Assembly: GCF_030345095.1 (NCBI RefSeq)
Contig: NZ_CP128360.1
Coordinates: 4,650,001-4,714,000, forward strand
Reading direction: 5' to 3'
DNA from: Solwaraspora sp. WMMA2056
GTDB lineage: Bacteria > Actinomycetota > Actinomycetes > Mycobacteriales > Micromonosporaceae
Length of the DNA: 64,000 bases
Shown here: one piece after another, positions 1 to 64,000 of the stretch
How the letters are laid out: each line of letters opens with the position of its first letter
Numbering within the stretch: the stretch's first letter is position 1
Notes under the pieces: generated by a model
Told to the model about the DNA's origin: nothing
What the model saw: only the letters and a program-made list of their open reading frames with translations
The model's database searches: none
Position numbers and translations under genes: made by a program

Positions 1-2
1 CC

Positions 3-1193
3 GAAGCTCAGGGCGGCTCCGACCTGTCCGGGACCGGCACCGTGGCGGTACCGTCGGACACCGGCGGTTGGCGGTTGACCGGCGAGAAGTGGTTCTGCTC
101 CGCCGTCGACTCGGCGATGGCCGTCGCGTTGGCCCGCCCCGTCGGTGCGCCCGCCGGCAGCCGGTCCCTGGCGCCGTTCCTGGTACCCCGCTACGCCGCC
201 GACTCCCCGCTGGCCGCCGCCGGCGTCGACCCGGCCGCGCCCGCCCCCGGCGTGCGGGTCCACCGGCTCAAGGGCAAGCTCGGTACGTGGGCGCTGCCCA
301 CCGCCGAGGTCGGCCTCACCGACGCGTACGCGCTTGCGCTGGGTGACCCCGGCGCACCGGGGCTGGGCCGGGCGATGACCCTGGTCGTGGTGACCCGGCT
401 GCACAACGCCTCCGCCGCGGCCAGCGGGATGCGCCGCGGCCTGGCGTACGCGCACGCCTACGCCACCGCCCGGCACGTCGCCGGCGGGCCGCTGATCGGT
501 TCCCCGGCGCACCGGGCGGTACTCGGCGGGCTCGCCGTCGACGCCGCCGGCGCGTTCGTCCTGGCCGGGCACGCGTTCGTGTTGCTCGGCCGGGCCGAGT
601 CCGGCGACACCGACGCCGCGGCCGAGCTACGAATCGTCGCCCCGCTGGCGAAGCTGGCCACCGGCCGGCTCGCCGTCGCCTCGGCCAGCGAGTACGTCGA
701 GTGTTTCGGCGGCGCCGGGTACGTCGAGGACACCGGGGTGCCCCGGCTGCTGCGCGACGCCCAGGTGCTGCCGATCTGGGAGGGCACCACCACGGTGCTG
801 GCCCTGGACGCGCTGCGGGCGGTGCGACGCGGCGGCGGCACCCCGTTGCTGGCCCGGATCGACCAGGCCGTCGACCTGGCGGCCGGGTTCGCCGCCGACC
901 TGGCCGGTACGCTCGCCGCCGCAGCCGCGCGGCTGCGTGACGACCTGACCGGGGTCACCGCTGCAGTCGACGGGTCGGCGGCCCTGGCCGGTGCCCGACC
1001 GATGGCACTGCGTGCGGCGCACGCCCTGGCCGCCGCGCTGCTCGTCGAGCAGGCCGCCCCCACCGACATCGGCGGCGAGGGCGAGGGCGTCGCGGCCCGC
1101 GTCGCGGCCCGGCTGTGGGCGCGCCGCTGGTTGGCCGGCGACGACATCGCCGTCGACGCCCACCGGCACCTGGAACTGCTCAGTCGGATCTGA
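3..1193 (+). CDS. AidB-like acyl-CoA dehydrogenase (5' end outside window)
   Basis: Flavin-dependent acyl-CoA dehydrogenase of the AidB/isovaleryl-CoA dehydrogenase branch. The visible 396 residues open in mid-protein with EAQGGSDLS, the family's substrate/FAD loop, so the N-terminal helical domain lies outside the window. The C-terminal half has the signature PIWEG with a Glu near visible residue 260, where the catalytic base sits, after the [11 protein letters not shown] loop. The order of motifs (Gx[27 protein letters not shown]) resembles E. coli AidB more than beta-oxidation enzymes. A role in the alkylation response or in acyl-CoA oxidation is possible; only the family is secure. Confidence 0.9.
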
Positions 1194-1277
1194 CCGACGC
1201 TCGTCCCGCGACTACCCGGGCCGCGAATAGTGTGTGTCGGCGCGCGCGGCGGCGTCCGGCGGTGCACGATCACTGTC

Positions 1278-2285
1278 ATGGGTTCGTTGGAGATCAGCCC
1301 GACGGTCTGGATCGTCACGATCGTCGTCATCGTCGCGTTGCTCGCGCTCGACCTGGCGGTCGCGGCGTGGCGCCCGCACGCCGTCGGCTTCGGTGAGGCC
1401 GTCGCCTGGTCGGTGTTCTACGTCGCCGTGGCCATCGTCTTCGGGTTGATCTTCATGGCCTGGGCCGGCAGCGGCTACGGCACCGAGTACTTCGCCGGCT
1501 ACCTGGTGGAGAAGAGCCTGTCGGTCGACAACCTGTTCGTCTTCGTCATCATCATCAGCACCTTCGCCGTACCGGAGGAACACCAGCACAAGGTTCTCAC
1601 GTTCGGCATCATCGCGGCGCTGATCATGCGGGCGATCTTCATCGCCGCCGGCGCGACCCTGCTGAACCTGTTCTCCTTCATGTTCCTCGTCTTCGGCCTG
1701 CTGCTGATCTTCACCGCGGTCCAGTTGTTCCGCCACCGCAACGAGGACCCGCAGGTCGACGACAACGTCCTCGTCCGCGCCACCCGCCGGGTCCTGCCGG
1801 TGGCCCCGGACTACGTCGACGGACGGCTGGTCACCCGCCTCGACGGCCGACGGGTCGTCACCCCGCTGTTCATCGTGCTGATCGCGATCGGCAGCACCGA
1901 CCTGCTGTTCGCTCTCGACTCGATCCCGGCCGTGTTCGGCATCACCCAGGAGCCGTACATCGTCTTCGTCGCCAACGCGTTCGCCCTGATCGGGCTGCGG
2001 GCATTGTTCTTCCTGGTGAAGGGGCTGCTGGACCGGCTGGTCTACCTGTCGACCGGGCTGGCGCTGATCCTCGCGCTGATCGGCGTCAAGCTGATCCTGC
2101 ACTGGGGGCACACCCTCGACGACCGGGTGCCCGAGGTGGAGACGCCGGTGTCGCTGGGCCTGATCCTGGTGATCCTGACCATCACCGTCGTCGCCAGCCT
2201 GATCAAGGTCCGCCGCGACCCGACCGCCCGCGCCCACGCCGGTTCGCTGCGGGCCCACGACGACCAGCGGCCCACCGCCGGCTGA
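1278..2285 (+). CDS. TerC family integral membrane protein (first of two)
   Basis: Polytopic membrane protein of 335 residues with about eight to nine hydrophobic segments. It has the TerC/Alx hallmarks SVDNLFVF in an early helix and TDLLFALDSIPAVFGIT in a later one; these acidic intramembrane residues are proposed to bind metal in the family. The ATG at 1278 is preferred over a GTG at 1230, which would add an Arg-rich stretch before the first membrane segment. Family members are linked to tellurite resistance, or to metal homeostasis and cofactor loading of exported proteins. A second, divergent TerC lies at 6742-7704. A hairpin follows the stop. Confidence 0.92.
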   Translation: MGSLEISPTVWIVTIVVIVALLALDLAVAAWRPHAVGFGEAVAWSVFYVAVAIVFGLIFMAWAGSGYGTEYFAGYLVEKSLSVDNLFVFVIIISTFAVPEEHQHKVLTFGIIAALIMRAIFIAAGATLLNLFSFMFLVFGLLLIFTAVQLFRHRNEDPQVDDNVLVRATRRVLPVAPDYVDGRLVTRLDGRRVVTPLFIVLIAIGSTDLLFALDSIPAVFGITQEPYIVFVANAFALIGLRALFFLVKGLLDRLVYLSTGLALILALIGVKLILHWGHTLDDRVPEVETPVSLGLILVILTITVVASLIKVRRDPTARAHAGSLRAHDDQRPTAG

Positions 2286-2294
2286 CCGCGCGGC

Positions 2295-2327
2295 CGACCC
2301 CGCCGGTCAGGTCCGCCGGTGGGGTCG
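2295..2327. terminator. bidirectional hairpin between terC and recombinase
   Basis: Twelve-base arms (2295-2306 and 2316-2327) pair with one mismatch around a nine-base loop. It lies in the 42-bp gap between two converging genes (stops at 2285 and 2328), so it can end both transcripts. There is no U-tract, as is usual in actinomycetes. Confidence 0.6.
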
Positions 2328-3341
2328 TCAGCCGGTGGTCGCGGCCCGCGCCGACCGGGCGGCCGCGATCCGGTACGCCGGATCCCGGTCCAGGTTGTGC
2401 CGGTCCCGGTCGTAGCGCCGGGTGGTCCGGGGATCGGCGTGCCCCATCGCGTCCTGCACGTCCTCCAACGGCACGCCCTCGGCACGGGCGGTGGTGGCGA
2501 ACGCGTGCCGCAGCGAGTGCGGCGACAACCGGTCCCACGCCGGCAGCCCGGCGGCCCTGGCCAGCCGGCGCACCAGCCGGAACACCGCGTGCCGGTCCAG
2601 CCGGGCCCCGGTGGCGGTGACCAGCAGCGGGCCGGTGAGCGCGTCGACCGTCGTCGCGGCCGCCCCGGCCCGCTCGTCGAGATAGGCGTCGAGAATTCGC
2701 GCGGTGTCCGGGGCGAGCGCCCGTCGCCTGGACCGGCCGCCCTTGCCGACGAACCGCACACTGCGGTGTCCGCGTTCGTGACCCAGGTCGGACACGTCCA
2801 GCGACACCAGTTCACCGACGCGCAGCCCGAGGTCGGCCAGCAGGGCCAGCACCGCGAGGTTGCGCCGGCCGCTGGGGCGCGGGTCGGCGCGGGCCGCCAC
2901 GAACAACGCGTCGACCTGGTCGGGGGTGAGCCCGATCGTCGCCGAATGGTCCCGGTTGACGCGGGGCCGGTCGGCGTCGGTGACCGGGTTGGCCGGCACC
3001 GCCCGCAGCCGCACCAGGAACGCGTACCAACTGGACAGCGCCGACAGTTTGCGGGCCACCGTCGCCGGGGTCAGCAGCCGGCCGCTGCGCGGGTCGATCG
3101 TCGCCTCCAACGTCCGCGCGTAGGCGTTGACGTCGAGAAACGACGCTTGCAGCGGGTCGAGGTCGGCGCCGGCGCACCAGGTCAGCCAGCCGGCGACGTC
3201 GCGGCGGTACGCCTCCCGGGTGTGCGCCGACAACCGGCGGTTGCGCAGCCACGCATCGGTGAAGTCGGCCGGTGCCGTGGCGGCGGGCAGGGCCCGGTCG
3301 GTCGGCCGGGGGACGAGACCGGGGACGGCTGCGCGGCGCAT
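2328..3341 (-). CDS. tyrosine recombinase / integrase
   Basis: Site-specific recombinase of 337 residues. An N-terminal SAM-like core-binding domain (about 25-130) is followed by a catalytic domain. The active-site set is complete: R174 (LGLRVGEL), K200 (VGKGG), H275 and R278 (HSLRH), H301 (MGHAD) and nucleophile Y310 (RRYDR). Size and layout are XerC/D-like, but the tail after Y310 is longer. No excisionase, replication gene, tRNA or att-like direct repeat is seen nearby, so it stands alone rather than marking an obvious integrated element. It probably encodes an active enzyme; its target is unknown. Confidence 0.93.
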   Translation of the reverse strand: MRRAAVPGLVPRPTDRALPAATAPADFTDAWLRNRRLSAHTREAYRRDVAGWLTWCAGADLDPLQASFLDVNAYARTLEATIDPRSGRLLTPATVARKLSALSSWYAFLVRLRAVPANPVTDADRPRVNRDHSATIGLTPDQVDALFVAARADPRPSGRRNLAVLALLADLGLRVGELVSLDVSDLGHERGHRSVRFVGKGGRSRRRALAPDTARILDAYLDERAGAAATTVDALTGPLLVTATGARLDRHAVFRLVRRLARAAGLPAWDRLSPHSLRHAFATTARAEGVPLEDVQDAMGHADPRTTRRYDRDRHNLDRDPAYRIAAARSARAATTG

Positions 3342-3467
3342 CGCAGCAGGATGCCAAAACCGTACGGTGTCGGCGGTGCCGGCACGCCGTAGATGATGAT
3401 CATTTCCCGCGAGCCCGGCGGTCCCTCGGTGTCGGCGGCGGCGCTGGACGCGCCGCGGCGTCGCCGC

Positions 3468-4292
3468 TCAGGACATCCGGATGATCTGGCCGGTGACGTA
3501 GCGGGCCTGGTGCGCGGCGAGCAGCACCACGACCTCGGCGACGTCCTCCGGCCGCGCGATGCGGCTCACCGGGCTGGCGCCGGTGACCTGCTGCTCGACC
3601 TCCGGGGTCACCCAGCCGGTGTCGGTGACCGGCGGCGCCACCACGTTGGCCGTCACCCCGTACGCCGCGAGTTCGGCGGCCGCCGACATCGTGTAGTTCT
3701 CCTGCGCCGCCTTGGCCGCCCCGTAGGAGACCTCCTCGGGGAAACCGTGCGGGCCGCCGGAGGTCAGCCCGACGATCCGCCCCCAGGTGGCCTTGCGGGC
3801 CAGGTGCCGGCGGGCGAACTCGGCGATCAGCAGCGCCGGGGCGCGGGCGTCGACGGCGAACTGCCGGTCGAAGGTGCCGGCGTCGACGTGGGTCAACGGC
3901 CGGCCGAACCGGTCCCGGCTGTCCGGGCGGAAGGTGTCACTGAGCCAGCCACTGGCGTTGTTGACCAGGATGTCGACCGGGCCGAACGAGGCAGCGGCCT
4001 CGTCGAACAACCGGGCCGGGGTGGCCGGGTCGGCCAGGTCCGCCTCGACGGCGACGGCCTTGCCGCCGGCGGCGACGATCCGGTCGACGACGCTGCGGGC
4101 GCTCTGGGCGCGGGCCCGGCCGTACTGGGCGGGAAACGACGGGTCGTCGGCGTAGGTGGCCGGGTCCATCCGCAGGTACGTGGCGAGCACCGCCGCTCCC
4201 TGGGTGGCCAGCGCGACGGCGATCGCCGCGCCGATGCCCTGGTTGGCGCCGGTCACGATGGCCACGTGGCCGGTCAACCGGGGATCGATCAT
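3468..4292 (-). CDS. short-chain dehydrogenase/reductase
   Basis: NAD(P)-dependent oxidoreductase with a Rossmann fold, 274 residues. TGANQGIG (14-21) is the dinucleotide loop and NNAS (111-114) replaces the usual NNAG. Ser178, Tyr190 and Lys194 form the catalytic set. There is an insertion after strand two (about 42-62, MDPATYADDPSF) that is longer than in FabG. The C-terminus (ARYVTGQIIRMS) is the usual dimer-forming SDR tail. The annotation 3-oxoacyl-ACP reductase is often given to such proteins, but nothing here fixes the substrate. It lies upstream of hsp20 on the same strand, but hsp20 ends in its own terminator. Confidence 0.9.
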   Translation of the reverse strand: MIDPRLTGHVAIVTGANQGIGAAIAVALATQGAAVLATYLRMDPATYADDPSFPAQYGRARAQSARSVVDRIVAAGGKAVAVEADLADPATPARLFDEAAASFGPVDILVNNASGWLSDTFRPDSRDRFGRPLTHVDAGTFDRQFAVDARAPALLIAEFARRHLARKATWGRIVGLTSGGPHGFPEEVSYGAAKAAQENYTMSAAAELAAYGVTANVVAPPVTDTGWVTPEVEQQVTGASPVSRIARPEDVAEVVVLLAAHQARYVTGQIIRMS

Positions 4293-4388
4293 GGCCGGGC
4301 CGGCTCCTCGCGGTGGTCGGGATACGGTGCTGCCGGTTCAGGATGCCGCCTCGGTCGCACCGCCGCGACCCGTTTCCCGCCGTGTCCC

Positions 4389-4432
4389 CCCGTCGGCGTC
4401 CCCCTGCCCGGCGGCAGGGAGACGCCGACGGG
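4389..4432 (-). terminator. terminator of hsp20
   Basis: A GC-rich stem of 12 plus 7 base pairs with one internal mismatch and a four-base loop (4409-4412). It starts five bases after the hsp20 stop at 4438 on the minus strand, which fits intrinsic termination of the hsp20 mRNA. Confidence 0.7.
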
Positions 4433-4437
4433 ATGTT

Positions 4438-4863
4438 TCAGTTGACGAGCTGCCGGCGGCCGGTGTCGCCGACGCTGATCGAGACCCGACGCGGCTTGGC
4501 CCGCTCGGCGACCGGGATCCGCAGGGTCAGCACACCGGCCTCGTAGCCGGCCTCCAACTTGTCGGTGTCGAGAGTGTCGCCGAGGAACAGCTGACGGGTG
4601 AAGGTGCCCATCGGGCGTTCGGCGGCGACCAGTTCGACCTTGTCTCCAGTGGGACGCTTGCGCTCGGCGCGGACGGTGAGCACGTTGCGCTCCACGGTGC
4701 ACTCGATGCTGTCCGGGTCGACCCCGGGCAGGTCGAACGCGGCGTAGAACCAGTCGCCGTCGCGGTAGGCGTCCATGTGCATCACGGCCGGACGCGCGCT
4801 GGTGCCGAAGAACTGCTCGGCGATCCGGTCGATCTCACGGAACGGGTCGGTGCGCATCAACAT
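4438..4863 (-). CDS. Hsp20/alpha-crystallin small heat-shock protein
   Basis: ATP-independent holdase chaperone, 141 residues, close to the usual size of actinobacterial Hsp20. The N-terminal MLMRTDPFREIDRIAEQFF is the typical amphipathic start. The alpha-crystallin domain spans about 28-125 and contains DLPGVDPDSIECTVERNVL, followed by a second strand region with the conserved GVLTLRIPV. The start at 4863 is supported by an AGGAGG seven bases upstream. A HAIR-like inverted repeat and a TATAAG -10 candidate lie upstream, suggesting HspR-type repression, with heat or unfolding stress as inducer. The gene appears monocistronic. Confidence 0.95.
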   Translation of the reverse strand: MLMRTDPFREIDRIAEQFFGTSARPAVMHMDAYRDGDWFYAAFDLPGVDPDSIECTVERNVLTVRAERKRPTGDKVELVAAERPMGTFTRQLFLGDTLDTDKLEAGYEAGVLTLRIPVAERAKPRRVSISVGDTGRRQLVN

Positions 4864-4908
4864 CGTCGGACCTCCTCACGGGTGCGAGCTCCCTTGCCTC
4901 TCGTACTT

Positions 4909-4942
4909 CTCAACTCCTGATGTTGAGCCCCTCAGACTCAAC
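4909..4942 (-). promoter_or_regulatory. HAIR-like operator and promoter of hsp20
   Basis: On the minus strand GTTGAGT-N7-GCTCAAC occupies 4942-4922, close to the HspR operator HAIR (CTTGAGT-N7-ACTCAAG). A third half-site (CTCAAC on plus, 4909-4914) makes a second overlapping inverted repeat with the same N7 spacing. A TATAAG -10 candidate (4951-4946) sits just upstream, so the repeat would overlap the transcription start and allow repression. HspR binding is inferred from the motif alone. Confidence 0.6.
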
Positions 4943-5042
4943 TTACTTATAGCTATAGCGCGCAACTCTGCCGTCGTCAACTTGTTCCGCGTACGTGACA
5001 AACCGGTCGACACCACGCCACCCGCGACGGCAGGATCCCCGC

Positions 5043-5861
5043 GTGCCCACCGACCGCGACGACCCGGCCGCCTCGACGGCCTTCGGCGACGACGACGCCA
5101 CCGAGCAGCCGTTGACCGGCGGAAACGTCGCCGCCGCCGTGGTCCGCGTCGGGGACACCGTGCGCCGCCCCGCCGGCGAGTGGACCCCGGCCGTGCACGC
5201 CTACCTCACCCACCTGCACGACGTCGGCTTCGACGGCGCGCCCCGCCCGCTGGGCATCGACGACGCCGGCCGCGAGGTGCTGACCTACGTACCGGGAACG
5301 GTTCCCTGGCCGGACCGGTTCGACCTGCTCAGGCCCGACGCCGCGGTACGCCGGGTCGGTCGACTCCTGCGTGACCTGCACGACGCGGCGGCCAGCTTCA
5401 CCCCGCCGCCGCACGCCCGGTGGCGACGGCTCATCCCACCCGACGGCACCGACCTGGTCGTCCACCACGACCCGGCCCCGTGGAACCTGGTCGTCGGCGA
5501 CCGGTGGGCGTTCATCGACTGGGACACCGCCGCGCCGGGCACCCGGCTGTGGGACCTGGCGTACGCGGCCAAGAGCGTCGTGCCACTCACCGCCGACCCG
5601 GCGTGGCAGCCGGCCGACCCCGGCCGGCGGCTACGCGTCCTCGCCGACGGCTACGGGCTCGACGAGCGGCAACGCCGGGCGCTCGTGCCGCTGCTGACCC
5701 GCCGCGCCCGGTCGATGTACGAGTTCCTCGCCGCCCAGGCCGCCGTCGGCGCCGCACCGTGGACCCGACTGTGGCACGAGGGCCACGGCACCGTCTGGCG
5801 CGACGACGCCGCCTACATCCGGGCCCACCAGCGTCGCTGGGCCGACGCCCTACTCGGTTGA
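5043..5861 (+). CDS. aminoglycoside phosphotransferase-family kinase
   Basis: Protein-kinase-like fold enzyme of 272 residues from GTG 5043. The catalytic loop HHDPAPWNLV gives the HxDxxxxN motif (H142 here HH-D143, N148) and FIDWDTA (D159/D161) is the metal-binding DFD equivalent. The N-terminal lobe is short: residues 20-45 contain NVAAAVVRVGDTVRRP, the nucleotide-lobe strands. The protein belongs to the APH/choline-kinase superfamily. Genuine aminoglycoside resistance cannot be inferred, since most such actinobacterial proteins have unknown substrates. An in-frame ATG at 4995 would add sequence overlapping the hsp20 promoter region and is less likely. Confidence 0.85.
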   Translation: MPTDRDDPAASTAFGDDDATEQPLTGGNVAAAVVRVGDTVRRPAGEWTPAVHAYLTHLHDVGFDGAPRPLGIDDAGREVLTYVPGTVPWPDRFDLLRPDAAVRRVGRLLRDLHDAAASFTPPPHARWRRLIPPDGTDLVVHHDPAPWNLVVGDRWAFIDWDTAAPGTRLWDLAYAAKSVVPLTADPAWQPADPGRRLRVLADGYGLDERQRRALVPLLTRRARSMYEFLAAQAAVGAAPWTRLWHEGHGTVWRDDAAYIRAHQRRWADALLG

Positions 5862-6641
5862 CGCTCCGGCCCGCTGCTCCAACCGCTCCAGCCGGGCGAG
5901 GACCGGCGCCAACTCGCGGCGGACCAGGGCCGCGACGGCCTCCGCCCCGACCGGCGCGGCTCCCGCGCCCGCGCCGCCGGAGGCGGGCGAGGCACCGGCG
6001 GTCTGGGCACGCAGATGCGCGTACCCGACCAGGGCCGCCGCGACCGCCCGGCGGGTCGCCCGCAGGTCGGCACCGGACTCCCGCAGCACCCGTCCGGCGG
6101 CACCGTCCGGTTCGGCGACCAGTCCGAGCAGCAGATGCTCGCAGCCGACGTAGTTGTGCCCGAGCGCGGTCGCCTCGGTGACGGCCAGTTCCAGCGCGCC
6201 CGCCCCGGTGACCGACCACCGCGTCGGCGCGCCGGTCGCGTCCAGCGTCGCCGCTGCGTCCCCGGGTGCGCTGTCCGTCGTCGTCGACCGGGCCGCCAGT
6301 GCGGCCGGCGACACGTCGAGCGTGCGCAGCACCCGTACGCCCAGGTTGTCGCCCTCGTCGAGCAGTGCCGCCAGCAGATGTCCGGTCCCGACCTCGGCGG
6401 CGCCGGCGGCCCGGGCCTGGTCCCGGGCCCGCAGCAGGACGTCGCGCAGCCGGACGGTCAGGTGCGGCAGCCGCGCCGCCAACTGCTCGGCGTCGAGCTC
6501 GGCCAAGGGGATCGCCCGGACTGCGGCGACCCGCCGGACGGCCTGTTCGAGTGCCTGCTGGCAGACCGCCGACACCGGGATCCCGGTGTCGCGGACCGCG
6601 TCGGCGAGATCGTCGGGCAGGTAGACGTTGATTTTGGGCAT
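5850..6641 (-). CDS. ribbon-helix-helix plus Clp N-terminal domain protein
   Basis: Protein of 263 residues. The first 40 (MPKINVYLPDDLADAV...) look like a CopG/MetJ-type ribbon-helix-helix DNA-binding or dimerisation unit. Two Clp-N repeats follow (about 55-110 and 130-190, with GTGHLLAALL and GCEHLLLGLV), as at the N-terminus of ClpC/ClpA. There is no AAA+ ATPase domain. The C-terminal part is Ala/Gly-rich and ends in a helical segment (VRRELAPVLARLERLEQRA). It overlaps the phosphotransferase 3' end by 12 bases. A perfect inverted repeat directly upstream may be its own operator. It could act as a regulator or Clp adaptor; the function is not known. Confidence 0.82.
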   Translation of the reverse strand: MPKINVYLPDDLADAVRDTGIPVSAVCQQALEQAVRRVAAVRAIPLAELDAEQLAARLPHLTVRLRDVLLRARDQARAAGAAEVGTGHLLAALLDEGDNLGVRVLRTLDVSPAALAARSTTTDSAPGDAAATLDATGAPTRWSVTGAGALELAVTEATALGHNYVGCEHLLLGLVAEPDGAAGRVLRESGADLRATRRAVAAALVGYAHLRAQTAGASPASGGAGAGAAPVGAEAVAALVRRELAPVLARLERLEQRAGASTE

Positions 6642-6677
6642 GGCGTGGTCGCCTCTTCTCCGTGTCGGAGCAACCGG

Positions 6678-6734
6678 GACGCCCGCAAGCATAACCCCAA
6701 TGGGGTTACAGGTGGGGTTATGCTTGCGGGCGTC
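6678..6734. repeat. 21-bp perfect inverted repeat upstream of the Clp-N gene
   Basis: Arms 6678-6698 and 6714-6734 are exact reverse complements with a 15-base loop. The loop itself holds a third copy of GGGGTTA (6702-6708), so overlapping palindromes TAACCCC...GGGGTTA are present. The repeat lies between the stop of the upstream terC (6742) and the start of the Clp-N gene (6641), both on the minus strand. It could therefore end the terC transcript and also bind the ribbon-helix-helix protein made next. Confidence 0.75.
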
Positions 6735-6741
6735 GGTCGGG

Positions 6742-7704
6742 TCAGCCGACCCGGCCGGGCCGCTCGTCGACCGGTGCCGGCGACCGGCCGGCACCGCGCG
6801 TGCTGCGCAGGCTCCACACGATCGACACGGTGATGGTGACGACGATGACGCCCAGGGTCACCGGGATCGGCAGCTTGCCGACCGGCGTCTCGGACAGGAT
6901 CAGCTTCACTCCGGCGAAGGCCAGCAGGAGGGCCAGACCGTAGTGCAGGTACACGAAGCGGCGCAACAGCCCGGCGAGGCAGAAATAGAGGCTGCGCAGG
7001 CCGAGGATGGCGAAGGCGTTGGCGGTCCAGACGATGAACGTGTCGGTGGTGATGGCCAGGATCGCCGCCACCGAGTCGATGGCGAAGATGAGGTCGGTGG
7101 CCTCGACGGCGACGAGAACCACGAACAGCAGCGTGGCGACGCGCCGACCATTCACGCGGGCGAAGAACCGGTCACCGTGGTAGGCCGGGTCGGTCGGGAC
7201 GAGCCGGCGGACGAGGCGGACGACGGGGTTGCGGTCCGGCGGGGTCTGCTCGCTGTGGCGGAACGCCATCGTGTAACCGGTGTAGATGAGGAACGCGCCG
7301 AACACGTACGCCGTCCAGAAGAACGTCTCGAGCAGTTCGGCGCCGACGAAGATGAACACCAGACGGAACACCAACGCACCGATGACCCCCCAGAACAGCA
7401 CCTTGTGCTGGTAGGCGGGCGGCACCGCGAAGTACGTGAAGATCAACGCGAAGACGAAGACGTTGTCGACCGACAGTGCCTTCTCGATCAGGTAGCCGGC
7501 GTAGTACGTGCCGGCGACGTCGCCGCCCTGCCACGCCCACAGCAGCACCCCGAACAGCAGACCTGCGGCGATCCAGATCCCCGACCAGGTCAGGGCCTCG
7601 CGGAACTCGATGACATGGTTGTCGCGGTGCAGGTACAGATCGACCGCGAGCATCGCGGCGACCCCGACCATGACAGCGGCCCACACCCACCAGGAGACAG
7701 CCAA
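6742..7704 (-). CDS. TerC family integral membrane protein (second)
   Basis: Polytopic membrane protein of 320 residues from the TTG at 7704, which has AAAGG eight to ten bases upstream. The longer in-frame start at 7776 adds a Gly/Arg/Pro-rich leader and is less likely. Motifs SVDNVFVFALIF and ATDLIFAIDSVAAILAIT match TerC; the middle loop HSEQTPPDRNPVVRLVRR is basic and cytoplasmic. It differs clearly from the copy at 1278-2285, so the pair is not a recent duplication. Role as for the family: metal homeostasis or tellurite resistance. Confidence 0.92.
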   Translation of the reverse strand: MAVSWWVWAAVMVGVAAMLAVDLYLHRDNHVIEFREALTWSGIWIAAGLLFGVLLWAWQGGDVAGTYYAGYLIEKALSVDNVFVFALIFTYFAVPPAYQHKVLFWGVIGALVFRLVFIFVGAELLETFFWTAYVFGAFLIYTGYTMAFRHSEQTPPDRNPVVRLVRRLVPTDPAYHGDRFFARVNGRRVATLLFVVLVAVEATDLIFAIDSVAAILAITTDTFIVWTANAFAILGLRSLYFCLAGLLRRFVYLHYGLALLLAFAGVKLILSETPVGKLPIPVTLGVIVVTITVSIVWSLRSTRGAGRSPAPVDERPGRVG

Positions 7705-8017
7705 CGCAGGACCTTTCGGTCGGCCGGACCCGCTGCCGCGGGCCGGCGCCACTGGTCGACAGTCTCCCCGGGACACCGCCGGTGGGCGGTGACCGCGCCA
7801 CCGGGGCCCGGATCCGCCGGACCCGTACTGACGACAGCGCGTCGAACGCCGGGTACTCCCCCTCGAACTACGGTCAACTATTCACGAAGCACAGTTCGTC
7901 TGTCAAGGGGCGATCGGCTCGCCGACCGGTGGCGGCGGCCCATCCCCGGGACTTACGATGCGGTTTTCACGTCTCGTCGTACGTATGTGGACGCCGCCAC
8001 CGCAGGAGGACCGCACC
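7705..8017. promoter_or_regulatory. divergent promoter region between terC and wHTH regulator
   Basis: 313 bases without a gene, separating two divergent starts. Its centre is AT-richer than its surroundings. It contains a small inverted repeat at 7884-7899 (ACGAA-N6-TTCGT), a possible site for the winged-helix protein encoded next. No further coding potential is seen. Confidence 0.4.
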
Positions 8018-8323
8018 GTGTCAGGCACCGACGCGCCGCCGCCGGCACGCCAACGGAGCTGGACGTTCCTGACCAACCACGCCCACGTCCTACTCGCCAT
8101 CGCCCGCGACCCCACCACCCGGCTGCGTGACGTCGCCGCCACCATCGGCATCACCGAACGCGCCGCGCAGGCCATCGTCGCCGACCTGGTCGCCGCCGGC
8201 TACCTGCGCCGCGAACGGGTCGGCCGGCGCAACCAGTACACGGTCAACCGCGCCGGGCACTTCCGCCACCCCGCCGAAGCCGACCGCAGCATCGGCGACC
8301 TGCTCAACCTGTTCACCGACTGA
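8018..8323 (+). CDS. winged-helix (MarR/ArsR-like) transcriptional regulator
   Basis: Small DNA-binding protein of 101 residues from GTG 8018, which has GGAGG ten bases upstream. Residues 12-80 form a winged helix: TNHAHVLLAIARDP, then the helix-turn-helix LRDVAATIGITERAAQAIVADLVAAGYL, then the wing RRERVGRRNQYTV. The C-terminus is a short tail ending in DLLNLFTD. No ligand-binding domain is present, so it probably acts as a simple dimeric switch. The stop overlaps the convergent MerR gene end by 11 bases. Target and signal are not evident. Confidence 0.85.
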   Translation: MSGTDAPPPARQRSWTFLTNHAHVLLAIARDPTTRLRDVAATIGITERAAQAIVADLVAAGYLRRERVGRRNQYTVNRAGHFRHPAEADRSIGDLLNLFTD

Positions 8324-9011
8324 CCGGCGCCGCCGCCCGCTCCCGCAGATAGGCGTCCAACTGCGCCGCCCCGACCAGCATCGCCCGGCCCCGCGCCGAC
8401 AACCGGTCGCGCCAGCCCCGCAGCGTCGCCTCCAACGGGGCCACCCCGCCGGCGTCACGGACCTGCGCGATCAGCGGGGCGACCTGCGCCAACAGGTGGC
8501 CGCCCCGCCGCAACTGATGGATCAGCAGCACGTCCCGTACGTCGTGCGCGTCGTAGACGCGGTACCCGGTCCGCCGGTCCCGGCTCGGCCGGACCAGCCC
8601 GGCCGCCTCCCACTTGCGCAGCGTCGCCGGCCGCAGCCCGAGCCGGGCCGCCAACGGGCCGATGAACGTCCCGCCGGGCACCGGGGCGACCGGGGTCAGC
8701 TCGCGCAGCGCCGCCTCGACAGCCCGCACGGTACGCCGGTCCTCCCCCAACTGACAGTGGCTGTCGTCGATGATCCGCAACGCCTCGTCGACCGCGTCCC
8801 GGTTCACCGCCCGCATGACCGCCGTCGCCGTGGCGTGACCGTGCCCGCGTACCAGCGCGACGAACGCCCGCAACGACTGCGCGTGCAGCGGCGTGTAGCA
8901 GCGGTGACCGGCGGCGGTCCGCGCGGCCGCCGGCAGCACACCGGCGTCCTCGTAGTTGCGGACCGCCTGCGTGGACAGACCGTGCTCACGCGCCAGGTCC
9001 ACCGGCCGCAT
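8313..9011 (-). CDS. twin-headed MerR-family regulator (first)
   Basis: Regulator of 232 residues with two MerR-type helix-turn-helix regions. The first (1-40, MRPVDLAREHGLSTQAVRNYEDAG) is the canonical N-terminal head. The second (about 115-180, IGPLAARLGLRPATLRKWEAAG, then GYRVYDAHDVRDVLLIHQL) is in the C-terminal half, where most MerR proteins hold a sensor domain. ATG 9011 follows a GGGGGAG run. It is divergent from the esterase-like gene at 9103, sharing a 91-bp promoter that contains an 18-bp palindrome. A paralogue with the same layout lies at 10768-11526. The inducer is unknown. Confidence 0.85.
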   Translation of the reverse strand: MRPVDLAREHGLSTQAVRNYEDAGVLPAAARTAAGHRCYTPLHAQSLRAFVALVRGHGHATATAVMRAVNRDAVDEALRIIDDSHCQLGEDRRTVRAVEAALRELTPVAPVPGGTFIGPLAARLGLRPATLRKWEAAGLVRPSRDRRTGYRVYDAHDVRDVLLIHQLRRGGHLLAQVAPLIAQVRDAGGVAPLEATLRGWRDRLSARGRAMLVGAAQLDAYLRERAAAPVSR

Positions 9012-9081
9012 CGACTCCCCCTCGTTTGAAGGTTCACCGGGCATCGACAGCGTGTCGGACACACAAACCTTCCACCGTCGA

Positions 9082-9099
9082 TTCAACGATACCGTTGAA
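9082..9099 (+). promoter_or_regulatory. palindromic operator in the MerR/esterase divergent promoter
   Basis: TTCAACG-ATAC-CGTTGAA is a perfect 7+4+7 palindrome ending three bases before the ATG at 9103. Its place between the regulator and the divergent target fits a MerR-type site. No Shine-Dalgarno can be recognised between it and the ATG, so the mRNA may be leaderless or the operator may overlap the ribosome-binding region. Confidence 0.5.
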
Positions 9100-9102
9100 G
9101 CA

Positions 9103-10269
9103 ATGACCATCACGGACCTGGCCCGCCCCGCCGACGGCGACGCCATCTCGGCGTTCCTGCGGGCACAGCCCACCCGCCCCCTGCTGCTCGGCCTCGGCGA
9201 AGCCCGGCACTTCGTCGGTGAACTGGGCGAACTACGCAACGAGATCTTCCGCCACCTCGTCACCCACGAGGGCTACCGGTCGATCGCCATCGAAAGCGAC
9301 TGCCTGCGGGGCCTGCTCGTCGACGACCACATCGCCACCGGCGCCGGCAGCATCGACGACGTCATGCGCGACGGCTTCAGCCACCAGTTCGGCACCTCGC
9401 CGGCCAACCGCGACCTCGTACGCTGGATGCGGACCTACAACGACGACCACGACCACCAGCTGCGGTTCTTCGGCATCGACGGCCCACTGGAGTACTGGGC
9501 GGACAGCCCTCGGACGGCACTGACCGCCCTGCACGACCTGCTCGACGGCCCACTGCCCTGCACCCAGGAGACCCTCGACGCGCTGCTGGGACCCGACGAC
9601 CGCTGGTCGGACGAGGCCACCGTACGGGACCCGTCCCGGTCGATCGGCCGGTCCGCCGACGCCCGCCAACTCCGGCTGATCACCGACGACCTGCTGGCGC
9701 TGACCGACACCCAGCTGCCGCAGCTGGACCCTCCGCGCCGCGAACGGGCACAGCTGTACGGGCGTACCGCACTCGGTCTGCTGCGATACCACCACGCGAT
9801 GGCCGACCCGTCCCCGGACCGACTGTCCCGACTGTCCGCGCTGCGCGACGCCATGATGGCCGCGAACCTGCTCGCCGCCGCCGACCACGGCCCCACCCTG
9901 GTCTTCGCCCACAACCTGCACCTGCAGCGCCACCCCGCCGTGCTGACCCTCGGCGACCAGCGGCTACGGATGTGGAGCGCCGGCGCGATCACCGCGACCC
10001 GCCTCGGTGACCGGTACGCCTACCTGGCCTCGGCCTTCGGCACGCTCGGCGACGACGCCCCGGCACCGGACACCGTCGAAGGTGCCCTGGCCACGCTGGG
10101 CTGGGACAACTGCCTCGTGGACGCCCACGCCCTGGCCCGCGCCCACGCCACAGCGGCGACACGGGTCAGCGAGGACTTCGCCTACTTCCCGCTGGAGCCG
10201 GCCCACCTCGACACCGTCGACGGCGTCGTCTTCGTCAACCAGGCCCGTCAGCTGCAGGATCCGTGGTGA
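9103..10269 (+). CDS. erythromycin esterase-like protein
   Basis: Protein of 388 residues related to the EreA/EreB superfamily, metal-independent hydrolases that open macrolide lactones. LLLGLGEARHFVGELGELR (about 27-45) corresponds to the GEAxHxxxE motif, with H36 and E40 in catalytic positions. IAIESDC follows, as does a later His-bearing strand VFAHNLHLQRH. Family members also act on other esters, and drug resistance is not shown. It is divergent from a twin-headed MerR gene and probably controlled by it. Its 3' end overlaps the convergent DUF6194 gene by 35 bases. Confidence 0.82.
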   Translation: MTITDLARPADGDAISAFLRAQPTRPLLLGLGEARHFVGELGELRNEIFRHLVTHEGYRSIAIESDCLRGLLVDDHIATGAGSIDDVMRDGFSHQFGTSPANRDLVRWMRTYNDDHDHQLRFFGIDGPLEYWADSPRTALTALHDLLDGPLPCTQETLDALLGPDDRWSDEATVRDPSRSIGRSADARQLRLITDDLLALTDTQLPQLDPPRRERAQLYGRTALGLLRYHHAMADPSPDRLSRLSALRDAMMAANLLAAADHGPTLVFAHNLHLQRHPAVLTLGDQRLRMWSAGAITATRLGDRYAYLASAFGTLGDDAPAPDTVEGALATLGWDNCLVDAHALARAHATAATRVSEDFAYFPLEPAHLDTVDGVVFVNQARQLQDPW

Positions 10270-10714
10270 CCCGGCGCGTCCCGCGACCCTGATCACGCCG
10301 GTGGGCCGCGACCAGCAGGTCCCGCACCAGCGACGCGGTCCGCGTACCGGGGTCGACCACCGCCAACCAGCCGGCGCCACCGTAGACGGGATGGGCGAAC
10401 ACGGTGTCGGCGGCTGCGGGATCGACCCCGGCCGGGTCCTGCCCGACGTGACGCCGCACCTCGTCGCGGCCCACGGCGATGTTGAGCCGGAACACCCCGG
10501 GCCGGTCCAGCCGCGACGACGTGTCACCGGGGTAGTCCTTGGTCACGATCGTCGCGAACGGCTGACGCCGGGCCGGGACCGTGCCGTCGGGTGAGACGTA
10601 GAAGAACGTGTCACCCCAGCTGATCGGCGGCGTGCCGTCGCCGACGGCCGGCCGCAGCACCAGTACGTCGTCGCCGAGGCCGGCGACGAAAGCGATGATC
10701 TCTTCCTGTGTCAC
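10235..10714 (-). CDS. DUF6194 family protein
   Basis: Conserved actinobacterial protein of 159 residues, from GTG 10714. Recognised from EEIIAFV near the start, then ISWGDTFFYVSPDG and QPFATIVTKDYPGDTSSRL, features of the DUF6194 family; no activity is established. The C-terminal end (residues 135-159) is Arg/Asp-rich and lies partly within the 3' overlap with the esterase-like gene. It is divergent from the second MerR gene, so it may be a target of that regulator. Confidence 0.75.
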   Translation of the reverse strand: MTQEEIIAFVAGLGDDVLVLRPAVGDGTPPISWGDTFFYVSPDGTVPARRQPFATIVTKDYPGDTSSRLDRPGVFRLNIAVGRDEVRRHVGQDPAGVDPAAADTVFAHPVYGGAGWLAVVDPGTRTASLVRDLLVAAHRRDQGRGTRRVTTDPAADGPG

Positions 10715-10740
10715 CGTTCCAGCGTTACATTGCAGTGCTC

Positions 10741-10791
10741 GTGGAGACTTCACGCTCACGATCAGCGGTGAACGGGGCCGCATGTCTCCAC
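10741..10791 (+). promoter_or_regulatory. inverted repeat in DUF6194/MerR divergent region
   Basis: GTGGAGAC (10741-10748) and GTCTCCAC (10784-10791) are exact reverse complements 35 bases apart. They lie between or inside the two divergent gene starts. It is a candidate autoregulatory site for the MerR protein; support is limited to the symmetry and position. Confidence 0.3.
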
Positions 10792-11526
10792 TCGGGGGCC
10801 GTCGGTGCCCGCTCAGCGGCGCTGCGTACGGTCGACGTCGCCCGCCGGGCCGGGTACGGCGTCCAGCAGATCCGCAATCTGGAACGCGACGGCGTCCTGC
10901 CGCCGGCGCATCGCACCGCCGCCGGCCACCGCATCTACGGGGAACTGCACCTGCGGTGCGCGCTGGCCTACCGGCACCTGGCCGCCGCGACGGCACCGGC
11001 CGACGCCCGCCGGATCGTCACCGCAGCACACCAGGGCACGCCCGCCGTGATGCTCGCGCTGCTCGACGCCGCACACGCCCGGCTGCACACCGAACGCGCC
11101 GCCCTGCGCCGGGCCCAGCTGGCCGCCGAGGCCATCGCCGCCGAACCGATCACCGACGTACGGGTGTCCGACGCGATGGGCATCTCCGAACTCGCCGCCG
11201 CCCTCGGCGTACGCCCGTCGACCCTGCGGCACTGGCACGCCGAAGGTCTCGTCGTGCCCGACCGGGCCGGCACCACCCGGCGGTACACCCCGGAGCAGGT
11301 CCGCGACGCGCGGATCGTGCACCAGCTGCGGGCCGCCGGCTACCGGGTCGCGCCATTGCGCGCACTGATGCCGCAGCTACGGACCGCCCGCAGGTCGGCC
11401 GACGTCCGTACCGCGCTCGCGGCCCGCGACGCCGCGATCACCGCCCGGTCCCGGTCCCTGCTCGACGCCGCCGCCGAGCTCGGTACGGTGTCGACCCTCA
11501 CCGCCGCCCGGGAACCTGTGTCGTGA
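10768..11526 (+). CDS. twin-headed MerR-family regulator (second)
   Basis: Regulator of about 252 residues. The first head (about 19-60) reads LRTVDVARRAGYGVQQIRN and the second (about 138-200) ISELAAALGVRPSTLRHW, then RRYTPEQVRDARIVHQLRAAGY. A helical linker (about 65-130) separates them. The start is uncertain: GTG 10741, GTG 10768 and CTG 10822 are all in frame and none has a good Shine-Dalgarno. 10768 is a compromise. The TGA overlaps the ATG of the DUF3626 gene by one base, so the two are translationally coupled. It shares the layout of the gene at 8313-9011 and is probably an old duplicate. Confidence 0.8.
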   Translation: MNGAACLHSGAVGARSAALRTVDVARRAGYGVQQIRNLERDGVLPPAHRTAAGHRIYGELHLRCALAYRHLAAATAPADARRIVTAAHQGTPAVMLALLDAAHARLHTERAALRRAQLAAEAIAAEPITDVRVSDAMGISELAAALGVRPSTLRHWHAEGLVVPDRAGTTRRYTPEQVRDARIVHQLRAAGYRVAPLRALMPQLRTARRSADVRTALAARDAAITARSRSLLDAAAELGTVSTLTAAREPVS

Positions 11527-12356
11527 TGAGCCCCTACCAGCGCGCGATCGACCATGTCGCCGCCCGATCGGTCGGCCCACCGCTGGATCCGACGGTCCCG
11601 GTCACCGTCAACTTCCACCCCGACCGCCTCGCCGGGCACCGTACCGTCATCGACGCCCTCGCCGACGACGGCCGGTACCTGTCCCAGTTCGTCACCGCGA
11701 TCAGCAACGGCGGGCTCACCGCCCACCCCGGCGGTGACCGGTGGCGCTGGGAGAGCACCATGTTCGGCGGCGCCTACGACGACGCGCCCGCGCACCACCG
11801 ACCGGTGTACGGGGCGCTCGACCACCGCCACCGGCCCGGGGGCGCGGCGCGCCGGTTCGGCTCGTGTCACCTGCGGCTGTCGCCGACCGTGCTGGACCGG
11901 TGCACCTTCTGCTATCCGGACAGCGTGTTCGACCCGACCATGTTCGGTGTCGCCGCCTCCTGCGCGTTGGTGGACCTGCTGGCCGCCGCCGCACACGACG
12001 ACCCGCTCGACGCCTACGTCGAGGCTCAGGTGCACGGCCCGGTCCGTCTCGACCGCGACGTCGCCGCACTGGTCCTCGACCCGTCGTACCGGGACACCCC
12101 GGTGGAGGCCGCCGCCCGGCGGTCGTCCTGCCCGCTGGAATGGCACCGCGGCTTCCAGCTGGACGTCGCCACACTGCGCCGCCACCACGACTACCGGGGC
12201 GCCCGGTACGTCGACCTCGGCGTCCGGCTCGCCGTCGACGGCACGCTCACCCCACGGATCATCGGCGACGCCGCCCGCACCGGCCGGTACGACCCGCAGG
12301 ACCTCAAACGGGTCTGGCACTACCTCGCCCGGTTCGGGGCACCGGACCCGGGCTGA
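11526..12356 (+). CDS. DUF3626 family protein
   Basis: Conserved protein of 276 residues. VTVNFHPDRL (about 26-35), SNGGLTAHPGGDRWRWES and FGGAYDDAPAHHRPVYGALDH are the blocks typical of DUF3626, a family of unknown biochemistry. The several conserved His, Asp and Arg residues in these blocks suggest an enzyme. The start codon overlaps the upstream MerR stop (TGATG), which sets the frame and implies co-expression. The open frame continues upstream across the MerR gene, but that stretch is Arg/Pro-rich noise. Confidence 0.82.
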   Translation: MSPYQRAIDHVAARSVGPPLDPTVPVTVNFHPDRLAGHRTVIDALADDGRYLSQFVTAISNGGLTAHPGGDRWRWESTMFGGAYDDAPAHHRPVYGALDHRHRPGGAARRFGSCHLRLSPTVLDRCTFCYPDSVFDPTMFGVAASCALVDLLAAAAHDDPLDAYVEAQVHGPVRLDRDVAALVLDPSYRDTPVEAAARRSSCPLEWHRGFQLDVATLRRHHDYRGARYVDLGVRLAVDGTLTPRIIGDAARTGRYDPQDLKRVWHYLARFGAPDPG

Positions 12357-12386
12357 CCCCTGCGGCGCGCCGACGCCGGTGACGCC

Positions 12387-13136
12387 TCACCGCCGCCGTG
12401 CCCGCACCAGGACCCGACGTGAGTGGGCGACGAACACCCCGTCGGCGACAATCCGCCGGTGCACCGCCGCCAACTCGTCGCGGTACCGCTCGACGGTGAA
12501 CCCCGGCACCGTCCAGACGACCTTACGCAGGAACACGATCACCGCCGCGATGTCGAAGAACTCCATCCGCAGCGACTCCATCCGCAGGTCGACCACGTCC
12601 AGACCGGCCCCCGTCGCGGCGTCGCGGATCCGGTCCGGGTGCTGATCGGTACGTGGCGGCACCGACACACCCAACGCCGCCCGCAACTCACCGACCGAGT
12701 CCGGACCGATCTGCTGCGACAGGTACGTCCCGCCGCGTTCCAATACCCGCGCTACCTCGGGCCAGCGCACCACCGTCGGATGCCGACTCACGACCAGGTC
12801 TAAGACGCCGTCGCGAAACGGCAGGTCCTCGTCCTCGGTGGCGTGCACGACGGTCGCCCCGAGCGGGGTGAGCCGCTCGCGGGCCACCTCGACGTTCGGC
12901 GGCCAGCCTTCCGTGGCCACCAGGACGGGCGGCGGTGCCGCCACCGTGGCCAGCACCTCACCGCCGCCGGTCTGCAAGTCCACCGCCCGTCGGGCGCCGG
13001 CCATCCGCTCGCCCAACAGAGCGGAGTATCCCCAGGACGGGCGCCGCTCGGTTGCCCGGCCGGCGAACCAGGTGAAGTCCCAGCCGGCCACCGGCACCGC
13101 CGTCGCCTCGGCGACGTACTCATCGAAGGTCGGCAC
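12387..13136 (-). CDS. class I SAM-dependent methyltransferase
   Basis: Methyltransferase-fold protein of 249 residues, from GTG 13136. The SAM loop is AVDLQTGGGEVLATV (about 53-67), where DLQTGGGE replaces the usual DxGxGxG. Further down, VVHATEDEDLPFRDGVLDLVVSRH holds motifs II-III, and ARVLERGGTYLSQQIG is the strand-four/post-IV region. Such proteins in actinomycetes often modify small molecules; the substrate is unknown. It lies alone, convergent with the DUF3626 gene after a 30-bp gap, and follows the endonuclease-like gene on the same strand. Confidence 0.85.
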   Translation of the reverse strand: MPTFDEYVAEATAVPVAGWDFTWFAGRATERRPSWGYSALLGERMAGARRAVDLQTGGGEVLATVAAPPPVLVATEGWPPNVEVARERLTPLGATVVHATEDEDLPFRDGVLDLVVSRHPTVVRWPEVARVLERGGTYLSQQIGPDSVGELRAALGVSVPPRTDQHPDRIRDAATGAGLDVVDLRMESLRMEFFDIAAVIVFLRKVVWTVPGFTVERYRDELAAVHRRIVADGVFVAHSRRVLVRARRR

Positions 13137-13168
13137 CGGCTGATTCTTTCGTCGGGCCGGTCGGGGCC

Positions 13169-13678
13169 TCAACCGGATAACGGCGGCGGCGTGGCCGTCG
13201 GGCCGGAGTTGGACGTCGCGTCCCGTGCCACAAGGTGCGTTTGCAGGTACGCCCGCACCTTGTCCAGCAGGGCGGGATTCTCCTCGACCGCCCATGTCAC
13301 CAGATTGCAGCGGTGGCAGAGCAACTGCCGGACGACTCCGCTGCGGTGGTCGTGGTCGACCGCCAGGCGCCGTGGCGCACCGCCACGGCCGCGCGCTGTC
13401 TCGGACTGGCCGCAGATCGCGCACCGCCCTGCCTGGTCGGCCAGCATCTGCTCGTACTGCGCCGAGGTGAGGTTGTACTTCTCGCGCAGGACCTGCGCGT
13501 GCGAGACGCGGTCGCCGTCCTTGGTCGCGTAGCGGGCACGTTTGTCCGCCAGGATGCAGGCCTTGCATGGTCTGCGGGGCAGCGCCGAGTGCAGCTGGTC
13601 GTAGAAGGCGGTGCGCGGCTTCGTCTGGCCGCATTTTCTGCAGAACACTACGTCGTCACCCACTACTGCACCATACAA
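13169..13678 (-). CDS. endonuclease VII-like HNH protein
   Basis: Protein of 169 residues with two zinc clusters. N-terminal C13/C16 and C38/C41 make a zinc ribbon. C86/C89 with C121/C124 frame the catalytic DHDH (108-111) in RLAVDHDHRSGVVRQLLCHRCN, the T4 endonuclease VII (recombination endonuclease VII) motif. Enzymes of this family cut branched DNA and are common in phages and mobile DNA. The start is uncertain: TTG 13678, or GTG 13663. Codon use is more mixed and AT-richer than in the neighbours, and the upstream region is strikingly AT-rich, suggesting transfer. Confidence 0.85.
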   Translation of the reverse strand: MYGAVVGDDVVFCRKCGQTKPRTAFYDQLHSALPRRPCKACILADKRARYATKDGDRVSHAQVLREKYNLTSAQYEQMLADQAGRCAICGQSETARGRGGAPRRLAVDHDHRSGVVRQLLCHRCNLVTWAVEENPALLDKVRAYLQTHLVARDATSNSGPTATPPPLSG

Positions 13679-13737
13679 CCTGTGTGTTGTTGCCGCATAA
13701 CTGTCATTATGGTGTCTGGCGTCCTCAGGTAAGGCGG

Positions 13738-13787
13738 GTGACTCAATTATTGGATTGTCGTTATCGGCAATCCAATAATTGGGTCAC
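13738..13787. repeat. AT-rich 20-bp inverted repeat
   Basis: Arms 13738-13757 and 13768-13787 pair at 19 of 20 positions (14 inner pairs perfect: CAATTATTGGATTG) around a ten-base loop. The sequence is mostly A/T in a genome that is otherwise about three-quarters GC. It lies in the 247-bp gap between two divergent genes, so it is not a terminator. It could be an operator, the end of a lost mobile element or a recombination site. Confidence 0.7.
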
Positions 13788-13925
13788 GTAGTGGCCGTAA
13801 GCGATGGCGGGCGACTGGTCCGCTGCGGATCTCCCCCGTGCACACGCACCGTCGGCGCTGGACACCATGTGCCACCATCGTCCGGGTTGCTCCCACCGGA
13901 CTGATCAGAGAATGCGAGGGACGGG

Positions 13926-14623
13926 ATGAGGGCAGACCACTACGACGGCTTCGCTCGCAGCTACGCGCAGGAGAACGAGTCGGGTCTGTTCAACGCTCAC
14001 TACGAGCGGCCGGCGATGCTCGCACTCGCAGGCGATGTCCACGGTCGCCGGATCCTCGACGCCGGGTGTGGCGCCGGGCCCCTGTTCGAAGCGCTCCGCA
14101 CCAGAGGCGCCATCGTGACCGGGTTCGACGCCAGCCCTGCCATGATCGAACTGGCACGACAGAAGCTGGGCGAGGACGCCGACCTACAGGTGGCCGACAT
14201 CAGCCTGCCGCTACCGTACGCCGACGACACCTTCGACGACGTCGTCGTCTCACTCGTGCTGCACTACCTGCAGGACTGGACGGCACCACTGGCCGAGCTG
14301 CGGCGCGTGCTCAAGCCCGGGGGCCGCCTTCTGCTGTCGGTCAACCACCCCCGCATCCTCGAGTCGAGCGACCCCAGCGCCGACTACTTCGCCGTCACGC
14401 CGTACTCGTTCGAGTACACGTTCGGCGAGGAACGCGCGATGCTGACCTTCTGGCACCGTCCCCTGCATGCCATGACCGACGCGTTCATCCGGGCCGGCTT
14501 CCGGATCGCGGTCGTCAGTGAGCCGCCCTTCTCACCCGACACCCCACGCGAACTGCTCCCGCCCGACCTCGGCGGCCGGACGGCCTTCATCTGCTTCATC
14601 TTTTCGTCCTGGAAGCACACTGA
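13926..14623 (+). CDS. class I SAM methyltransferase with a terminal frameshift
   Basis: Small methyltransferase of about 232 residues. The SAM-binding loop is RRILDAGCGAGPLFEAL (about 40-56), followed by VTGFDASPAMIELAR, VVSLVLHYLQDW and ELRRVLKPGGRLLLSV. Translated as given, the frame loses its stop near the last strand and runs on to 15392. One extra T in the run at 14601-14604 would give FIFFVLEAH and a stop at 14621-14623, the expected final beta strand and length. This is either a one-base deletion in the genome or a sequencing error. The catalytic core is intact either way. Start ATG 13926 has GGGACGGG upstream. Confidence 0.8.
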
Positions 14624-14700
14624 GGCCGCTGCTCCGAAGACCGCGCCTGGTGAACACCGTCGAACCGGCCACGGCCAGTGGAGGCCCCAACGCGGCATGA

Positions 14701-14913
14701 GCCAGGGCGCTGGCGGGCCATCCGGCTGCGGCCGACGAACCCCCGCCCCCGACGGCGCGGCTCCTCGCCCACCTGGTGGCATCGGCGACCGCACCGCGCG
14801 CCACGACACAGCAGCGCATCGACGCCGACCTGCAGACCTGGCGAGTGCTCAACGGCGACGTCCTGTCCTTCGACGAACCTGCCGCGCGCCGGTTCGTCAC
14901 AAGCCCGCCGAGG
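14701..14913 (+). pseudogene. possible C-terminal remnant of an alpha/beta hydrolase
   Basis: A frame without its own start codon reads AGHPAAADEPPPPTARLLAH, then RIDADLQTWRVLNG and SFDEPAARRF. This is reminiscent of the last two helices of some actinobacterial alpha/beta hydrolases (a GHP motif with the catalytic His, then TWRxLNG and PFDE). There is no upstream hydrolase core, and the frame opens into the next gene without a stop. I read the 356-bp stretch 14624-14979 as a decayed gene end. The family assignment is a recollection of pattern, not an alignment. Confidence 0.35.
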
Positions 14914-14979
14914 GTTCGCGCCGACGACACCTGCGGCGGGACGTGGCCGGTGAGCGGCACCCGTTACACTTCGGCGGCG

Positions 14980-16152
14980 ATGGACACCCCGCCGCCGGCC
15001 ACCGCACCCCCGACCCGGCCCTGTGCGCACTGCGGAACCCCGGTGCCGCAACGGGCCGCCGCCGGCAGACCGTTCCGGTACTGCCGCGACAACGACGGCG
15101 CCTGCCAGCGGGCCTCCCGCGCCAACCGGATGCGCCACCGCGACGCGCCGGGCCTGGCCGGACAGCTCGCCCGCAGCTGGGAGCTGGTCGACCGGCTCGA
15201 CCAGATGGTCGGCACCCTGACCGAGACCCTGCACGCCGAACTGTCCCCCGCCGGTGTCGAACGGCGCGTGGCGCAGGTACGCGCCGAAGCCGCCGCCATG
15301 CTCGCCGCCGCCCAGGCCGAACGCGACGACGCCAGACAGGCGGCCGAGTCCGCCGCCGAGGTCGCGGCCACCGCCGGGCGGAACGCGGCTGACGCCGCCG
15401 AGCAGGCCCGGCAGGCCCGGCAGCGGGCCGAGGTGGCGGAGTCCGCCGCCGAGGCGGCCCGGGCGGACGCCGCCACGGCGTACGCCGCGCAGACGACGGC
15501 GCAGCAGCAGGCGGCCGCCGCCGACGCGTTGCGGCAGCAGGCCGCCGCCGACCTGGCGGCTGCCCGTACCGAGCTGGCGGCCCTCACCGCCGCCCGTGAC
15601 GACGACCGACGCACCATCGAAGCCCTGCGCCGCGACCTTGCCGCCGCCGACGAGGCGACGAAACAGGCGGCGACGCGGGCAGCGGACGCGCAGCTGCGGT
15701 GCCGGCAGGCGCAGCAGGAGGCCGAGCAGGCCGCCGCCGACGCCGCGACGGCTCGTGCCGAGGCCGCCGCGCTTGCCGAGACGCTGCGGGAGGTCCGGGC
15801 TGACGCCGACGCGGCCCGCCGCGACGCCGAGCAGGCCACGCGGCGGGCCGATACCGCCGATACCGACGCCGCGTCGGCGCGCGCGGCGGCGGAGACCGCG
15901 AGAGAGGAAGCGGAACAGGCCCGCACCGAGGTGGTCACCGCAGCCTCCCGCGTCGAATCGGCCCAGCACGACCTCGCTGCCCGCACCGCCGAACGGGACG
16001 CCGTCCGGGCCGAACGGGACGCCGCGCTGGCCCGGGTGGCCGAACTGACCCGTCAGGTCAGCGATCTGGCCGGGGCGTTCGCCGCGCTCAGCGCGACCGG
16101 CACCGGCGCACCGGTGACCGCACCGCCGCCGGGCACATCCTCGTCACAGTGA
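14980..16152 (+). CDS. Cys-cluster plus long Ala-rich coiled-coil protein
   Basis: Protein of 390 residues from ATG 14980. The N-terminal 45 residues hold C15, C18, C35 and C42 (CAHCG, YCRDNDGAC), a likely zinc-binding unit, followed by basic residues (RASRANRMRHR). From about 85 to 370 there is an almost uninterrupted Ala/Glu/Gln/Arg heptad pattern, a long coiled coil. The tail is short and Pro/Gly/Ser-rich. The organisation resembles KfrA-like DNA-binding coiled-coil proteins, but no helix-turn-helix is evident. No function is assigned; it may be structural or nucleoid-associated. It is monocistronic. Confidence 0.75.
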   Translation: MDTPPPATAPPTRPCAHCGTPVPQRAAAGRPFRYCRDNDGACQRASRANRMRHRDAPGLAGQLARSWELVDRLDQMVGTLTETLHAELSPAGVERRVAQVRAEAAAMLAAAQAERDDARQAAESAAEVAATAGRNAADAAEQARQARQRAEVAESAAEAARADAATAYAAQTTAQQQAAAADALRQQAAADLAAARTELAALTAARDDDRRTIEALRRDLAAADEATKQAATRAADAQLRCRQAQQEAEQAAADAATARAEAAALAETLREVRADADAARRDAEQATRRADTADTDAASARAAAETAREEAEQARTEVVTAASRVESAQHDLAARTAERDAVRAERDAALARVAELTRQVSDLAGAFAALSATGTGAPVTAPPPGTSSSQ

Positions 16153-16324
16153 CATACATCGCATCCGTGCCGTCACCGGTGTGCCAAACTTCGTTAACGC
16201 CACGTTTCAATCGCCTGACAATGCCCAACGCCGGACCGTGTCGACGCGGCGACGGGCGCCCGCCGGATACGCTCGCACAGGTCGTGCGCGGACTGGCGTC
16301 ACCGGGGCAGCGCCGACCGACGGC

Positions 16325-16352
16325 GGGAATCGCCCGCCCCGCGCACATCGTT
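16325..16352 (+). promoter_or_regulatory. SigR-like promoter of rbpA
   Basis: GGGAAT (16325-16330) and CGTT (16349-16352) are 18 bases apart, matching the thiol-stress sigma factor SigR consensus (GGAAT, about 18 bases, GTT). The start of transcription would fall near 16358-16360, giving a leader of about 35 bases before the rbpA ATG. In Streptomyces coelicolor rbpA belongs to the SigR regulon, which supports the reading. Confidence 0.6.
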
Positions 16353-16393
16353 ACACCTGAAGACCAGCACCACGACCGAGGGGATAGCCGATC

Positions 16394-16735
16394 ATGGGCG
16401 AGCGCATGCTGCGCGGAAGCCGTCTGGGAGCAGTCAGCTACGAGTCCGACCGCAACACGGAGCTCGCGCCGCGCCAGACCCGCGAGTACCTCTGCGCCAA
16501 GGGGCACCAGTTCGAGGTCCCGTTCGCCGTCGACGCAGAAGTCCCGGTCACCTGGGAATGCAAGTTCGACGGCAGCGTCGCCCGGCTGGTCGACGGCAAC
16601 GAACCGGAGCAGAAGAAGGCCAAGCCACCGCGTACCCACTGGGACATGCTGCTGGAGCGCCGGTCGATCGCCGAACTCGAGGACATCCTGGCTGAACGTC
16701 TGCAGGAGGTCCGCAACCGTCGCGGCGGTGTCTGA
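16394..16735 (+). CDS. rbpA: RNA polymerase-binding protein RbpA
   Basis: Actinobacteria-specific transcription factor of 113 residues that binds RNA polymerase and the principal sigma factor and stabilises open complexes. The unstructured N-terminus (MGERMLRGSRLGAVSYESD) is followed by the core domain (about 28-72, REYLCAKGHQFEVPF with C34/H38 and WEC with C56). A basic linker (QKKAKPPRTHWDML) follows, then the sigma-interacting helix RRSIAELEDILAERLQEVRNRR. It is full length. GAGGGGA lies about ten bases before the ATG. A SigR-like promoter precedes it and a strong hairpin follows it. Confidence 0.96.
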   Translation: MGERMLRGSRLGAVSYESDRNTELAPRQTREYLCAKGHQFEVPFAVDAEVPVTWECKFDGSVARLVDGNEPEQKKAKPPRTHWDMLLERRSIAELEDILAERLQEVRNRRGGV

Positions 16736-16766
16736 CCCGGGGGCGAACACCCGGTCCGGCTGTAGC

Positions 16767-16811
16767 AACGGTGTGGGGCCCGTACGCGACGCGTACGGGC
16801 CCCACACCGTT
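16767..16811. terminator. strong bidirectional terminator between rbpA and fxsA
   Basis: A perfect 21-bp stem (16767-16787 with 16791-16811) and a three-base loop. The rbpA stop is at 16735 and the opposing gene's stop is at 16823, so it serves both. It ends in TTT on the plus strand. Confidence 0.85.
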
Positions 16812-16822
16812 TCACACCACGA

Positions 16823-17344
16823 TCAGCGTGGATCCACGATCTCGCCCTCGATCGTCGGGCCGTCCGCCGCCTGCTGGGCGGTGCCCGGGTCGGCCGGCGA
16901 CGGCCCACCAGTCGACGACGGCGGATACACCCGGACCCGCCGTGGGCCGAAAACCTGTCCGGCCGCCGCTGACGACATCCGCCGCTCCGCCGCGACCTGG
17001 ACCCGGCGGCGCACCAGCCGCCGCACCGGCGGCACCGCCAGCACCGCGCCGGCGGCACCGCTGACCAGACCGGGCGTCGCCAGCAGCAGACCGGCGACAA
17101 GACCGAGCACACCGTCGCTGACCTGCTCGCCAGGGGGCTGACCGGCCTGCGCCGCCGCCCGGAAGTTGCGCCACGCGCGGACACCTTCCCGCCGCAGCAG
17201 CACCATTCCCGCCATCGACGCCGCGATCACCACCAGCAGCGCCCAGCCGTACCCGATCTGGCGGGCCACCGACACGAAGACGACGAGTTCCAGAATCAAT
17301 CCGGCGACCAGCGCCAGCGGAATCCAGCGCACCCGTCGACGCAT
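16823..17344 (-). CDS. FxsA family membrane protein
   Basis: Small membrane protein of 173 residues. Two hydrophobic segments near the N-terminus (about 6-25 and 30-50: LALVAGLILELVVFVSVARQ, WALLVVIAASMAGMVLL) are followed by RREGVRAWRNF, the FxsA signature region. A second hydrophobic pair lies at about 78-105. The tail is basic then acidic. E. coli FxsA suppresses phage T7 exclusion when overproduced; the bacterial role is unclear. ATG 17344 has GGAGG five bases upstream. It lies 58 bp before ppm on the same strand in map order but is transcribed after it. Confidence 0.88.
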   Translation of the reverse strand: MRRRVRWIPLALVAGLILELVVFVSVARQIGYGWALLVVIAASMAGMVLLRREGVRAWRNFRAAAQAGQPPGEQVSDGVLGLVAGLLLATPGLVSGAAGAVLAVPPVRRLVRRRVQVAAERRMSSAAAGQVFGPRRVRVYPPSSTGGPSPADPGTAQQAADGPTIEGEIVDPR

Positions 17345-17402
17345 GTCACCTCCAGCGAACGTGCGGTGTGGCGTCACCCGTCCAGCATGACACGCCGTAC
17401 CG

Positions 17403-18218
17403 TCACGGCCAGCGCGCCGGCGACGCCGCGTCGCGGTCACGCCGTCCCGCGCCGGTCACCGCGTCACGACGGGCCCGCAGCCCCCACACCGTGACCCGCC
17501 ACAGCGCCTCCCGCACGATCGCGGCGCTCATCTTGCTGGCACCCTGCTCCCGCTCGGCGAAGGTGATCGGCACCTCGACGATGCGGAACCCCTCCCGGTA
17601 CGCCCGCCAGGTCAGCTCCACCTGGAACGAGTAGCCCTGCGACGACACACTCCCGTAGTCGATCTTGTCGAGGACCGGCAGCCGGTACACCCGGTACCCG
17701 CCGGTCGCGTCACGCACCGGCATCCCCAACGCCAACCGGGTGTACAGGTTGCCGCACTGCGACACCACCCACCGGTGCCGGGGCCAGTTCAACACCTCAC
17801 CGCCCGGCACCCAGCGCGACCCGATGACCACGTCGGCGCCCACGGCCGCGTCCAGCAGCGCCGGCAGCTGCTCCGGCGCGTGCGAGCCGTCGGCGTCCAT
17901 CTCCACGACCGCGTCGTAGCCACGGTCCTTCGCCCAGCTGAACCCGGCGACGTACGCCGCGCCCAGGCCCTGCTTGCCGGGGCGGTGCAGCACGAACACC
18001 TGCCCGTCGGCGGCGGCCAGCTCGTCGGCGACCGCACCGGTGCCGTCCGGCGAGTTGTCGTCGGCGATCAGGACGTCGACCTGCGGCACGGCAGCCCGGA
18101 CCCGCCCCACGATGAGCCGTACGTTGTCCGCCTCGTTGTACGTGGGGATGACCACCAGCACCCGACCGACACCCGGGTAGCCCTCCGGGCCATCGCCTGC
18201 CGACACCGCCTCGCTCAC
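17403..18218 (-). CDS. ppm1: polyprenol monophosphomannose synthase (GT2)
   Basis: Glycosyltransferase family 2 enzyme of 271 residues that moves mannose from GDP-mannose to polyprenyl phosphate, giving the donor for lipoglycans and protein mannosylation. VLVVIPTYNEADNVRLIV (about 19-36) opens the nucleotide domain, and DDNSPDGTG and EMDADGSH hold the metal-binding acids. WPRHRWVVSQCGNLYTRLAL and the GYRVYRLPVL stretch are typical of Ppm/DPM1. GTG 18218 overlaps the lnt stop (GTGA) and has GGAGG upstream. In mycobacteria Lnt and Ppm are one polypeptide; here they are separate and coupled. Confidence 0.93.
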   Translation of the reverse strand: MSEAVSAGDGPEGYPGVGRVLVVIPTYNEADNVRLIVGRVRAAVPQVDVLIADDNSPDGTGAVADELAAADGQVFVLHRPGKQGLGAAYVAGFSWAKDRGYDAVVEMDADGSHAPEQLPALLDAAVGADVVIGSRWVPGGEVLNWPRHRWVVSQCGNLYTRLALGMPVRDATGGYRVYRLPVLDKIDYGSVSSQGYSFQVELTWRAYREGFRIVEVPITFAEREQGASKMSAAIVREALWRVTVWGLRARRDAVTGAGRRDRDAASPARWP

Positions 18219-19858
18219 CGTGCCTCCGCATCCACGCCGCCCGAGCGCCGTCGCAGCCACGCCGCCGCGACCACGACCGCCCCAGCGGCCACCACCAGCA
18301 CCATCTCGGGCCAGAAACCTGTCCGAGTCGCAAGAGTACGCGTCGAGCCCAGGTCCAACTCACTCACCACGACGGCGGCGGTGTTGAACTCCGTCGCCTG
18401 CGACACCCGCCCATTGTCATCGACGAATGCGGATACGCCAACCGTGGAGGCCATCAGCCCCGCCCGGCCGTGTTCCACCGCCCGCAGCCGCACCATCGCC
18501 AACTGCTGACCCGCCTCCGCAGCGTTGAACGTCGCGTTGTTCGTCTGCACCGCCAACACCTGCGCCCCACCGGTCACCGTGTCGCGGACCAGCCCGTCGT
18601 AGGCCACCTCGAAACAGATGATGCCGCTGACCGTCACCGGCCCCACCCGCAGCACGCCCGGCTCCGAACCGGCAACGAAATCCGCCCGGACCAGATCCAC
18701 CTGATCAGTGACCATCCGCGCCAACCGCCGAAACGGCACATACTCGGCAAACGGCACCGGATGCCGCTTCACGTACACCTGCTCGACGCCACCGGAACCC
18801 GAACCCGGCTCCCACACCAGACTCACGTTGCGCACCTCCCCCTCACCGGGCCCGTACGCCAACGCACCCACCACGATCGGCACCCCGACGGCCGCCGCCG
18901 CCTCGTCGATACTCGCCGCCGCCCGCGCGTCCCGCATCGGATCCACATCACTGGCGTTCTCCGGCCACACCACCAGATCCGGCGCCGGCACCTGCCCCGC
19001 CCGCACCTGCTCCGCCAACCGCACCGTGCCCTGCACATGGTTGTCCAGCACCGCCCGCCGCTGCGCGTTGAAATCCAACCCCATCCGCGGCACGTTGCCC
19101 TGCACGATCGCCACCGTCACCGACCCCGCCGCACCACCACCCAGCGGCACCACCGCCCCCACCAGCAGCACCCCCGCCGCGACCAGCACACCACCGGCGG
19201 CCACCAGCGCCGACCGGCCCACCCGCCACCGCCGCCACACCGCCGCCGCCAGCACCCCACCGGCCACCGCCACCACGAACGTCACCAACGGCGCACCACC
19301 GACCGCCGCCCACGCCAACGCCGGCGAATCACCCTGACTGAACGCCAACCGCCCCCACGGAAACCCACCGAACGGGGTCCGACCCCGCAACGCCTCCTGC
19401 CCCACCCACAACACACCCGTCACCACCGGCCACACCACCAGCCGCCGCCGGTCCACCACCGGCGACACGAACGCCGCCGCCGCCCCCAGCACCGCCAGGT
19501 AACTGGCCTGCAGCCCCGACAGCAGCACCCACGGCAAACTCCCGGTATGCAGATTCGTCCAACTCAGCAACGGCGCGAAGAACACCACCCCGGCGAGGAA
19601 ACCGACACCCGCGCCCGCCCACCACCGCCGACGGTGCACCGCCACCGCCAACGCCGCCACCCCCACCGGCGCCGCCCACCACAGGTCGTACGGCGGAAAC
19701 GCCACCAGCAGCGCCACCCCGGCGACCACCGCCAACCCCACCGCCACCGGAACCGGCACCGCCCGACCCGGCACCGCCGACACCGACGGACCCGACCGCA
19801 CCGGCACCGCCACCGCATCCACCATCGCCACGTCGAGCCCCACTGCGCCGCGGGCCAC
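18215..19858 (-). CDS. lnt: apolipoprotein N-acyltransferase
   Basis: Integral membrane enzyme of 547 residues that adds the third acyl chain to lipoproteins. About six to seven membrane segments fill residues 35-240. The nitrilase domain follows, with the triad E300 (VVWPENASD), K364 (VYVKRHPVPFAEYVP) and C415 (GIICFEVAYD). One membrane segment follows at about 515-535. The frame begins with GTG 19858; an ATG at 19825 is an alternative. Codons end overwhelmingly in G or T, unlike most genes in the window. It is coupled to ppm by a four-base overlap, which implies a shared lipoprotein/lipoglycan export role. Confidence 0.93.
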   Translation of the reverse strand: MARGAVGLDVAMVDAVAVPVRSGPSVSAVPGRAVPVPVAVGLAVVAGVALLVAFPPYDLWWAAPVGVAALAVAVHRRRWWAGAGVGFLAGVVFFAPLLSWTNLHTGSLPWVLLSGLQASYLAVLGAAAAFVSPVVDRRRLVVWPVVTGVLWVGQEALRGRTPFGGFPWGRLAFSQGDSPALAWAAVGGAPLVTFVVAVAGGVLAAAVWRRWRVGRSALVAAGGVLVAAGVLLVGAVVPLGGGAAGSVTVAIVQGNVPRMGLDFNAQRRAVLDNHVQGTVRLAEQVRAGQVPAPDLVVWPENASDVDPMRDARAAASIDEAAAAVGVPIVVGALAYGPGEGEVRNVSLVWEPGSGSGGVEQVYVKRHPVPFAEYVPFRRLARMVTDQVDLVRADFVAGSEPGVLRVGPVTVSGIICFEVAYDGLVRDTVTGGAQVLAVQTNNATFNAAEAGQQLAMVRLRAVEHGRAGLMASTVGVSAFVDDNGRVSQATEFNTAAVVVSELDLGSTRTLATRTGFWPEMVLVVAAGAVVVAAAWLRRRSGGVDAEAR

Positions 19859-19966
19859 CGCCCACGGCGGCCTCTCCGATACGTCCGACGAAGGCTACCG
19901 GCAACCCGGACCCGGCGGCGACGCAAGCGACCACCGCGAACGGCGTACCGTCCGCACACGAAGAAT

Positions 19967-19994
19967 CGGGGCGCGGCCGGTCGGCCGCGCCCCG
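19967..19994 (-). terminator. terminator downstream of the kam operon
   Basis: A perfect 13-bp GC stem (19967-19979 with 19982-19994) around a two-base centre. It is the first strong hairpin after the mutL stop on the minus strand, and it separates that transcript from lnt. Confidence 0.65.
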
Positions 19995-20086
19995 CACTCC
20001 CAGGCCCCCGCCGGTGCGACAGGACACCCGTGCAGTGACCTTCGGACCGACCCACCGGGAACTGGCTGCCCCCGACGGGCCGTTGT

Positions 20087-20269
20087 CTACTGGCCCTGCA
20101 CGACCACCTGCCCATACACCGGAAAGTCGCGGCCGGTCCGCGCCGCCTCGCCGACCCTCGCCCACTGGACCTGGCCGATGCGGACACCACCTGTGGCTGA
20201 CCCACAAGTGGCCCACCCGCACTGCGACACACGTCGCTCGGCCAGCGGACGAAGAAACGAAGCGAACAT
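20087..20269 (-). CDS. possible small hypothetical protein
   Basis: An open frame of 60 codons begins with ATG 20269 (MFASFLRPLAERRVSQ) and ends at TAG 20087, between mutL and the downstream hairpin. Codon third positions are fairly GC-rich in the second half and poor at the start. No clear Shine-Dalgarno or known family is recognised. It may be only the 3' untranslated part of the kam transcript. Confidence 0.22.
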   Translation of the reverse strand: MFASFLRPLAERRVSQCGWATCGSATGGVRIGQVQWARVGEAARTGRDFPVYGQVVVQGQ

Positions 20270-20324
20270 CAGCCGCTTCCCGTGGTAGGACTCAAAGACG
20301 GTACGCGCCAGACCCCCCGTGCTG

Positions 20325-21758
20325 TCAACCCGACCCAGGGCATCGACCACCACCTACCGCGTGTCGACCGGCGTGTCCCCGCCGACCACCGGCCGCCACC
20401 CCCGGCACCGCCACCACATGACGCTCCAGCAGACCCGCCGCCGCCTGCGGAAACTCCCCCGCCAGCAGACCCGCCGCCGCCAACACGTACGACGTGTCGA
20501 CCACCGGCACCGCCGCCCGCGGCACCAGCCAGCCGCCACCCCGGTCGTCGACCAGCCGCCGCAACACCCCACCCGCGTCGGCCCCCGCCGCGTGCCGCAA
20601 CACCCCACCCGAACCCACCAGCCACCGCACCCGCCGCAGATCCCGACCACCGCCCGGCTCCTGCCCGCCCCCGCGCGCGTGCCGACGCACCGCCACCACC
20701 GCCGCCAACTCCACCAGCCGCAGATCCACCGCCCGACCCGCCGCATCGACCGGCACCAGACCCGGACACGCCACCCGCCGCGCCGCCAACGGCGTCAACA
20801 CGGCCGCCTCCTCATCACCGACCAGACGCTCCGCCACCGCCGCGGCCACCACACCCGCCGCACCCGCCCGCACCCCCAGATCGCCCTCCACCGTGCGGGC
20901 CTGACCCCACCAGCCGGCCACCTCCGGCGTCGGCACCGGCTCGGCACCCGCCGGCTCACCGTCCGGCGCCACCACCGAATACACGTCCGTCGTCGCCCCA
21001 CCCACATCGACCACCAGCACATCGCCCCCCACCCGGTCAGCGAGGACCCCCACCCCCGACACCACCGCGTCCGGCGTCGCCGCCCGCACCCTCGATGCGA
21101 ACCGGCCGTCACGCGACAACCCCGAACCGCCGATCACATGCCGCAGAAACACCTCCCGCACCGCCGCCCGCGCCGCCGCCGGCGACAACACCCCCAACCG
21201 GGGAAGCACGTTGTCCGCCACCGTCACCGCCACCCCCGCCGCCCGCAACGCGGCGGCCGCCGCCGCCCGCCCCTGCACGTTGCCCGCCACCACCACCGGC
21301 GAAGACATCCCCGCCGACGCCAACCGCGCCGCGTTGTGCAGCAGCACCTCCACGTCACCGCCGTCGGTCCCGCCGACCAGCAGCACCACATCCGGTGCCG
21401 CCGCCCGCAGCCGCGCCACCTCCGGCGCGTCCAACCGGCCCGCCGCCACATGCACCACCCGCGCACCCGCCGACAACCCCACCCGGACCCCCGCCCGCGC
21501 CGTCACCAACGGCTCGTACCCCACCACCGCCAACCGCAGCCCACCACCCGCCGACGAACACACCAGCCACGGCGCACCCCGCACCCCGCCCGGCACCCGC
21601 GCCTCCGCCGCCGTCACCGCCGCCGCGAGGCCCTCCCACACATCCGAGGCCACCGTCGTCGGATGCGCCGCCGACGCCAGCAACGCCCCGTCGGCCGTGT
21701 CGACCACCACGACCTTCGTCACCGTCGACCCGACATCGGCACACACCGCCACGCTCAT
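20325..21758 (-). CDS. MutL/GlmL-type aminomutase reactivase
   Basis: Protein of 477 residues of the GlmL/MutL family: actin-fold ATPases thought to reactivate B12-dependent mutases. ADVGSTVTKVVVVD (about 8-21) is the phosphate-1 loop, and VVDVGGATTDVYSVV (about 250-264) the phosphate-2 loop. VVLLVGGTDGGD is the family's conserved middle block. In lysine-fermenting bacteria MutL/MutS-like proteins (KamB, KamC) accompany lysine 5,6-aminomutase; being the last gene of this operon fits that job. The start overlaps the kal stop by four bases (ATGA). The last 25 residues are Gly-rich and not conserved-looking. Confidence 0.87.
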   Translation of the reverse strand: MSVAVCADVGSTVTKVVVVDTADGALLASAAHPTTVASDVWEGLAAAVTAAEARVPGGVRGAPWLVCSSAGGGLRLAVVGYEPLVTARAGVRVGLSAGARVVHVAAGRLDAPEVARLRAAAPDVVLLVGGTDGGDVEVLLHNAARLASAGMSSPVVVAGNVQGRAAAAAALRAAGVAVTVADNVLPRLGVLSPAAARAAVREVFLRHVIGGSGLSRDGRFASRVRAATPDAVVSGVGVLADRVGGDVLVVDVGGATTDVYSVVAPDGEPAGAEPVPTPEVAGWWGQARTVEGDLGVRAGAAGVVAAAVAERLVGDEEAAVLTPLAARRVACPGLVPVDAAGRAVDLRLVELAAVVAVRRHARGGGQEPGGGRDLRRVRWLVGSGGVLRHAAGADAGGVLRRLVDDRGGGWLVPRAAVPVVDTSYVLAAAGLLAGEFPQAAAGLLERHVVAVPGVAAGGRRGHAGRHAVGGGRCPGSG

Positions 21759-22153
21759 CCGGCACCACCCGCCGCCGGCACCACCACCGTCCCCGACGCC
21801 GTCACCGCCACCAACGGCGGCACCACCACCCGCGCCGCCGACACCGACAGGTCAGGCCGCCCCCGACACACCACCGCGCATTCGAACCGCACCGACCGGC
21901 TGCGGACCCCCACCCGTACCACCGTCCCGGTCGCCTCCACCACGTCCCCGGCCCGCACCGGCGCCACGAACCGCACCTCGTCGTAGCCCGCGAACAACCC
22001 CTCGTCGCCGTCACCCCGGATACACAACTCCGTCGCCACGTCACCGAACAGACCCAGCACGTATGCGCCGTCGACCAGACCACCCGCGTAGTGCGCATGC
22101 CCGTACGGCACGTACCGCCGATGCGTCACCGACAACCCGACCACCGCGCTCAC
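21755..22153 (-). CDS. kal: 3-aminobutyryl-CoA ammonia-lyase
   Basis: Hot-dog-fold enzyme of 132 residues that eliminates ammonia from L-3-aminobutyryl-CoA to give crotonyl-CoA, a late step of lysine fermentation. Small size and the segments RRYVPYGHAHYAGGLVDGAY, GDVATELCIRGDGDEGLFAGY and EVRFVAPVRAGDVVEATG are typical of Kal; the last resembles MaoC/hot-dog strands. It starts with GTG 22153, overlapping the kamE stop by four bases, and its own stop overlaps mutL by four. The tight coupling supports a shared pathway. Confidence 0.88.
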   Translation of the reverse strand: MSAVVGLSVTHRRYVPYGHAHYAGGLVDGAYVLGLFGDVATELCIRGDGDEGLFAGYDEVRFVAPVRAGDVVEATGTVVRVGVRSRSVRFECAVVCRGRPDLSVSAARVVVPPLVAVTASGTVVVPAAGGAG

Positions 22154-22905
22154 GACGCCGCCACCCGCCCCCGCGCCACCACCGCGTGCACCAGATAACT
22201 CGCCACCTCACGCGGTGTCGCACCCCGACCGAAGATCCGGTCCACCCCCAGCTCCCGCGCCATCAGCTCGTCGAACCGGGGACCACCGACCACCAGCAAC
22301 GGCCGCCGCGACGCCGGCACCGCCTCCCGCACCGCCGCCGACAACTCCCGCACATTGTGCAAATGCGCATCGCGCTGCGTCACCACCTGGGAAACCAGGA
22401 CCGCGTCCGCGTCCACCCGCACCGCCTCCTCCACCAACTCGGCCACCGACACCTGCGCCCCCATGTTCACCACCGCGAACTCCCGGTAGTACTCCAGACC
22501 CTTCTCCCCCGCGATCCCCTTCACGTTGAGAATCGCGTCGATGCCGACCGTGTGCGCGTCCGTACCGATACACGCCCCCACCACCGACAACCGACGCCCC
22601 AACCCGCCCCGCACCGCCGCGTTGACCTCCCTGGCCGCCAACAACGGAAAGTCCCGCTCCACCACCCGCACCGCCGACAGATCCACCAGATGACGCACCC
22701 GCCCGTACACCACGAAGAACGTGAACCCCTCCCCGACCGGCGCCGCGTGCACCACCATCACCGCCTCCAGCCCCATCTTCTGCGCCAACTGCGCCGCCGC
22801 GCCCTCCGCCCGCTTACCCGCCGGCACCGGCAACGTGAACGACACCTGCACCATCCCGTCACCGGTCGTGTCCCCGTACGGACGCACCACCTCAGCCACC
22901 GACAC
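22150..22905 (-). CDS. kamE: lysine 5,6-aminomutase beta subunit
   Basis: Adenosylcobalamin-binding subunit of about 251 residues. The B12 motif is complete: GTDAHTVGID (D116, H118, G121) supplies the base-off His ligand, and LLVVGGPRF is the later GG loop. K129 (ILNVKG) is in the place of the lysine that holds PLP in the resting enzyme. Together with KamD it migrates the terminal amino group of D-lysine or L-beta-lysine, the latter giving 3,5-diaminohexanoate. Several GTG codons lie in frame near the start; 22905 is chosen, which overlaps the end of kamD by 14 bases. Confidence 0.93.
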   Translation of the reverse strand: MSVAEVVRPYGDTTGDGMVQVSFTLPVPAGKRAEGAAAQLAQKMGLEAVMVVHAAPVGEGFTFFVVYGRVRHLVDLSAVRVVERDFPLLAAREVNAAVRGGLGRRLSVVGACIGTDAHTVGIDAILNVKGIAGEKGLEYYREFAVVNMGAQVSVAELVEEAVRVDADAVLVSQVVTQRDAHLHNVRELSAAVREAVPASRRPLLVVGGPRFDELMARELGVDRIFGRGATPREVASYLVHAVVARGRVAAS

Positions 22906-24484
22906 CACCACCCACCGGCTCCGCCAACAACTCCGACACCGGATTGACGTACCCGTCGGCCTGCACCACGACCCCGTCACGGCCCTTACCGCCATCCACC
23001 GGCCGACGCATCACCCCGAACGTGCCGTCGGCGATCGCCGACAACAACGACCCGTCGACGATCCGCTCCAACAACTCCACCGCCTCACCCAGCACCTGCC
23101 CGGCCCGCCGCTGAATGAACCCACCCGGCGCCGGAACGAAATCCTCCGCCAACCCCCCGGCCGCACCCAGCACGTACCGCACGTTCTGCAACGCGATGTC
23201 CCGGTCACTCAGCCACGGCGTCGCCACCGCCTCCGTCATCATGCCGACCAGCAGAATCCCCTGCCCCGTCAACACCCCCGCCAAATTGAAAAACCCGTTC
23301 AAAAGATTCCCCCGGAACACGTCACCGGTCATGTGCCGGGTCGGCGGCATCCACTTCAACGGCGCATCCGGAAACAACTCCCGCGCCAACAACGCATGCG
23401 CCAGCTCCAACCGGAACGACTCCGGCACCGACGGATCGATCTCGAACGCGTGCCCCAGCCCCAACTGCCAGTCCGCCAACCCCGCCTCACGGGCGAAGAA
23501 CTCGTTCAGCAGCTGCGACACCGTCACCGTATGCGCCGCCTCCACCGCATCCGCCGTCGTCAGATAATTGTCCTCACCAGTGTTGATGATGATGCCCGCC
23601 CGCGCATGCACCTGCCGCGAAAACCGCTGATCCACGAACGTCCGCACTGGATTGATGTCCCGGAACAAGATCCCGTACATCGAATCGTTCAACATCATGT
23701 CCAGCCGTTCCAGACCGGCCAACGCCGCCATCTCCGGCATACACAGACCCGACGCGTAATTCGTCAACCGCACATACCGGCCCAGCTCAGCCGACACCTC
23801 ATCCAACGCCGCCCGCATCAACCGGAAGTTCTCCTGCGTCGCGTACGTCCCCGCGAACCCCTCCCGCGTCGCCCCCTCCGGCACATAGTCCAACAACGAC
23901 TGCCCCGTCGACCGGATCACCGCGATCACATCCGCACCGGCCCGCGCCGCCGCCTGCGCCTGCGGCACATCCTCATGGATGTCCCCCGTCGCCACGATCA
24001 GATACACCCACGGCCGCCGCGGCGGATCACCCCACCGCGCCACCAGCCGCTCCCGATCCCGCCGCGCCGCGTCCACCCGCCCCACCCCGACCGCCGCCGC
24101 AGACCGCGCCCACCGCCGCGCCGCCCGCGCCGCCGCACCCGAGGGCACCTCGAACCGCGCCCCACCCGACGCCGCCTCCTGCGCCAACCGGATCAACGCC
24201 GCCCCGTCCACCCGCGACCCTCCACCCCGCAGCACCGCGTCACACACCGGCACCGCCACCCCGTACCCCAAACCCACCTGGTCCGCCACCGCGTCCACCA
24301 ACCGGTTCACCCACGGAATCCCCTCCGCGTCCGCCCCGGCCACCCCCATCAACCGCAGCACCGCCCGCTCCACCGACACCGTCGTACGGCTCCGCGCCAA
24401 CTCCACCACCGGCGCCCCCGCCCGCGCCGCCAACTCCCGTGCCCGCGCCACCACCACCGGGTCCAGGCCCAACACCCCGCTCAC
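22892..24484 (-). CDS. kamD: lysine 5,6-aminomutase alpha subunit
   Basis: Catalytic TIM-barrel subunit of 530 residues, the usual length for KamD. Conserved stretches include YLIVATGDIHEDVPQAQAAA, IRSTGQSLLDYVPEGAT, YVRLTNYASGLCMPEMA, LNDSMYGILFRDIN and LKWMPPTRHMTGDVFRGN. It binds lysine as a PLP adduct and receives the adenosyl radical from KamE. GTG 24484 overlaps the amidohydrolase stop (GTGA), which fixes the start; the frame is open further upstream but that part is Gly-rich antisense noise. Codons end mainly in G and T. Confidence 0.95.
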   Translation of the reverse strand: MSGVLGLDPVVVARARELAARAGAPVVELARSRTTVSVERAVLRLMGVAGADAEGIPWVNRLVDAVADQVGLGYGVAVPVCDAVLRGGGSRVDGAALIRLAQEAASGGARFEVPSGAAARAARRWARSAAAVGVGRVDAARRDRERLVARWGDPPRRPWVYLIVATGDIHEDVPQAQAAARAGADVIAVIRSTGQSLLDYVPEGATREGFAGTYATQENFRLMRAALDEVSAELGRYVRLTNYASGLCMPEMAALAGLERLDMMLNDSMYGILFRDINPVRTFVDQRFSRQVHARAGIIINTGEDNYLTTADAVEAAHTVTVSQLLNEFFAREAGLADWQLGLGHAFEIDPSVPESFRLELAHALLARELFPDAPLKWMPPTRHMTGDVFRGNLLNGFFNLAGVLTGQGILLVGMMTEAVATPWLSDRDIALQNVRYVLGAAGGLAEDFVPAPGGFIQRRAGQVLGEAVELLERIVDGSLLSAIADGTFGVMRRPVDGGKGRDGVVVQADGYVNPVSELLAEPVGGGVGG

Positions 24485-26124
24485 CCCGCACCCACCGCGA
24501 CCTGCTCCGCCGCCACGAAGATCTCCCGCCCCCGCGACACCGTCCGCAGACACCTCGGCAACGGCGTCGGATCCGCCGGACCCCACACCGCCGGATCGTC
24601 CGCCAGCACCACCGGCAACCCCTGCGGCGACACCCCCGCCGGAGCCGACCACACCGCGAACGTCGCCGCCGCACCCAACGCCAACACCCCCTCCCGGGAC
24701 GCGTCCACCACCCCCGGCGGCAACGCCCGCCACCCACCCCGGGTATGCGCCGCGAACGCCGACCGCACCGCCAACCGCGACGCCGGATTGAAATGCGCCG
24801 CCGCCGCCCGCACCGCACCCCACGGATCCAGCGGCGTCACCGGCGAATCCGACCCGAACGCCAACGGCACCCCCACCCCGTGCAGCACCGCGAACGGATT
24901 CGACGCCAACGCCCGCTCCACCCCCAACCGGGCCGCGTACATCTGCCCGTCACCACCCCACAACCGGTCGAACGCCGGCTGCACACTCGCCACCACCCCG
25001 AACTCCACGAACGCCGCCACCACCCGCCGATCCGGCAACTCCACATGCTCCACCCGGTGCCGACCCGCCCGCAGCCGCTCCACGCCGACCTGACGCGCCG
25101 CCGCCGCGAACCCGTCCGCCACCACCGACAACGCCGCGTCACCGATCGCGTGGAACCCACCCTGCACCCCCGACCGGACGCACTCCACCAGATGCGCCGC
25201 CACCTGATCCGCCGTCAGGAAACACCGGCCACAACCGTCCCGGTCCACATACGGCCGCGACACGTACGCCGTACCCGAACCGAACGCACCATCGACGAAC
25301 AGATCACCCCCCGCACCCACCGCACCCAGCTCCCGCGCCCGCGCCACCCCCATCAACTCGCCCCAGTAGCCGTACACCTCCGGCAGCCCGTCCCCCGACA
25401 TCGCCAACACACCGGCGAAATCCGCCTCCGACGAGATCACCGGACCACCACACTCGTGCACCGCCGCGATCCCCGCCCGCGCCGCCGACTCCAACGCCGC
25501 CCGCTGCGCGCCCGCCCGCTGCACCGCACCCAACGCACCGAACGCCACCGCCCGCACCGCATGATGCGCATCCGCCCGCACCCAACCCGACACCCCGCCC
25601 GCCGCCAGCACGTCCGCCTCGGTCGTCGGCGCCGTCGGCACCGCCGCCAGCAGCGCCTGCGACACCAACGCCGAATGCATCGACGCCTGCGACAGATACA
25701 CCCGCCGACCACCAGCCGCACTCGACAACTGCCCCGCGTCCGGCGGCACCGCCCGCTCCCACGTCGACTCGTCCCAGCCGTGCCCCAGCACCACCGCGTC
25801 ACCCGGCAGCCCCGCCGCGAACCCCGCCACCCGGTCCAGCAGCTCCTGCGGCGACCGCACCGCCGACAGGTCCAGCCCGCCCGACACCAGACCGGTGTCC
25901 GTCACATGCACATGGGCGTCCACGAACGCCGGCGTCACCACCGCCCGGTCCAGCTCCACCACCACATCGGCCCGGGGCGCGTCCGCATCCACCCCCAGCC
26001 AGGCGATCCGGCCGTCGCGCACCAGCAACGCCGTCGCCCCCGGCTGCGCCGGACAGTACAACCGGCCACCCCGGTACAGCACCGCAGGCAGATCGGCACC
26101 GGACACCATCGCAGGATTCGTCAT
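24481..26124 (-). CDS. amidohydrolase family protein (YtcJ-like)
   Basis: Metal-dependent hydrolase of 547 residues with the YtcJ-type composite barrel. DAHVHV (about 69-74) is the first metal-binding HxH. Later strands carry HECGGP, GGFHAIGDAAL (about 300), HRVEHVELPD and AFGSDSPVTPLDP with the final Asp. It sits between kdd (five-base gap) and kamD (four-base overlap), so it is made with the lysine enzymes, though lysine fermentation as known has no such step. It might hydrolyse an amide, a lactam or an N-acylated lysine-like compound to feed the pathway; that is inference. Confidence 0.85.
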   Translation of the reverse strand: MTNPAMVSGADLPAVLYRGGRLYCPAQPGATALLVRDGRIAWLGVDADAPRADVVVELDRAVVTPAFVDAHVHVTDTGLVSGGLDLSAVRSPQELLDRVAGFAAGLPGDAVVLGHGWDESTWERAVPPDAGQLSSAAGGRRVYLSQASMHSALVSQALLAAVPTAPTTEADVLAAGGVSGWVRADAHHAVRAVAFGALGAVQRAGAQRAALESAARAGIAAVHECGGPVISSEADFAGVLAMSGDGLPEVYGYWGELMGVARARELGAVGAGGDLFVDGAFGSGTAYVSRPYVDRDGCGRCFLTADQVAAHLVECVRSGVQGGFHAIGDAALSVVADGFAAAARQVGVERLRAGRHRVEHVELPDRRVVAAFVEFGVVASVQPAFDRLWGGDGQMYAARLGVERALASNPFAVLHGVGVPLAFGSDSPVTPLDPWGAVRAAAAHFNPASRLAVRSAFAAHTRGGWRALPPGVVDASREGVLALGAAATFAVWSAPAGVSPQGLPVVLADDPAVWGPADPTPLPRCLRTVSRGREIFVAAEQVAVGAG

Positions 26125-26129
26125 GACGA

Positions 26130-27179
26130 TCAGTCTGCCGCCAGCCGGGCCTCGAACAACGCCCGAACCCCCGGCTCGGCACGCAGCAGCCCCACCGCGA
26201 ACTCCGCATGACCCGGCACGAACCCGTTACCGACCAGCATCGTCACATCCGCTGCCAGCCCCTCGGCACCCAACGCCGCCGCCGCGAAGCTCGTCGCCAT
26301 CGAGAAGAACACCACCGTCCCACCATCGGCGGTCGCCAGCACCGCCCCGTGCTCACAACCGGGGACGTCGACACAGACCACCGTCACATCGGCCCCGCCG
26401 CCCAGAACCTCGCGCACGGCGGCCGACACCGCCACCGGATCCCGCGCGTCCGCCACCACCACCGCCGACGCCAGACCGGTCGCCGCCAGCCGGTCACGCT
26501 CCGCCCCGGTCGGCACCACCCCGACCGTACGGGCGGCACCCGCCCGCCGCGCCGCCGCCACCGCCAGGCAGCCACTCTTGCCCGCCGCCCCCAGCACCGC
26601 CACCGACAGCCCCGCGCGTGGGTCCGCCGGCACCTGCCGGCGGACCACCCGGTCGGTCAACGCCGGCGCACCACACACGTCGAACACCGCCAACGCCAAC
26701 CGGTCCGGCAGATCAGCCGGCAGCGGAGCCACCACGGTACGGCCGAACAGGATCGCGTGGCCCGTACACGGCACCTGCTCCCCGGTACCGTCCCAACCCG
26801 CCAGCCCGTCGGTGACCACCAACGGCGTCAACGTCAACGAGACCAGGCTGGCCACCCGCTGCCCCACCCGCACACCGGCGCTCGACCGGGGACCGACCGC
26901 GTCGACCGTGCCGATCAGCATCCCACCGGAGCCGGTCACCGGGTTGTGCATCTTCCCCCGCCGCGCGATGATCCCCGCGACCTCGGCACGCACCGCCGCG
27001 CCGTCACCGCCGTGCGCCTCGCGCAGTTGGCGGAAGCTCGCCGCGTCGAGGTTGAGCCGCTCCACCCGGATCCGGATCTCGTCGTCGGCGATCCGGGGAT
27101 CGGTGTCCAACCGCCAGGCCGCCTGCGGCAACGCGCCGACCGGCTCGCGTACCCGATGCAGACCGACCGGCGACGACAC
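26130..27179 (-). CDS. kdd: L-erythro-3,5-diaminohexanoate dehydrogenase
   Basis: NAD-dependent oxidative deaminase of 349 residues that converts 3,5-diaminohexanoate to 3-keto-5-aminohexanoate. It has a zinc-alcohol-dehydrogenase-like layout: an N-terminal GroES part (NPVTGSGGMLIGTVDAVG, about 85-102) and a Rossmann part with VAVLGAAGKSGCLAVAAARR (about 185-205). DVPGCEHGAV and TVVFFSMATSFAAAALGAEG are distinctive Kdd blocks. GTG 27179 has GGGAGGG upstream and excludes an in-frame leader that covers the divergent kamA start. It is the first gene of the operon that runs through mutL. Confidence 0.92.
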   Translation of the reverse strand: MSSPVGLHRVREPVGALPQAAWRLDTDPRIADDEIRIRVERLNLDAASFRQLREAHGGDGAAVRAEVAGIIARRGKMHNPVTGSGGMLIGTVDAVGPRSSAGVRVGQRVASLVSLTLTPLVVTDGLAGWDGTGEQVPCTGHAILFGRTVVAPLPADLPDRLALAVFDVCGAPALTDRVVRRQVPADPRAGLSVAVLGAAGKSGCLAVAAARRAGAARTVGVVPTGAERDRLAATGLASAVVVADARDPVAVSAAVREVLGGGADVTVVCVDVPGCEHGAVLATADGGTVVFFSMATSFAAAALGAEGLAADVTMLVGNGFVPGHAEFAVGLLRAEPGVRALFEARLAAD

Positions 27180-27225
27180 CGCACCCTCCCTCGCAGCAGA
27201 CCCGCCTGCCGTCAAGAACCTCAAC

Positions 27226-27271
27226 CTGGACCTGACAAGACGGGAAGTCTTCCGGCAGAATAGTGGTCCAG
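27226..27271. promoter_or_regulatory. nested inverted repeats in the kamA/kdd divergent promoter
   Basis: An outer repeat CTGGACC (27226-27232) with GGTCCAG (27265-27271) encloses an inner one AAGAC-N5-GTCTT (27237-27251). It lies in the 138-bp gap between the divergent starts of kdd (27179) and kamA (27318). A single regulator, possibly of the Lrp/AsnC type, could control both transcripts from here. Confidence 0.45.
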
Positions 27272-27317
27272 CGAAAAGATATCCAGATGCCTTCGAGGTC
27301 GGCCCGCAGGAGCACAC

Positions 27318-28700
27318 ATGCCGCAACCCATCTCGGCCGCGACCACCTCGGCCACCCCGCACCAGCCGTACGCCTACCGCCGACGCCCCCTCGTCGAACC
27401 CGACTGGACCCGGCTGCCCGGATGGCGGCACGTCACGACCGACGAGTGGCACTCCGCCCAGTGGCAGCGGGCCCACTGCGTCAAGACCGTCGCCCAGCTA
27501 CGCGCCGTCCTCGACGACCTGGCCGACGACAGCTTCTACGCCGACCTCGCCGCCGACCAGACCGGCAACGCCACGATGTCGATGCTCATCACCCCACAGA
27601 TGATCAACACGATGGTCCCCGACCGGACCCCCGACACCGACTCGCTGCGCGCCGACCCCGTCCGCCGCTACATGCTCCCGCTGGCCAGCGACCGCCGCAC
27701 CGACTGGCCGTCCCACCCGTACGCCAGCCGCGACTCGCTGCACGAACACGACATGTGGGTCGCCGAGGGCCTCACCCACCGCTACCCCACCAAGGTCCTC
27801 GCCGAACTCCTCGCCACCTGCCCGCAGTACTGCGGGCACTGCACCCGGATGGACCTCGTCGGCAACTCCACCCCCACCGTCGACAAACTCCGGCTCACCC
27901 TGCGGCCCGCCGCCCGCTACCAGGCCCAACTCGACTACCTGCGTACCCACCCGCAGGTACGCGACGTCGTCGTGTCCGGCGGCGACGTGGCGAACCTGCC
28001 CTGGCGACACCTCGAGAGCTACCTGCAGGGCCTGCTCGACATCGACACCGTCCGCGACATCCGGCTGGCCACCAAGGCGTTGATGGGGCTACCACAGCAC
28101 TGGCTGCAACCCGACGTCGTGGCCGGCCTGGAACGGGTCGCCCGGACCGCGGCCAGCCGCGGCGTCAATCTGGCCATCCACACCCACGTCAACCATGCCC
28201 AGTCGCTCACCCCACTGGTCGCCCGCGCCGCGCAGACCGCCCTCGACGTCGGCATCCGCGACGTCCGCAACCAGGGTGTGCTGATGCGCGGTGTCAACGC
28301 CGACCCCGACTCCCTGCTCGACCTCTGCTTCGGGTTGCAGGGCGAAGCCGGCATCCTGCCCTACTACTTCTACCTGTGCGACATGATCCCCAACGCCGAA
28401 CACTGGCGGGTCCCGGTCGCCGCCGCCCAGCAACTGCAGCACGACATCATGGGCTACCTGCCCGGCTATGCCACCCCGCGGATCGTCTGCGACGTCCCCC
28501 TCGTCGGCAAACGGTGGGTGCACATGCACACCGAGTACGACCGGGAACACGGCATCTCCTACTGGACGAAGAACTACCGCACGTCGCTCGACGGCGACAC
28601 CGACGACGCCCTCGACCGCCGCTACCCCTATTACGACCCGATCGACACGCTGCCGGAGTCCGGCCAGCGGTGGTGGCGCCGGCAGCGGAACCAGGCCTGA
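27318..28700 (+). CDS. kamA: lysine 2,3-aminomutase family radical SAM enzyme
   Basis: Radical SAM, PLP-dependent aminomutase of 460 residues. The [4Fe-4S] motif is C168-x3-C172-x2-C175 (CPQYCGHC). Conserved LAM blocks follow: VVVSGGDVANLP, RLATKALMGLP, HTHVNHAQSLT, NQGVLMRGVN and PYYFYLCDMIP. K398 in DVPLVGKRW is in the place of the PLP lysine, but the usual PGGGGK is altered and the Arg inside the cluster motif (CRHC) is Gly. It would make L-beta-lysine, the substrate of KamDE; the changes leave room for another substrate. AGGAG precedes ATG 27318. Confidence 0.88.
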   Translation: MPQPISAATTSATPHQPYAYRRRPLVEPDWTRLPGWRHVTTDEWHSAQWQRAHCVKTVAQLRAVLDDLADDSFYADLAADQTGNATMSMLITPQMINTMVPDRTPDTDSLRADPVRRYMLPLASDRRTDWPSHPYASRDSLHEHDMWVAEGLTHRYPTKVLAELLATCPQYCGHCTRMDLVGNSTPTVDKLRLTLRPAARYQAQLDYLRTHPQVRDVVVSGGDVANLPWRHLESYLQGLLDIDTVRDIRLATKALMGLPQHWLQPDVVAGLERVARTAASRGVNLAIHTHVNHAQSLTPLVARAAQTALDVGIRDVRNQGVLMRGVNADPDSLLDLCFGLQGEAGILPYYFYLCDMIPNAEHWRVPVAAAQQLQHDIMGYLPGYATPRIVCDVPLVGKRWVHMHTEYDREHGISYWTKNYRTSLDGDTDDALDRRYPYYDPIDTLPESGQRWWRRQRNQA

Positions 28701-28725
28701 GACCGCCGGACGAAGGCCTGGCACG

Positions 28726-28768
28726 GAATCGGCCGGGCGGCCCCGTCACGGGGCCGCCCGGCCGATTC
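28726..28768 (+). terminator. kamA terminator
   Basis: A perfect 20-bp GC-rich stem (28726-28745 with 28749-28768) and a three-base loop, 25 bases after the kamA stop. It also lies just past the stop of the convergent csbD gene (28786), so it may act in both directions. Confidence 0.85.
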
Positions 28769-28785
28769 GATATCGACGCGCCTAC

Positions 28786-28980
28786 TCAGGCACCGAACGC
28801 GTCCTTCACGTTGCGCCCAGCGTCCTTGGCGTGCTCGCCGGCCTGCTTGGTGCGCGCCTTACTCGCCTCCGCCGCACCTTCGGCCCGCATCTGCTCGTTG
28901 TCCGTGGCCGCGCCGTAGCGCTCCTTCGCCTGTCCCTTGAGCTCCTCGGCCTTGTTGCGCGCCTTGTCGGTCATGCTCAT
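28786..28980 (-). CDS. CsbD family stress protein
   Basis: Small hydrophilic protein of 64 residues rich in Lys, Glu, Ala and Gln, with no Cys or Trp. DKARNKAEELKGQAKERYG (about 4-22) is the CsbD signature, followed by a second helical repeat (EASKARTKQAGEHAKDAGRN). CsbD-like proteins are general-stress proteins of unknown activity. ATG 28980 follows GAAGGAG by about eight bases; an in-frame GTG three codons upstream is less suitable. The gene is monocistronic. Confidence 0.9.
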   Translation of the reverse strand: MSMTDKARNKAEELKGQAKERYGAATDNEQMRAEGAAEASKARTKQAGEHAKDAGRNVKDAFGA

Positions 28981-29037
28981 GGTGGTCACTCCTTCAGGTG
29001 CATCGGGTCGGCCGGTACTCCGCCTGTGCTTCCTGAG

Positions 29038-29062
29038 TTCCCCCGCTCAGTGCTGCCCAAAC
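29038..29062 (-). promoter_or_regulatory. possible SigB-like promoter of csbD
   Basis: On the minus strand GTTT (29062-29059) and GGGGAA (29043-29038) are about 15 bases apart, near the stress sigma factor SigB pattern GTTT-N14-16-GGGTAT. The -10 half matches only in part. The start of transcription would be about 50 bases from the csbD start codon. Confidence 0.28.
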
Positions 29063-29071
29063 GAGTGTCGT

Positions 29072-29097
29072 GAGGGTGTGCCGGTTGGCACGCCCTC
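29072..29097 (-). terminator. hairpin downstream of the Lrp/AsnC gene
   Basis: GAGGGTGTGCC (29072-29082) pairs with GGCACGCCCTC (29087-29097), one G-U type mismatch, with a four-base loop. It is about 75 bases after the Lrp/AsnC stop at 29175 on the minus strand. Confidence 0.5.
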
Positions 29098-29102
29098 TAA
29101 GG

Positions 29103-29114
29103 CATCCTAGGATG
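29103..29114. promoter_or_regulatory. 12-bp perfect palindrome
   Basis: CATCCTAGGATG lies in an AT-richer patch between the Lrp/AsnC stop and the hairpin. It may be a repressor site for csbD, although it is about 120 bases upstream of that gene. Confidence 0.3.
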
Positions 29115-29174
29115 ATAGGTTGTTGGGGATCGGCACAGTGACCGCCGGCCCGATGCCGGATGCGTACCTGCCGG

Positions 29175-29618
29175 TCAGGTCAGCCGGGGCGGACGGGCCT
29201 CGTACGGCGTGGACAGCACCACGGTGGTCCGGGTCGTCACGTTGGCCGCGGTCCGGATCTCCTGCAGCAACCGTTCCAGCTCCGCCGGGCTACCCACCCG
29301 CACCAGCAGCAGGTAGAAGTCCTCCCCCGCCACCGAGTAGCACGAGTCGATCTCGGCCAGGTGCGACAACCGCTCCGGGGCGTCGTCAGGCTGCGACGGA
29401 TCGAGCGGCCGGATCGCCACGAACGCACTCAGCGGCAGACCCACCGCCTCGTAGGACACCCGCGCCGCGTACCCCTTGACGACGCCCCGCTGCTCCAGGC
29501 GCCGGACCCGCTGATGGACCGCCGACACCGACAGACCCACCCGCTCGGCGAGGTCGGTGTACGACACCCGGCCGTCAGTGGTCAACGCGGTGACAATGGC
29601 GCGATCGGTCTCCTCCAC
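29175..29618 (-). CDS. Lrp/AsnC family transcriptional regulator
   Basis: Feast-or-famine regulator of 147 residues. The winged helix-turn-helix (about 2-50: EETDRAIVTALTTDGRVSY, LSVSAVHQRVRRLEQRGVV) is followed by the RAM ligand-binding domain (about 65-140: LSAFVAIRPL, SVAGEDFYLLLVRV). It starts with GTG 29618; the next codons (gag gag) make a Shine-Dalgarno-like run inside the gene. Such proteins sense amino acids or their keto acids. It could control the nearby acyl-CoA dehydrogenase or the kam genes about 2 kb away; neither is shown. Confidence 0.92.
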   Translation of the reverse strand: MEETDRAIVTALTTDGRVSYTDLAERVGLSVSAVHQRVRRLEQRGVVKGYAARVSYEAVGLPLSAFVAIRPLDPSQPDDAPERLSHLAEIDSCYSVAGEDFYLLLVRVGSPAELERLLQEIRTAANVTTRTTVVLSTPYEARPPRLT

Positions 29619-29693
29619 GGCGGCAAACCTACCGCCGCCGCCCGGTGCGCGCGAGGCCGATACCCGCGTCGAGCGGACTCCCCCGCGCAGGTC

Positions 29694-30836
29694 TCAGTCC
29701 CGGGCGAGGGCGCGGGAGATCACCACCCGTTGGATCTGGTTCGTGCCCTCCACGATCTGCAGCACCTTCGCCTCCCGCAGATAGCGCTCCACCGGGTGGT
29801 CGCTGACGTAGCCGTACCCGCCGAGCACCTGGACCGCGTCGACCGTGACCCGCATCGCGACGTCCGTGGCGAACAGCTTCGCCTTCGCCGACTCGACCGC
29901 GTACGGTCGACCGGCGTCGCGCAACCGGGCGGCGGCCAGGGTCAACGCCCGCGCCGCCGACACCTGGGTCGCCATGTCGGCGAGCAGAAACCCGAGGCCC
30001 TGCAGATCGATGATGCGGCGACCGAACTGCTCCCGCTCACGGGCGTAGCCGACCGCGTGGTCCAGCGCCGCCTGGGCCAGGCCCACCGCACAGGCCGCGA
30101 TCCCCAATCGGCCGCCCGCCAGCGCCGACATCGCCACCGTGAAGCCCTGGCCGGGCTCGCCCACCACCTGGTCGGTCGACACCCGGGCGTCGTCGAAGAC
30201 CAACTGCGCCACCGGCGACGAACGCAGGCCCATGGTCCGCTCCGCCGGCTGCGCGGCCATCCCCGGCGTACCGGCGGGAACCAGCAGGCAGGAGATCCCG
30301 CCCGCTCCCGGACCACCGGTCCGGCAGAAGACGTTGTAGAAGTCGGCCACCGCGGCGTGGGTGATCCACGCCTTCGTCCCGGACACCACGTAGTCGGCAC
30401 CGTCGCGGACCGCCCGGGTGGTCAACGCCGCCGCGTCCGAGCCGCCCTGCGGCTCGCTGAGGCAGTACGCACCGAGCAGGTCCCCGCCGAGCATCTCGGG
30501 CAACGCCTTGCGCTGGCGTTCGCTGCCGAACTCGGCGACCGGACCGCAGGACAGGGTGTGCACGCTCACCGCCTCGGCGACGGCCAGCCACCGGCTCGCC
30601 AGCACCTCCAGCACCTGCAGGTAGACCTCGTACGGCTGGCCACCGCCACCGTCGGCCTCGGCAAACGGCAGCCCCAGCAGGCCCGCGCGGCCCAAGGTCC
30701 GGAGCACCTCGCGGGGAAACTCGCCGCGCGACTCGAAGTCGTCTACCCGACCGGCCAGCTCCCGGTCGGCGATCTCGGTGGTCAACTCGATCAGGTCGTA
30801 CGCCTCCGGGGAGGGCAGGATCCGTTCGACGGTCAT
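29694..30836 (-). CDS. acyl-CoA dehydrogenase
   Basis: FAD-dependent acyl-CoA dehydrogenase of 380 residues, the usual length for the short/medium/branched-chain class. CLSEPQGGSDAAALTT (about 125-140) is the first signature and YVVSGTKAWITHAAVADFY follows. REREQFGRRIIDLQG and VDAVQVLGGYGYV lie in the C-terminal domain, and VEGTNQIQRV (about 360) carries the Glu that acts as base in many family members. ATG 30836 has AGGAG nine bases upstream. The substrate is undetermined. Next to kam genes, butyryl/crotonyl-CoA metabolism is possible but not shown. Confidence 0.94.
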   Translation of the reverse strand: MTVERILPSPEAYDLIELTTEIADRELAGRVDDFESRGEFPREVLRTLGRAGLLGLPFAEADGGGGQPYEVYLQVLEVLASRWLAVAEAVSVHTLSCGPVAEFGSERQRKALPEMLGGDLLGAYCLSEPQGGSDAAALTTRAVRDGADYVVSGTKAWITHAAVADFYNVFCRTGGPGAGGISCLLVPAGTPGMAAQPAERTMGLRSSPVAQLVFDDARVSTDQVVGEPGQGFTVAMSALAGGRLGIAACAVGLAQAALDHAVGYAREREQFGRRIIDLQGLGFLLADMATQVSAARALTLAAARLRDAGRPYAVESAKAKLFATDVAMRVTVDAVQVLGGYGYVSDHPVERYLREAKVLQIVEGTNQIQRVVISRALARD

Positions 30837-30917
30837 CTCAGGGCGCTCCTGGGTGGTGAGCGGGTCCGACGCCGACCACGGTGGTGGTCGGCGGTGCCGC
30901 GACGACACCCTGCAAGC

Positions 30918-32063
30918 TTAACGTTCGTTTGGTAGCGGGACGGACGAGTGCAGACCGAGCGCGGTCGCCACCAGCGGCCGGGTCCACGCCACGTCGGTCA
31001 ACAGCCCGGTATGGTCGACGAACTGGTCCACCCCGCCCAGCGCCGGCAGCGCACGCAGCCGGGCGTCGCCGATCGCCGCGCGCAACGCCCGGACGAACCG
31101 ACCGGCGTCGAGCACCAGGAACGGCCGGTCGTGGAACGGACGTACGGTCGGCTCCACCGGGTCGGCCAGCCCCAGGGCGTTGGTCCGCGCCGCCAGCAAC
31201 TCGTACGCCCGGCACAGCTGCCCGGTACGGACCTGCCAGCTGTCCGTCGTCGCCGCCACCGACAACACCCCCGCCAGGCCATCGACGTCGGGCAGGCGGG
31301 CGAACGCCGTGCCCAACCATTTGCCGTACGGCGGATAGCGCTGGCCGACCAGCAACGCCAGCCGCATCAGGTCACGGATCAACCGGGCGGCCACCACCGC
31401 GCCGCCGATCTCGTCGCCCACCTCACCGCACCGACCGACGAACGGCTCCTCGCCGGCGACCCGCGACCAGCCGGCCGCCAGGACGTAACGCCACACGTCG
31501 TCCGGGTACCAGGCCAACCGGTCCCGTCGGGCACACAGCCCACCGCCGCCACGGTCACCGCCCGATGCCGACGGCCCCACCGGCAGCCCGTCGTGAAACA
31601 CGTCCCCGCCGGTGAACTCCGCCAGCCGCTGGGTCGGGACCGCGAGCCAGTCCAGCAGCGCCACCCCGGACAGTGGGTCGAAGCCCAGTGCCCGTCGGCA
31701 CCAGTCGCCGATCCGGGTCACCGTCACCCCGTGCCGGGTCCCGTTCAGCGTCGGCACCCCGAGGCTGCGGGACGCGTCCGGGGTGAACCGGGTCGGAAAG
31801 CCCAGGTAGGTCTCCGGCAGGGCGGCACCGACCTCGTCGCGCACCCGGTCGACCAGGTCGGGGCCGGCGTCGTGCAGGAGGATCTGCAGCCGTGGACCCC
31901 AGTCGTGGTCGCGGGACCGGACCGTGTCGAATCCGAACAGCTCCGAACCGTTGTCGACGCGCGCCGCGGCGTAGCTCAGCCCCGGAAACCGGGTGGTGAG
32001 CACCGGTTCCACCACGTCGTGGTGGAACCGCCGGCTCAGCTCCAGACCAGGCAGGAAGCTCAT
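30918..32063 (-). CDS. DUF4037 domain protein
   Basis: Protein of 381 residues with a nucleotidyltransferase-like N-terminal block: FLPGLELSRRFHHDVVEP (about 3-20), then NGSELFGFDTVRSRDHDWG (about 38-56). The latter is a GS...D.D pattern with D46, D52 and D54. The C-terminal part is helical (RLIRDLMRLALLVGQRYPPYGKWLG). Family members are unstudied but are often annotated as putative nucleotidyltransferases. It lies just upstream of the acyl-CoA dehydrogenase on the same strand (81-bp gap), so the two may be co-transcribed, though no functional link is evident. Confidence 0.85.
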   Translation of the reverse strand: MSFLPGLELSRRFHHDVVEPVLTTRFPGLSYAAARVDNGSELFGFDTVRSRDHDWGPRLQILLHDAGPDLVDRVRDEVGAALPETYLGFPTRFTPDASRSLGVPTLNGTRHGVTVTRIGDWCRRALGFDPLSGVALLDWLAVPTQRLAEFTGGDVFHDGLPVGPSASGGDRGGGGLCARRDRLAWYPDDVWRYVLAAGWSRVAGEEPFVGRCGEVGDEIGGAVVAARLIRDLMRLALLVGQRYPPYGKWLGTAFARLPDVDGLAGVLSVAATTDSWQVRTGQLCRAYELLAARTNALGLADPVEPTVRPFHDRPFLVLDAGRFVRALRAAIGDARLRALPALGGVDQFVDHTGLLTDVAWTRPLVATALGLHSSVPLPNER

Positions 32064-32175
32064 GTTCGCAGCCTGCCGTACCGGAGCCGGACGTGACCGG
32101 CCAACCGGTGGGTCCGGCCCGCATGGTGGGTGCGGGCGCTCAGCGGTGTCGGTGGCGTGTGCGAGGCTGGACCAC

Positions 32176-33153
32176 GTGACCCGACACGACTCCCTGCTGG
32201 CGGTCGACGCGCCCAGCCTGTACTTCCGGGCCTACTTCGGGGTGCCCGAGGCCGCCGCCCGCACCGACGCCGGTGAGCCGGTCAACGCGGTGCGCGGCTT
32301 TCTCGACATGCTCACCTCGCTGATCACCCGCCGCCGGCCGGGGCAGCTCATCTGCGCGCTCGACCACGACTGGCGACCGGCGTGGCGGGTCGAGCTGCTG
32401 GCGACGTACAAGGCCCACCGGGTGGCGCCCGCCGGCGGTGAGATCGTCCCGGACACCCTCGCCCCGCAGGTACCGGTGCTTCTGGAGGTGCTGGCGGCAC
32501 TCGGCGTACCGGCCGTCGGCGTGGCCGGCTACGAGGCCGACGACGTGCTCGGCACCCTGGCCACCCACCACCGTGGCCCGGTGGAGGTGGTCTCCGGTGA
32601 CCGGGACCTGTTCCAACTGGTCGACGACGACCACCCGGTCCGGCTGCTCTACGTCGGCCGAGGGGTGGCCAGGCTGGAGGACTGCGACGACGCGGCCGTG
32701 CGGGACCGGTTCGGCGTGCCGGCCGACGCGTACGCCGACTTCGCGGCGCTGCGTGGCGACCCCAGTGACGGGCTGCCGGGGGTGCCCGGCGTCGGGGCCA
32801 AGACCGCGGCCCGGCTGCTGGAACGCTACGGCGACCTCGCCGGGATGCTCGCCGCGCTCGACGATCCCGCCGCCGGCTTCGCCCCCGGTCTGCGGCGGCG
32901 ACTGGCCGACGCCCGGGAGTACCTGGCGGTCGCGCCGACGGTGGTCCGGGTCGCCCGCGACGTCGACGTGCCGGCACCGCCGGTACGGCTACCCGCCGCG
33001 CCGGCGGACCCGGACCGTCTGATGGCGTTGGCGGCCCGGTGGAACCTCGCCGGATCCTGCCGGCGGCTGGTCGACGCGATGACGCTCGGGCCGGCTACCG
33101 CCGAGGCTCCGTCGCCACGGCGGTCAGGCCTGGAACCCGTTGAATCCGCCTGA
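32176..33153 (+). CDS. 5'-3' exonuclease (PolI N-domain/FEN-like)
   Basis: Stand-alone flap/5'-nuclease of 325 residues from GTG 32176. The acidic metal ligands are in place: LLAVDAPSLYFRAYFG (about 6-21), LICALDHDW, GYEADDVLGTLA (about 118-129) and VVSGDRDLFQLV (about 138-149). These are followed by the helix-hairpin-helix GVPGVGAKTAARLL (about 198-211). There is no polymerase domain. It may replace or back up PolI in primer removal and repair. Its 3' end overlaps the convergent MHYT gene by 30 bases. Confidence 0.92.
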   Translation: MTRHDSLLAVDAPSLYFRAYFGVPEAAARTDAGEPVNAVRGFLDMLTSLITRRRPGQLICALDHDWRPAWRVELLATYKAHRVAPAGGEIVPDTLAPQVPVLLEVLAALGVPAVGVAGYEADDVLGTLATHHRGPVEVVSGDRDLFQLVDDDHPVRLLYVGRGVARLEDCDDAAVRDRFGVPADAYADFAALRGDPSDGLPGVPGVGAKTAARLLERYGDLAGMLAALDDPAAGFAPGLRRRLADAREYLAVAPTVVRVARDVDVPAPPVRLPAAPADPDRLMALAARWNLAGSCRRLVDAMTLGPATAEAPSPRRSGLEPVESA

Positions 33154-34023
33154 GCCGCTGGAGGAGTCCCGGTCACCGGTGCCGGCGGCGGATCCACTAC
33201 GCAGCGGGGTGAAGCCGGTGGGTCGCGCCGGTGCCGGCGGCGGCGCGCTGCGCCGCTGCGCGATCCGCGCGTCCAGGTAGGCGGCCGCAGCCCGGTCCTC
33301 CTCGGTGGGCGCGGACAGCACCGCGTACACCAGGCCGATCACCACCAGCAGCACCGCGACGCCGATGGGGACCAGCAGGGTCGCGGCGGTGGCGCCGCTG
33401 AGCAGCCCGGTCGGCTCGTGCAGGTGCACCGACATGGCGGTCATTCCGGTGAAGTGCATGCCGTTGACCGCCACGCCCATCAGCAGCGCGGAGCCGGTCA
33501 TCGCCAGCGGCCGACGGACCGTGACCGCCAGCCACAACGCCACGGTCGCGGCGACCACCGCGATCACCACGGACAACGCGACCCGACCGGCGTCGTAGCC
33601 GATGTCGCCGTTGAGTCGCATCGCGGCCATTCCGGTGTAGTGCATCGCCGCCACCCCGAGGCCGGTGAGGACCCCGCCGGAAAGGATCTTCACCAGTGAC
33701 GGACGGCCGAAACCGACGAGGAACAACCCGAGCCCGACGGCGGCGATGGCGATCACCGCGCTGGCGATGGTGATCGCGATGTCGTAGCGGATCTGGGTGC
33801 CGGCCACGCTGAAGCCGAGCATCGCCATGAAGTGCATGGTCCAGATCGCGGTGCCGCCGATCGCGAACGCCGCGAGCACCAGCCACCAGGCCCGGCGACC
33901 CGGGGTGTTCGACTCACGGACCCGCACCGCGCAGATCAGACCCAGAAACGAACCGAGCACCGACAGCGCGTAGCTCAGTGTCGGCGTGATGAAGCCGTAC
34001 TCGAAATGGTTGATCTCTGCCAC
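33124..34023 (-). CDS. MHYT-domain membrane sensor
   Basis: Integral membrane protein of 299 residues with about seven membrane segments. Three MHYT motifs are present (WTMHFMAMLGF near 65, AMHYTGMAAM near 130, GMHFTGMTAM near 190); they are proposed to bind copper and sense O2, CO or NO. The tail (about 240-299) is cytoplasmic, Pro/Ser/Gly-rich, and carries no GGDEF, EAL or kinase domain, unlike many MHYT proteins. GTG 34023 follows AAGGGG. In actinomycetes such short forms are common and of unknown output. Confidence 0.9.
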   Translation of the reverse strand: MAEINHFEYGFITPTLSYALSVLGSFLGLICAVRVRESNTPGRRAWWLVLAAFAIGGTAIWTMHFMAMLGFSVAGTQIRYDIAITIASAVIAIAAVGLGLFLVGFGRPSLVKILSGGVLTGLGVAAMHYTGMAAMRLNGDIGYDAGRVALSVVIAVVAATVALWLAVTVRRPLAMTGSALLMGVAVNGMHFTGMTAMSVHLHEPTGLLSGATAATLLVPIGVAVLLVVIGLVYAVLSAPTEEDRAAAAYLDARIAQRRSAPPPAPARPTGFTPLRSGSAAGTGDRDSSSGSGGFNGFQA

Positions 34024-34204
34024 GTCCGCCCCTTCATGGCCCTGCTCACCGGGCTGTGCTTCCCCGCAGACGATCCTGAGCAGCCAAAAGGCTCTCCGCA
34101 AGCGCACGATCGTTGTTTCGAGGGTCCGTGTCGACATCGTGACGTTCCGACGCGGACCGCCGGCCCATCCTGCCACGTACGGCGATCGGCCTGTCGACGG
34201 AGGG

Positions 34205-36985
34205 TCAGTTGACCGTGTTGAACGCCAGCACCCCGCGTTGCAGCGCGGCCACCGCCTGCGCGGCGGTCCTGGTCAGCTGGGGTGACGCGCCGTGCGCCTG
34301 GGCGAGCTGCCCGAGCAGGTCCGCCACCTGCCGGGCCCAGCGTACGAAGTCGCCCGCAGGCATCTCCCCGTCCAGGCTGTCCCCACTGGCGAGCACCTTC
34401 GCCAGCGGCTCACCGCGCGCCCAGCGGTACACCGGCCAGACGAAACCGAGATCCGGCTCGCGGGTCGATTCCAGCCCGGCGGCGGCCTCGTCCGCCTCCA
34501 ACTGCGCCCAGATCGCCGCGGTCGCCTCGATCGCCGCCGTCACCGGCCCTCGGGGCAGGGCCGCCCGCTCGTCGGTGTCCCGACGGGCCTCGTACACCAG
34601 CACCGACACGGCCGCGGCCAGCTCCGCCGGTGCCAGGCCGTCCCAGACGCCCCGGCGCAGGCACTCCGCGACCAGCAGGTCGGTCTCGGCCCAGATCCGG
34701 CCGAGCATCCGGCCCGCGTCGCTGACCGTACCGTCGGCGCTGAGGTAGCCACGCGCGGTGAGCAACCCGCAGACCCGGTCGAAGGTACGGGTCAGCGACC
34801 CGGTCCGGCCCGCCACCCGGTCACGCAGCTCGTCGGTGTCTCTGGCCAGGCGACGCCGCCGCTCCGCCCACCGGGCGTGTTCCTCCCGGTCCGGGCAGCC
34901 GTGGCACGGATGCCGGCGCAGCTCGGCCCGCAGCTGCACGACCCGGTCGTCGGCCCCGTCGTCGCCGCCCCGGCCCCGCCGCCGACCGCCGTGGCGGTGC
35001 AGGCCGGTGCCGGCGACCGCCGACGCCAGGTCCCGGCGAGCCGCCGGGGACCGGTGGTTGAAGTGCTTCGGTACGCGGATCCGGGTCAACACCTCGGCCG
35101 GCACGGTGAAGTCGCTGGCCGCCACCCGGCCGGCCCAGCGGTCCTGGGTCAGCACCAGCGGACGTGGCTCGCCGAACCCGCCCGTGTCGGGATCCAGGAC
35201 CACCGCCAGGCCGGCGCGACGGCCCGACGGCACCCGGATGACGTCACCGACCCGCAACCGCTGCAGCGAGTCCGCCGCCGCCGCACGCCGCTGCTGCTGG
35301 CTGCGGCGGGCCAACTCCCGTTCCCGGTCGGCGATCGCCACCCGCAGGTCGAAGTACTCGTCGAAGTCACCAAGGTCACAGCTGACCTCGACGCCGTACG
35401 CCTCGATGGCCTCGGTGTTGCGCTGCACCTGGCGGGCCAGGCCGACCACCGACCGGTCCGCCTGGAACTGGGCGAACGACGACTCCAGCAGCTCGCGGGC
35501 GGCGTCCGCGCCGACCGAGCCGACCAGGTTGACCGCCATGTTGTACGACGGCCGGAAACTCGATCGCAGCGGGTAGGTACGCGTCGACGCCAGACCGGCG
35601 ACGTGCCGCGGGTCGACCTCGGGGGACCACACCACCACGGCGTGGCCCTCCACGTCGATACCGCGCCGACCGGCCCGCCCGGTGAGCTGGGTGTACTCGC
35701 CCGGGGTCAGGTCGACGTGGGCCTCACCGTTGAACTTGACCAGCCGCTCCAGCACCACGCAGCGGGCCGGCATGTTGATACCCAGCGCCAACGTCTCGGT
35801 GGCGAAGACCGCCTTGATCAGGCCCCGGACGAACAACTCCTCGACGACCTCCTTGAACGCCGGCAGCATCCCGGCGTGGTGGGCCGCCAGGCCCCGCTCC
35901 AACCCGTCGAGCCACCCCCAGTAGCCGAGCACGGACAGGTCCTCGGCCGGCAGGTCGGCCAGCCGCGACTCCGCCACCCGGCGGATCTCCACCCGCTCGT
36001 CGGGCGTCGTGAGCCGCAACCCCGACGCCAGGCACTGGGCGACCGCGGCGTCACAGCCGGCGCGGCTGAACACGAACACGATCGCCGGCAGCAGCCCTTC
36101 CCGGTCGAGACGCTCGATCACGTCGGCGCGGGCCGGCGGACGCCAGCGCGGGCCACGCCCACCGGAGCGGCCCCAGCCCGGCCCGTGGGTGCGGCCGTCG
36201 CCGAGCTCGAGCCGGCGCAGCATCTCCCGGCTGTAGCGCACCAGCTCCGGATGTACGTCGTGTTTGCGGGCCGCGTCCGCGTCGTGGAACAGGTCGAACA
36301 TCCGTCGACCGACCAGCATGTGCTGCCACAGCGGCACCGGACGGTGCTCGCTGACCACCACCTCCGTCTCACCCCGCACGGTGACCAGCCAGTCGGCGAA
36401 CTCCTCGGCGTTGGACACCGTCGCCGACAGCGACACCAGGGTGACCGACGACGGCAGGTGGATGATCACCTCCTCCCAGACCGCGCCCCGGAACCGGTCG
36501 GCGAGGTAGTGGACCTCGTCCATCACCACGTACGCGAGACCATCCAGAGTGGCCGATGCTGCGTAGAGCATGTTGCGCAGCACCTCGGTGGTCATCACCA
36601 CCACCGGCGCGTCACCGTTGATCGCGTTGTCGCCGGTGAGCAGCCCGACGTTCGCCGCGCCGTGGCGGTCCACCAGGTCGTGGTACTTCTGGTTCGACAA
36701 CGCCTTGATCGGCGTGGTGTAGAAACACTTGCGCCGGTGCCCGTCACCGGTCGACCCGCCCCGTAGGGCCAGATGGACCGCGAACTCGCCGACCACGGTC
36801 TTGCCCGCACCGGTCGGCGCGCAGACCAGCACCCCGCTGCCACGCTCCAGCGCCTGGCAGGCCGACCGCTGGAAGTCGTCGAGGTCGAACCCGAGATCGA
36901 GGGCGAACTCCCCGAGCGCGGGAAAGGAGGAGGCCTGCGCGGCCCGGCGGCGCGCTGCGGCGTACCGCTCGGCGGGGCTCGACAT
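34205..36985 (-). CDS. helY: Ski2-like ATP-dependent RNA/DNA helicase HelY
   Basis: Superfamily 2 helicase of 926 residues. Motif I is APTGAGKT (56-63), motif II DEVH (156-159, VMDEVHYLAD), motif III SLSATVSN and motif VI QLTGRAGRRGID. A linker region (about 560-680) contains basic residues and CHGCPDREEHARW, possibly a small Cys/His site. The C-terminal DSHCT domain (about 730-926) includes LLTARGYLSADGTV and GDFVRWARQVADLLGQLA. The domain order matches mycobacterial HelY and eukaryotic Mtr4/Ski2. It probably unwinds structured RNA during decay. It ends before the MHYT gene. Confidence 0.93.
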   Translation of the reverse strand: MSSPAERYAAARRRAAQASSFPALGEFALDLGFDLDDFQRSACQALERGSGVLVCAPTGAGKTVVGEFAVHLALRGGSTGDGHRRKCFYTTPIKALSNQKYHDLVDRHGAANVGLLTGDNAINGDAPVVVMTTEVLRNMLYAASATLDGLAYVVMDEVHYLADRFRGAVWEEVIIHLPSSVTLVSLSATVSNAEEFADWLVTVRGETEVVVSEHRPVPLWQHMLVGRRMFDLFHDADAARKHDVHPELVRYSREMLRRLELGDGRTHGPGWGRSGGRGPRWRPPARADVIERLDREGLLPAIVFVFSRAGCDAAVAQCLASGLRLTTPDERVEIRRVAESRLADLPAEDLSVLGYWGWLDGLERGLAAHHAGMLPAFKEVVEELFVRGLIKAVFATETLALGINMPARCVVLERLVKFNGEAHVDLTPGEYTQLTGRAGRRGIDVEGHAVVVWSPEVDPRHVAGLASTRTYPLRSSFRPSYNMAVNLVGSVGADAARELLESSFAQFQADRSVVGLARQVQRNTEAIEAYGVEVSCDLGDFDEYFDLRVAIADRERELARRSQQQRRAAAADSLQRLRVGDVIRVPSGRRAGLAVVLDPDTGGFGEPRPLVLTQDRWAGRVAASDFTVPAEVLTRIRVPKHFNHRSPAARRDLASAVAGTGLHRHGGRRRGRGGDDGADDRVVQLRAELRRHPCHGCPDREEHARWAERRRRLARDTDELRDRVAGRTGSLTRTFDRVCGLLTARGYLSADGTVSDAGRMLGRIWAETDLLVAECLRRGVWDGLAPAELAAAVSVLVYEARRDTDERAALPRGPVTAAIEATAAIWAQLEADEAAAGLESTREPDLGFVWPVYRWARGEPLAKVLASGDSLDGEMPAGDFVRWARQVADLLGQLAQAHGASPQLTRTAAQAVAALQRGVLAFNTVN

Positions 36986-37070
36986 ACCGCAAGATTAATC
37001 CCCGCCGTCCGACGACGTACCGCTCAGGGCAACCTGCAGGGCGGATGACCCGGCTCGATAGGGTGCAGGC

Positions 37071-37862
37071 GTGCCGGAGCATCCCGAAAGTCCCCTCGCC
37101 GACGTACCCGCCGGACCCGTGCACGAACCGGCGGTGGGTGTCCCCGGACGGCCACCCAGCCGGCCGGTGGAGGCGGTGCTGTTCGACTTCCACGGCACCC
37201 TCGCCCAGGTCGAGGACGCCGTACGGTGGGTCACCCAGGGGGCCGCCAGCTGCGGCGTCGACCTCGACCGGGGGCGGGCCACCGTACTCGCCGACCGGCT
37301 GCTGACCGCCGGCCGCGCCGGCGGGCCGCTGCCGGCCCGGGTCCCACCGCAACTGGCCGAGGTCTGGGCCGAGCGGGACCTGTACCCGCACGCGCACCGG
37401 GCCGCCTACACCGGGCTGGCCGCCACCGTCGACAGCGGCGTCGACGGACTCGCCGAGGCGCTCTACGAGCGGTTGCTCGTCGCCGACGGCTGGCTGCCGT
37501 ACGCCGACACCGCCGCCACCCTGCGGGCGCTGCACGCCGCCGGGGTACCGGTGGCCGTGGTGAGCAACATCGGCTTCGACATCCGGCCCCATTTCGCCGC
37601 CTGGGGACTCGCCGACCTCATCGACGCCTGGGCGCTCTCCTACGAGGTCGGCCGCTGCAAACCCGACCCGGCGATCTTCCACCGCGCCTGCGGGATGCTG
37701 CGGGCCGACCCGGAACGCACGCTGATGGTCGGTGACACCCCGGCCGACGCCGGAGCCGTCCGGGCCGGCTGCGCCGCGCTGGTGCTGCCGGCCGCCGAGG
37801 CCGGACGCGCCAACGGGCTAGCCGCGGTGCTGGACCTGGCCACCGGCGGACCGGCCGGCTGA
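37071..37862 (+). CDS. HAD-superfamily hydrolase with DxH motif
   Basis: Haloacid dehalogenase-like protein of 263 residues from GTG 37071, with a Pro-rich leader of about 30 residues. Motif I reads VLFDFHGTL: nucleophile D39 is present but the usual second Asp (DxD) is His41. Motif II is VVSNIGFD, motif III CKPDPAIF (Lys) and motif IV MVGDTPADAGA. The cap lies between motifs I and II. Loss of the second Asp, the general acid/base in phosphatases, suggests altered activity, although DFHGT is seen in other actinobacterial HADs. It is followed after 29 bp by a methyltransferase. Confidence 0.87.
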   Translation: MPEHPESPLADVPAGPVHEPAVGVPGRPPSRPVEAVLFDFHGTLAQVEDAVRWVTQGAASCGVDLDRGRATVLADRLLTAGRAGGPLPARVPPQLAEVWAERDLYPHAHRAAYTGLAATVDSGVDGLAEALYERLLVADGWLPYADTAATLRALHAAGVPVAVVSNIGFDIRPHFAAWGLADLIDAWALSYEVGRCKPDPAIFHRACGMLRADPERTLMVGDTPADAGAVRAGCAALVLPAAEAGRANGLAAVLDLATGGPAG

Positions 37863-37891
37863 CCCCCGACGTGGCGGAAAGGAACCAGGTC

Positions 37892-38638
37892 ATGGACCTG
37901 CCCCGCATCTTCACCATCCGCGAGAGCGGCCACCGGATCCACAACCCGCTGACGGCGGCCAAGTTGGCAACGCTGGGCGACGCGCTCCGCCTCACCCCCG
38001 GGACCCGGGTGCTCGACCTGGCCAGCGGCTCAGGCGAGATGTTGTGCACCTGGGCGCGCGATCACGGCATCACCGGCACCGGGGTGGACATCAGCACGGT
38101 CTTCACCGCACAGGCCCGCGCCCGGGCCGTCGAACTCGGCGTCACCGACCGGGTCGAGTTCGTGCACGGCGACGCCGCCGGCCACGTCGCGGACCACCCG
38201 GTCGATCTGGCCGCCTGCGTCGGCGCCACCTGGATCGGCGGCGGCGTCGCCGGAACGGCCGAGCTGCTCGGCCGCAGCCTGCGCCCGGCAGGCCTGATGC
38301 TGATCGGCGAGCCGTACTGGCGACGCACCCCGCCGGACGAGCAGACCGCGACGGACTGCCACGCAGGTGCCATCGCCGATTTCCGGCCACTGCCGGAGCT
38401 GCTCGAACAGTTCCAGGAACTCGGCTACGACGTCGTCGAGATGATGCTCGCCGACCAGGACAGCTGGGACCGGTACGCCGCCGCCCAGTGGCTCACCATG
38501 CGCCGCTGGCTCGACCGCAACCCGGACGACGACCTGGCCGACGACGTACGGCAGGAACTCGCCACCGAACCTGCCCGCTACGTGCGCGCCACCCGGGAGT
38601 ACCTCGGCTGGGGTGTCTTCGCCCTGATGCGACGCTGA
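37892..38638 (+). CDS. class I SAM-dependent methyltransferase
   Basis: Methyltransferase of 248 residues. The SAM loop is TRVLDLASGSGEMLCTWA (about 37-54), then GTGVDISTVFTAQARARA, VEFVHGDAAGHV and LGRSLRPAGLMLIGEPYWR. The WDRYAAAQWLTMRRWLD region near the C-terminus is typical of a small-molecule methyltransferase group in actinomycetes. ATG 37892 follows AAAGGA by about nine bases; an earlier in-frame GTG at 37871 is less good. It converges on the lipid-kinase gene after 37 bases. The substrate is unknown. Confidence 0.88.
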   Translation: MDLPRIFTIRESGHRIHNPLTAAKLATLGDALRLTPGTRVLDLASGSGEMLCTWARDHGITGTGVDISTVFTAQARARAVELGVTDRVEFVHGDAAGHVADHPVDLAACVGATWIGGGVAGTAELLGRSLRPAGLMLIGEPYWRRTPPDEQTATDCHAGAIADFRPLPELLEQFQELGYDVVEMMLADQDSWDRYAAAQWLTMRRWLDRNPDDDLADDVRQELATEPARYVRATREYLGWGVFALMRR

Positions 38639-38675
38639 TCGCGCCGATTAGGGTGGTCAGCACAGGAGCCGGGGG

Positions 38676-39602
38676 TCAGCGCAGGAGCCGGAGCGCGTCC
38701 GGTACGGCGGTGACGGTCAACGGCAGCGGCCCGAGCCGTTCCCCGTCGGCGTACCCGACCACCCCGGCCGCTTCGATGGTGATCTGCCTGGCCCGGAAGC
38801 TGCGGACCAGCGGATGCCCGACGTGGGTGCCCCGGTAGACCTGGGGCTTGATCCGGATCAGGGTGGCCCGCCCGACCGGACCGGCGACCACCACGTCGAG
38901 CAGCCCGTCGGCAGGATCCGCCGCCGGGCAGATCCGCATCCCGCCGCCGTAGCTGGCGCAGTTGCCGACCGCGACCAGCACCGCGTCGAGGTGGTGCGGT
39001 TCGCCGTCGAGGACGATGCGGTACCGGCGCGGCCGCAGCCTGGCCAGCTCGACCAGAATGGCCAGGTCGTAACGGCGTGGCCCCGACGGCCAGCGCATCC
39101 GGTTGGCGCGTTCGTTGACGATCGCGTCGAAGCCGGCGGCCAGCACCGCGCCGTACCAGCGGTCCGGCGCGCCGGCGACGCCGACCCGGGCCAGGTCGAC
39201 CCCCTGGGTCCGGTCCGCTCGGATCGCGTCGGCGATGGCTGCGGCCGCCGCTGTCGGATCGGCCGGGAATCCGGTGGCCAGGGCGAAGTCGTTGCCGGTG
39301 CCGGCGGGCACCGGTCCCAGCGGGACGCCGGTGGTGGCCAGGGCCTGCAGCGCGGCGTGCACCGTGCCGTCGCCGCCGACGGTGACCAGGGCCGACGCAC
39401 CGGCGGCCACCGCCCGGCGGCAGACCGCCACGGCGTCGGCGGCGGTCGCCGCCGACAGCAGGCACACCGGCCGCCCGGTGGCGGTCAGCAGCTCCCGTAC
39501 GGCCGGGAGCAGACCGCCGTGGCGGCCGCGCCCGGCCGACGGATTGGCCAGCACCGCCACCGCGCCAGGTGTCACCGGCGTGGTGGCAGGTCCAAGGCTC
39601 AC
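38676..39602 (-). CDS. diacylglycerol kinase-family lipid kinase
   Basis: Lipid kinase of 308 residues (DagK/YegS catalytic domain). AVLANPSAGRGRHGGLLP (about 14-31) opens the nucleotide fold, and VTVGGDGTVHAALQAL (about 71-86) is the GGDGT ATP loop, with PAGTGNDFALATG after it. The C-terminal beta-sandwich region holds NCASYGGGMRICPAADPADG. It probably phosphorylates diacylglycerol or a related lipid such as sphingosine. GTG 39602 overlaps the tatC stop (GTGA), so it is coupled to tatC and ends the tatAC transcript. Confidence 0.92.
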   Translation of the reverse strand: MSLGPATTPVTPGAVAVLANPSAGRGRHGGLLPAVRELLTATGRPVCLLSAATAADAVAVCRRAVAAGASALVTVGGDGTVHAALQALATTGVPLGPVPAGTGNDFALATGFPADPTAAAAAIADAIRADRTQGVDLARVGVAGAPDRWYGAVLAAGFDAIVNERANRMRWPSGPRRYDLAILVELARLRPRRYRIVLDGEPHHLDAVLVAVGNCASYGGGMRICPAADPADGLLDVVVAGPVGRATLIRIKPQVYRGTHVGHPLVRSFRARQITIEAAGVVGYADGERLGPLPLTVTAVPDALRLLR

Positions 39603-40549
39603 GTCATGTCGTCGTAGCGACGCTCGATCGGCAGCGGTTTCGGCACCGGCTGGGCCGGCACGATCGGCGCGACGGTCTCGGTGCGGTCGGCGACCGGCAC
39701 CGGCTGCGGATCGTCGTCCAGCGGCGACGCCTCGTCGTCGTCGAGTCCGGCGTACACCTCCTTGCCCCGGCCACGACGCTTGTCGTTGATGAACGCCACC
39801 CCGACCGCGACGAAGTACAGGGCGGAAAGACACGCTGCCAACGCGGTCATCCCGAACGGGTCGGGTGTAGGGGTGACCAGGGCAGAGAACAGGAAGAAGA
39901 CGAATACGGCGACCCGCCACCAACTCAGGAGACGCTTGGCACTCGCAATCCCCACAAAGTTGAGCATCAGGACAACGAGCGGAAACTCAAATGCCACACC
40001 AAAAAGCAAGATCAGGTTCGTGACAAATGTTATATACCTCGTCACCTCGAGGGTTGTATTAATATCATCTCCGGCGAAGTTCATCAGGAACTCGAGGCCC
40101 TTTTCGACCACGAAGAACGCAAGAACCGCACCGGCCGCAAACAGGGGAGCCGCAATAGCGGTAAAGATGTAGGCATACCGCCGCTCATTGCGATGTAGCC
40201 CGGGAGCGATGAATGCCCAGAGCTGGTACAGCCAGAACGGCGCCGCCACGATAAGGCCAACCCAAAGGGCTACCTTGAGGTTCAGCAGAAAGACGTCTGC
40301 CGGCCCCAGCTGGACGAACTTACACTGTCCGTCGGGCCCGATCGAGGTGGGCAGGTTGCAGTACGGCTGCTGCAACAATCCACGTACCGGCTCTGCCAAC
40401 CAAAATCCGAGCGCGATACCAACCACGATGGCAATCGAAGCGCGGAACAGCCTGGAACGCAGCTCGCGAAAGTGCTCGATCAGGGTCATCGAGCCGTCGG
40501 AGGCGCGGTCGAAATTGCTCGGACCGCGCCGGCGCAGGGCGAAGCCCAC
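39599..40549 (-). CDS. tatC: Sec-independent translocase subunit TatC
   Basis: Six-span core receptor of the twin-arginine translocase, 316 residues. The N-terminal MTLIEHFRELRSRLFRASI is the conserved cytoplasmic start. Later come FWLYQLWAFIAPGLHRNERR (cytoplasmic loop) and FGVAFEFPLVVLMLN. The C-terminal 60 residues are acidic and Pro-rich. GTG 40549 has GAAGGG upstream. The middle of the gene (about 39,920-40,450) is AT-richer and uses codons such as ATA, ACA, TTT and CTT that are rare in the neighbours, while the protein looks normal. It is co-transcribed with tatA and the lipid kinase. Confidence 0.95.
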   Translation of the reverse strand: MGFALRRRGPSNFDRASDGSMTLIEHFRELRSRLFRASIAIVVGIALGFWLAEPVRGLLQQPYCNLPTSIGPDGQCKFVQLGPADVFLLNLKVALWVGLIVAAPFWLYQLWAFIAPGLHRNERRYAYIFTAIAAPLFAAGAVLAFFVVEKGLEFLMNFAGDDINTTLEVTRYITFVTNLILLFGVAFEFPLVVLMLNFVGIASAKRLLSWWRVAVFVFFLFSALVTPTPDPFGMTALAACLSALYFVAVGVAFINDKRRGRGKEVYAGLDDDEASPLDDDPQPVPVADRTETVAPIVPAQPVPKPLPIERRYDDMT

Positions 40550-40567
40550 GGGAGGAGGCCCTTCCGG

Positions 40568-40870
40568 TCAGTTGGCGTCGCGGACGCGCTGTGGCTGCTC
40601 GGCCATCGGTGCCGCAGGTGGCTGGTAGCCGGGCTGGTGCACGCTGGTCGGCTCGATGATCGGCTCGGCCTGGTACGGCGCGCGGCCGTGCTGGGCTTCG
40701 GCCTTCTCCGCGAGGTCCTTGTCGTCCTCGGCGAGGCTCTTGGTCTCGGCCTTGATGATCCGCAGGGATCGACCAAGCGACCGCGCCGCGTCCGGCAGCC
40801 GCTTGGCGCCGAAGAGCAGGATCAGCACGACCACGAGGACGGCGATGTGCCACGGCTTCAGGATGTGCAT
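40568..40870 (-). CDS. tatA: Sec-independent translocase subunit TatA
   Basis: Pore-forming subunit, 100 residues. One membrane helix (about 8-24, HIAVLVVVLILLFGAKRLP) is followed by the FGxxRLPDAARSLG hinge and an amphipathic helix (GRSLRIIKAETKSL). The rest is an acidic then Pro/Gln-rich tail. ATG 40870 has GGAG eight bases upstream. It precedes tatC by 18 bases on the same strand. Confidence 0.95.
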   Translation of the reverse strand: MHILKPWHIAVLVVVLILLFGAKRLPDAARSLGRSLRIIKAETKSLAEDDKDLAEKAEAQHGRAPYQAEPIIEPTSVHQPGYQPPAAPMAEQPQRVRDAN

Positions 40871-41074
40871 GGCAAGGCTCCAGTCGGTGCGTCGGTGGTG
40901 ACGAACCCATCGTACGTGCGTTCGCTGGGTCCGCCACCTGCCAGACCGGGTCAATCTGGCCTGGTCGGTGAAGTCTCAACCACGATCAACTGGCCCGTCA
41001 ACCACGCGGGCACCAGCTGAAGGCGTCGAACCTGACGGCATGACCGAACAGGCCAGCTCGGCGTGGTCTGGCGG

Positions 41075-41323
41075 TCAGCCGGTACGGTCCGCGCGGGCCA
41101 TCGCGCGACGGCGCTCAGCGGACTCCAGGTGGCGTTGCAGCTGGTCGACCCGGGTCTGCAGCTGCTCGGCCCGCAGCGCCAACGCCTCGACTTCGCCCTG
41201 GCGATGCTGCAGCGCCAGCACCGCCCGGCGCAGCGTGGACAGCCGGTACAGCACCGGACGGACCGACAGGACGAGCAGCACCAGGGCACAGCCCAGTACG
41301 GCGAGGACGATCCAGGTCAGCAC
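41075..41323 (-). CDS. small membrane-anchored coiled-coil protein
   Basis: Protein of 82 residues. A single N-terminal membrane helix (about 3-23, TWIVLAVLGCALVLLVLSVR) is followed by an amphipathic helix with heptad character (LSTLRRAVLALQHRQGEVEAL, and AEQLQTRVDQLQRHLESAE). It could anchor to the membrane and dimerise. It starts with GTG 41323 and lies nine bases after the pafC stop, so it is likely in the pafBC transcript. No characterised family is recognised. The 204 bases to tatA hold no further gene. Confidence 0.75.
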   Translation of the reverse strand: MLTWIVLAVLGCALVLLVLSVRPVLYRLSTLRRAVLALQHRQGEVEALALRAEQLQTRVDQLQRHLESAERRRAMARADRTG

Positions 41324-41332
41324 CTGAGCAGA

Positions 41333-42361
41333 CTAGCCGGTACCGACCGGGGCCGCAGCCGACGTCTCCTGGCCCGGCACCGGGTCGGCCGCCGGCGCCG
41401 GGGCCGAGTACGCCGCCAGCGCCTGCGCCGCCGCCGCATGCACCTGGGCGACCAGCTCGGCCGGCGCGGTGACCGTCACTTCCGCGCCGAGGGAGAGCAC
41501 GAACCGCCGGGCCCAGGCCAGGTCGGTCACCCGCAGGGTGACCAGCCAGTCGCCGGTGGGCTCGACCTCCACCCGGTCACACGGGTAGTACTCGGTGATC
41601 CAGCGCCCGCCGCGACCCACCCGCAGGGTGACCACCGGCAGGTCCGCCGTGGGCTGGAACGCGGTCTCGCGCGGCTCGCCCCGGCCGGCCTGCGGCGGTA
41701 CGGCGGCCGGCTCGTCGAGCTCGACGAGTGCGTCGATGCGGTCGGCGCGGAACAGCCGCACCGCGTCGGCGCGCCGGCACCACGCCTCCAGGTAGCCGCG
41801 CCCACCGATCATCAGCACCCGGATCGGGTCGACGGTGCGTTCGGTGGTCTCGTCGCGGGTCGCCGTGTAGTAGGTGATCCGGACCGCCCGGCCGCTCTGG
41901 GCCGCCGTCCGCAGCCGGTCCAGCCGCTCCGGGTCGCCGACCAGCCGTACCGCCACCGGGGCTCCGGCCAGCTCCCCCGCCGCGTCCTCGATCTTGGCCA
42001 ACGCCCGTTCGACGGCGTCGCGACCGGCCAGGCCCGGCGTCTCGGCCAGCATCCGCAGCGCCACCACCAGCGCCAACGCCTCGTCGGGGGTGAGTCGCAG
42101 CGGCCGGTCGATGCCGGCGTCGTAGGTGATGGTCACCCGGTCACCGTCGAACGCCATGTCGATCAGGTCGCCGGGCCCGTAGCCGGGCAGCCCGCACACC
42201 CAGAGCAGCTCGAGGTCCTCCCGCAACTGCCGGTCCGTGGTGCCCAGGTCCGCCGCCGCCTGGGCGATCTCCACGCCGGGTCGGGCGAGCAGGTACGGCA
42301 CCAGGTTCAGCAGCCGGGCCAGCCGGTCGGCCGACGCCCGGGATCCGGTCGGTTTCGTCAC
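41333..42361 (-). CDS. pafC: WYL-domain regulator PafC
   Basis: Regulator of 342 residues. An N-terminal winged helix-turn-helix (about 10-60: ADRLARLLNLVPYLLARPG, TDRQLREDLELLW) is followed by a WYL domain (about 140-230: RAVRITYYTATRDETTERTVD, GGRGYLEAWCRRADAVRLFR) and a WCX C-terminal extension (about 245-320). The WYL core reads GYLEAW here. PafB and PafC form a heterodimer that activates DNA-damage genes independently of LexA in mycobacteria. GTG 42361 overlaps the pafB stop (GTGA). The Ala/Pro-rich tail of about 25 residues is not conserved. Confidence 0.92.
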   Translation of the reverse strand: MTKPTGSRASADRLARLLNLVPYLLARPGVEIAQAAADLGTTDRQLREDLELLWVCGLPGYGPGDLIDMAFDGDRVTITYDAGIDRPLRLTPDEALALVVALRMLAETPGLAGRDAVERALAKIEDAAGELAGAPVAVRLVGDPERLDRLRTAAQSGRAVRITYYTATRDETTERTVDPIRVLMIGGRGYLEAWCRRADAVRLFRADRIDALVELDEPAAVPPQAGRGEPRETAFQPTADLPVVTLRVGRGGRWITEYYPCDRVEVEPTGDWLVTLRVTDLAWARRFVLSLGAEVTVTAPAELVAQVHAAAAQALAAYSAPAPAADPVPGQETSAAAPVGTG

Positions 42362-43353
42362 CTCGGCACCTCCGCCCCGGCCGGCTCGTGCGCCGCGACG
42401 ATCTCCTTGAGTCGTTGGACCACCAGGTCGCGTACCTCCGGTGGATCGAGGACCCGCACGTCGGCACCGTACCCGGCGAGGTGTCCGGCGAGCGCCTCCG
42501 GTTCGCCGTAGCGCAGGGTGAGCCGGTCGCCGTCGGGCCCGGTGACGCAGGTCTGCGCGGTGCGGCGCAGGCCGGCGGCCCGACCGGGCCGGGCCAGCAC
42601 CGTGGCCACGCCGGTGCGCTCCACCGGGCCGGACCACCGGGCGACGTGGCTGATCAGGTCGATGTCGGTGGGCGGGGTGAAGCTGCCGGGAGCGCCGGTC
42701 GGGCGGACCGGGCCGACCACCCGGGACAACCGGAAGCAGCGGGTCGCCGCGCGGTCCTCGTCGTGGCCGACCACGTACCAGCGGCCCCGCCAGCAGACCA
42801 CGCCCCAGGGCTGCAGCCGGCGGCGGGTCGGGGTGTCACCGCTGGGCACCCGGTAGTCGAAGCCGACCGGCCGGCGGTCGCGGGCCGCCGCCGTCAGGGC
42901 GGCGAACGCCGGATCGACGGTGACCACCGGCTCCACCCCGAGGGTGGCCTGCGGGTCGACGTCGATGCCGGCGGCGCGCAACTTGGCCAGCCCGGACGAC
43001 GCGGCGGCGGCCAGTCCGGCGTGCTGCCACAGCCGGGCGGCGATACCGACAGCGGCCGCCTCCTCCGGGGCCAGCGGAATCTCCGGCAGGGCGTACTCGC
43101 GGCGGGCGATCCGGTAGCCCGGTTCGCTGTCGAAGACGCTGGCGGTGCCGGTCTCCAGCGGTACGCCGAGATCGCGCAGCTCCGCCTTGTCGCGTTCGAA
43201 CTTGCGCTGGAACGCCTCGTGGTCGCGGGAGTCGGTGGGATCGTGTTCATAGCCGGGCACGGTCGCGGCGATCTGCGCGGCGGTCAGGAACCGTCGGGTC
43301 GACAGCAGGCAGATCACCAAATTGACCAGGCGTTCGGTCCGGTTGCGGGACAC
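42358..43353 (-). CDS. pafB: WYL-domain regulator PafB
   Basis: Partner of PafC, 331 residues. The winged helix-turn-helix is at 1-65 (RTERLVNLVICLLSTRRFLT, then FERDKAELRDLGVPLE). The WYL domain lies at about 145-225 (RPVGFDYRVPSGDTPTRRRL, WRGRWYVVGHDEDRAATRCF), with the WCX extension after it. The RWYVVGHD box is the classic WYL core. It would bind single-stranded DNA or another damage signal and activate DNA-damage promoters with PafC. The 81-bp gap to the divergent DUF3866 gene should contain the promoter. Confidence 0.93.
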   Translation of the reverse strand: MSRNRTERLVNLVICLLSTRRFLTAAQIAATVPGYEHDPTDSRDHEAFQRKFERDKAELRDLGVPLETGTASVFDSEPGYRIARREYALPEIPLAPEEAAAVGIAARLWQHAGLAAAASSGLAKLRAAGIDVDPQATLGVEPVVTVDPAFAALTAAARDRRPVGFDYRVPSGDTPTRRRLQPWGVVCWRGRWYVVGHDEDRAATRCFRLSRVVGPVRPTGAPGSFTPPTDIDLISHVARWSGPVERTGVATVLARPGRAAGLRRTAQTCVTGPDGDRLTLRYGEPEALAGHLAGYGADVRVLDPPEVRDLVVQRLKEIVAAHEPAGAEVPR

Positions 43354-43434
43354 GGCACGACGCTAGCAGTGCCGACGCCACGCCGGACGCCCCACCCGGG
43401 GCCGACGGTACGCGCGTTGACTACCGTGCCGGGC

Positions 43435-44571
43435 ATGGTGCGTTGGCGCAGTGGCACGGTGACCGGTATCCGACGACGGTGGCGGGGCGCGGTGGAACTC
43501 GACGTCACCGTCGACGGCACGACCGTACGGGCGTTGGCCTACCCGGAACTGGTCGGCGTGCCGGAGCCCGGCGACGCGGTACTGCTCAACGTCGGCGCGC
43601 TGGCGATGGGCCTGGGCACCGGCGGTTACGCCCTGGTGGTGGCGGTGCCGCAGCGGCTGCCGGCCGACCCGCCCGGCGGCGACGACCGCTCCGGCGGGCA
43701 CCTGGTCAAGGCACGCTACACCCCACTGCAGGCGATCGTCTGCGGCGTCGACGAGGAGGCCTCGCCGTACCGGCAGGTGCTGGCCGACGCCGACGACCTG
43801 GCCGGCATGCCGGTCGTCACCGCCGACCTGCACTCGGCTCTGCCGGCGATCGTCGCCGGCGCCCTCGCCGACTCACCGACGCTGCGGATCGCGTACGTGA
43901 TGACCGACGGTGGTGCGCTCCCGGCCGGCTTCTCCCGCACCCTCGACGGGCTGGCCGGCACCCTGGCCGGCACGGTGACCGTCGGCCAGTGCTTCGGCGG
44001 TGACCTGGAGGCCACCACCACGCACAGCGGTCTGCTCGCCGCCCGCCACGTGCTGCACGCCGACATCGCCGTGGTCAGCCAGGGCCCCGGCAATCTCGGC
44101 ACCGGCACCCGGTGGGGGTTCTCCGGCGTCGCGGTGGGTGAAGCGGTCAACGCGGTCGCCACCCTCGGCGGCCGGCCGGTCGGCGCGCTACGGATCTCCG
44201 ACGCGGACCCCCGGGCACGTCACCACGGCGTGTCGCATCACAGCGTCACCGCGTACGGGCGGGTCGCGCTCGCCCCGGCGGACCTGGTGGTGCCGGCGGA
44301 GCTGCCGACGACGATCGCCGCCGAGGTGGCGGCGGCGCTGGCGCCGCTGACCGCGCCGACCGGTCGGCACCGGACGGTCCGGGTGCCGACCGCCGGCCTG
44401 ACCGCCGCGCTGCGGGACAGCCCGGTGCCGTTGCGCACGATGGGCCGGGACCTGGCCGGCGACCACGCCTACTTCCTGGCCTGCGCCGCGGCCGGCCGGC
44501 ACGCCGCCGCCCTGGCGGCGGCGTCAGGCCCGGCCGGCGACGCTGGCACCGAGGGCGACGGCGTCAGCTGA
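43435..44571 (+). CDS. DUF3866 family protein
   Basis: Conserved actinobacterial protein of 378 residues, from ATG 43435. Blocks YTPLQAIVCGVDEE (about 99-112), MPVVTADLHSALPAIVAGAL, YVMTDGGALPAGFSR, GDLEATTTHSGLLAARHVL, QGPGNLGTGTRWGFSGVAVGE and RHHGVSHHSVTAYGR define the family. They are rich in His, Ser and Gly, suggesting an enzyme. No activity is established. It lies next to paf genes in this lineage. Its 3' end overlaps the convergent membrane-protein gene by eight bases. Confidence 0.85.
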   Translation: MVRWRSGTVTGIRRRWRGAVELDVTVDGTTVRALAYPELVGVPEPGDAVLLNVGALAMGLGTGGYALVVAVPQRLPADPPGGDDRSGGHLVKARYTPLQAIVCGVDEEASPYRQVLADADDLAGMPVVTADLHSALPAIVAGALADSPTLRIAYVMTDGGALPAGFSRTLDGLAGTLAGTVTVGQCFGGDLEATTTHSGLLAARHVLHADIAVVSQGPGNLGTGTRWGFSGVAVGEAVNAVATLGGRPVGALRISDADPRARHHGVSHHSVTAYGRVALAPADLVVPAELPTTIAAEVAAALAPLTAPTGRHRTVRVPTAGLTAALRDSPVPLRTMGRDLAGDHAYFLACAAAGRHAAALAAASGPAGDAGTEGDGVS

Positions 44572-44839
44572 CGATGATCAGGGTGGCCCAGGCCACCAGG
44601 ATCAGCCCGAGCGCGGCGGCGAGCACCCAGGTCGGCACGGTGTACTCGCCACGGCGGTTACGGGCGATCTCCTCGACGACCTTCCGGCGTCGGCGCTCCA
44701 GCCAGGACTCGGTGGCCGGGAACGGGCTCCACGGCGGTGTGGCCGCCGGTGGCGGCGACGCGCCGGGGCCCGCCGGATCGGACGGCCCAGCGGGCGTCGA
44801 CGGATCCGGCGGGGAACCGGGTCGGGTGGAGTCAGCCAT
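44564..44839 (-). CDS. small tail-anchored membrane protein
   Basis: Protein of 91 residues. The first 45 are Pro/Ala/Gly/Ser-rich and probably disordered. A basic amphipathic stretch (LERRRRKVVEEIARNRRGEY) leads to one C-terminal membrane helix (about 69-90, VLAAALGLILVAWATLIIVS). It starts 18 bases after the pafA stop on the same strand, so it is co-transcribed with the Pup ligase. No characterised family is recognised; a membrane link to pupylation would be speculation. Confidence 0.75.
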   Translation of the reverse strand: MADSTRPGSPPDPSTPAGPSDPAGPGASPPPAATPPWSPFPATESWLERRRRKVVEEIARNRRGEYTVPTWVLAAALGLILVAWATLIIVS

Positions 44840-44857
44840 GACCGGACGAGCCTACCG

Positions 44858-46216
44858 TCACATGCTCGCGATCAACCGTTCCACCCGCTCGTCGTAGGCA
44901 CGGAACGGGTCCTTGCACAGCACCGTCCGCTGTGCCTGGTCGTTCAGCTTCAGGTGCACCCAGTCGACGGTGAAGTCGCGACGCTTCTCCTGGGCGTGGC
45001 GGATGAACTCCCCGCGCAACCGGGCCCGGGTGGTCTGCGGCGGTGTCTCCTTGGCCTCGAAGATCTCCAGGTTGGTGGCCACCCGGTCGACCTGGCCGCG
45101 CCGTTCCAGCAACGCGTACAGGCCCCGGCCACGCCGCAGGTCGTGGTAGGCGAGATCCATCTGGGCGATCCGGGGATGCGACAGCGGCAGGTCGTGCTTG
45201 CGCTGGTAACGCTCGATCAGCTTCAGCTTCGTGACCCAGTCGATCTCCCTCGCCACCGGGTCGAGGTCCCCGGTCTCCACGGCCCGCAGCACCCGGCCCC
45301 ACAGTTCGACCACCCGCTTGGCGGTCTGGTCGCCGCCGCGACGCTCGACGAACTCCGTTGCCCGGGCCAGGTACTCCTGCTGGATCTCCAGGGCGCTGAC
45401 CTCCTTGTTGGAGGCGAGACGGATCTTGCGGCGGCCGGTGATGTCGTGGGAGACCTCGCGGATCGCCCGGATCGGGTTCTCCAGCGACAGGTCCCGCATC
45501 ACCACGCCCGCCTCGATCATCCGCAGCACGATGTCCGCGCTGCCGACCTTGAGCAGGGTGGTGACCTCGTTCATGTTGGAGTCACCGACGATGACGTGCA
45601 GCCGGCGGTAACGTTCGGCGTCGGCGTGCGGCTCGTCACGGGTGTTGATGATCGGCCGGGAACGGGTCGTCGCCGACGAGACCCCTTCCCAGATGTGCTC
45701 GGCCCGCTGCGACAGGCAGTACACCGCACCCCGGGGCGTCTGCAGCACCTTGCCGGCACCGCAGATCAACTGCCGGGTGACCAGGAACGGGATCAGCACG
45801 TCGGCCAGCCGGCCGAACTCGCCGTGCCGGGAGACCAGGTAGTTCTCGTGGCAGCCGTAGGAGTTGCCGGCCGAGTCGGTGTTGTTCTTGAACAGGTAGA
45901 TCTCGCCGGCGATGCCCTCGTCGTGCAGCCGCTTCTCGGCGTCGACCAGCAGGCCTTCCAGGATCCGCTCGCCGGCGCGGTCGTGCGCGACCAGATCGGT
46001 CACCGAGTCGCACTCCGGGGTCGCGTACTCCGGATGCGAACCGACGTCGAGGTAGAGCCGGGCGCCGTTACGGAGGAAGACGTTGCTGGACCGCCCCCAG
46101 GAGACCACCCGGCGGAACAGGTAACGCGCCACCTCGTCCGGCGACAGCCGTCGCTGGCCGCGGTAGGTGCAGGTGACACCGTACTCGGTTTCGAGCCCGA
46201 AGATTCGCCGTTCCAT
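44858..46216 (-). CDS. pafA: Pup-protein ligase PafA
   Basis: ATP-dependent ligase of 452 residues that joins the C-terminal Glu of Pup to lysines of target proteins. [16 protein letters not shown] carries the first catalytic Glu/Asp region (EIEYG-like). [38 protein letters not shown] and [20 protein letters not shown] are glutamine-synthetase-fold nucleotide and metal blocks shared with Dop. It lacks the flexible loop that Dop has near residue 40-75. The C-terminal domain (about 380-452) ends VERLIASM. It is full length. Confidence 0.96.
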
Positions 46217-46329
46217 GAGCAGACACTAGCCGCCCGGGACGGTCCATGGTCAGTCTCGGATGACCTGTCGGGCGATGTTCGCGGGCCCGCGGCCGCAGAT
46301 GCCGCCCGAGAGGTCCGATCTGCGTAGAG

Positions 46330-46953
46330 TCACTGCGGCGATGCGTACGGTGAATCTTCGGTGTTCAAGCGGGTGACGAACTCCTGACACCGCGCGTAGT
46401 CCGGCAGCAGTCCGTCGGCGCGGGCCTGCGCCAGGGTCGGCGCCGCCGCGTCCCTGGCGGACAGCTGCGGCGACCCGGTCGGCCAGTCGATGGCCAGGTC
46501 CGGGTCGAGCGGGTGCACCGCGTGCTCGGCCTGCGGGTTGTACGTCGTCGAGCAGAGGTAATTCAGGGTGGCGTCGTCGGTCATGGCGCAGAACCCGTGC
46601 CCGAGCCCCTCGCTGAGGTACACCGCCCGGCGGTCCACGTCGTCGAGCCGTACCGCCGTCCACCGGCCGAAAGTCGGCGATCCGACCCGCAGGTCCACGA
46701 TGACGTCGACCACCGCACCCCGCACGCAGGTCACGTACTTGGCCTGGCCGGGCGGCACGTCGGCGAAGTGGATGCCACGCACCACGTCGCGTGCGGACAC
46801 CGACAGATTGCCCTGGGCGAGCCGCAGCGGATGGCCGACCGCCTCGGCCAGGTGTTCGAAGCGGTACCACTCCATGAACAGTCCACGCGGGTCGCCGTGC
46901 TGCGCGGTGGTGACCTCCCACGCGCCCGGGACCTCCAGTTCGCGGAGCTTCAT
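46330..46953 (-). CDS. rmlC: dTDP-4-dehydrorhamnose 3,5-epimerase
   Basis: Cupin enzyme of 207 residues, third step of dTDP-L-rhamnose synthesis. [20 protein letters not shown] holds the catalytic His (about 63), [20 protein letters not shown] the conserved Lys and Asp strands, and [13 protein letters not shown] the second His. YLCSTTYNP has the conserved Tyr near 137. ATG 46953 overlaps the rmlA stop by four bases. In this genome rmlC and rmlA are transcribed leftwards and rmlB and rmlD rightwards from about 47.9 kb. Confidence 0.95.
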
Positions 46954-47861
46954 CGGTCCTCCTCGCCGGTATCGGCCCCGGTGAGCCGACGGTCGTACCG
47001 CTCATCGAGCAGGCTCAGCAGGTAGTCGCCGTACCCGCTCTTGGTCAGCGGCTCGGCCAGCGTCCGTAGCTGGCCGTCATCGATCAACCCGGCCCGCCAG
47101 GCGACCTCCTCGACGCAGCCGATCTTCATGCCCTGGCGCTCCTCGATGACCCGGACGAACTCCGCCGCCTGCATCATCGAGGCGAAGGTGCCGGTGTCCA
47201 ACCAGGCGGTGCCCCGGTCCAGGACGGTGACCGAGAGCTGCCCGGCCCGGCGGTAGGCCTCGTTGACGGCGGTGATCTCCAACTCGCCCCGGGCGCTCGG
47301 GGCCAACCCCGCGGCGATCTCCACGACCCGGTTGTCGTAGAAGTACAGCCCCGGTACCGCGTACCGCGACCGGGGCCGCTGCGGTTTCTCCTCGATCGAC
47401 AGCACCCGGCCGGCGGCGTCGAAGTCGACCACCCCGTACGCCTGCGGATTCGCCACCGGGTAGGCGAAGATCAGCCCACCGACGAGGCCGCCGTGGTCGG
47501 ACAGCTGCCGCCCCAGGCCGACACCGTGGAAGATGTTGTCGCCGAGAATCAACGCCACCGCCTCGTCAGCGATGAAGTCCGCACCCAGGACGAACGCCTG
47601 CGCGATGCCTTCGGGCCGGGGCTGGGACCGGTAGGCCAACCGTAGCCCGAACTGTGACCCGTCACCGAGCAACCGCTGAAACTGCGGCTGGTCGTCCGGG
47701 GTGGTGACGACCAGAATCTCCTTGACGCCGGACGTGATCAAGGTGGAGAGGGGATAGTAGATCATTGGCTTGTCGAAGACCGGCATGAGCTGCTTCGACA
47801 CCGCACGGGTAATAGGCCACAACCGCGATCCGGTGCCACCGGCGAGTAGGATTCCACGCAC
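46950..47861 (-). CDS. rmlA: glucose-1-phosphate thymidylyltransferase
   Basis: First enzyme of dTDP-rhamnose synthesis, 303 residues from GTG 47861. [17 protein letters not shown] (about 2-18) is the nucleotide loop, followed by [28 protein letters not shown] holds the metal-binding Asp and [17 protein letters not shown] the sugar-binding Glu/Lys. [14 protein letters not shown] is the second metal site. The frame is open further upstream, but that part is antisense to the divergent methyltransferase. The start is 64 bases from the divergent GTG at 47926. Confidence 0.95.
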
Positions 47862-47925
47862 GGCCGGGAGCCTACCGGGCGGGCGTCTACGGGCGGGCGT
47901 CGACGGGTCATGATCGGGGGCACCA

Positions 47926-48594
47926 GTGGGGATCGGCACCTTCGTCCGACACCGGCTGGGCCGGTTGGAGATACCGGCCGCCGAACTGTACCGCCGCTTC
48001 TTCATCGACCTCGACCACCTGGGCGGCCGCGTCGCGGCGCTGCACCCGGCGAAACGGATCCTGGAGGTCGGTTGCGGCGACGGGGCGCTGGCCCAGCGGC
48101 TCACCACGGTCTTCCCCACCGCCGAATACCTCGGCATCGACCCGGCGGCGACCGCCGGTCGGCTCTACCGCGGCGATCCCGCCCGCGCCGAGTTCCGCCG
48201 CCAGGACATCGCCATGCTGGCGGCCGGGCAGCCCGACCCGTTCGACCTGGTCGTCATCGTCGACGTGCTGCACCACATCCCGGCCACCGCCCGCCCAGCG
48301 GTGCTGCGGCACGCCGCCGCGCTGACCGCCGCCGGCGGACTCCTGCTGGTCAAGGAGTGGGCCCGGGACCGGCCGGTCGCGGGCCGGCTGGCCTACTGGG
48401 CCGACCGCTACGTCACCGGCGACCGCGACGTCGAGTTCATGACCGAGGCGCAGCTGGCAACGCTGCTGGGCGGGACTTTGCCGGAATTCACCCGGACCAC
48501 CCTGGCGCCGATTCCGCCGTGGCGGGAGAACGTTCTGGTCGCGTTGGAGCGGACTACCGACAGTGCGGGCCCGGGTCGCGGTGCGGTCGCGTAG
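47926..48594 (+). CDS. class I SAM-dependent methyltransferase
   Basis: Methyltransferase of 222 residues from GTG 47926. [16 protein letters not shown] (about 44-59) is the SAM loop, followed by [28 protein letters not shown] and [18 protein letters not shown]. The N-terminal helix ([14 protein letters not shown]) is typical of UbiE/COQ5-like enzymes. Its position directly before rmlB (12-bp gap) suggests a role in modifying a rhamnose-containing glycan or lipid, but the acceptor is not identifiable. Confidence 0.86.
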
Positions 48595-48606
48595 ACTTCG
48601 TGACCC

Positions 48607-49593
48607 GTGAGGATCCTCGTCACCGGCGGTGCCGGCTTCATCGGTTCCGAATTCGTCCGTATGCTGCTCACCGACCCGGAAACGGCGGGGGTGGCCCCCA
48701 GCGGCGTCACAGTGCTGGACAAGTTGACCTACTCCGGCAATCTCGCCAACCTCGACCCGGTCCGTGACGACCCGCGGCTGCGGTTCGTCCAGGCCGACAT
48801 CTGCGACGCCGCCGCAGTCGACCGGGCCCTGCCAGACCATGACATGGTGGTGCACTTCGCGGCGGAGTCGCACGTCGACCGCTCGATCTCCGGGGCGGCC
48901 GAGTTCGTCACCACCAACGTGCTCGGCACCCAGACACTGCTCGACGCGGCGATGCGTCACGGTGTCGGCCGGTTCGTCCACGTCTCCACCGACGAGGTGT
49001 ACGGGTCGATCGAGGACGGGTCGTGGACGGAGGACTGGCCGCTGTCGCCGAACTCGCCGTACTCGGCCTCCAAGGCCGGCTCCGACCTGCTGGCCCTGGC
49101 CTACCACCGCACCCACGGGATGGACGTGGTGGTGACCCGCTGTTCCAACAACTACGGGCCCTACCAGTTCCCGGAGAAGGTCATCCCGCTGTTCGTCACC
49201 AACCTGCTCGACGGTGGCACGGTGCCGCTGTACGGCGACGGCGGCAACATCCGGGACTGGCTGCACGTCCGCGACCACTGTGTGGGCATCGCACTGGTGG
49301 CGGCGGGCGGGCGGGCCGGCGAGGTCTACCACATCGGCGGTGGCACCGAGTTGACCAACAAGGAGCTGACCGGACGGCTGCTCGACGCCTGCGGGGTCGG
49401 CTGGGACCGAGTGGTTCCGGTCACCGACCGCAAGGGCCACGACCGTCGCTACTCGCTCGACATCGGCAAGATCTCCCGCGAACTCGGCTACACGCCGAGC
49501 GTCACCCTCGACGAAGGGCTGGCCGACACGGTCCGCTGGTACCGGGAGAACCGTGCCTGGTGGGAGCCGCTCAAGAAGCCCGTGGCGAAGTGA
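48607..49593 (+). CDS. rmlB: dTDP-glucose 4,6-dehydratase
   Basis: Second enzyme of dTDP-rhamnose synthesis, an extended SDR of 328 residues from GTG 48607. VTGGAGFIGSEFVR (about 5-18) is the NAD loop. VHVSTDEVYGS carries the Thr/Asp/Glu triad and YSASKAGSD the Tyr/Lys pair (about 155-163). RCSNNYGPYQFPEKVIPLF and GDGGNIRDWLHVRDHC are substrate-binding blocks. The GTG of rmlD overlaps its stop by four bases, so the two are coupled. Confidence 0.96.
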   Translation: MRILVTGGAGFIGSEFVRMLLTDPETAGVAPSGVTVLDKLTYSGNLANLDPVRDDPRLRFVQADICDAAAVDRALPDHDMVVHFAAESHVDRSISGAAEFVTTNVLGTQTLLDAAMRHGVGRFVHVSTDEVYGSIEDGSWTEDWPLSPNSPYSASKAGSDLLALAYHRTHGMDVVVTRCSNNYGPYQFPEKVIPLFVTNLLDGGTVPLYGDGGNIRDWLHVRDHCVGIALVAAGGRAGEVYHIGGGTELTNKELTGRLLDACGVGWDRVVPVTDRKGHDRRYSLDIGKISRELGYTPSVTLDEGLADTVRWYRENRAWWEPLKKPVAK

Positions 49594-50474
49594 GCGCGCC
49601 GGACCGATGGCTGGTCACCGGGGCTGGCGGGATGCTCGGCCTCGACCTGCTCGCCGTCCTCGCCGACCAGCCCGACCCGGTGGCGGTGACCGCCTGCACC
49701 CGCGCCGAACTGGACATCACCGACCCGGCCGCCGTCGCGGCGGCCGTCGACGGACACCGGGTGGTCATCAACGCCGCCGCCTGGACCGATGTGGACGGCG
49801 CGGAGACCGCCGAGCCGGCGGCCACCGCCGTCAACGGCACCGGGGTCGCCCATCTGGCGCAGGCCTGCGCCGAGCGGGGCACCGTCCTGGTCCACGTCTC
49901 GACCGACTACGTGTTCGCCGGTGACGGGCGGTCGCCGTACCCGGAGGACGCCCCGACCACGCCGGTCAACGCGTACGGACGCAGCAAGCTCGTCGGCGAG
50001 CAGGCGGTCACCCGGCTCCTGCCGGATACCGGCTACGTCGTACGCACCGCCTGGCTCTACGGTGCCCACGGCCCGAACTTCGTCGCCACGATGCTGCGGC
50101 TGGCCGGCCAGCGCGACCACCTCGACGTGGTCGACGACCAGCACGGCCAGCCGACCTGGTCGTACGCGCTCGCCGAACGGCTGGTCGCGCTGGCCCGGGT
50201 GGCGCGGGCCGGAGCCGCGCCAGCCGGGATCTACCACGGTACGGCCAGCGGCCAGACCACCTGGTGCGGCCTGGCCCGGGAAGCGTTCGCGCTGCGTGGA
50301 CTCGACCCGGACCGGATCCGCCCCACCGACAGCGGTCAGTTCCGTCGACCCGCCGCCCGACCGGCGTACTCGGTCCTCGGACATCAGCGTTGGGCGCTCG
50401 CCGGACTCCCCGCCATGGCAGACTGGCGGAGCATGCTCTCCGCTGCGCTGCGTGACCCCCGGTTCGTCGGCTGA
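49590..50474 (+). CDS. rmlD: dTDP-4-dehydrorhamnose reductase
   Basis: Final enzyme of dTDP-L-rhamnose synthesis, 294 residues. WLVTGAGGMLGLDLLAVL (about 7-24) is the NAD(P) loop. INAAAWTDVDGAE, VHVSTDYVFAGDG and NAYGRSKLVGEQ hold the catalytic Thr, Tyr and Lys. RTAWLYGAHGPNFV and the C-terminal RRPARPAYSVL-like segment (RRPAARPAYSVLGHQRW) are conserved. GTG 49590 overlaps the rmlB stop (GTGA). Confidence 0.95.
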   Translation: MSAPDRWLVTGAGGMLGLDLLAVLADQPDPVAVTACTRAELDITDPAAVAAAVDGHRVVINAAAWTDVDGAETAEPAATAVNGTGVAHLAQACAERGTVLVHVSTDYVFAGDGRSPYPEDAPTTPVNAYGRSKLVGEQAVTRLLPDTGYVVRTAWLYGAHGPNFVATMLRLAGQRDHLDVVDDQHGQPTWSYALAERLVALARVARAGAAPAGIYHGTASGQTTWCGLAREAFALRGLDPDRIRPTDSGQFRRPAARPAYSVLGHQRWALAGLPAMADWRSMLSAALRDPRFVG

Positions 50475-50567
50475 CGGCCAGGCTGTCGGCTGATTCGCCC
50501 GGCCCGGCCCGCCGCCGCGGGTCGTGTTCCCCGCCCCGCGATCCCCACCCCCAGGAGAGACATCGAC

Positions 50568-51611
50568 ATGTCGGCAAGCAATCCTGAGCAGGACTCCACC
50601 GGACTCCCACGGGTCAGCGCGATCGTGCTGGCCTGGGGCGCGGAGCCGCTGCTGCGGCGCAGCGTGGAGGCGCTGCTGCACTCGGCGAAGGTCGACGTCG
50701 ACGTCGTACTGGTCGACAACGGATGCACCACCGACGACGTCACCCACCTGCGGGAGGTCCCCGGGGTGAGCGTGGTCGGCCACGGTGAGAACGTCGGCTT
50801 CTCGGCCGGCTGCAACCTCGGCGTCGAGGCTTCCACCGGCGAGTACGTGGCGTTGATCAACGGCGACGCGGTGGTCGAACCGACCACCCTGGCTCGTCTG
50901 GTCGAGGAGCTCGCCGATCCCAGCATCGGCATCGCCGCCGGGGCGGTACGCCTGGCCGACGAGCCTGAGCTGTTGAACTCCAGCGGCAACGAGGTCCACG
51001 TGCTCGGCCTGAGCTGGATCGGCGGGTTCCGTCAGCGGGAGACCCGCACCGAACCGACCGAGACGGCCGGCGCGATGGGCGCCTGCCTGGTGACCCGACG
51101 GACCCACTGGGACCGGCTCGGCGGGTTCGACCCGCACTACTTCGCCTACCACGAGGACGCCGACCTGTCGTTGCGCACCTGGCGGGTCGGCCTTCGGGTG
51201 GTCAACGTACCGGACGCGGTGGCGTTGCACCGCTACGAGTTCAGCCGCAACAGCTTCAAGTTCTACCTGGTGGAACGTAACCGGGTGATGTTCGTCGTGA
51301 CCCTGTGGGGGGCCCGCTCACTGGTCCTGCTCGGCCCGCCGTTGCTGGCACTGGAGTTGGCGATGCTGGCGTTGGCCGCCAAGGACGGATGGTTGCGGGA
51401 CAAGCTCCGTGGCTACCGCTGGCTGTGGCAGCACCGGCGGCATCTGCGACACCGGCGGGCCCAGCTGCAGGCCGAACGGACCGTCGCCGACCGGGTCTGG
51501 ATGCGGGTGCTCACCGACCGGCTGGACACCCCGCTGATCAACCCACCGGGCACGCCGGTGTTCAACGCCGCGATGTCGGCCTACTGGCGGCTGGTGCGCC
51601 GCTGGGTGTGA
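50568..51611 (+). CDS. GT2 glycosyltransferase, rhamnosyltransferase-like
   Basis: Glycosyltransferase family 2 of 347 residues. VSAIVLAWGAEPLLRRSVEA (about 16-35) opens the nucleotide domain, then VLVDNGCTTDDVTHL, GENVGFSAGCNLGVE and INGDAVVEPTTL (DxD equivalent). FDPHYFAYHEDADLSLR is the acceptor-side catalytic block typical of rhamnosyltransferases such as WbbL. A hydrophobic segment (about 243-265) and a basic C-terminal tail suggest membrane association. It lies just after rmlBD, so it probably uses dTDP-rhamnose. AGGAGAG precedes ATG 50568. Confidence 0.88.
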   Translation: MSASNPEQDSTGLPRVSAIVLAWGAEPLLRRSVEALLHSAKVDVDVVLVDNGCTTDDVTHLREVPGVSVVGHGENVGFSAGCNLGVEASTGEYVALINGDAVVEPTTLARLVEELADPSIGIAAGAVRLADEPELLNSSGNEVHVLGLSWIGGFRQRETRTEPTETAGAMGACLVTRRTHWDRLGGFDPHYFAYHEDADLSLRTWRVGLRVVNVPDAVALHRYEFSRNSFKFYLVERNRVMFVVTLWGARSLVLLGPPLLALELAMLALAAKDGWLRDKLRGYRWLWQHRRHLRHRRAQLQAERTVADRVWMRVLTDRLDTPLINPPGTPVFNAAMSAYWRLVRRWV

Positions 51612-51618
51612 CACCCGG

Positions 51619-51662
51619 CGCGGGTCGGCGACGGCTGCTCGGCGTGCCGTCGCCGACCCGCG
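51619..51662. terminator. bidirectional terminator between the GT2 gene and prcA
   Basis: A perfect 17-bp stem (51619-51635 with 51646-51662) and a ten-base loop in the 60-bp gap between two converging genes (stops at 51611 and 51672). Confidence 0.75.
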
Positions 51663-51671
51663 TGATCGGCG

Positions 51672-52523
51672 TCAGTCCTGGTCGGTGTCGGCGGACCCCG
51701 CCGTGTCCTCCAGGTCGGCGGAGGCCGCCGACGAGGTCGGCTTGTCCGCTGCGGACCCGGGCAGCCGCGGGCCGTCCGTCCGGCTCGCCGCCTCGTCGTC
51801 GTCCGACGCCGGGTCGGCGGTCGTTTCGCCGTCGAGCAGCGCGGTGAGCGCGGCACCGGTCACCCGCCGGAACGTCCGCCCACGACGACGCCGGTCGAGC
51901 ACCGCCACCTCGAGTTGATTGGCGGCAAGGCTACGGGTCGTGCCGTTCTCCGCGCCGACGCCAGCGAGCGAACGCACCGCGAGCGAGATCGCGTCAGCCA
52001 GCGGCATGTCCGCCCGATGGTCCGCCCGCAGCGTGCCGGTGATCGCCTCGGCGTGCCCACCCATCGCCATGCAGCCGGGCTCGTCGGTCACCGAGCCGTC
52101 GTAGGTAAGCCGGTAGATCTCGTCCGCCGCCGGCTCCAGGCCCACCTCGGCGACGCAGATCTCGACCTCGAACGGCTTGGACTGCTCGGTGAAGATGGCA
52201 CCGAGGGTCTGCGCGTACGCGTTGGCGAGCGCCAGCCCGGTGACATCGCGCCGGTCGTAGCTCAGGCCGTTGAGGTCGGCCATCCGCACCCCGGCCCGCC
52301 GCAGGTTCTCGAACTCGTTGTAGCGGCCGACCGCGGCGAACCCGATCCGGTCGTAGATCTCACTCACCTTGTGCAGCGCGCTGGACAGGTTCTCCGCGAC
52401 GAAGAGGACCCCGCCCTCGTAGCTGAGCACGAGTGCGCTGCGGCCCCGGGCGATGCCCTTGCGGGCCAGCTCGGAACGGTCCCGCATGATCTGCTCGGGC
52501 GAGGCGTAGAACTGCATTGCCAC
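51672..52523 (-). CDS. prcA: 20S proteasome alpha subunit
   Basis: Non-catalytic outer-ring subunit of 283 residues. [20 protein letters not shown] (about 4-23) is the gating N-terminus and H0 helix. [18 protein letters not shown] and [20 protein letters not shown] are conserved core strands. The last 65 residues are an acidic, Ser/Ala-rich extension (ending in [11 protein letters not shown]) longer than in mycobacteria. It starts with GTG 52523 (AAGGAG upstream), or with the ATG two codons later. It is the last gene of the dop-pup-prcB-prcA run. Confidence 0.95.
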
Positions 52524-52588
52524 GGCGGCGGCTCTCCTTCGGCCAGGTGGATCGACGACAGCGGACGCGACGGTCGGTGGTGGACCGC

Positions 52589-53428
52589 TCAGCCGCCGGG
52601 ATTCTCGGTACGCGCGGCGACGACGGCCTCAGCGATCTCGGCGGACTCCGCGTCGGTGAGCCGATGAGTGCCCTCGGCGGTCGCGGTCATCACCACCGGG
52701 AAGATCCGGCGGGTGAGGTCCGGGCCGCCGGTGGCGGTGTCGTCGTCGGCGGCGTCGTAGAGTGCCTCGACCGCGAGCCGGACCGCCTCGGCGCTGCTGA
52801 GCCCGGACCGGTAGCGCTTCTTCAACGCGGCCTTGGCGAACAGCGAACCTGAACCGATCGCGTCGTAGCCGGTCGTCTCGTACGGGCCGCCGGTCACGTC
52901 GAAGCTGAAGATCCGGCCCGCCGTGGCGGGGTCGGTGGCGGCCAGGTCGTAGCCGGCGAACAGCGGCACCACTGCCAGGCCCTGCAGGGCGGCCCCGAGA
53001 TTGTTGCGGATCATCGAGGCGAGGCGGTTCGCCTTTCCGTCGAGGGAGAGGACCGCGCCCTCCATCTTCTCGTAGTGCTCCAGCTCGACCTGGAACAGCC
53101 GCATCAGCTCGATGCCGATGCCGGCCGTGCCGGCGATGCCGATCAGCGAGTACGCGTCGGCCGGATGCACCTTCTCGATGTCCCGGTTGGCGATCAGGTT
53201 GCCCATCGTCGCCCGCCGGTCACCGGCCATCACGACACCGTCGGCGGTGACGAGGGTGACGATCGTGGTGGCGTGCGGCGCGACGTCGGCACTGAGCCCG
53301 GGCGGCAGCGGGCGGCGCCCCGGCAGCAGCTCGGGTGCGGCCATCGCCAGGAACTGGGTGAAGGAGGACGTCCCCGCGTTGGTGAACACGTCCGGTAGGC
53401 GCCCGGATGGATCGAATCCCGCTGCCAC
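52589..53428 (-). CDS. prcB: 20S proteasome beta subunit
   Basis: Catalytic subunit of 279 residues from GTG 53428. A 53-residue propeptide is removed before T54 (PHA then [19 protein letters not shown]), exposing the N-terminal threonine nucleophile. Counting from T1, D17 and K33 are in place ([16 protein letters not shown]), so it should be active. Later [16 protein letters not shown] and [16 protein letters not shown] are typical. AGAGGG lies six bases before the start. The gap to prcA is 65 bases. Confidence 0.96.
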
Positions 53429-53567
53429 GTGGTCCCTCTCTGCAGAACGTGAACGCCTCGACCAGCCAGCTGTCACAGCCATCCGACCGGTCGAGGGCCG
53501 CCGTGTGGTTGAAGCAGACTAGCGTGCGCGCCCGGCGGGCGCGATCATCACCCGCTGGGCGCGGCGG

Positions 53568-53783
53568 CTACTGGCCGCCCTTCTGGACGTACCCCCGGAC
53601 GAACTCCTCGGCGTTCTCCTCGAGGACCGAGTCGATCTCGTCGAGCAGGTCGTCGACGTCCTCGGTGATCTCCGCGTGCCGCTGTGCGACCTCGGGGTCG
53701 ACCTCGGTGACCGCCTCGTCGACCTCCTCGGCCCGGCGGGTCTTGCCGGACTGGGACTGCCCTGCGTTGTCACGGGTAGCCAT
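53568..53783 (-). CDS. pup: prokaryotic ubiquitin-like protein Pup
   Basis: Protein modifier of 71 residues, intrinsically disordered and acidic. The central helix (about 25-55, AQRHAEITEDVDDLLDEIDS) binds the Mpa/ARC coiled coil. It ends in YVQKGGQ: the C-terminal Gln must be deamidated to Glu by Dop before PafA can use it. ATG 53783 has GAGGAGG eight bases upstream; the frame is open five codons further but without a better signal. Confidence 0.97.
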   Translation of the reverse strand: MATRDNAGQSQSGKTRRAEEVDEAVTEVDPEVAQRHAEITEDVDDLLDEIDSVLEENAEEFVRGYVQKGGQ

Positions 53784-53877
53784 CAGGTGCCTCCTCAACG
53801 ATCGCCTGAGTGAAACTTACCTCGCGACGGCGGCGGCGGGCGAGGTGACCGCGCGCCCCGCCGCCAGCGCGGCGACG

Positions 53878-55395
53878 TCAACTGTTGGTGAGCGCTTCCA
53901 GCAGGTCCTTCGCGCTGGCGCAGCGGTCGAACAGTGCACCGACATGTGCCCGGGTACCCCGCTCGGGTTCCATCATCGGCACCCGGACCAGCGACTCGCG
54001 ACCGACGTCGAAGATGACCGAATCCCAGCTGGCCGCGACGACCTCCGAGGCGTACTGGGCCAGGCAGCGGCCCCGGAAGTAGGCCCGGGTGTCCTCCGGC
54101 GGTTCGACCATGGCGCTGCGGGTCTCGGCGTCGTCGAGCAGGGTCCGCATCGCGCCCCGGCTGACCAGTCGGTGGTAGAGGCCCTTCTCCGGTCGGACGT
54201 CGGCGTACTGCAGATCGACCAGTTGCAGCTTCGGCGACGCCCAGGTCAGCCCTTCCCGTTCCCGGTAGCCCTCGAGCAGCCGCAACTTCGCGACCCAGTC
54301 GAGGTCGGACGCGCAGGACAGCACGTCGCGGCCGAGCCGGTCCAGGACGTCCTCCCACCGGTCGAGCACGTCGGCCGTGGCGTCGTCGACGTCGTCGCCG
54401 TACCGGTCGGCGACAAAGGCCTTCACCCGCTCGAAGAATGCCCACTGCAGGTCGAGCGCGGTCAGCCGCCGCCCGTCACGCAGCCGCATCAGGTGCGACA
54501 GCGACGGGTCGTGACTGACCGCCTTGAGCTCGGCGACCGGATCGGCGATGCCGAGGTCGGCGCCGAGCGCCTTCTCCTCGATCATGGTCAGGATCAGCGA
54601 CGTGGTGCCGACCTTGAGGTACGTGGAGATCTCCGACAGGTTCGCGTCACCGATGATCACGTGCAGCCGGCGGTACTTGTCCGCATCGGCGTGCGGCTCG
54701 TCGCGGGTGTTGATGATCGGCCGCTTCAGCGTGGTCTCCAGGCCGACCTCGACCTCGAAGAAGTCGGCCCGCTGGGAGATCTGGAACCCGGCGTGCCCGC
54801 CGTCCTGACCGATGCCGACCCGACCCGCGCCGCAGACGATCTGCCGGGTGACGAAGAACGGTGTCAGATACGCGACGATGTCGGCGAACGGCGTCTGCCG
54901 CCGCATCAGGTAGTTCTCGTGCGCGCCGTAGCTGGCACCCTTGTTGTCGGTGTTGTTCTTGTACAGCTGGATCGGGTGGGCGCCGGGGATGGTCGCCGCG
55001 CGACGGGCCGCCTCGGCCATCACCCGCTCCCCCGCCTTGTCCCACCGGACCAGGTCACGCGGGTTGGTCACCTCGGGGGTGGAGTACTCCGGGTGTGCGT
55101 GGTCGACATAGAGCCGGGCACCGTTGGTGAGGATCACGTTGGCCAGGCCCAGGTCCTCGTCGGCGAGCGCCTCGGCCGGGTCGTACGCCGCACCCGAGTA
55201 CGTGAAGCCGCGGGCGTCACGCAGCGGCGACTCCTCCTCGTAGTCCCACCGGGCCCGGCCGCCCCGGTTCAACTCGGGCCGGGCGCCGTAGGCGTTGACC
55301 ACCTGCGAGGAGGTCACCATCGGGTTGGCTCCGGGCTGGCCGGGTACGGAGATGCCGTACTCCACCTCGGTGCCCATGATCCGCCGCACACTCAT
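53878..55395 (-). CDS. dop: Pup deamidase/depupylase Dop
   Basis: Paralogue of PafA, 505 residues. It deamidates the C-terminal Gln of Pup and removes Pup from tagged proteins. [20 protein letters not shown] holds the first catalytic acids. Residues about 40-75 ([20 protein letters not shown]) form the Dop-specific loop absent from Paf[39 protein letters not shown] and [20 protein letters not shown] are the shared ATP/metal blocks. It is first in a minus-strand run with pup, prcB and prcA; the promoter should lie in 55396-55532. Confidence 0.96.
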
Positions 55396-55532
55396 GCCGT
55401 TACCTCATCGCTTCCCTTGGTGCCGGTCAGGTCGAGCGTAGTCCGCGCGGGGGCGGATCCGGACGCGGCGTGCCTGTCGGCTCCTCGGACCGCGCATCGG
55501 GACATCCGGCACCAGGGATGCCGGTAGGAGCC

Positions 55533-55585
55533 GCACGACGGCGGTGGCCCGCACCCGGTCCGGGTGCGGGCCACCGCCGTCGTGC
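55533..55585 (-). terminator. terminator of mpa/arc
   Basis: A perfect 25-bp GC stem (55533-55557 with 55561-55585) with a three-base loop, starting one base after the mpa stop at 55587. It separates mpa from the dop-pup-prcBA transcript. Confidence 0.9.
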
Positions 55586-55586
55586 C

Positions 55587-57368
55587 TCAGAGGTACTGGC
55601 CTGTGTTGCTGGCCGTCTCGATCGACCGGCCGGCCTCGGTCCCCTTGCCGCCGGAGACGAGGGTACGGATGTAGACGATCCGCTCCCCCTTCTTGCCGGA
55701 GATCCGGGCCCAGTCGTCCGGGTTGGTGGTGTTCGGCAGGTCCTCGTTCTCCCGGAACTCGTCCACGCAGGCGTCGAGCAGATGCTGCAGCCGCAGCCCC
55801 TTGCGCCCCGAGGTGAGGAACTCCTTGATCGCCATCTTCTTGCCCCGGTCGACGATGTTCTGGATCATCGCGCCGGAGTTGAAGTCCTTGAAGTACAGGA
55901 CCTCCTTGTCGCCGTTGGCGTAGGTGACCTCCAGGAAGCGGTTCTCGTCGGTCTCCGAGTACATCCGCAGCACCACGGCGTCGATCATCGCCGACACGGT
56001 GGCCTGCGGGTCGTTGCCGTGCTCGGCGAGATCGTCGGCGTGCAGCGGCAACCCGGTGAGGATGTACTTGGAGAAGATGTCCTTGGCCGCCTCGGCGTCC
56101 GGACGCTCGATCTTGATCTTGACGTCCAGCCGGCCGGGCCGCAGGATCGCCGGATCGATCATGTCCTCCCGGTTGGAGGCACCGATCACGATCACGTTCT
56201 CCAGGCCCTCGACCCCGTCGATCTCGCTGAGCAGCTGCGGGACGATGGTGTTCTCCACGTCCGAGGAGACCCCGGAGCCCCGGGTCCGGAAGACCGAGTC
56301 CATCTCGTCGAAGAACACGATCACCGGAGTGCCCTCGCCGGCCTTCTCCCGGGCCCGCTGGAAGATCAACCGGATGTGCCGCTCGGTCTCGCCGACGTAC
56401 TTGTTGAGCAGCTCCGGGCCCTTGATGTTGAGGAAGAAGCTGGTGTGCTTCTCCTCGCCACGCCGCTCGGCGATCTTCTTTGCCAGCGAGTTGGCCACCG
56501 CCTTGGCGATGAGCGTCTTGCCGCAACCCGGCGGACCGTAGAGCAGGATGCCCTTCGGCGGCCGCAACTGGTGCTCGCGGAACAGCTCCGCGTGCAGGAA
56601 CGGCAGCTCCACCGCGTCGCGGATCTGCTCGATCTGGGAGTGCAGGCCACCGATGTCGGTGTAGTCGACGTCCGGCACCTCCTCCAGCACCAGCTCCTCG
56701 ACCTCGCTCTTCGGGATGCGCTCGTAGGCGTACGCCGACCGGGGCTCGATCATCAACGAGTCACCGGCCCGCAACGCGGCGCCCACCAGCGTCTCCGCCA
56801 GATGGACCACCCGCTCCTCGTCGGCATGCGAGATGACCAGCGCACGGTCACTCGCCTCGCCGGTCGGGTTGTCGAGGAGCTCCTTGAGCATCACCACCTC
56901 GCCGACCCGCTCGTAACCGAACGCGTCGACCACGTTGAGCGCGTCGTTGAGCAGGACCTCCTGTCCGCGTTGGAGCTCGTCGGCGTCCAACGACGGAGAG
57001 AGCGCCACCCGCAGCTTCCGGCCGCCGGTGAACACGTCCACCGTGCCGTCGGCATGTCGGGCCAGGAAGACGCCGTACCCGCTGGGCGGTTGCGCCAGCC
57101 GGTCGATCTCCTCCTTGAGCGTGACGATCTGGGCGCGGGCCTCCTTGAGGGTGGCCACGAGCCGTTCGTTGTTCTCGGTCAGTCGGGCCAGCTGCGCCTG
57201 CGCTGCCGCCAGCCGTTCCTCGAGCTGCCGGACGTGTCGGGGGCTTTCGGTCAACTTGCGCCGCACCAGAGCGAGTTCCTCTTGAAGAAACGCGACCTGG
57301 GTGGAGAGATCGTGGGCCTCCTTCTCCCACCGTGCGGCGCGCGAGTCCGCGTCGTCGCTGCGTGCCAC
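55587..57368 (-). CDS. mpa: proteasomal AAA+ ATPase Mpa/ARC
   Basis: Ring ATPase of 593 residues that unfolds pupylated proteins into the 20S core. The N-terminal coiled coil (about 18-92) binds Pup; two OB-fold domains follow (about 95-230). The AAA+ domain has Walker A GPPGCGKT (278-285), Walker B FFDEMDS (about 345) and the second region of homology with [14 protein letters not shown]. The C-terminus TGQYL provides the penultimate Tyr that docks on the alpha ring. It is transcribed alone, upstream of dop, and is divergent from a ferredoxin gene. Confidence 0.97.
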
Positions 57369-57571
57369 GTCCCACCTCCCCGGGGGCTAAAACGTACTGC
57401 CCTAACACTAGCTGTTTGCCGGACGTTTCGAACCCACGCAACACAGTCGTCCCACAACGTTGATCGCTTTGTTCACGTCACCGGGGGTCCGGAGGGGCGC
57501 TGGCGTGCCGCCGACCCGGCGTGTCGGGTACCGTCGAGCGCGACCATGGTCAGCATCCAGGGAGGGCACTC

Positions 57572-57901
57572 GTGACGACCCCGGCCGAGATCCGGGCCAC
57601 CGACGCACCGGGGGCACCGACCGACGCACACCTGCAGGTCTGGGTCGACCAGGACCTCTGCACCGGCGACGGGCTCTGCGTGCAGTACGCCCGGGACGTG
57701 TTCGAGTTCGACATCGACGGGCTCGCCTACGTCAAGGACGACGAAGGGCAACTGCAGGTCGCCGAGGGCGCCCGGGTCGCCGTACCGGCGCACCTGCGGC
57801 TGGACGTCATCGACGCGGCCAAGGACTGCCCCGGTGAGTGCATCCACGTGGTGCGCGCCGACGACCAGGTCGAGGTCGCCGGTCCGGCGGCTGACAGCTG
57901 A
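57572..57901 (+). CDS. ferredoxin ([3Fe-4S]/[4Fe-4S] type)
   Basis: Small electron carrier of 109 residues from GTG 57572, preceded by GGAGGG. Cys30 and Cys36 (CTGDGLC) with Cys86 and Cys90 (DCPGECIHV) make the cluster-binding set typical of the single-cluster ferredoxins that serve cytochromes P450 and other oxygenases. The insert between the Cys pairs (about 40-80, YVKDDEGQLQVAEGARVAVP) is the usual acidic region. No P450 gene is near. It shares a 203-bp divergent promoter region with mpa. Confidence 0.9.
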   Translation: MTTPAEIRATDAPGAPTDAHLQVWVDQDLCTGDGLCVQYARDVFEFDIDGLAYVKDDEGQLQVAEGARVAVPAHLRLDVIDAAKDCPGECIHVVRADDQVEVAGPAADS

Positions 57902-57943
57902 CAGCTGACGAGGATCCTGACCGGGGTTCGGACGCGGCCAGGA

Positions 57944-60671
<2,728 letters not shown>

Positions 60672-60801
60672 CAGCACGATGCTACGGAACACCCGGTCGC
60701 CCGCCGCGCACGGTTTGCCCCTCTGGTCGGCCCACGCCCCGGCCGACGCCACGCCCCGGGCGCGGGCCGGGGCGTCACACCCGTGCCATACCCTGCCTGC
60801 C

Positions 60802-61767
60802 ATGACAGCGGAAACGGTACGGCGCACGACGATCGGCGCGGACGGCGCACCCGAGGCCGAACATCCCCGGCACGCCACCCTCTCGCCGTCGCGTGCCGCC
60901 GACTTCAAGACCTGCCCGCTGCTGTACCGCTTCCGCAGTATCGACCGGCTGCCGGAACGGCCCACCGCCGACCAGGCCCGCGGCACGCTGGTGCACGCGG
61001 TGCTGGAGCGGCTGTTCGACCTGCCCGCGCCGGACCGGACCCCGCAGGCCGCCGCCGATCTGGTGGCACCGCAGTGGCAACGGCTGCTCGCCGAGGATCC
61101 GGCACTGGCCGGTGTCCTCGCCGACCCGGCCACGACCGGCACGCTCGGCGAGGACACCGGCCCGGAGGCACCAGGCGACGCAAGCCACACCGTCGGCCCG
61201 CAACAGGAGACGTTCCTCGCCGCCGCCCGCCGGTTGCTGGACGGGTACTTCACCGTCGAGGATCCCCGTCGGCTGGAGCCGGCCGAGCGGGAGACCCTGA
61301 TCAACGCTGTGGTCGACGACGAGTTGCTGATCCGCGGCTACATCGACCGGCTCGACGTCTCGCCCAGCGGCGACCTGCGGGTGGTCGACTACAAGACCGG
61401 CGGCGCGCCCCGGGAGGCGTTCGAGTCCCGGGCGCTGTTCCAGCTGAAGTTCTACGCGCTGGTGCTGTGGCGCACCCGGGGGGTGGTCCCCCGGGTGCTG
61501 CGCCTGGTGTACCTGCGCGACGCCGAGATCTGCGACTACACGCCGGACGCCGAGGAACTGCTGCGCTTCGAACGCACCGTCGTGGCGCTGTGGCGGGCGA
61601 TCCTGCAGGCGACCCGCAGCGGTGACTTCCGGCCCAAGCCCAGCCGGCTCTGCGACTGGTGCAGCTACCAGGCGTACTGCCCGTCGTACGGCGGGACGCC
61701 GCCGCCGTACCCCGACCCGGGTGTGCCGGGCGGGCCGCCCTCCGGCCCGGGGGCCGTCTCCTCCTGA
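60802..61767 (+). CDS. RecB-family PD-(D/E)XK exonuclease
   Basis: Cas4/RecB-like nuclease of 321 residues. LSPSRAADFKTCPLLYRFRS (about 26-45) and ARGTLVHAVLERLFDL (with His) form the N-terminal helical part. GYIDRLDVSPSGDLRVVDYK (about 180-199) has the catalytic Asp, Asp and Lys. LCDWCSYQAYC with an earlier Cys (C39) supplies four Cys for an iron-sulfur cluster, as in AddB/Cas4. The tail is Pro/Gly-rich. The stop lies inside a 20-bp tandem duplication. It is probably a DNA-repair nuclease; no CRISPR is near. Confidence 0.92.
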   Translation: MTAETVRRTTIGADGAPEAEHPRHATLSPSRAADFKTCPLLYRFRSIDRLPERPTADQARGTLVHAVLERLFDLPAPDRTPQAAADLVAPQWQRLLAEDPALAGVLADPATTGTLGEDTGPEAPGDASHTVGPQQETFLAAARRLLDGYFTVEDPRRLEPAERETLINAVVDDELLIRGYIDRLDVSPSGDLRVVDYKTGGAPREAFESRALFQLKFYALVLWRTRGVVPRVLRLVYLRDAEICDYTPDAEELLRFERTVVALWRAILQATRSGDFRPKPSRLCDWCSYQAYCPSYGGTPPPYPDPGVPGGPPSGPGAVSS

Positions 61768-61787
61768 CAGGGGCCGTCTCCTCCTGA
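61750..61787 (+). repeat. tandem 18-base duplication spanning a stop codon
   Basis: GGGGCCGTCTCCTCCTGA occurs at 61750-61767 and again at 61770-61787, two bases apart. The first copy contains the stop codon of the nuclease gene. It looks like a recent slippage duplication. Confidence 0.8.
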
Positions 61788-61795
61788 AGGAGGAG
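61778..61795 (+). promoter_or_regulatory. hairpin pairing a Shine-Dalgarno-like run
   Basis: CTCCTCCT (61778-61785) can pair with AGGAGGAG (61788-61795) around a two-base turn. The right arm is the only strong ribosome-binding sequence before the histidine kinase gene, so folding could hide it. The left arm derives from the second copy of the tandem duplication. Confidence 0.4.
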
Positions 61796-61852
61796 GTGAG
61801 GTTCGCGCCGTGGCGGGCGGACCGGTCCGACGTCACCGGCTACCGTCGCGAC

Positions 61853-63133
61853 ATGCCACCCGCCACGCCCGGTACGCCCGTCGTCCGCCGTGTGGCGTAC
61901 CGCTGGTGGCGCCGTGCGCGGGCGGCGGGGCCGGCCGGACCCGCCGCAGGGCTGCTGGCCCGCGACGGGCTGCTGGCGGCGGCGATGGTCCTGGTCGACC
62001 TGGCGCTCACCGCGATCGGCCCACCGGAGATCGACGCCGGTCTCGGCTGGCCGGCGATCGTCGGCTGGGGCGTCCTGGCCGCGGTGCCGATCGCGGCCCG
62101 CCGGGTGCTCGTCTGGCCGGCGGTCGTGGTCAGCGCCGCGACCCTGGCGATTCCGCTGGCCACCGGCCACCAGCCCGCCGGTATCGGGCTCGGGCTGATC
62201 ATCATGACCTACACCGCCGCGTGCTGGCTACCGCTGCGCGGTGCCGTGATCGCCACGACCATGCTGTGGCTGCCGGTCGTGACGGCCAACGCCCTGCTGC
62301 TACCGGATCCGCAGACACCCGACCTGTCCTGGCCGTACCTGGTGTTCATCAACGGGCTCACCGCGCTGGTCAGTTTCTTCATCGGCCGGGCGGTGCACGC
62401 CCGGCGCGCCTCGACGCTGGCGCTGACCGAACGCGCCAGGGTCGCCGAGGCCAACCAGCGGGTCGCCGCCGAGCAGGCCGTCGCCGACGAACGGCGGCGC
62501 ATCGCCCGCGAACTGCACGACGTGGTGGCGCACCACGTCAGCGTGATGGGGGTGCTCGCCACCGGGGCACGACGGGTGCTGCACCGCGACCCCGACGCCG
62601 CCGACGAGGCGCTCGGCACGATCGCCGAGACCAGCCGCAGCACCCTGCGGGAGATGCGCCGACTGCTCGACGTCCTGCGTACCGACGCCGAACCGGCCGG
62701 CGCCGAACTGGCACCCCAGCCCGGGCTCAGCGGCATCCAGTCACTTGTCGAACAGATACGCGAGGCGGGCCTGCCGGTGACGTTACGGGTCGACGGGGTA
62801 CCGGGCGAGCTCGACCCGGGGGTGACGTTGACGCTCTACCGGATCGTGCAGGAGGCGCTCACCAACGCCCTGAAACACGCCGGCACGCCGGCCACCGCCG
62901 AGGTACGGCTCAGCTTCGGCATCTACTGGCTGATCGTCGAGGTGTTCGACACCGGTCGGGGCCCCGCCCCGGAGCGGACCCGGTTGGGACACGGTCTGGT
63001 CGGCATGCGCGAGCGGGTCGCCCTGTACGGTGGCACGCTGCGGACCGGTCCCCGACCCGGCGGCGGCTTCCGCATCTACGCCAAGCTGCCGATGGAGCAG
63101 TTGGGCGCGGCGAACCGAGAAGGAGCACCGTGA
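61853..63133 (+). CDS. sensor histidine kinase (NarL/DesK-type, HisKA_3)
   Basis: Membrane sensor kinase of 426 residues. Four to five membrane segments (about 35-180) are followed by the dimerisation helix RRRIARELHDVVAHHVSVMG with phospho-acceptor H222. The HATPase domain (about 320-415) has the N box YRIVQEALTNALKHA, then DTGRGP and GHGLVGMRERV. The start is uncertain: ATG 61853 lacks a Shine-Dalgarno and could be leaderless; a GTG at 61796 sits directly behind AAGGAGGAG and would add 19 residues. GTGA coupling links it to its response regulator. The stimulus is unknown. Confidence 0.9.
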   Translation: MPPATPGTPVVRRVAYRWWRRARAAGPAGPAAGLLARDGLLAAAMVLVDLALTAIGPPEIDAGLGWPAIVGWGVLAAVPIAARRVLVWPAVVVSAATLAIPLATGHQPAGIGLGLIIMTYTAACWLPLRGAVIATTMLWLPVVTANALLLPDPQTPDLSWPYLVFINGLTALVSFFIGRAVHARRASTLALTERARVAEANQRVAAEQAVADERRRIARELHDVVAHHVSVMGVLATGARRVLHRDPDAADEALGTIAETSRSTLREMRRLLDVLRTDAEPAGAELAPQPGLSGIQSLVEQIREAGLPVTLRVDGVPGELDPGVTLTLYRIVQEALTNALKHAGTPATAEVRLSFGIYWLIVEVFDTGRGPAPERTRLGHGLVGMRERVALYGGTLRTGPRPGGGFRIYAKLPMEQLGAANREGAP

Positions 63134-63828
63134 GCGAGCCCGCATCCGGCGCGCAGTCCGCCGCCCGTCCCGTCCGGATCCTGCTCGCCGACGACCAGCC
63201 GCTGCTGCGTACCGGGTTCCGGATGGTGCTCGGCGCGGAGGACGACCTCGACATCGTGGGCGAGGCCGGGGACGGCGCGGAAGCCGTCGACCTGGCCCGG
63301 CGGCTGCTGCCCGACGTGGTGCTGATGGACATCCGGATGCCCCGGATGGACGGGGTGGCCGCGACCAGGGCGATCGTGGACGCCCGGCTACCGGTCCGGG
63401 TGCTCATCCTGACCACGTTCGACCTCGACGAGTACGTGGTCGGCGCGCTGCGGGCCGGCGCCAGCGGGTTCCTCGCCAAGGACGTGCCCGCCGAGGACCT
63501 GGTGGCCGCGATCCGTACGGTGGCCGTCGGCGAGGCCGTCGTCGCCCCCCGGATCCTGCGCCGGCTGCTGGATAAGTTCGCGCTCACCCTGCCCGACCCG
63601 GACGCGGCACCGCCGAAGACCGTGGACGTGCTGACCGAACGGGAACGGGAGGTGCTCGTCCAGATGGCCAAGGGGCTGTCCAACGCCGAGATCGCCGCCG
63701 CGTTGTCGGTCAGTGAGACCACGATCAAGACCCACGTCGGGCATGTGCTGACCAAGCTCGGGCTCCGCGACCGCGTACAGGCCGTGGTGCTGGCGTACGA
63801 GTCCGGGCTGGTCCGGCCCGGACTCTGA
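63130..63828 (+). CDS. NarL/FixJ-family response regulator
   Basis: Regulator of 232 residues. The receiver domain has DDQ (21-23), phospho-acceptor D67 (VVLMDIRMPRMDG), Thr in LILTTFD and Lys in FLAKDVP. The LuxR helix-turn-helix is at about 168-228 (LTEREREVLVQMAKGLSNAE, SVSETTIKTHVGHVLTKLGL). GTG 63130 overlaps the kinase stop (GTGA) and has AAGGAG upstream, so the pair is expressed together. The remaining 172 bases of the window hold no recognisable gene. Confidence 0.96.
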   Translation: MSEPASGAQSAARPVRILLADDQPLLRTGFRMVLGAEDDLDIVGEAGDGAEAVDLARRLLPDVVLMDIRMPRMDGVAATRAIVDARLPVRVLILTTFDLDEYVVGALRAGASGFLAKDVPAEDLVAAIRTVAVGEAVVAPRILRRLLDKFALTLPDPDAAPPKTVDVLTEREREVLVQMAKGLSNAEIAAALSVSETTIKTHVGHVLTKLGLRDRVQAVVLAYESGLVRPGL

Positions 63829-64000
63829 GCCGCGCCGGCAGCGGGCCGACGCCGGGCGGCGACACCCGCAGGGGGTCGCCGTCGGCCGCTGGGCGGACGT
63901 CGGCGGCGCTCAGCTCCTTCTCAGGTGGGAGGGCCGGTCGCGCCGTGACCGAGCGGTGAACCCTTCCCCGGCACGAGGGAACCGGCCCGGTCCGCGCCTA

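Follow-up and report, generated by a model that had tools for sequence, protein, structure and literature searches.

Lysine fermentation and the present locus

The lysine fermentation pathway is best known from anaerobes of the Clostridia and Fusobacteria type, and it is from anaerobes that the route from lysine to crotonyl-CoA has been described. Its steps (KamA, KamDE, Kdd, Kce, Kal) are summarised in passages of PMC3149608, which also present a variant where the beta-transaminase Kat replaces Kal. Here, we analysed a 64 kb window (C1:4650001-4714000 of the genome; positions without prefix refer to the window), for which an earlier note had reported an anaerobe-style set of such genes in an actinomycete. 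Gene identities were assigned via NCBIfam equivalog cut-offs and Pfam.

The locus is a variant of this already known pathway. As for the lysine fermentation of Clostridia, Fusobacteria and Candidatus Cloacimonas acidaminovorans, there is a homologue for every enzyme function, with equivalog-level scores for Kdd, KamD, KamE and Kal. In contrast to the fermentation set, the genes are found at two separate loci, KamA belongs to a divergent subfamily, and the operon includes MutL and an embedded amidohydrolase. Further differences are the Lrp-type regulator, the lnt-ppm-fxsA-rbpA synteny, the presumably aerobic host and its acetoacetyl-CoA synthetase. The Kat variant shares KamDE, Kdd and Kce, while the window locus has Kal.

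Two other systems show partial likeness. In the case of D-ornithine 4,5-aminomutase (OraSE), a B12/PLP aminomutase is likewise paired with a MutL-type protein (the GlmL-related Or-4), but KamD and KamE score 121.3 and 113.5 against OraE, i.e., far under the cut-off of 800, and MutL scores 229.3 against Or-4 (cut-off 600). According to passages of PMC6631532 and PMC3364876, actinomycete PKS clusters carry a KamA-family lysine/glutamate 2,3-aminomutase, and one such enzyme is listed in the former as glutamate 2,3-aminomutase; the likeness of the window's KamA to these enzymes is at superfamily level.

Gene content and layout

The five minus-strand genes read in the earlier note as Kdd, KamD, KamE, Kal and MutL are confirmed in identity and position, and the first four pass their equivalog cut-offs. 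The gene kdd (26130-27179, predicted GTG start) encodes an L-erythro-3,5-diaminohexanoate dehydrogenase (NF052381, 255.7 bits, cut-off 200). Structures of lysine 5,6-aminomutase can be aligned both to KamD (22892-24484, predicted GTG start; NF052384, 673.4, cut-off 600) and to KamE (22150-22905, predicted GTG start; NF052385, 345.1, cut-off 280). KamD matches 8t0v (E 2.9e-156) and 1xrs (E 1.2e-155), and KamE matches 9q1a (E 5.5e-68) with both the DAHTVG cobalamin motif and the lysine of NVKG aligned. The product of kal (21755-22153) is a 3-aminobutyryl-CoA ammonia-lyase of the hotdog type (NF052388, 184.9 bits, cut-off 160). Finally, mutL (20325-21758) encodes a GlmL/MutL-type ATPase (PF13941, 411 bits; TIGR01319 glmL_fam, 227.2, cut-off 204.05), which is likely a reactivase for the B12 aminomutase.

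The ends of mutL/kal, kal/kamE and kamD/amidohydrolase overlap by 4 bp, and those of kamE/kamD by 14 bp given the predicted kamD start. A complete amidohydrolase gene between kdd and kamD (24481-26124, minus strand, 547 aa; PF07969, 200.9 bits) had been overlooked, and it is separated from kdd by a 5-bp gap. All pathway reading frames of the window are open.

Beyond the divergent kamA-like gene, an Lrp/AsnC-family protein (29175-29618, minus strand; PF13404, PF01037) is a candidate regulator of the locus, followed by an acyl-CoA dehydrogenase (29694-30908, minus strand; PF00441, 158.9 bits) as a possible, weakly linked downstream enzyme. On the other side, rbpA (plus strand) and fxsA, ppm and lnt (minus strand) provide a syntenic anchor (16394-19858; PF13397, PF04186, PF00535, TIGR00546). 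The near flanks are housekeeping genes (lnt, ppm, fxsA, rbpA, a DEAD helicase) and hold no biosynthetic cluster.

The KamA-like enzyme

The kamA-like gene (27318-28700, plus strand) faces the operon and encodes a member of a divergent subfamily of lysine 2,3-aminomutase-type radical SAM/PLP enzymes. The homology claimed for it is borne out by matches to KamA-family models, though these stay below the cut-offs (TIGR00238, 163.8 vs. 199.2; lysine 2,3-aminomutase TIGR03820, 160.6 vs. 525.4). The protein aligns with 2a5h (E 6.6e-39), which is also the best Foldseek match (E 3.0e-23) of its predicted model (pLDDT 79). Across 19 aligned KamA rows, C168, C172 and C175 of the CxxxCxxC motif are invariant. 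We take D293 and D330 to be the substrate-binding aspartates and K337 to be the PLP lysine. The counterpart of K337, K398, is nearly invariant in the 19 rows and aligned beside the 2a5h lysine with a shift of one residue. D392, the counterpart of D330, is invariant, while D293 corresponds to A328 in the window's KamA and to an aspartate in 8/19 rows. Given the scores below cut-off and the lack of one of two aspartate counterparts, conversion of L-lysine to beta-lysine is a candidate activity. Glutamate 2,3-aminomutase has Asp330 replaced; the window's KamA keeps its counterpart and scores 111.5 against TIGR04368 (cut-off 650).

KamA is not only a feeder of the pathway, since kamA occurs without it in several genomes. 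Three congeners in which kdd, kamDE, kal, mutL and kce are absent retain kamA under purifying selection, and an orthologue that is a 70% relative of the window's KamA lies inside a PKS/adenylation cluster (L194). The alternative offered in the earlier note, i.e., a branch using beta-lysine or 3,5-diaminohexanoate for something else, is therefore supported for KamA but not for KamDE and Kdd of this locus.

A distant kce and the later steps

The cleavage gene kce had been noted as missing, which is correct for the 64 kb of the window but not for the genome. A genome-wide search yields a single BKACE match, far from the window (C1:79905-80714). Its top solved-structure match is 2y7d (Kce; E 2.3e-61). 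Of nine 2y7d positions that we take to form the active site, eight are identical and T106 is replaced by Ser; the neighbouring positions 107 and 108 differ too. The gene is orthologous to the kamA-adjacent kce of Glycomyces and two related genera (L052, L053, L077, L154). Against NF052387 (cut-off 382), the distant Kce scores 293.1 and these in-cluster proteins 292.5, 255.3, 261.8 and 261.2, respectively. All seven further actinobacterial Kce (including the four in-cluster ones) fall into the range 255.3-292.5, such that the cut-off excludes every one.

Occurrence of Kce follows that of KamD. Among 150 family genomes drawn, 141 have both, two Kce alone, seven neither and none KamD alone; in both Kce-only genomes, the kamA locus runs into the end of a contig. 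In a draw of 396 genomes from the phylum, Kce reaches at least 211 bits in 16, of which 14 are KamD-positive, and no Kce was found in four KamD-positive genomes of this draw (G336, G539, G208, G328). Among 33 named cluster-bearing genomes, a Kce orthologue is absent from two, i.e., Crossiella (G570) and Streptomyces M41 (G572). A kce away from the kam locus is common across the family. Given the single genomic BKACE and its co-occurrence with KamD, we reject the absence of Kce. This strengthens the best reading of the locus, i.e., that lysine is converted to crotonyl-CoA by way of B12 and radical-SAM enzymes, even though KamA stays below the lysine 2,3-aminomutase cut-offs.

With regard to later steps, the genome encodes an acetoacetyl-CoA synthetase (789.2 bits, cut-off 520.9), so that the conversion of lysine to crotonyl-CoA and acetoacetate is complete on paper. 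A search for CoA-transferases (PF01144) gave four matches at two places.

Proposed route

We consider it probable that the locus and the distant kce together constitute a complete lysine catabolic route that is old, mostly vertically inherited and likely under Lrp-type control. What we observed are gene identities, synteny, co-occurrence and conservation, whereas the reactions, their direction, use in air and the regulation are predictions. KamA (radical SAM/PLP) would convert L-lysine to beta-lysine, and KamDE (adenosylcobalamin/PLP), kept active by MutL, would convert beta-lysine to 3,5-diaminohexanoate, from which Kdd would form 5-amino-3-oxohexanoate. Kce would use the latter and acetyl-CoA to yield 3-aminobutyryl-CoA and acetoacetate, and Kal would release ammonia from 3-aminobutyryl-CoA to give crotonyl-CoA. 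Acetoacetate would be activated by acetoacetyl-CoA synthetase and crotonyl-CoA taken up by beta-oxidation. In the host, presumably aerobic as judged from its family, the route would thus supply the TCA cycle instead of butyrate formation.

Distribution and age

KamD is present in 141/150 family genomes and in 52/197 genomes of the class, mostly at one syntenic place that is shared across several families. Gene neighbourhoods were compared for named loci, i.e., the best 80 of at least 585, such that the sample leans to near kin; counts refer to the 60 with enough flank. Among these 60 loci, lnt or ppm is found in 56, rbpA in 51 and an Lrp-family match in 39. An acyl-CoA dehydrogenase of more than 60% identity is present in 12 of them, and its linkage as a dedicated step is weak. 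MutL occurs in 19 of the same 60, and we reject it as a constant component. Three loci from outside the class (f9) show the order kamA-kdd-amidohydrolase-kamD-kamE.

A quick KamD tree (66 rows of 122 extracted, SH-aLRT support only, no clostridial sequence included) largely tracks families and taxonomy, with some deep forks open. Among congeners, KamD has a dN/dS of 0.13-0.21, which is inside the range of flanking genes; three of the six congeners besides the window genome lack KamD and Kce. One family genome (G048) carries a second KamD elsewhere, merely 46% identical.

Its commonness, the one syntenic place and the taxonomy-like tree indicate that the cluster is old and mostly vertical, i.e., it looks like an old actinobacterial locus and no stray import. 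The anaerobe-style set should not be viewed as foreign to a single actinomycete: it is common in the family, occurs in many further Actinomycetes and mostly occupies a conserved place.

Candidate regulation

The kdd/kamA intergenic region contains a 15-bp dyad (27241-27255, no strand assigned), CGGGAAGTCTTCCGG, with the consensus CCGnAAnnnTTnCGG, which is a candidate Lrp-type operator. A 40-bp motif exceeds its threshold in 76/94 unique kamA-kdd (or kamA-amidohydrolase) intergenic regions (83/102 with duplicates), figures that are descriptive since the matrix was trained on the same regions. For distant kce genes, i.e., sequences outside the training, the dyad is found upstream of 14/62 compared to 6/414 controls, with related loci not being independent. 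The level of 10.4 used here was fixed once 22 of the 62 had been inspected; it is exceeded by 9/22 of these first regions and by 5/40 later ones (Fisher vs. 6/414, p 0.0013). Among flank controls, at least one of 132 windows is high as well (maximum 15.4, 95% level 5.1). The kce of the window genome shows a weak upstream dyad of 7.2 (shuffle 95% level 6.2, 99% level 10.4), and none was found upstream of kce in congener L163. For the window genome, the dyad is a weak sign that kce belongs to the regulon. The neighbouring Lrp-type regulator probably controls the locus.

Alternative explanations

The amidohydrolase could be a pathway enzyme, e.g., opening a lactam of 5-amino-3-oxohexanoate. It lies between kdd and kamD in 40/60 named loci (from the best 80 of at least 585), and a relative of 32-34% identity has the same position in the three f9 loci. 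Nevertheless, ten cluster genomes without an in-cluster copy (Nocardioides, Intrasporangiaceae) encode distant relatives only, the best-scoring being 28-39% identical. In Glycomyces-type genomes, a 47-52% relative is located apart from the kam genes (at the lnt locus in G099, the sole one examined), and three congeners without KamD and Kce keep the gene at 79-80% identity. Since its relatives are distant or unlinked and it is kept without the pathway, we largely reject the amidohydrolase as a required enzyme and regard such a role as unlikely; judging from these comparisons, the locus seems to carry it as an independent gene.

Rather improbable is a biosynthetic instead of a degradative role, in which the beta-lysine or 3,5-diaminohexanoate formed by the enzymes would end up in a product such as a natural product or a solute. 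Such use is suggested by Streptomyces sp. M41 (L153), where KamA, a 935-aa Kdd+KamD frame and KamE adjoin an adenylation enzyme, an ATP-grasp ligase and a luciferase-like enzyme, and where neither Kal in the locus nor a Kce orthologue in the genome was found, as well as by the KamA of the PKS/adenylation cluster and by the congeners that keep KamA without KamDE. The window operon, however, includes Kal and MutL, Kce co-occurs genome-wide and the flanks are housekeeping.

A decaying pathway, with kce gone from the locus and genes being lost as in the three congeners (3/6) without KamD and Kce, is very improbable given the open frames, the KamD dN/dS at the level of flanking genes and the commonness of off-locus kce in the family. 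That the cluster was recently acquired from lysine-fermenting Clostridia or Fusobacteria, as the second KamD of G048 and the anaerobes as best-known hosts might suggest, is scarcely credible and was rejected on the synteny across families, the KamD-positive share of the family, the f9 gene order and the quick tree, itself without clostridial sequences.

Implications

Beyond the catabolic reading of the locus, we tentatively propose, at somewhat less than even confidence, that B12 and radical-SAM lysine catabolism may be ancestral and vertical in large groups of aerobic Actinomycetes, with an unlinked kce in the regulon of the same dyad operator and a second, perhaps older job of KamA in making beta-lysine or another beta-amino acid product. 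Such a second job would account for the survival of kamA under purifying selection without the pathway and for its reuse in biosynthetic clusters.

Among the open-access PMC papers listed in our searches, none described a route from lysine to crotonyl-CoA in aerobic Actinobacteria. For annotation, the current Kce cut-off misses 8/8 actinobacterial Kce scanned. If the route works, B12-dependent degradation of lysine would have gone unrecognised in many cultured genera, including well-known antibiotic producers, with a bearing on the supply of precursors, the demand for B12 and annotation.

Genes and active sites

On paper, a complete route from lysine to crotonyl-CoA is likely present in Solwaraspora sp. 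WMMA2056 (one contig, C1, of 7.01 Mb), as predicted from sequence; its genes lie at a locus conserved in actinobacteria, except for kce, which is far away. Within C1:4650001-4714000 (the window), the minus strand carries kdd, an amidohydrolase gene, kamD, kamE, kal and mutL in this order, with 4-bp overlaps at three junctions, and kamA diverges from this run at a distance of 138 bp. The genes named in an earlier note are correct, but it overlooked the amidohydrolase gene between kdd and kamD (24481-26124, minus strand). In the profile scan, Kdd, KamD, KamE and Kal exceed NCBIfam equivalog cut-offs and MutL the glmL_fam subfamily cut-off; KamA is above none of the NCBIfam model cut-offs.

KamD and KamE are near full-length matches to the solved lysine 5,6-aminomutases 8t0v, 9q1a and 1xrs, with which both the DAHTVG cobalamin motif and the NVKG lysine, presumably the PLP residue, align. 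KamA matches lysine 2,3-aminomutase 2a5h in sequence (E 6.6e-39), which is also the best Foldseek match (E 3.0e-23, TM 0.66, rmsd 9.7) of its predicted model (mean pLDDT 79, from an alignment of 19 rows; below 50 for residues 167-195, which contain the cluster motif). Among the 19 rows, the cluster cysteines and the D330 counterpart are invariant and the PLP lysine nearly so, while at the position of D293 the window protein has Ala and 8/19 rows have Asp; the roles of D293, D330 and the PLP lysine are those we assume for 2,3-aminomutases. Given the kept cysteines, D330 counterpart and PLP lysine but variable D293 counterpart, KamA likely catalyzes a lysine 2,3-aminomutase-type reaction, judged from sequence and model, and its substrate is putative.

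The distant kce gene

The earlier note gave kce as missing from the window, and the genome-wide check found the single BKACE match at C1:79905-80714, adjoining ygfZ and asparaginase II homologues. CoA-transferases, which that note proposed to search for, match at two places in the genome, and acetoacetyl-CoA synthetase is above cut-off. Among solved structures, Kce 2y7d is the best match. The two are identical at 8/11 compared positions, and at 8/9 of those which we take to be the active site, where Ser replaces T106; positions 107 and 108 differ as well. An orthologue 64-68% identical adjoins kamA in the loci L052, L053, L077 and L154 (Glycomyces artemisiae), scoring 292.5, 255.3, 261.8 and 261.2 bits with the NCBIfam Kce model compared to 293.1 for the window genome's Kce. 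All of these, as well as three more actinobacterial Kce, are under the model's cut-off of 382 bits. PMC4922564 lists a BKACE group whose substrate is KAH, taken here to be 3-keto-5-aminohexanoate.

In the family draw, KamD occurs in 141/150 genomes, all with Kce of at least 64% identity. The nine without KamD comprise two with Kce (G002 and G113, whose kamA locus is cut by a contig end) and seven with none, where weak hits in G030 and G033 were scored as absent. In the phylum draw, Kce scores 211 bits or more in 16/396 genomes (the next score is 170); KamD accompanies it in 14, and the other two (G327, G390), both incomplete, lack KamD. Four KamD genomes lack Kce (G336, G539, G208, G328), and G280, G313 and G334 were set aside for having weak KamD matches only (141-145 bits). 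Kce at least 57% identical was found in 31 of the 33 named genomes searched, split into two separate pieces in G567; the two with none are Crossiella (G570) and Streptomyces M41 (G572). The Fisher tests of KamD/Kce co-occurrence ignore kinship among genomes.

Distribution and age

KamD is over the cut-off in 140/150 family genomes (a draw that takes in Phytohabitans and Glycomyces), 15/396 phylum and 49/197 class genomes, and in 0/14 controls; at E 0.001, family and class counts are 141 and 52. It is absent from 14 listed genomes of another family of the same order. Among the 60 named loci with enough flank (of the best 80 of at least 585, leaning to near kin), KamE is found in 60, Kal and Kdd in 59 each, KamA in 56, divergent kamA-kdd in 53, lnt or ppm in 56, rbpA in 51, an amidohydrolase between kdd and kamD in 40, an Lrp-family match in 39, MutL in 19 and kce in 1. 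Named loci span Micromonosporaceae, Nocardioidaceae, Kribbellaceae, Intrasporangiaceae, Pseudonocardiaceae and other families. A quick KamD tree groups largely by family and puts the window's KamD with Micromonosporaceae (support 92, the fork drawn open). This conserved place, broad spread and largely family-following tree argue against a single recent import of the cluster; the chromosomal locus is old and has been lost in some lineages.

A single KamD is usual in the family; G048 has at another place a second KamD with a KamE (L062, G048:C1:4908655-4910214), 46% identical to the window's KamD and likely a separate acquisition. The record L135 bears the title Rhodococcus rhodnii (12.4 Mb genome) but falls with Kibdelosporangium in the KamD tree, and is probably misnamed. 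L132, a MAG titled Spirochaetaceae, bears the actinobacterial cluster, probably by binning error.

A shared dyad

The dyad CCGnAAnnnTTnCGG (window 27241-27255) lies between kamA and kdd in 76/94 unique intergenic regions (83/102 with duplicates), and also between kamA and the amidohydrolase gene of pathway-less congeners. With the 40-bp matrix, which was trained on the same regions in which dyads were counted, no shuffled region scored above 0.16, versus a threshold of 10. With a 15-bp matrix (99% shuffle level 10.4), 14/62 kce upstream regions score above 10.4 (e.g., L167 Salinispora, L171 Kutzneria) compared to 6/414 for nine other locus genes; nine of the 14 come from the first-seen 22 loci and five from 40 fetched later. 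The remaining 48/62 are below, and the window genome's own kce reaches only 7.2. Unlinked kce genes are predicted to share dyad control in some lineages. Our guess for the binding protein, from adjacency and site type, is the Lrp-type protein as a candidate.

A possible role of KamA beyond the route

In the congeners G079, G093 and G114, the corresponding locus runs from helicase and acyl-CoA dehydrogenase genes through Lrp, kamA, amidohydrolase and lnt to ppm, fxsA and rbpA; kdd, kamD, kamE, kal and mutL were not found at this locus, nor KamD and Kce genome-wide. Their kamA shares 88% identity with that of the window, and its dN/dS is 0.09-0.11 among the three, compared to 0.12-0.20 in other congener pairs. 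Of the six remaining KamD-less family genomes, G002, G113 and G063 (there on a 3-kb contig) have KamA, G030 has only pieces of it, and G033 and G059 have no orthologue. In the class draw (n=197), KamA of at least 59% identity occurs in 55 genomes and KamD in 52, i.e., both in 49, KamA alone in 6 (including G634, cut by a contig end) and KamD alone in 3. Three KamA-only genomes (G629, G678, G699; genus of Nocardioides ganghwensis) retain kamA, flanked by the Lrp gene and lnt. Since KamA occurs without KamDE in several genomes, it seems to have a role besides feeding KamDE. The amidohydrolase is treated as independent of the pathway because it is retained in genomes lacking the pathway, while others, Nocardioides among them, carry the pathway but not this gene.

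Other KamA contexts were also observed. In a Nocardioides-type genome that has KamA but lacks KamDE (L195:4686-8450), kamA is separated from lnt by genes for a crotonase, an AMP-ligase and a relative of the amidohydrolase. In Streptomyces sp. M41 (L153:3019-17344), KamA, a single 935-aa Kdd+KamD frame and KamE lie in a probable biosynthetic cluster with an adenylation enzyme, an ATP-grasp ligase, a GNAT, a luciferase-like enzyme and a LuxR-type regulator; kal was not found at this locus, nor any orthologue of kce genome-wide, and the product may derive from 3,5-diaminohexanoate. In the KamD-less G342, a 70% KamA orthologue within a PKS/adenylation cluster (L194:4176-18656) possibly supplies a beta-amino acid starter unit.

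KamA-like enzymes are described in actinomycete PKS clusters (PMC6631532, PMC3364876), KamA relatives in EF-P modification (PMC2821294) and the steps of lysine fermentation in PMC3149608; the main text of PMC6461909 does not mention aminomutases. Among the matches listed in open-access literature, there is no report of the lysine to crotonyl-CoA route in aerobic Actinobacteria. The most interesting question posed by the locus is the apparent second role of KamA.
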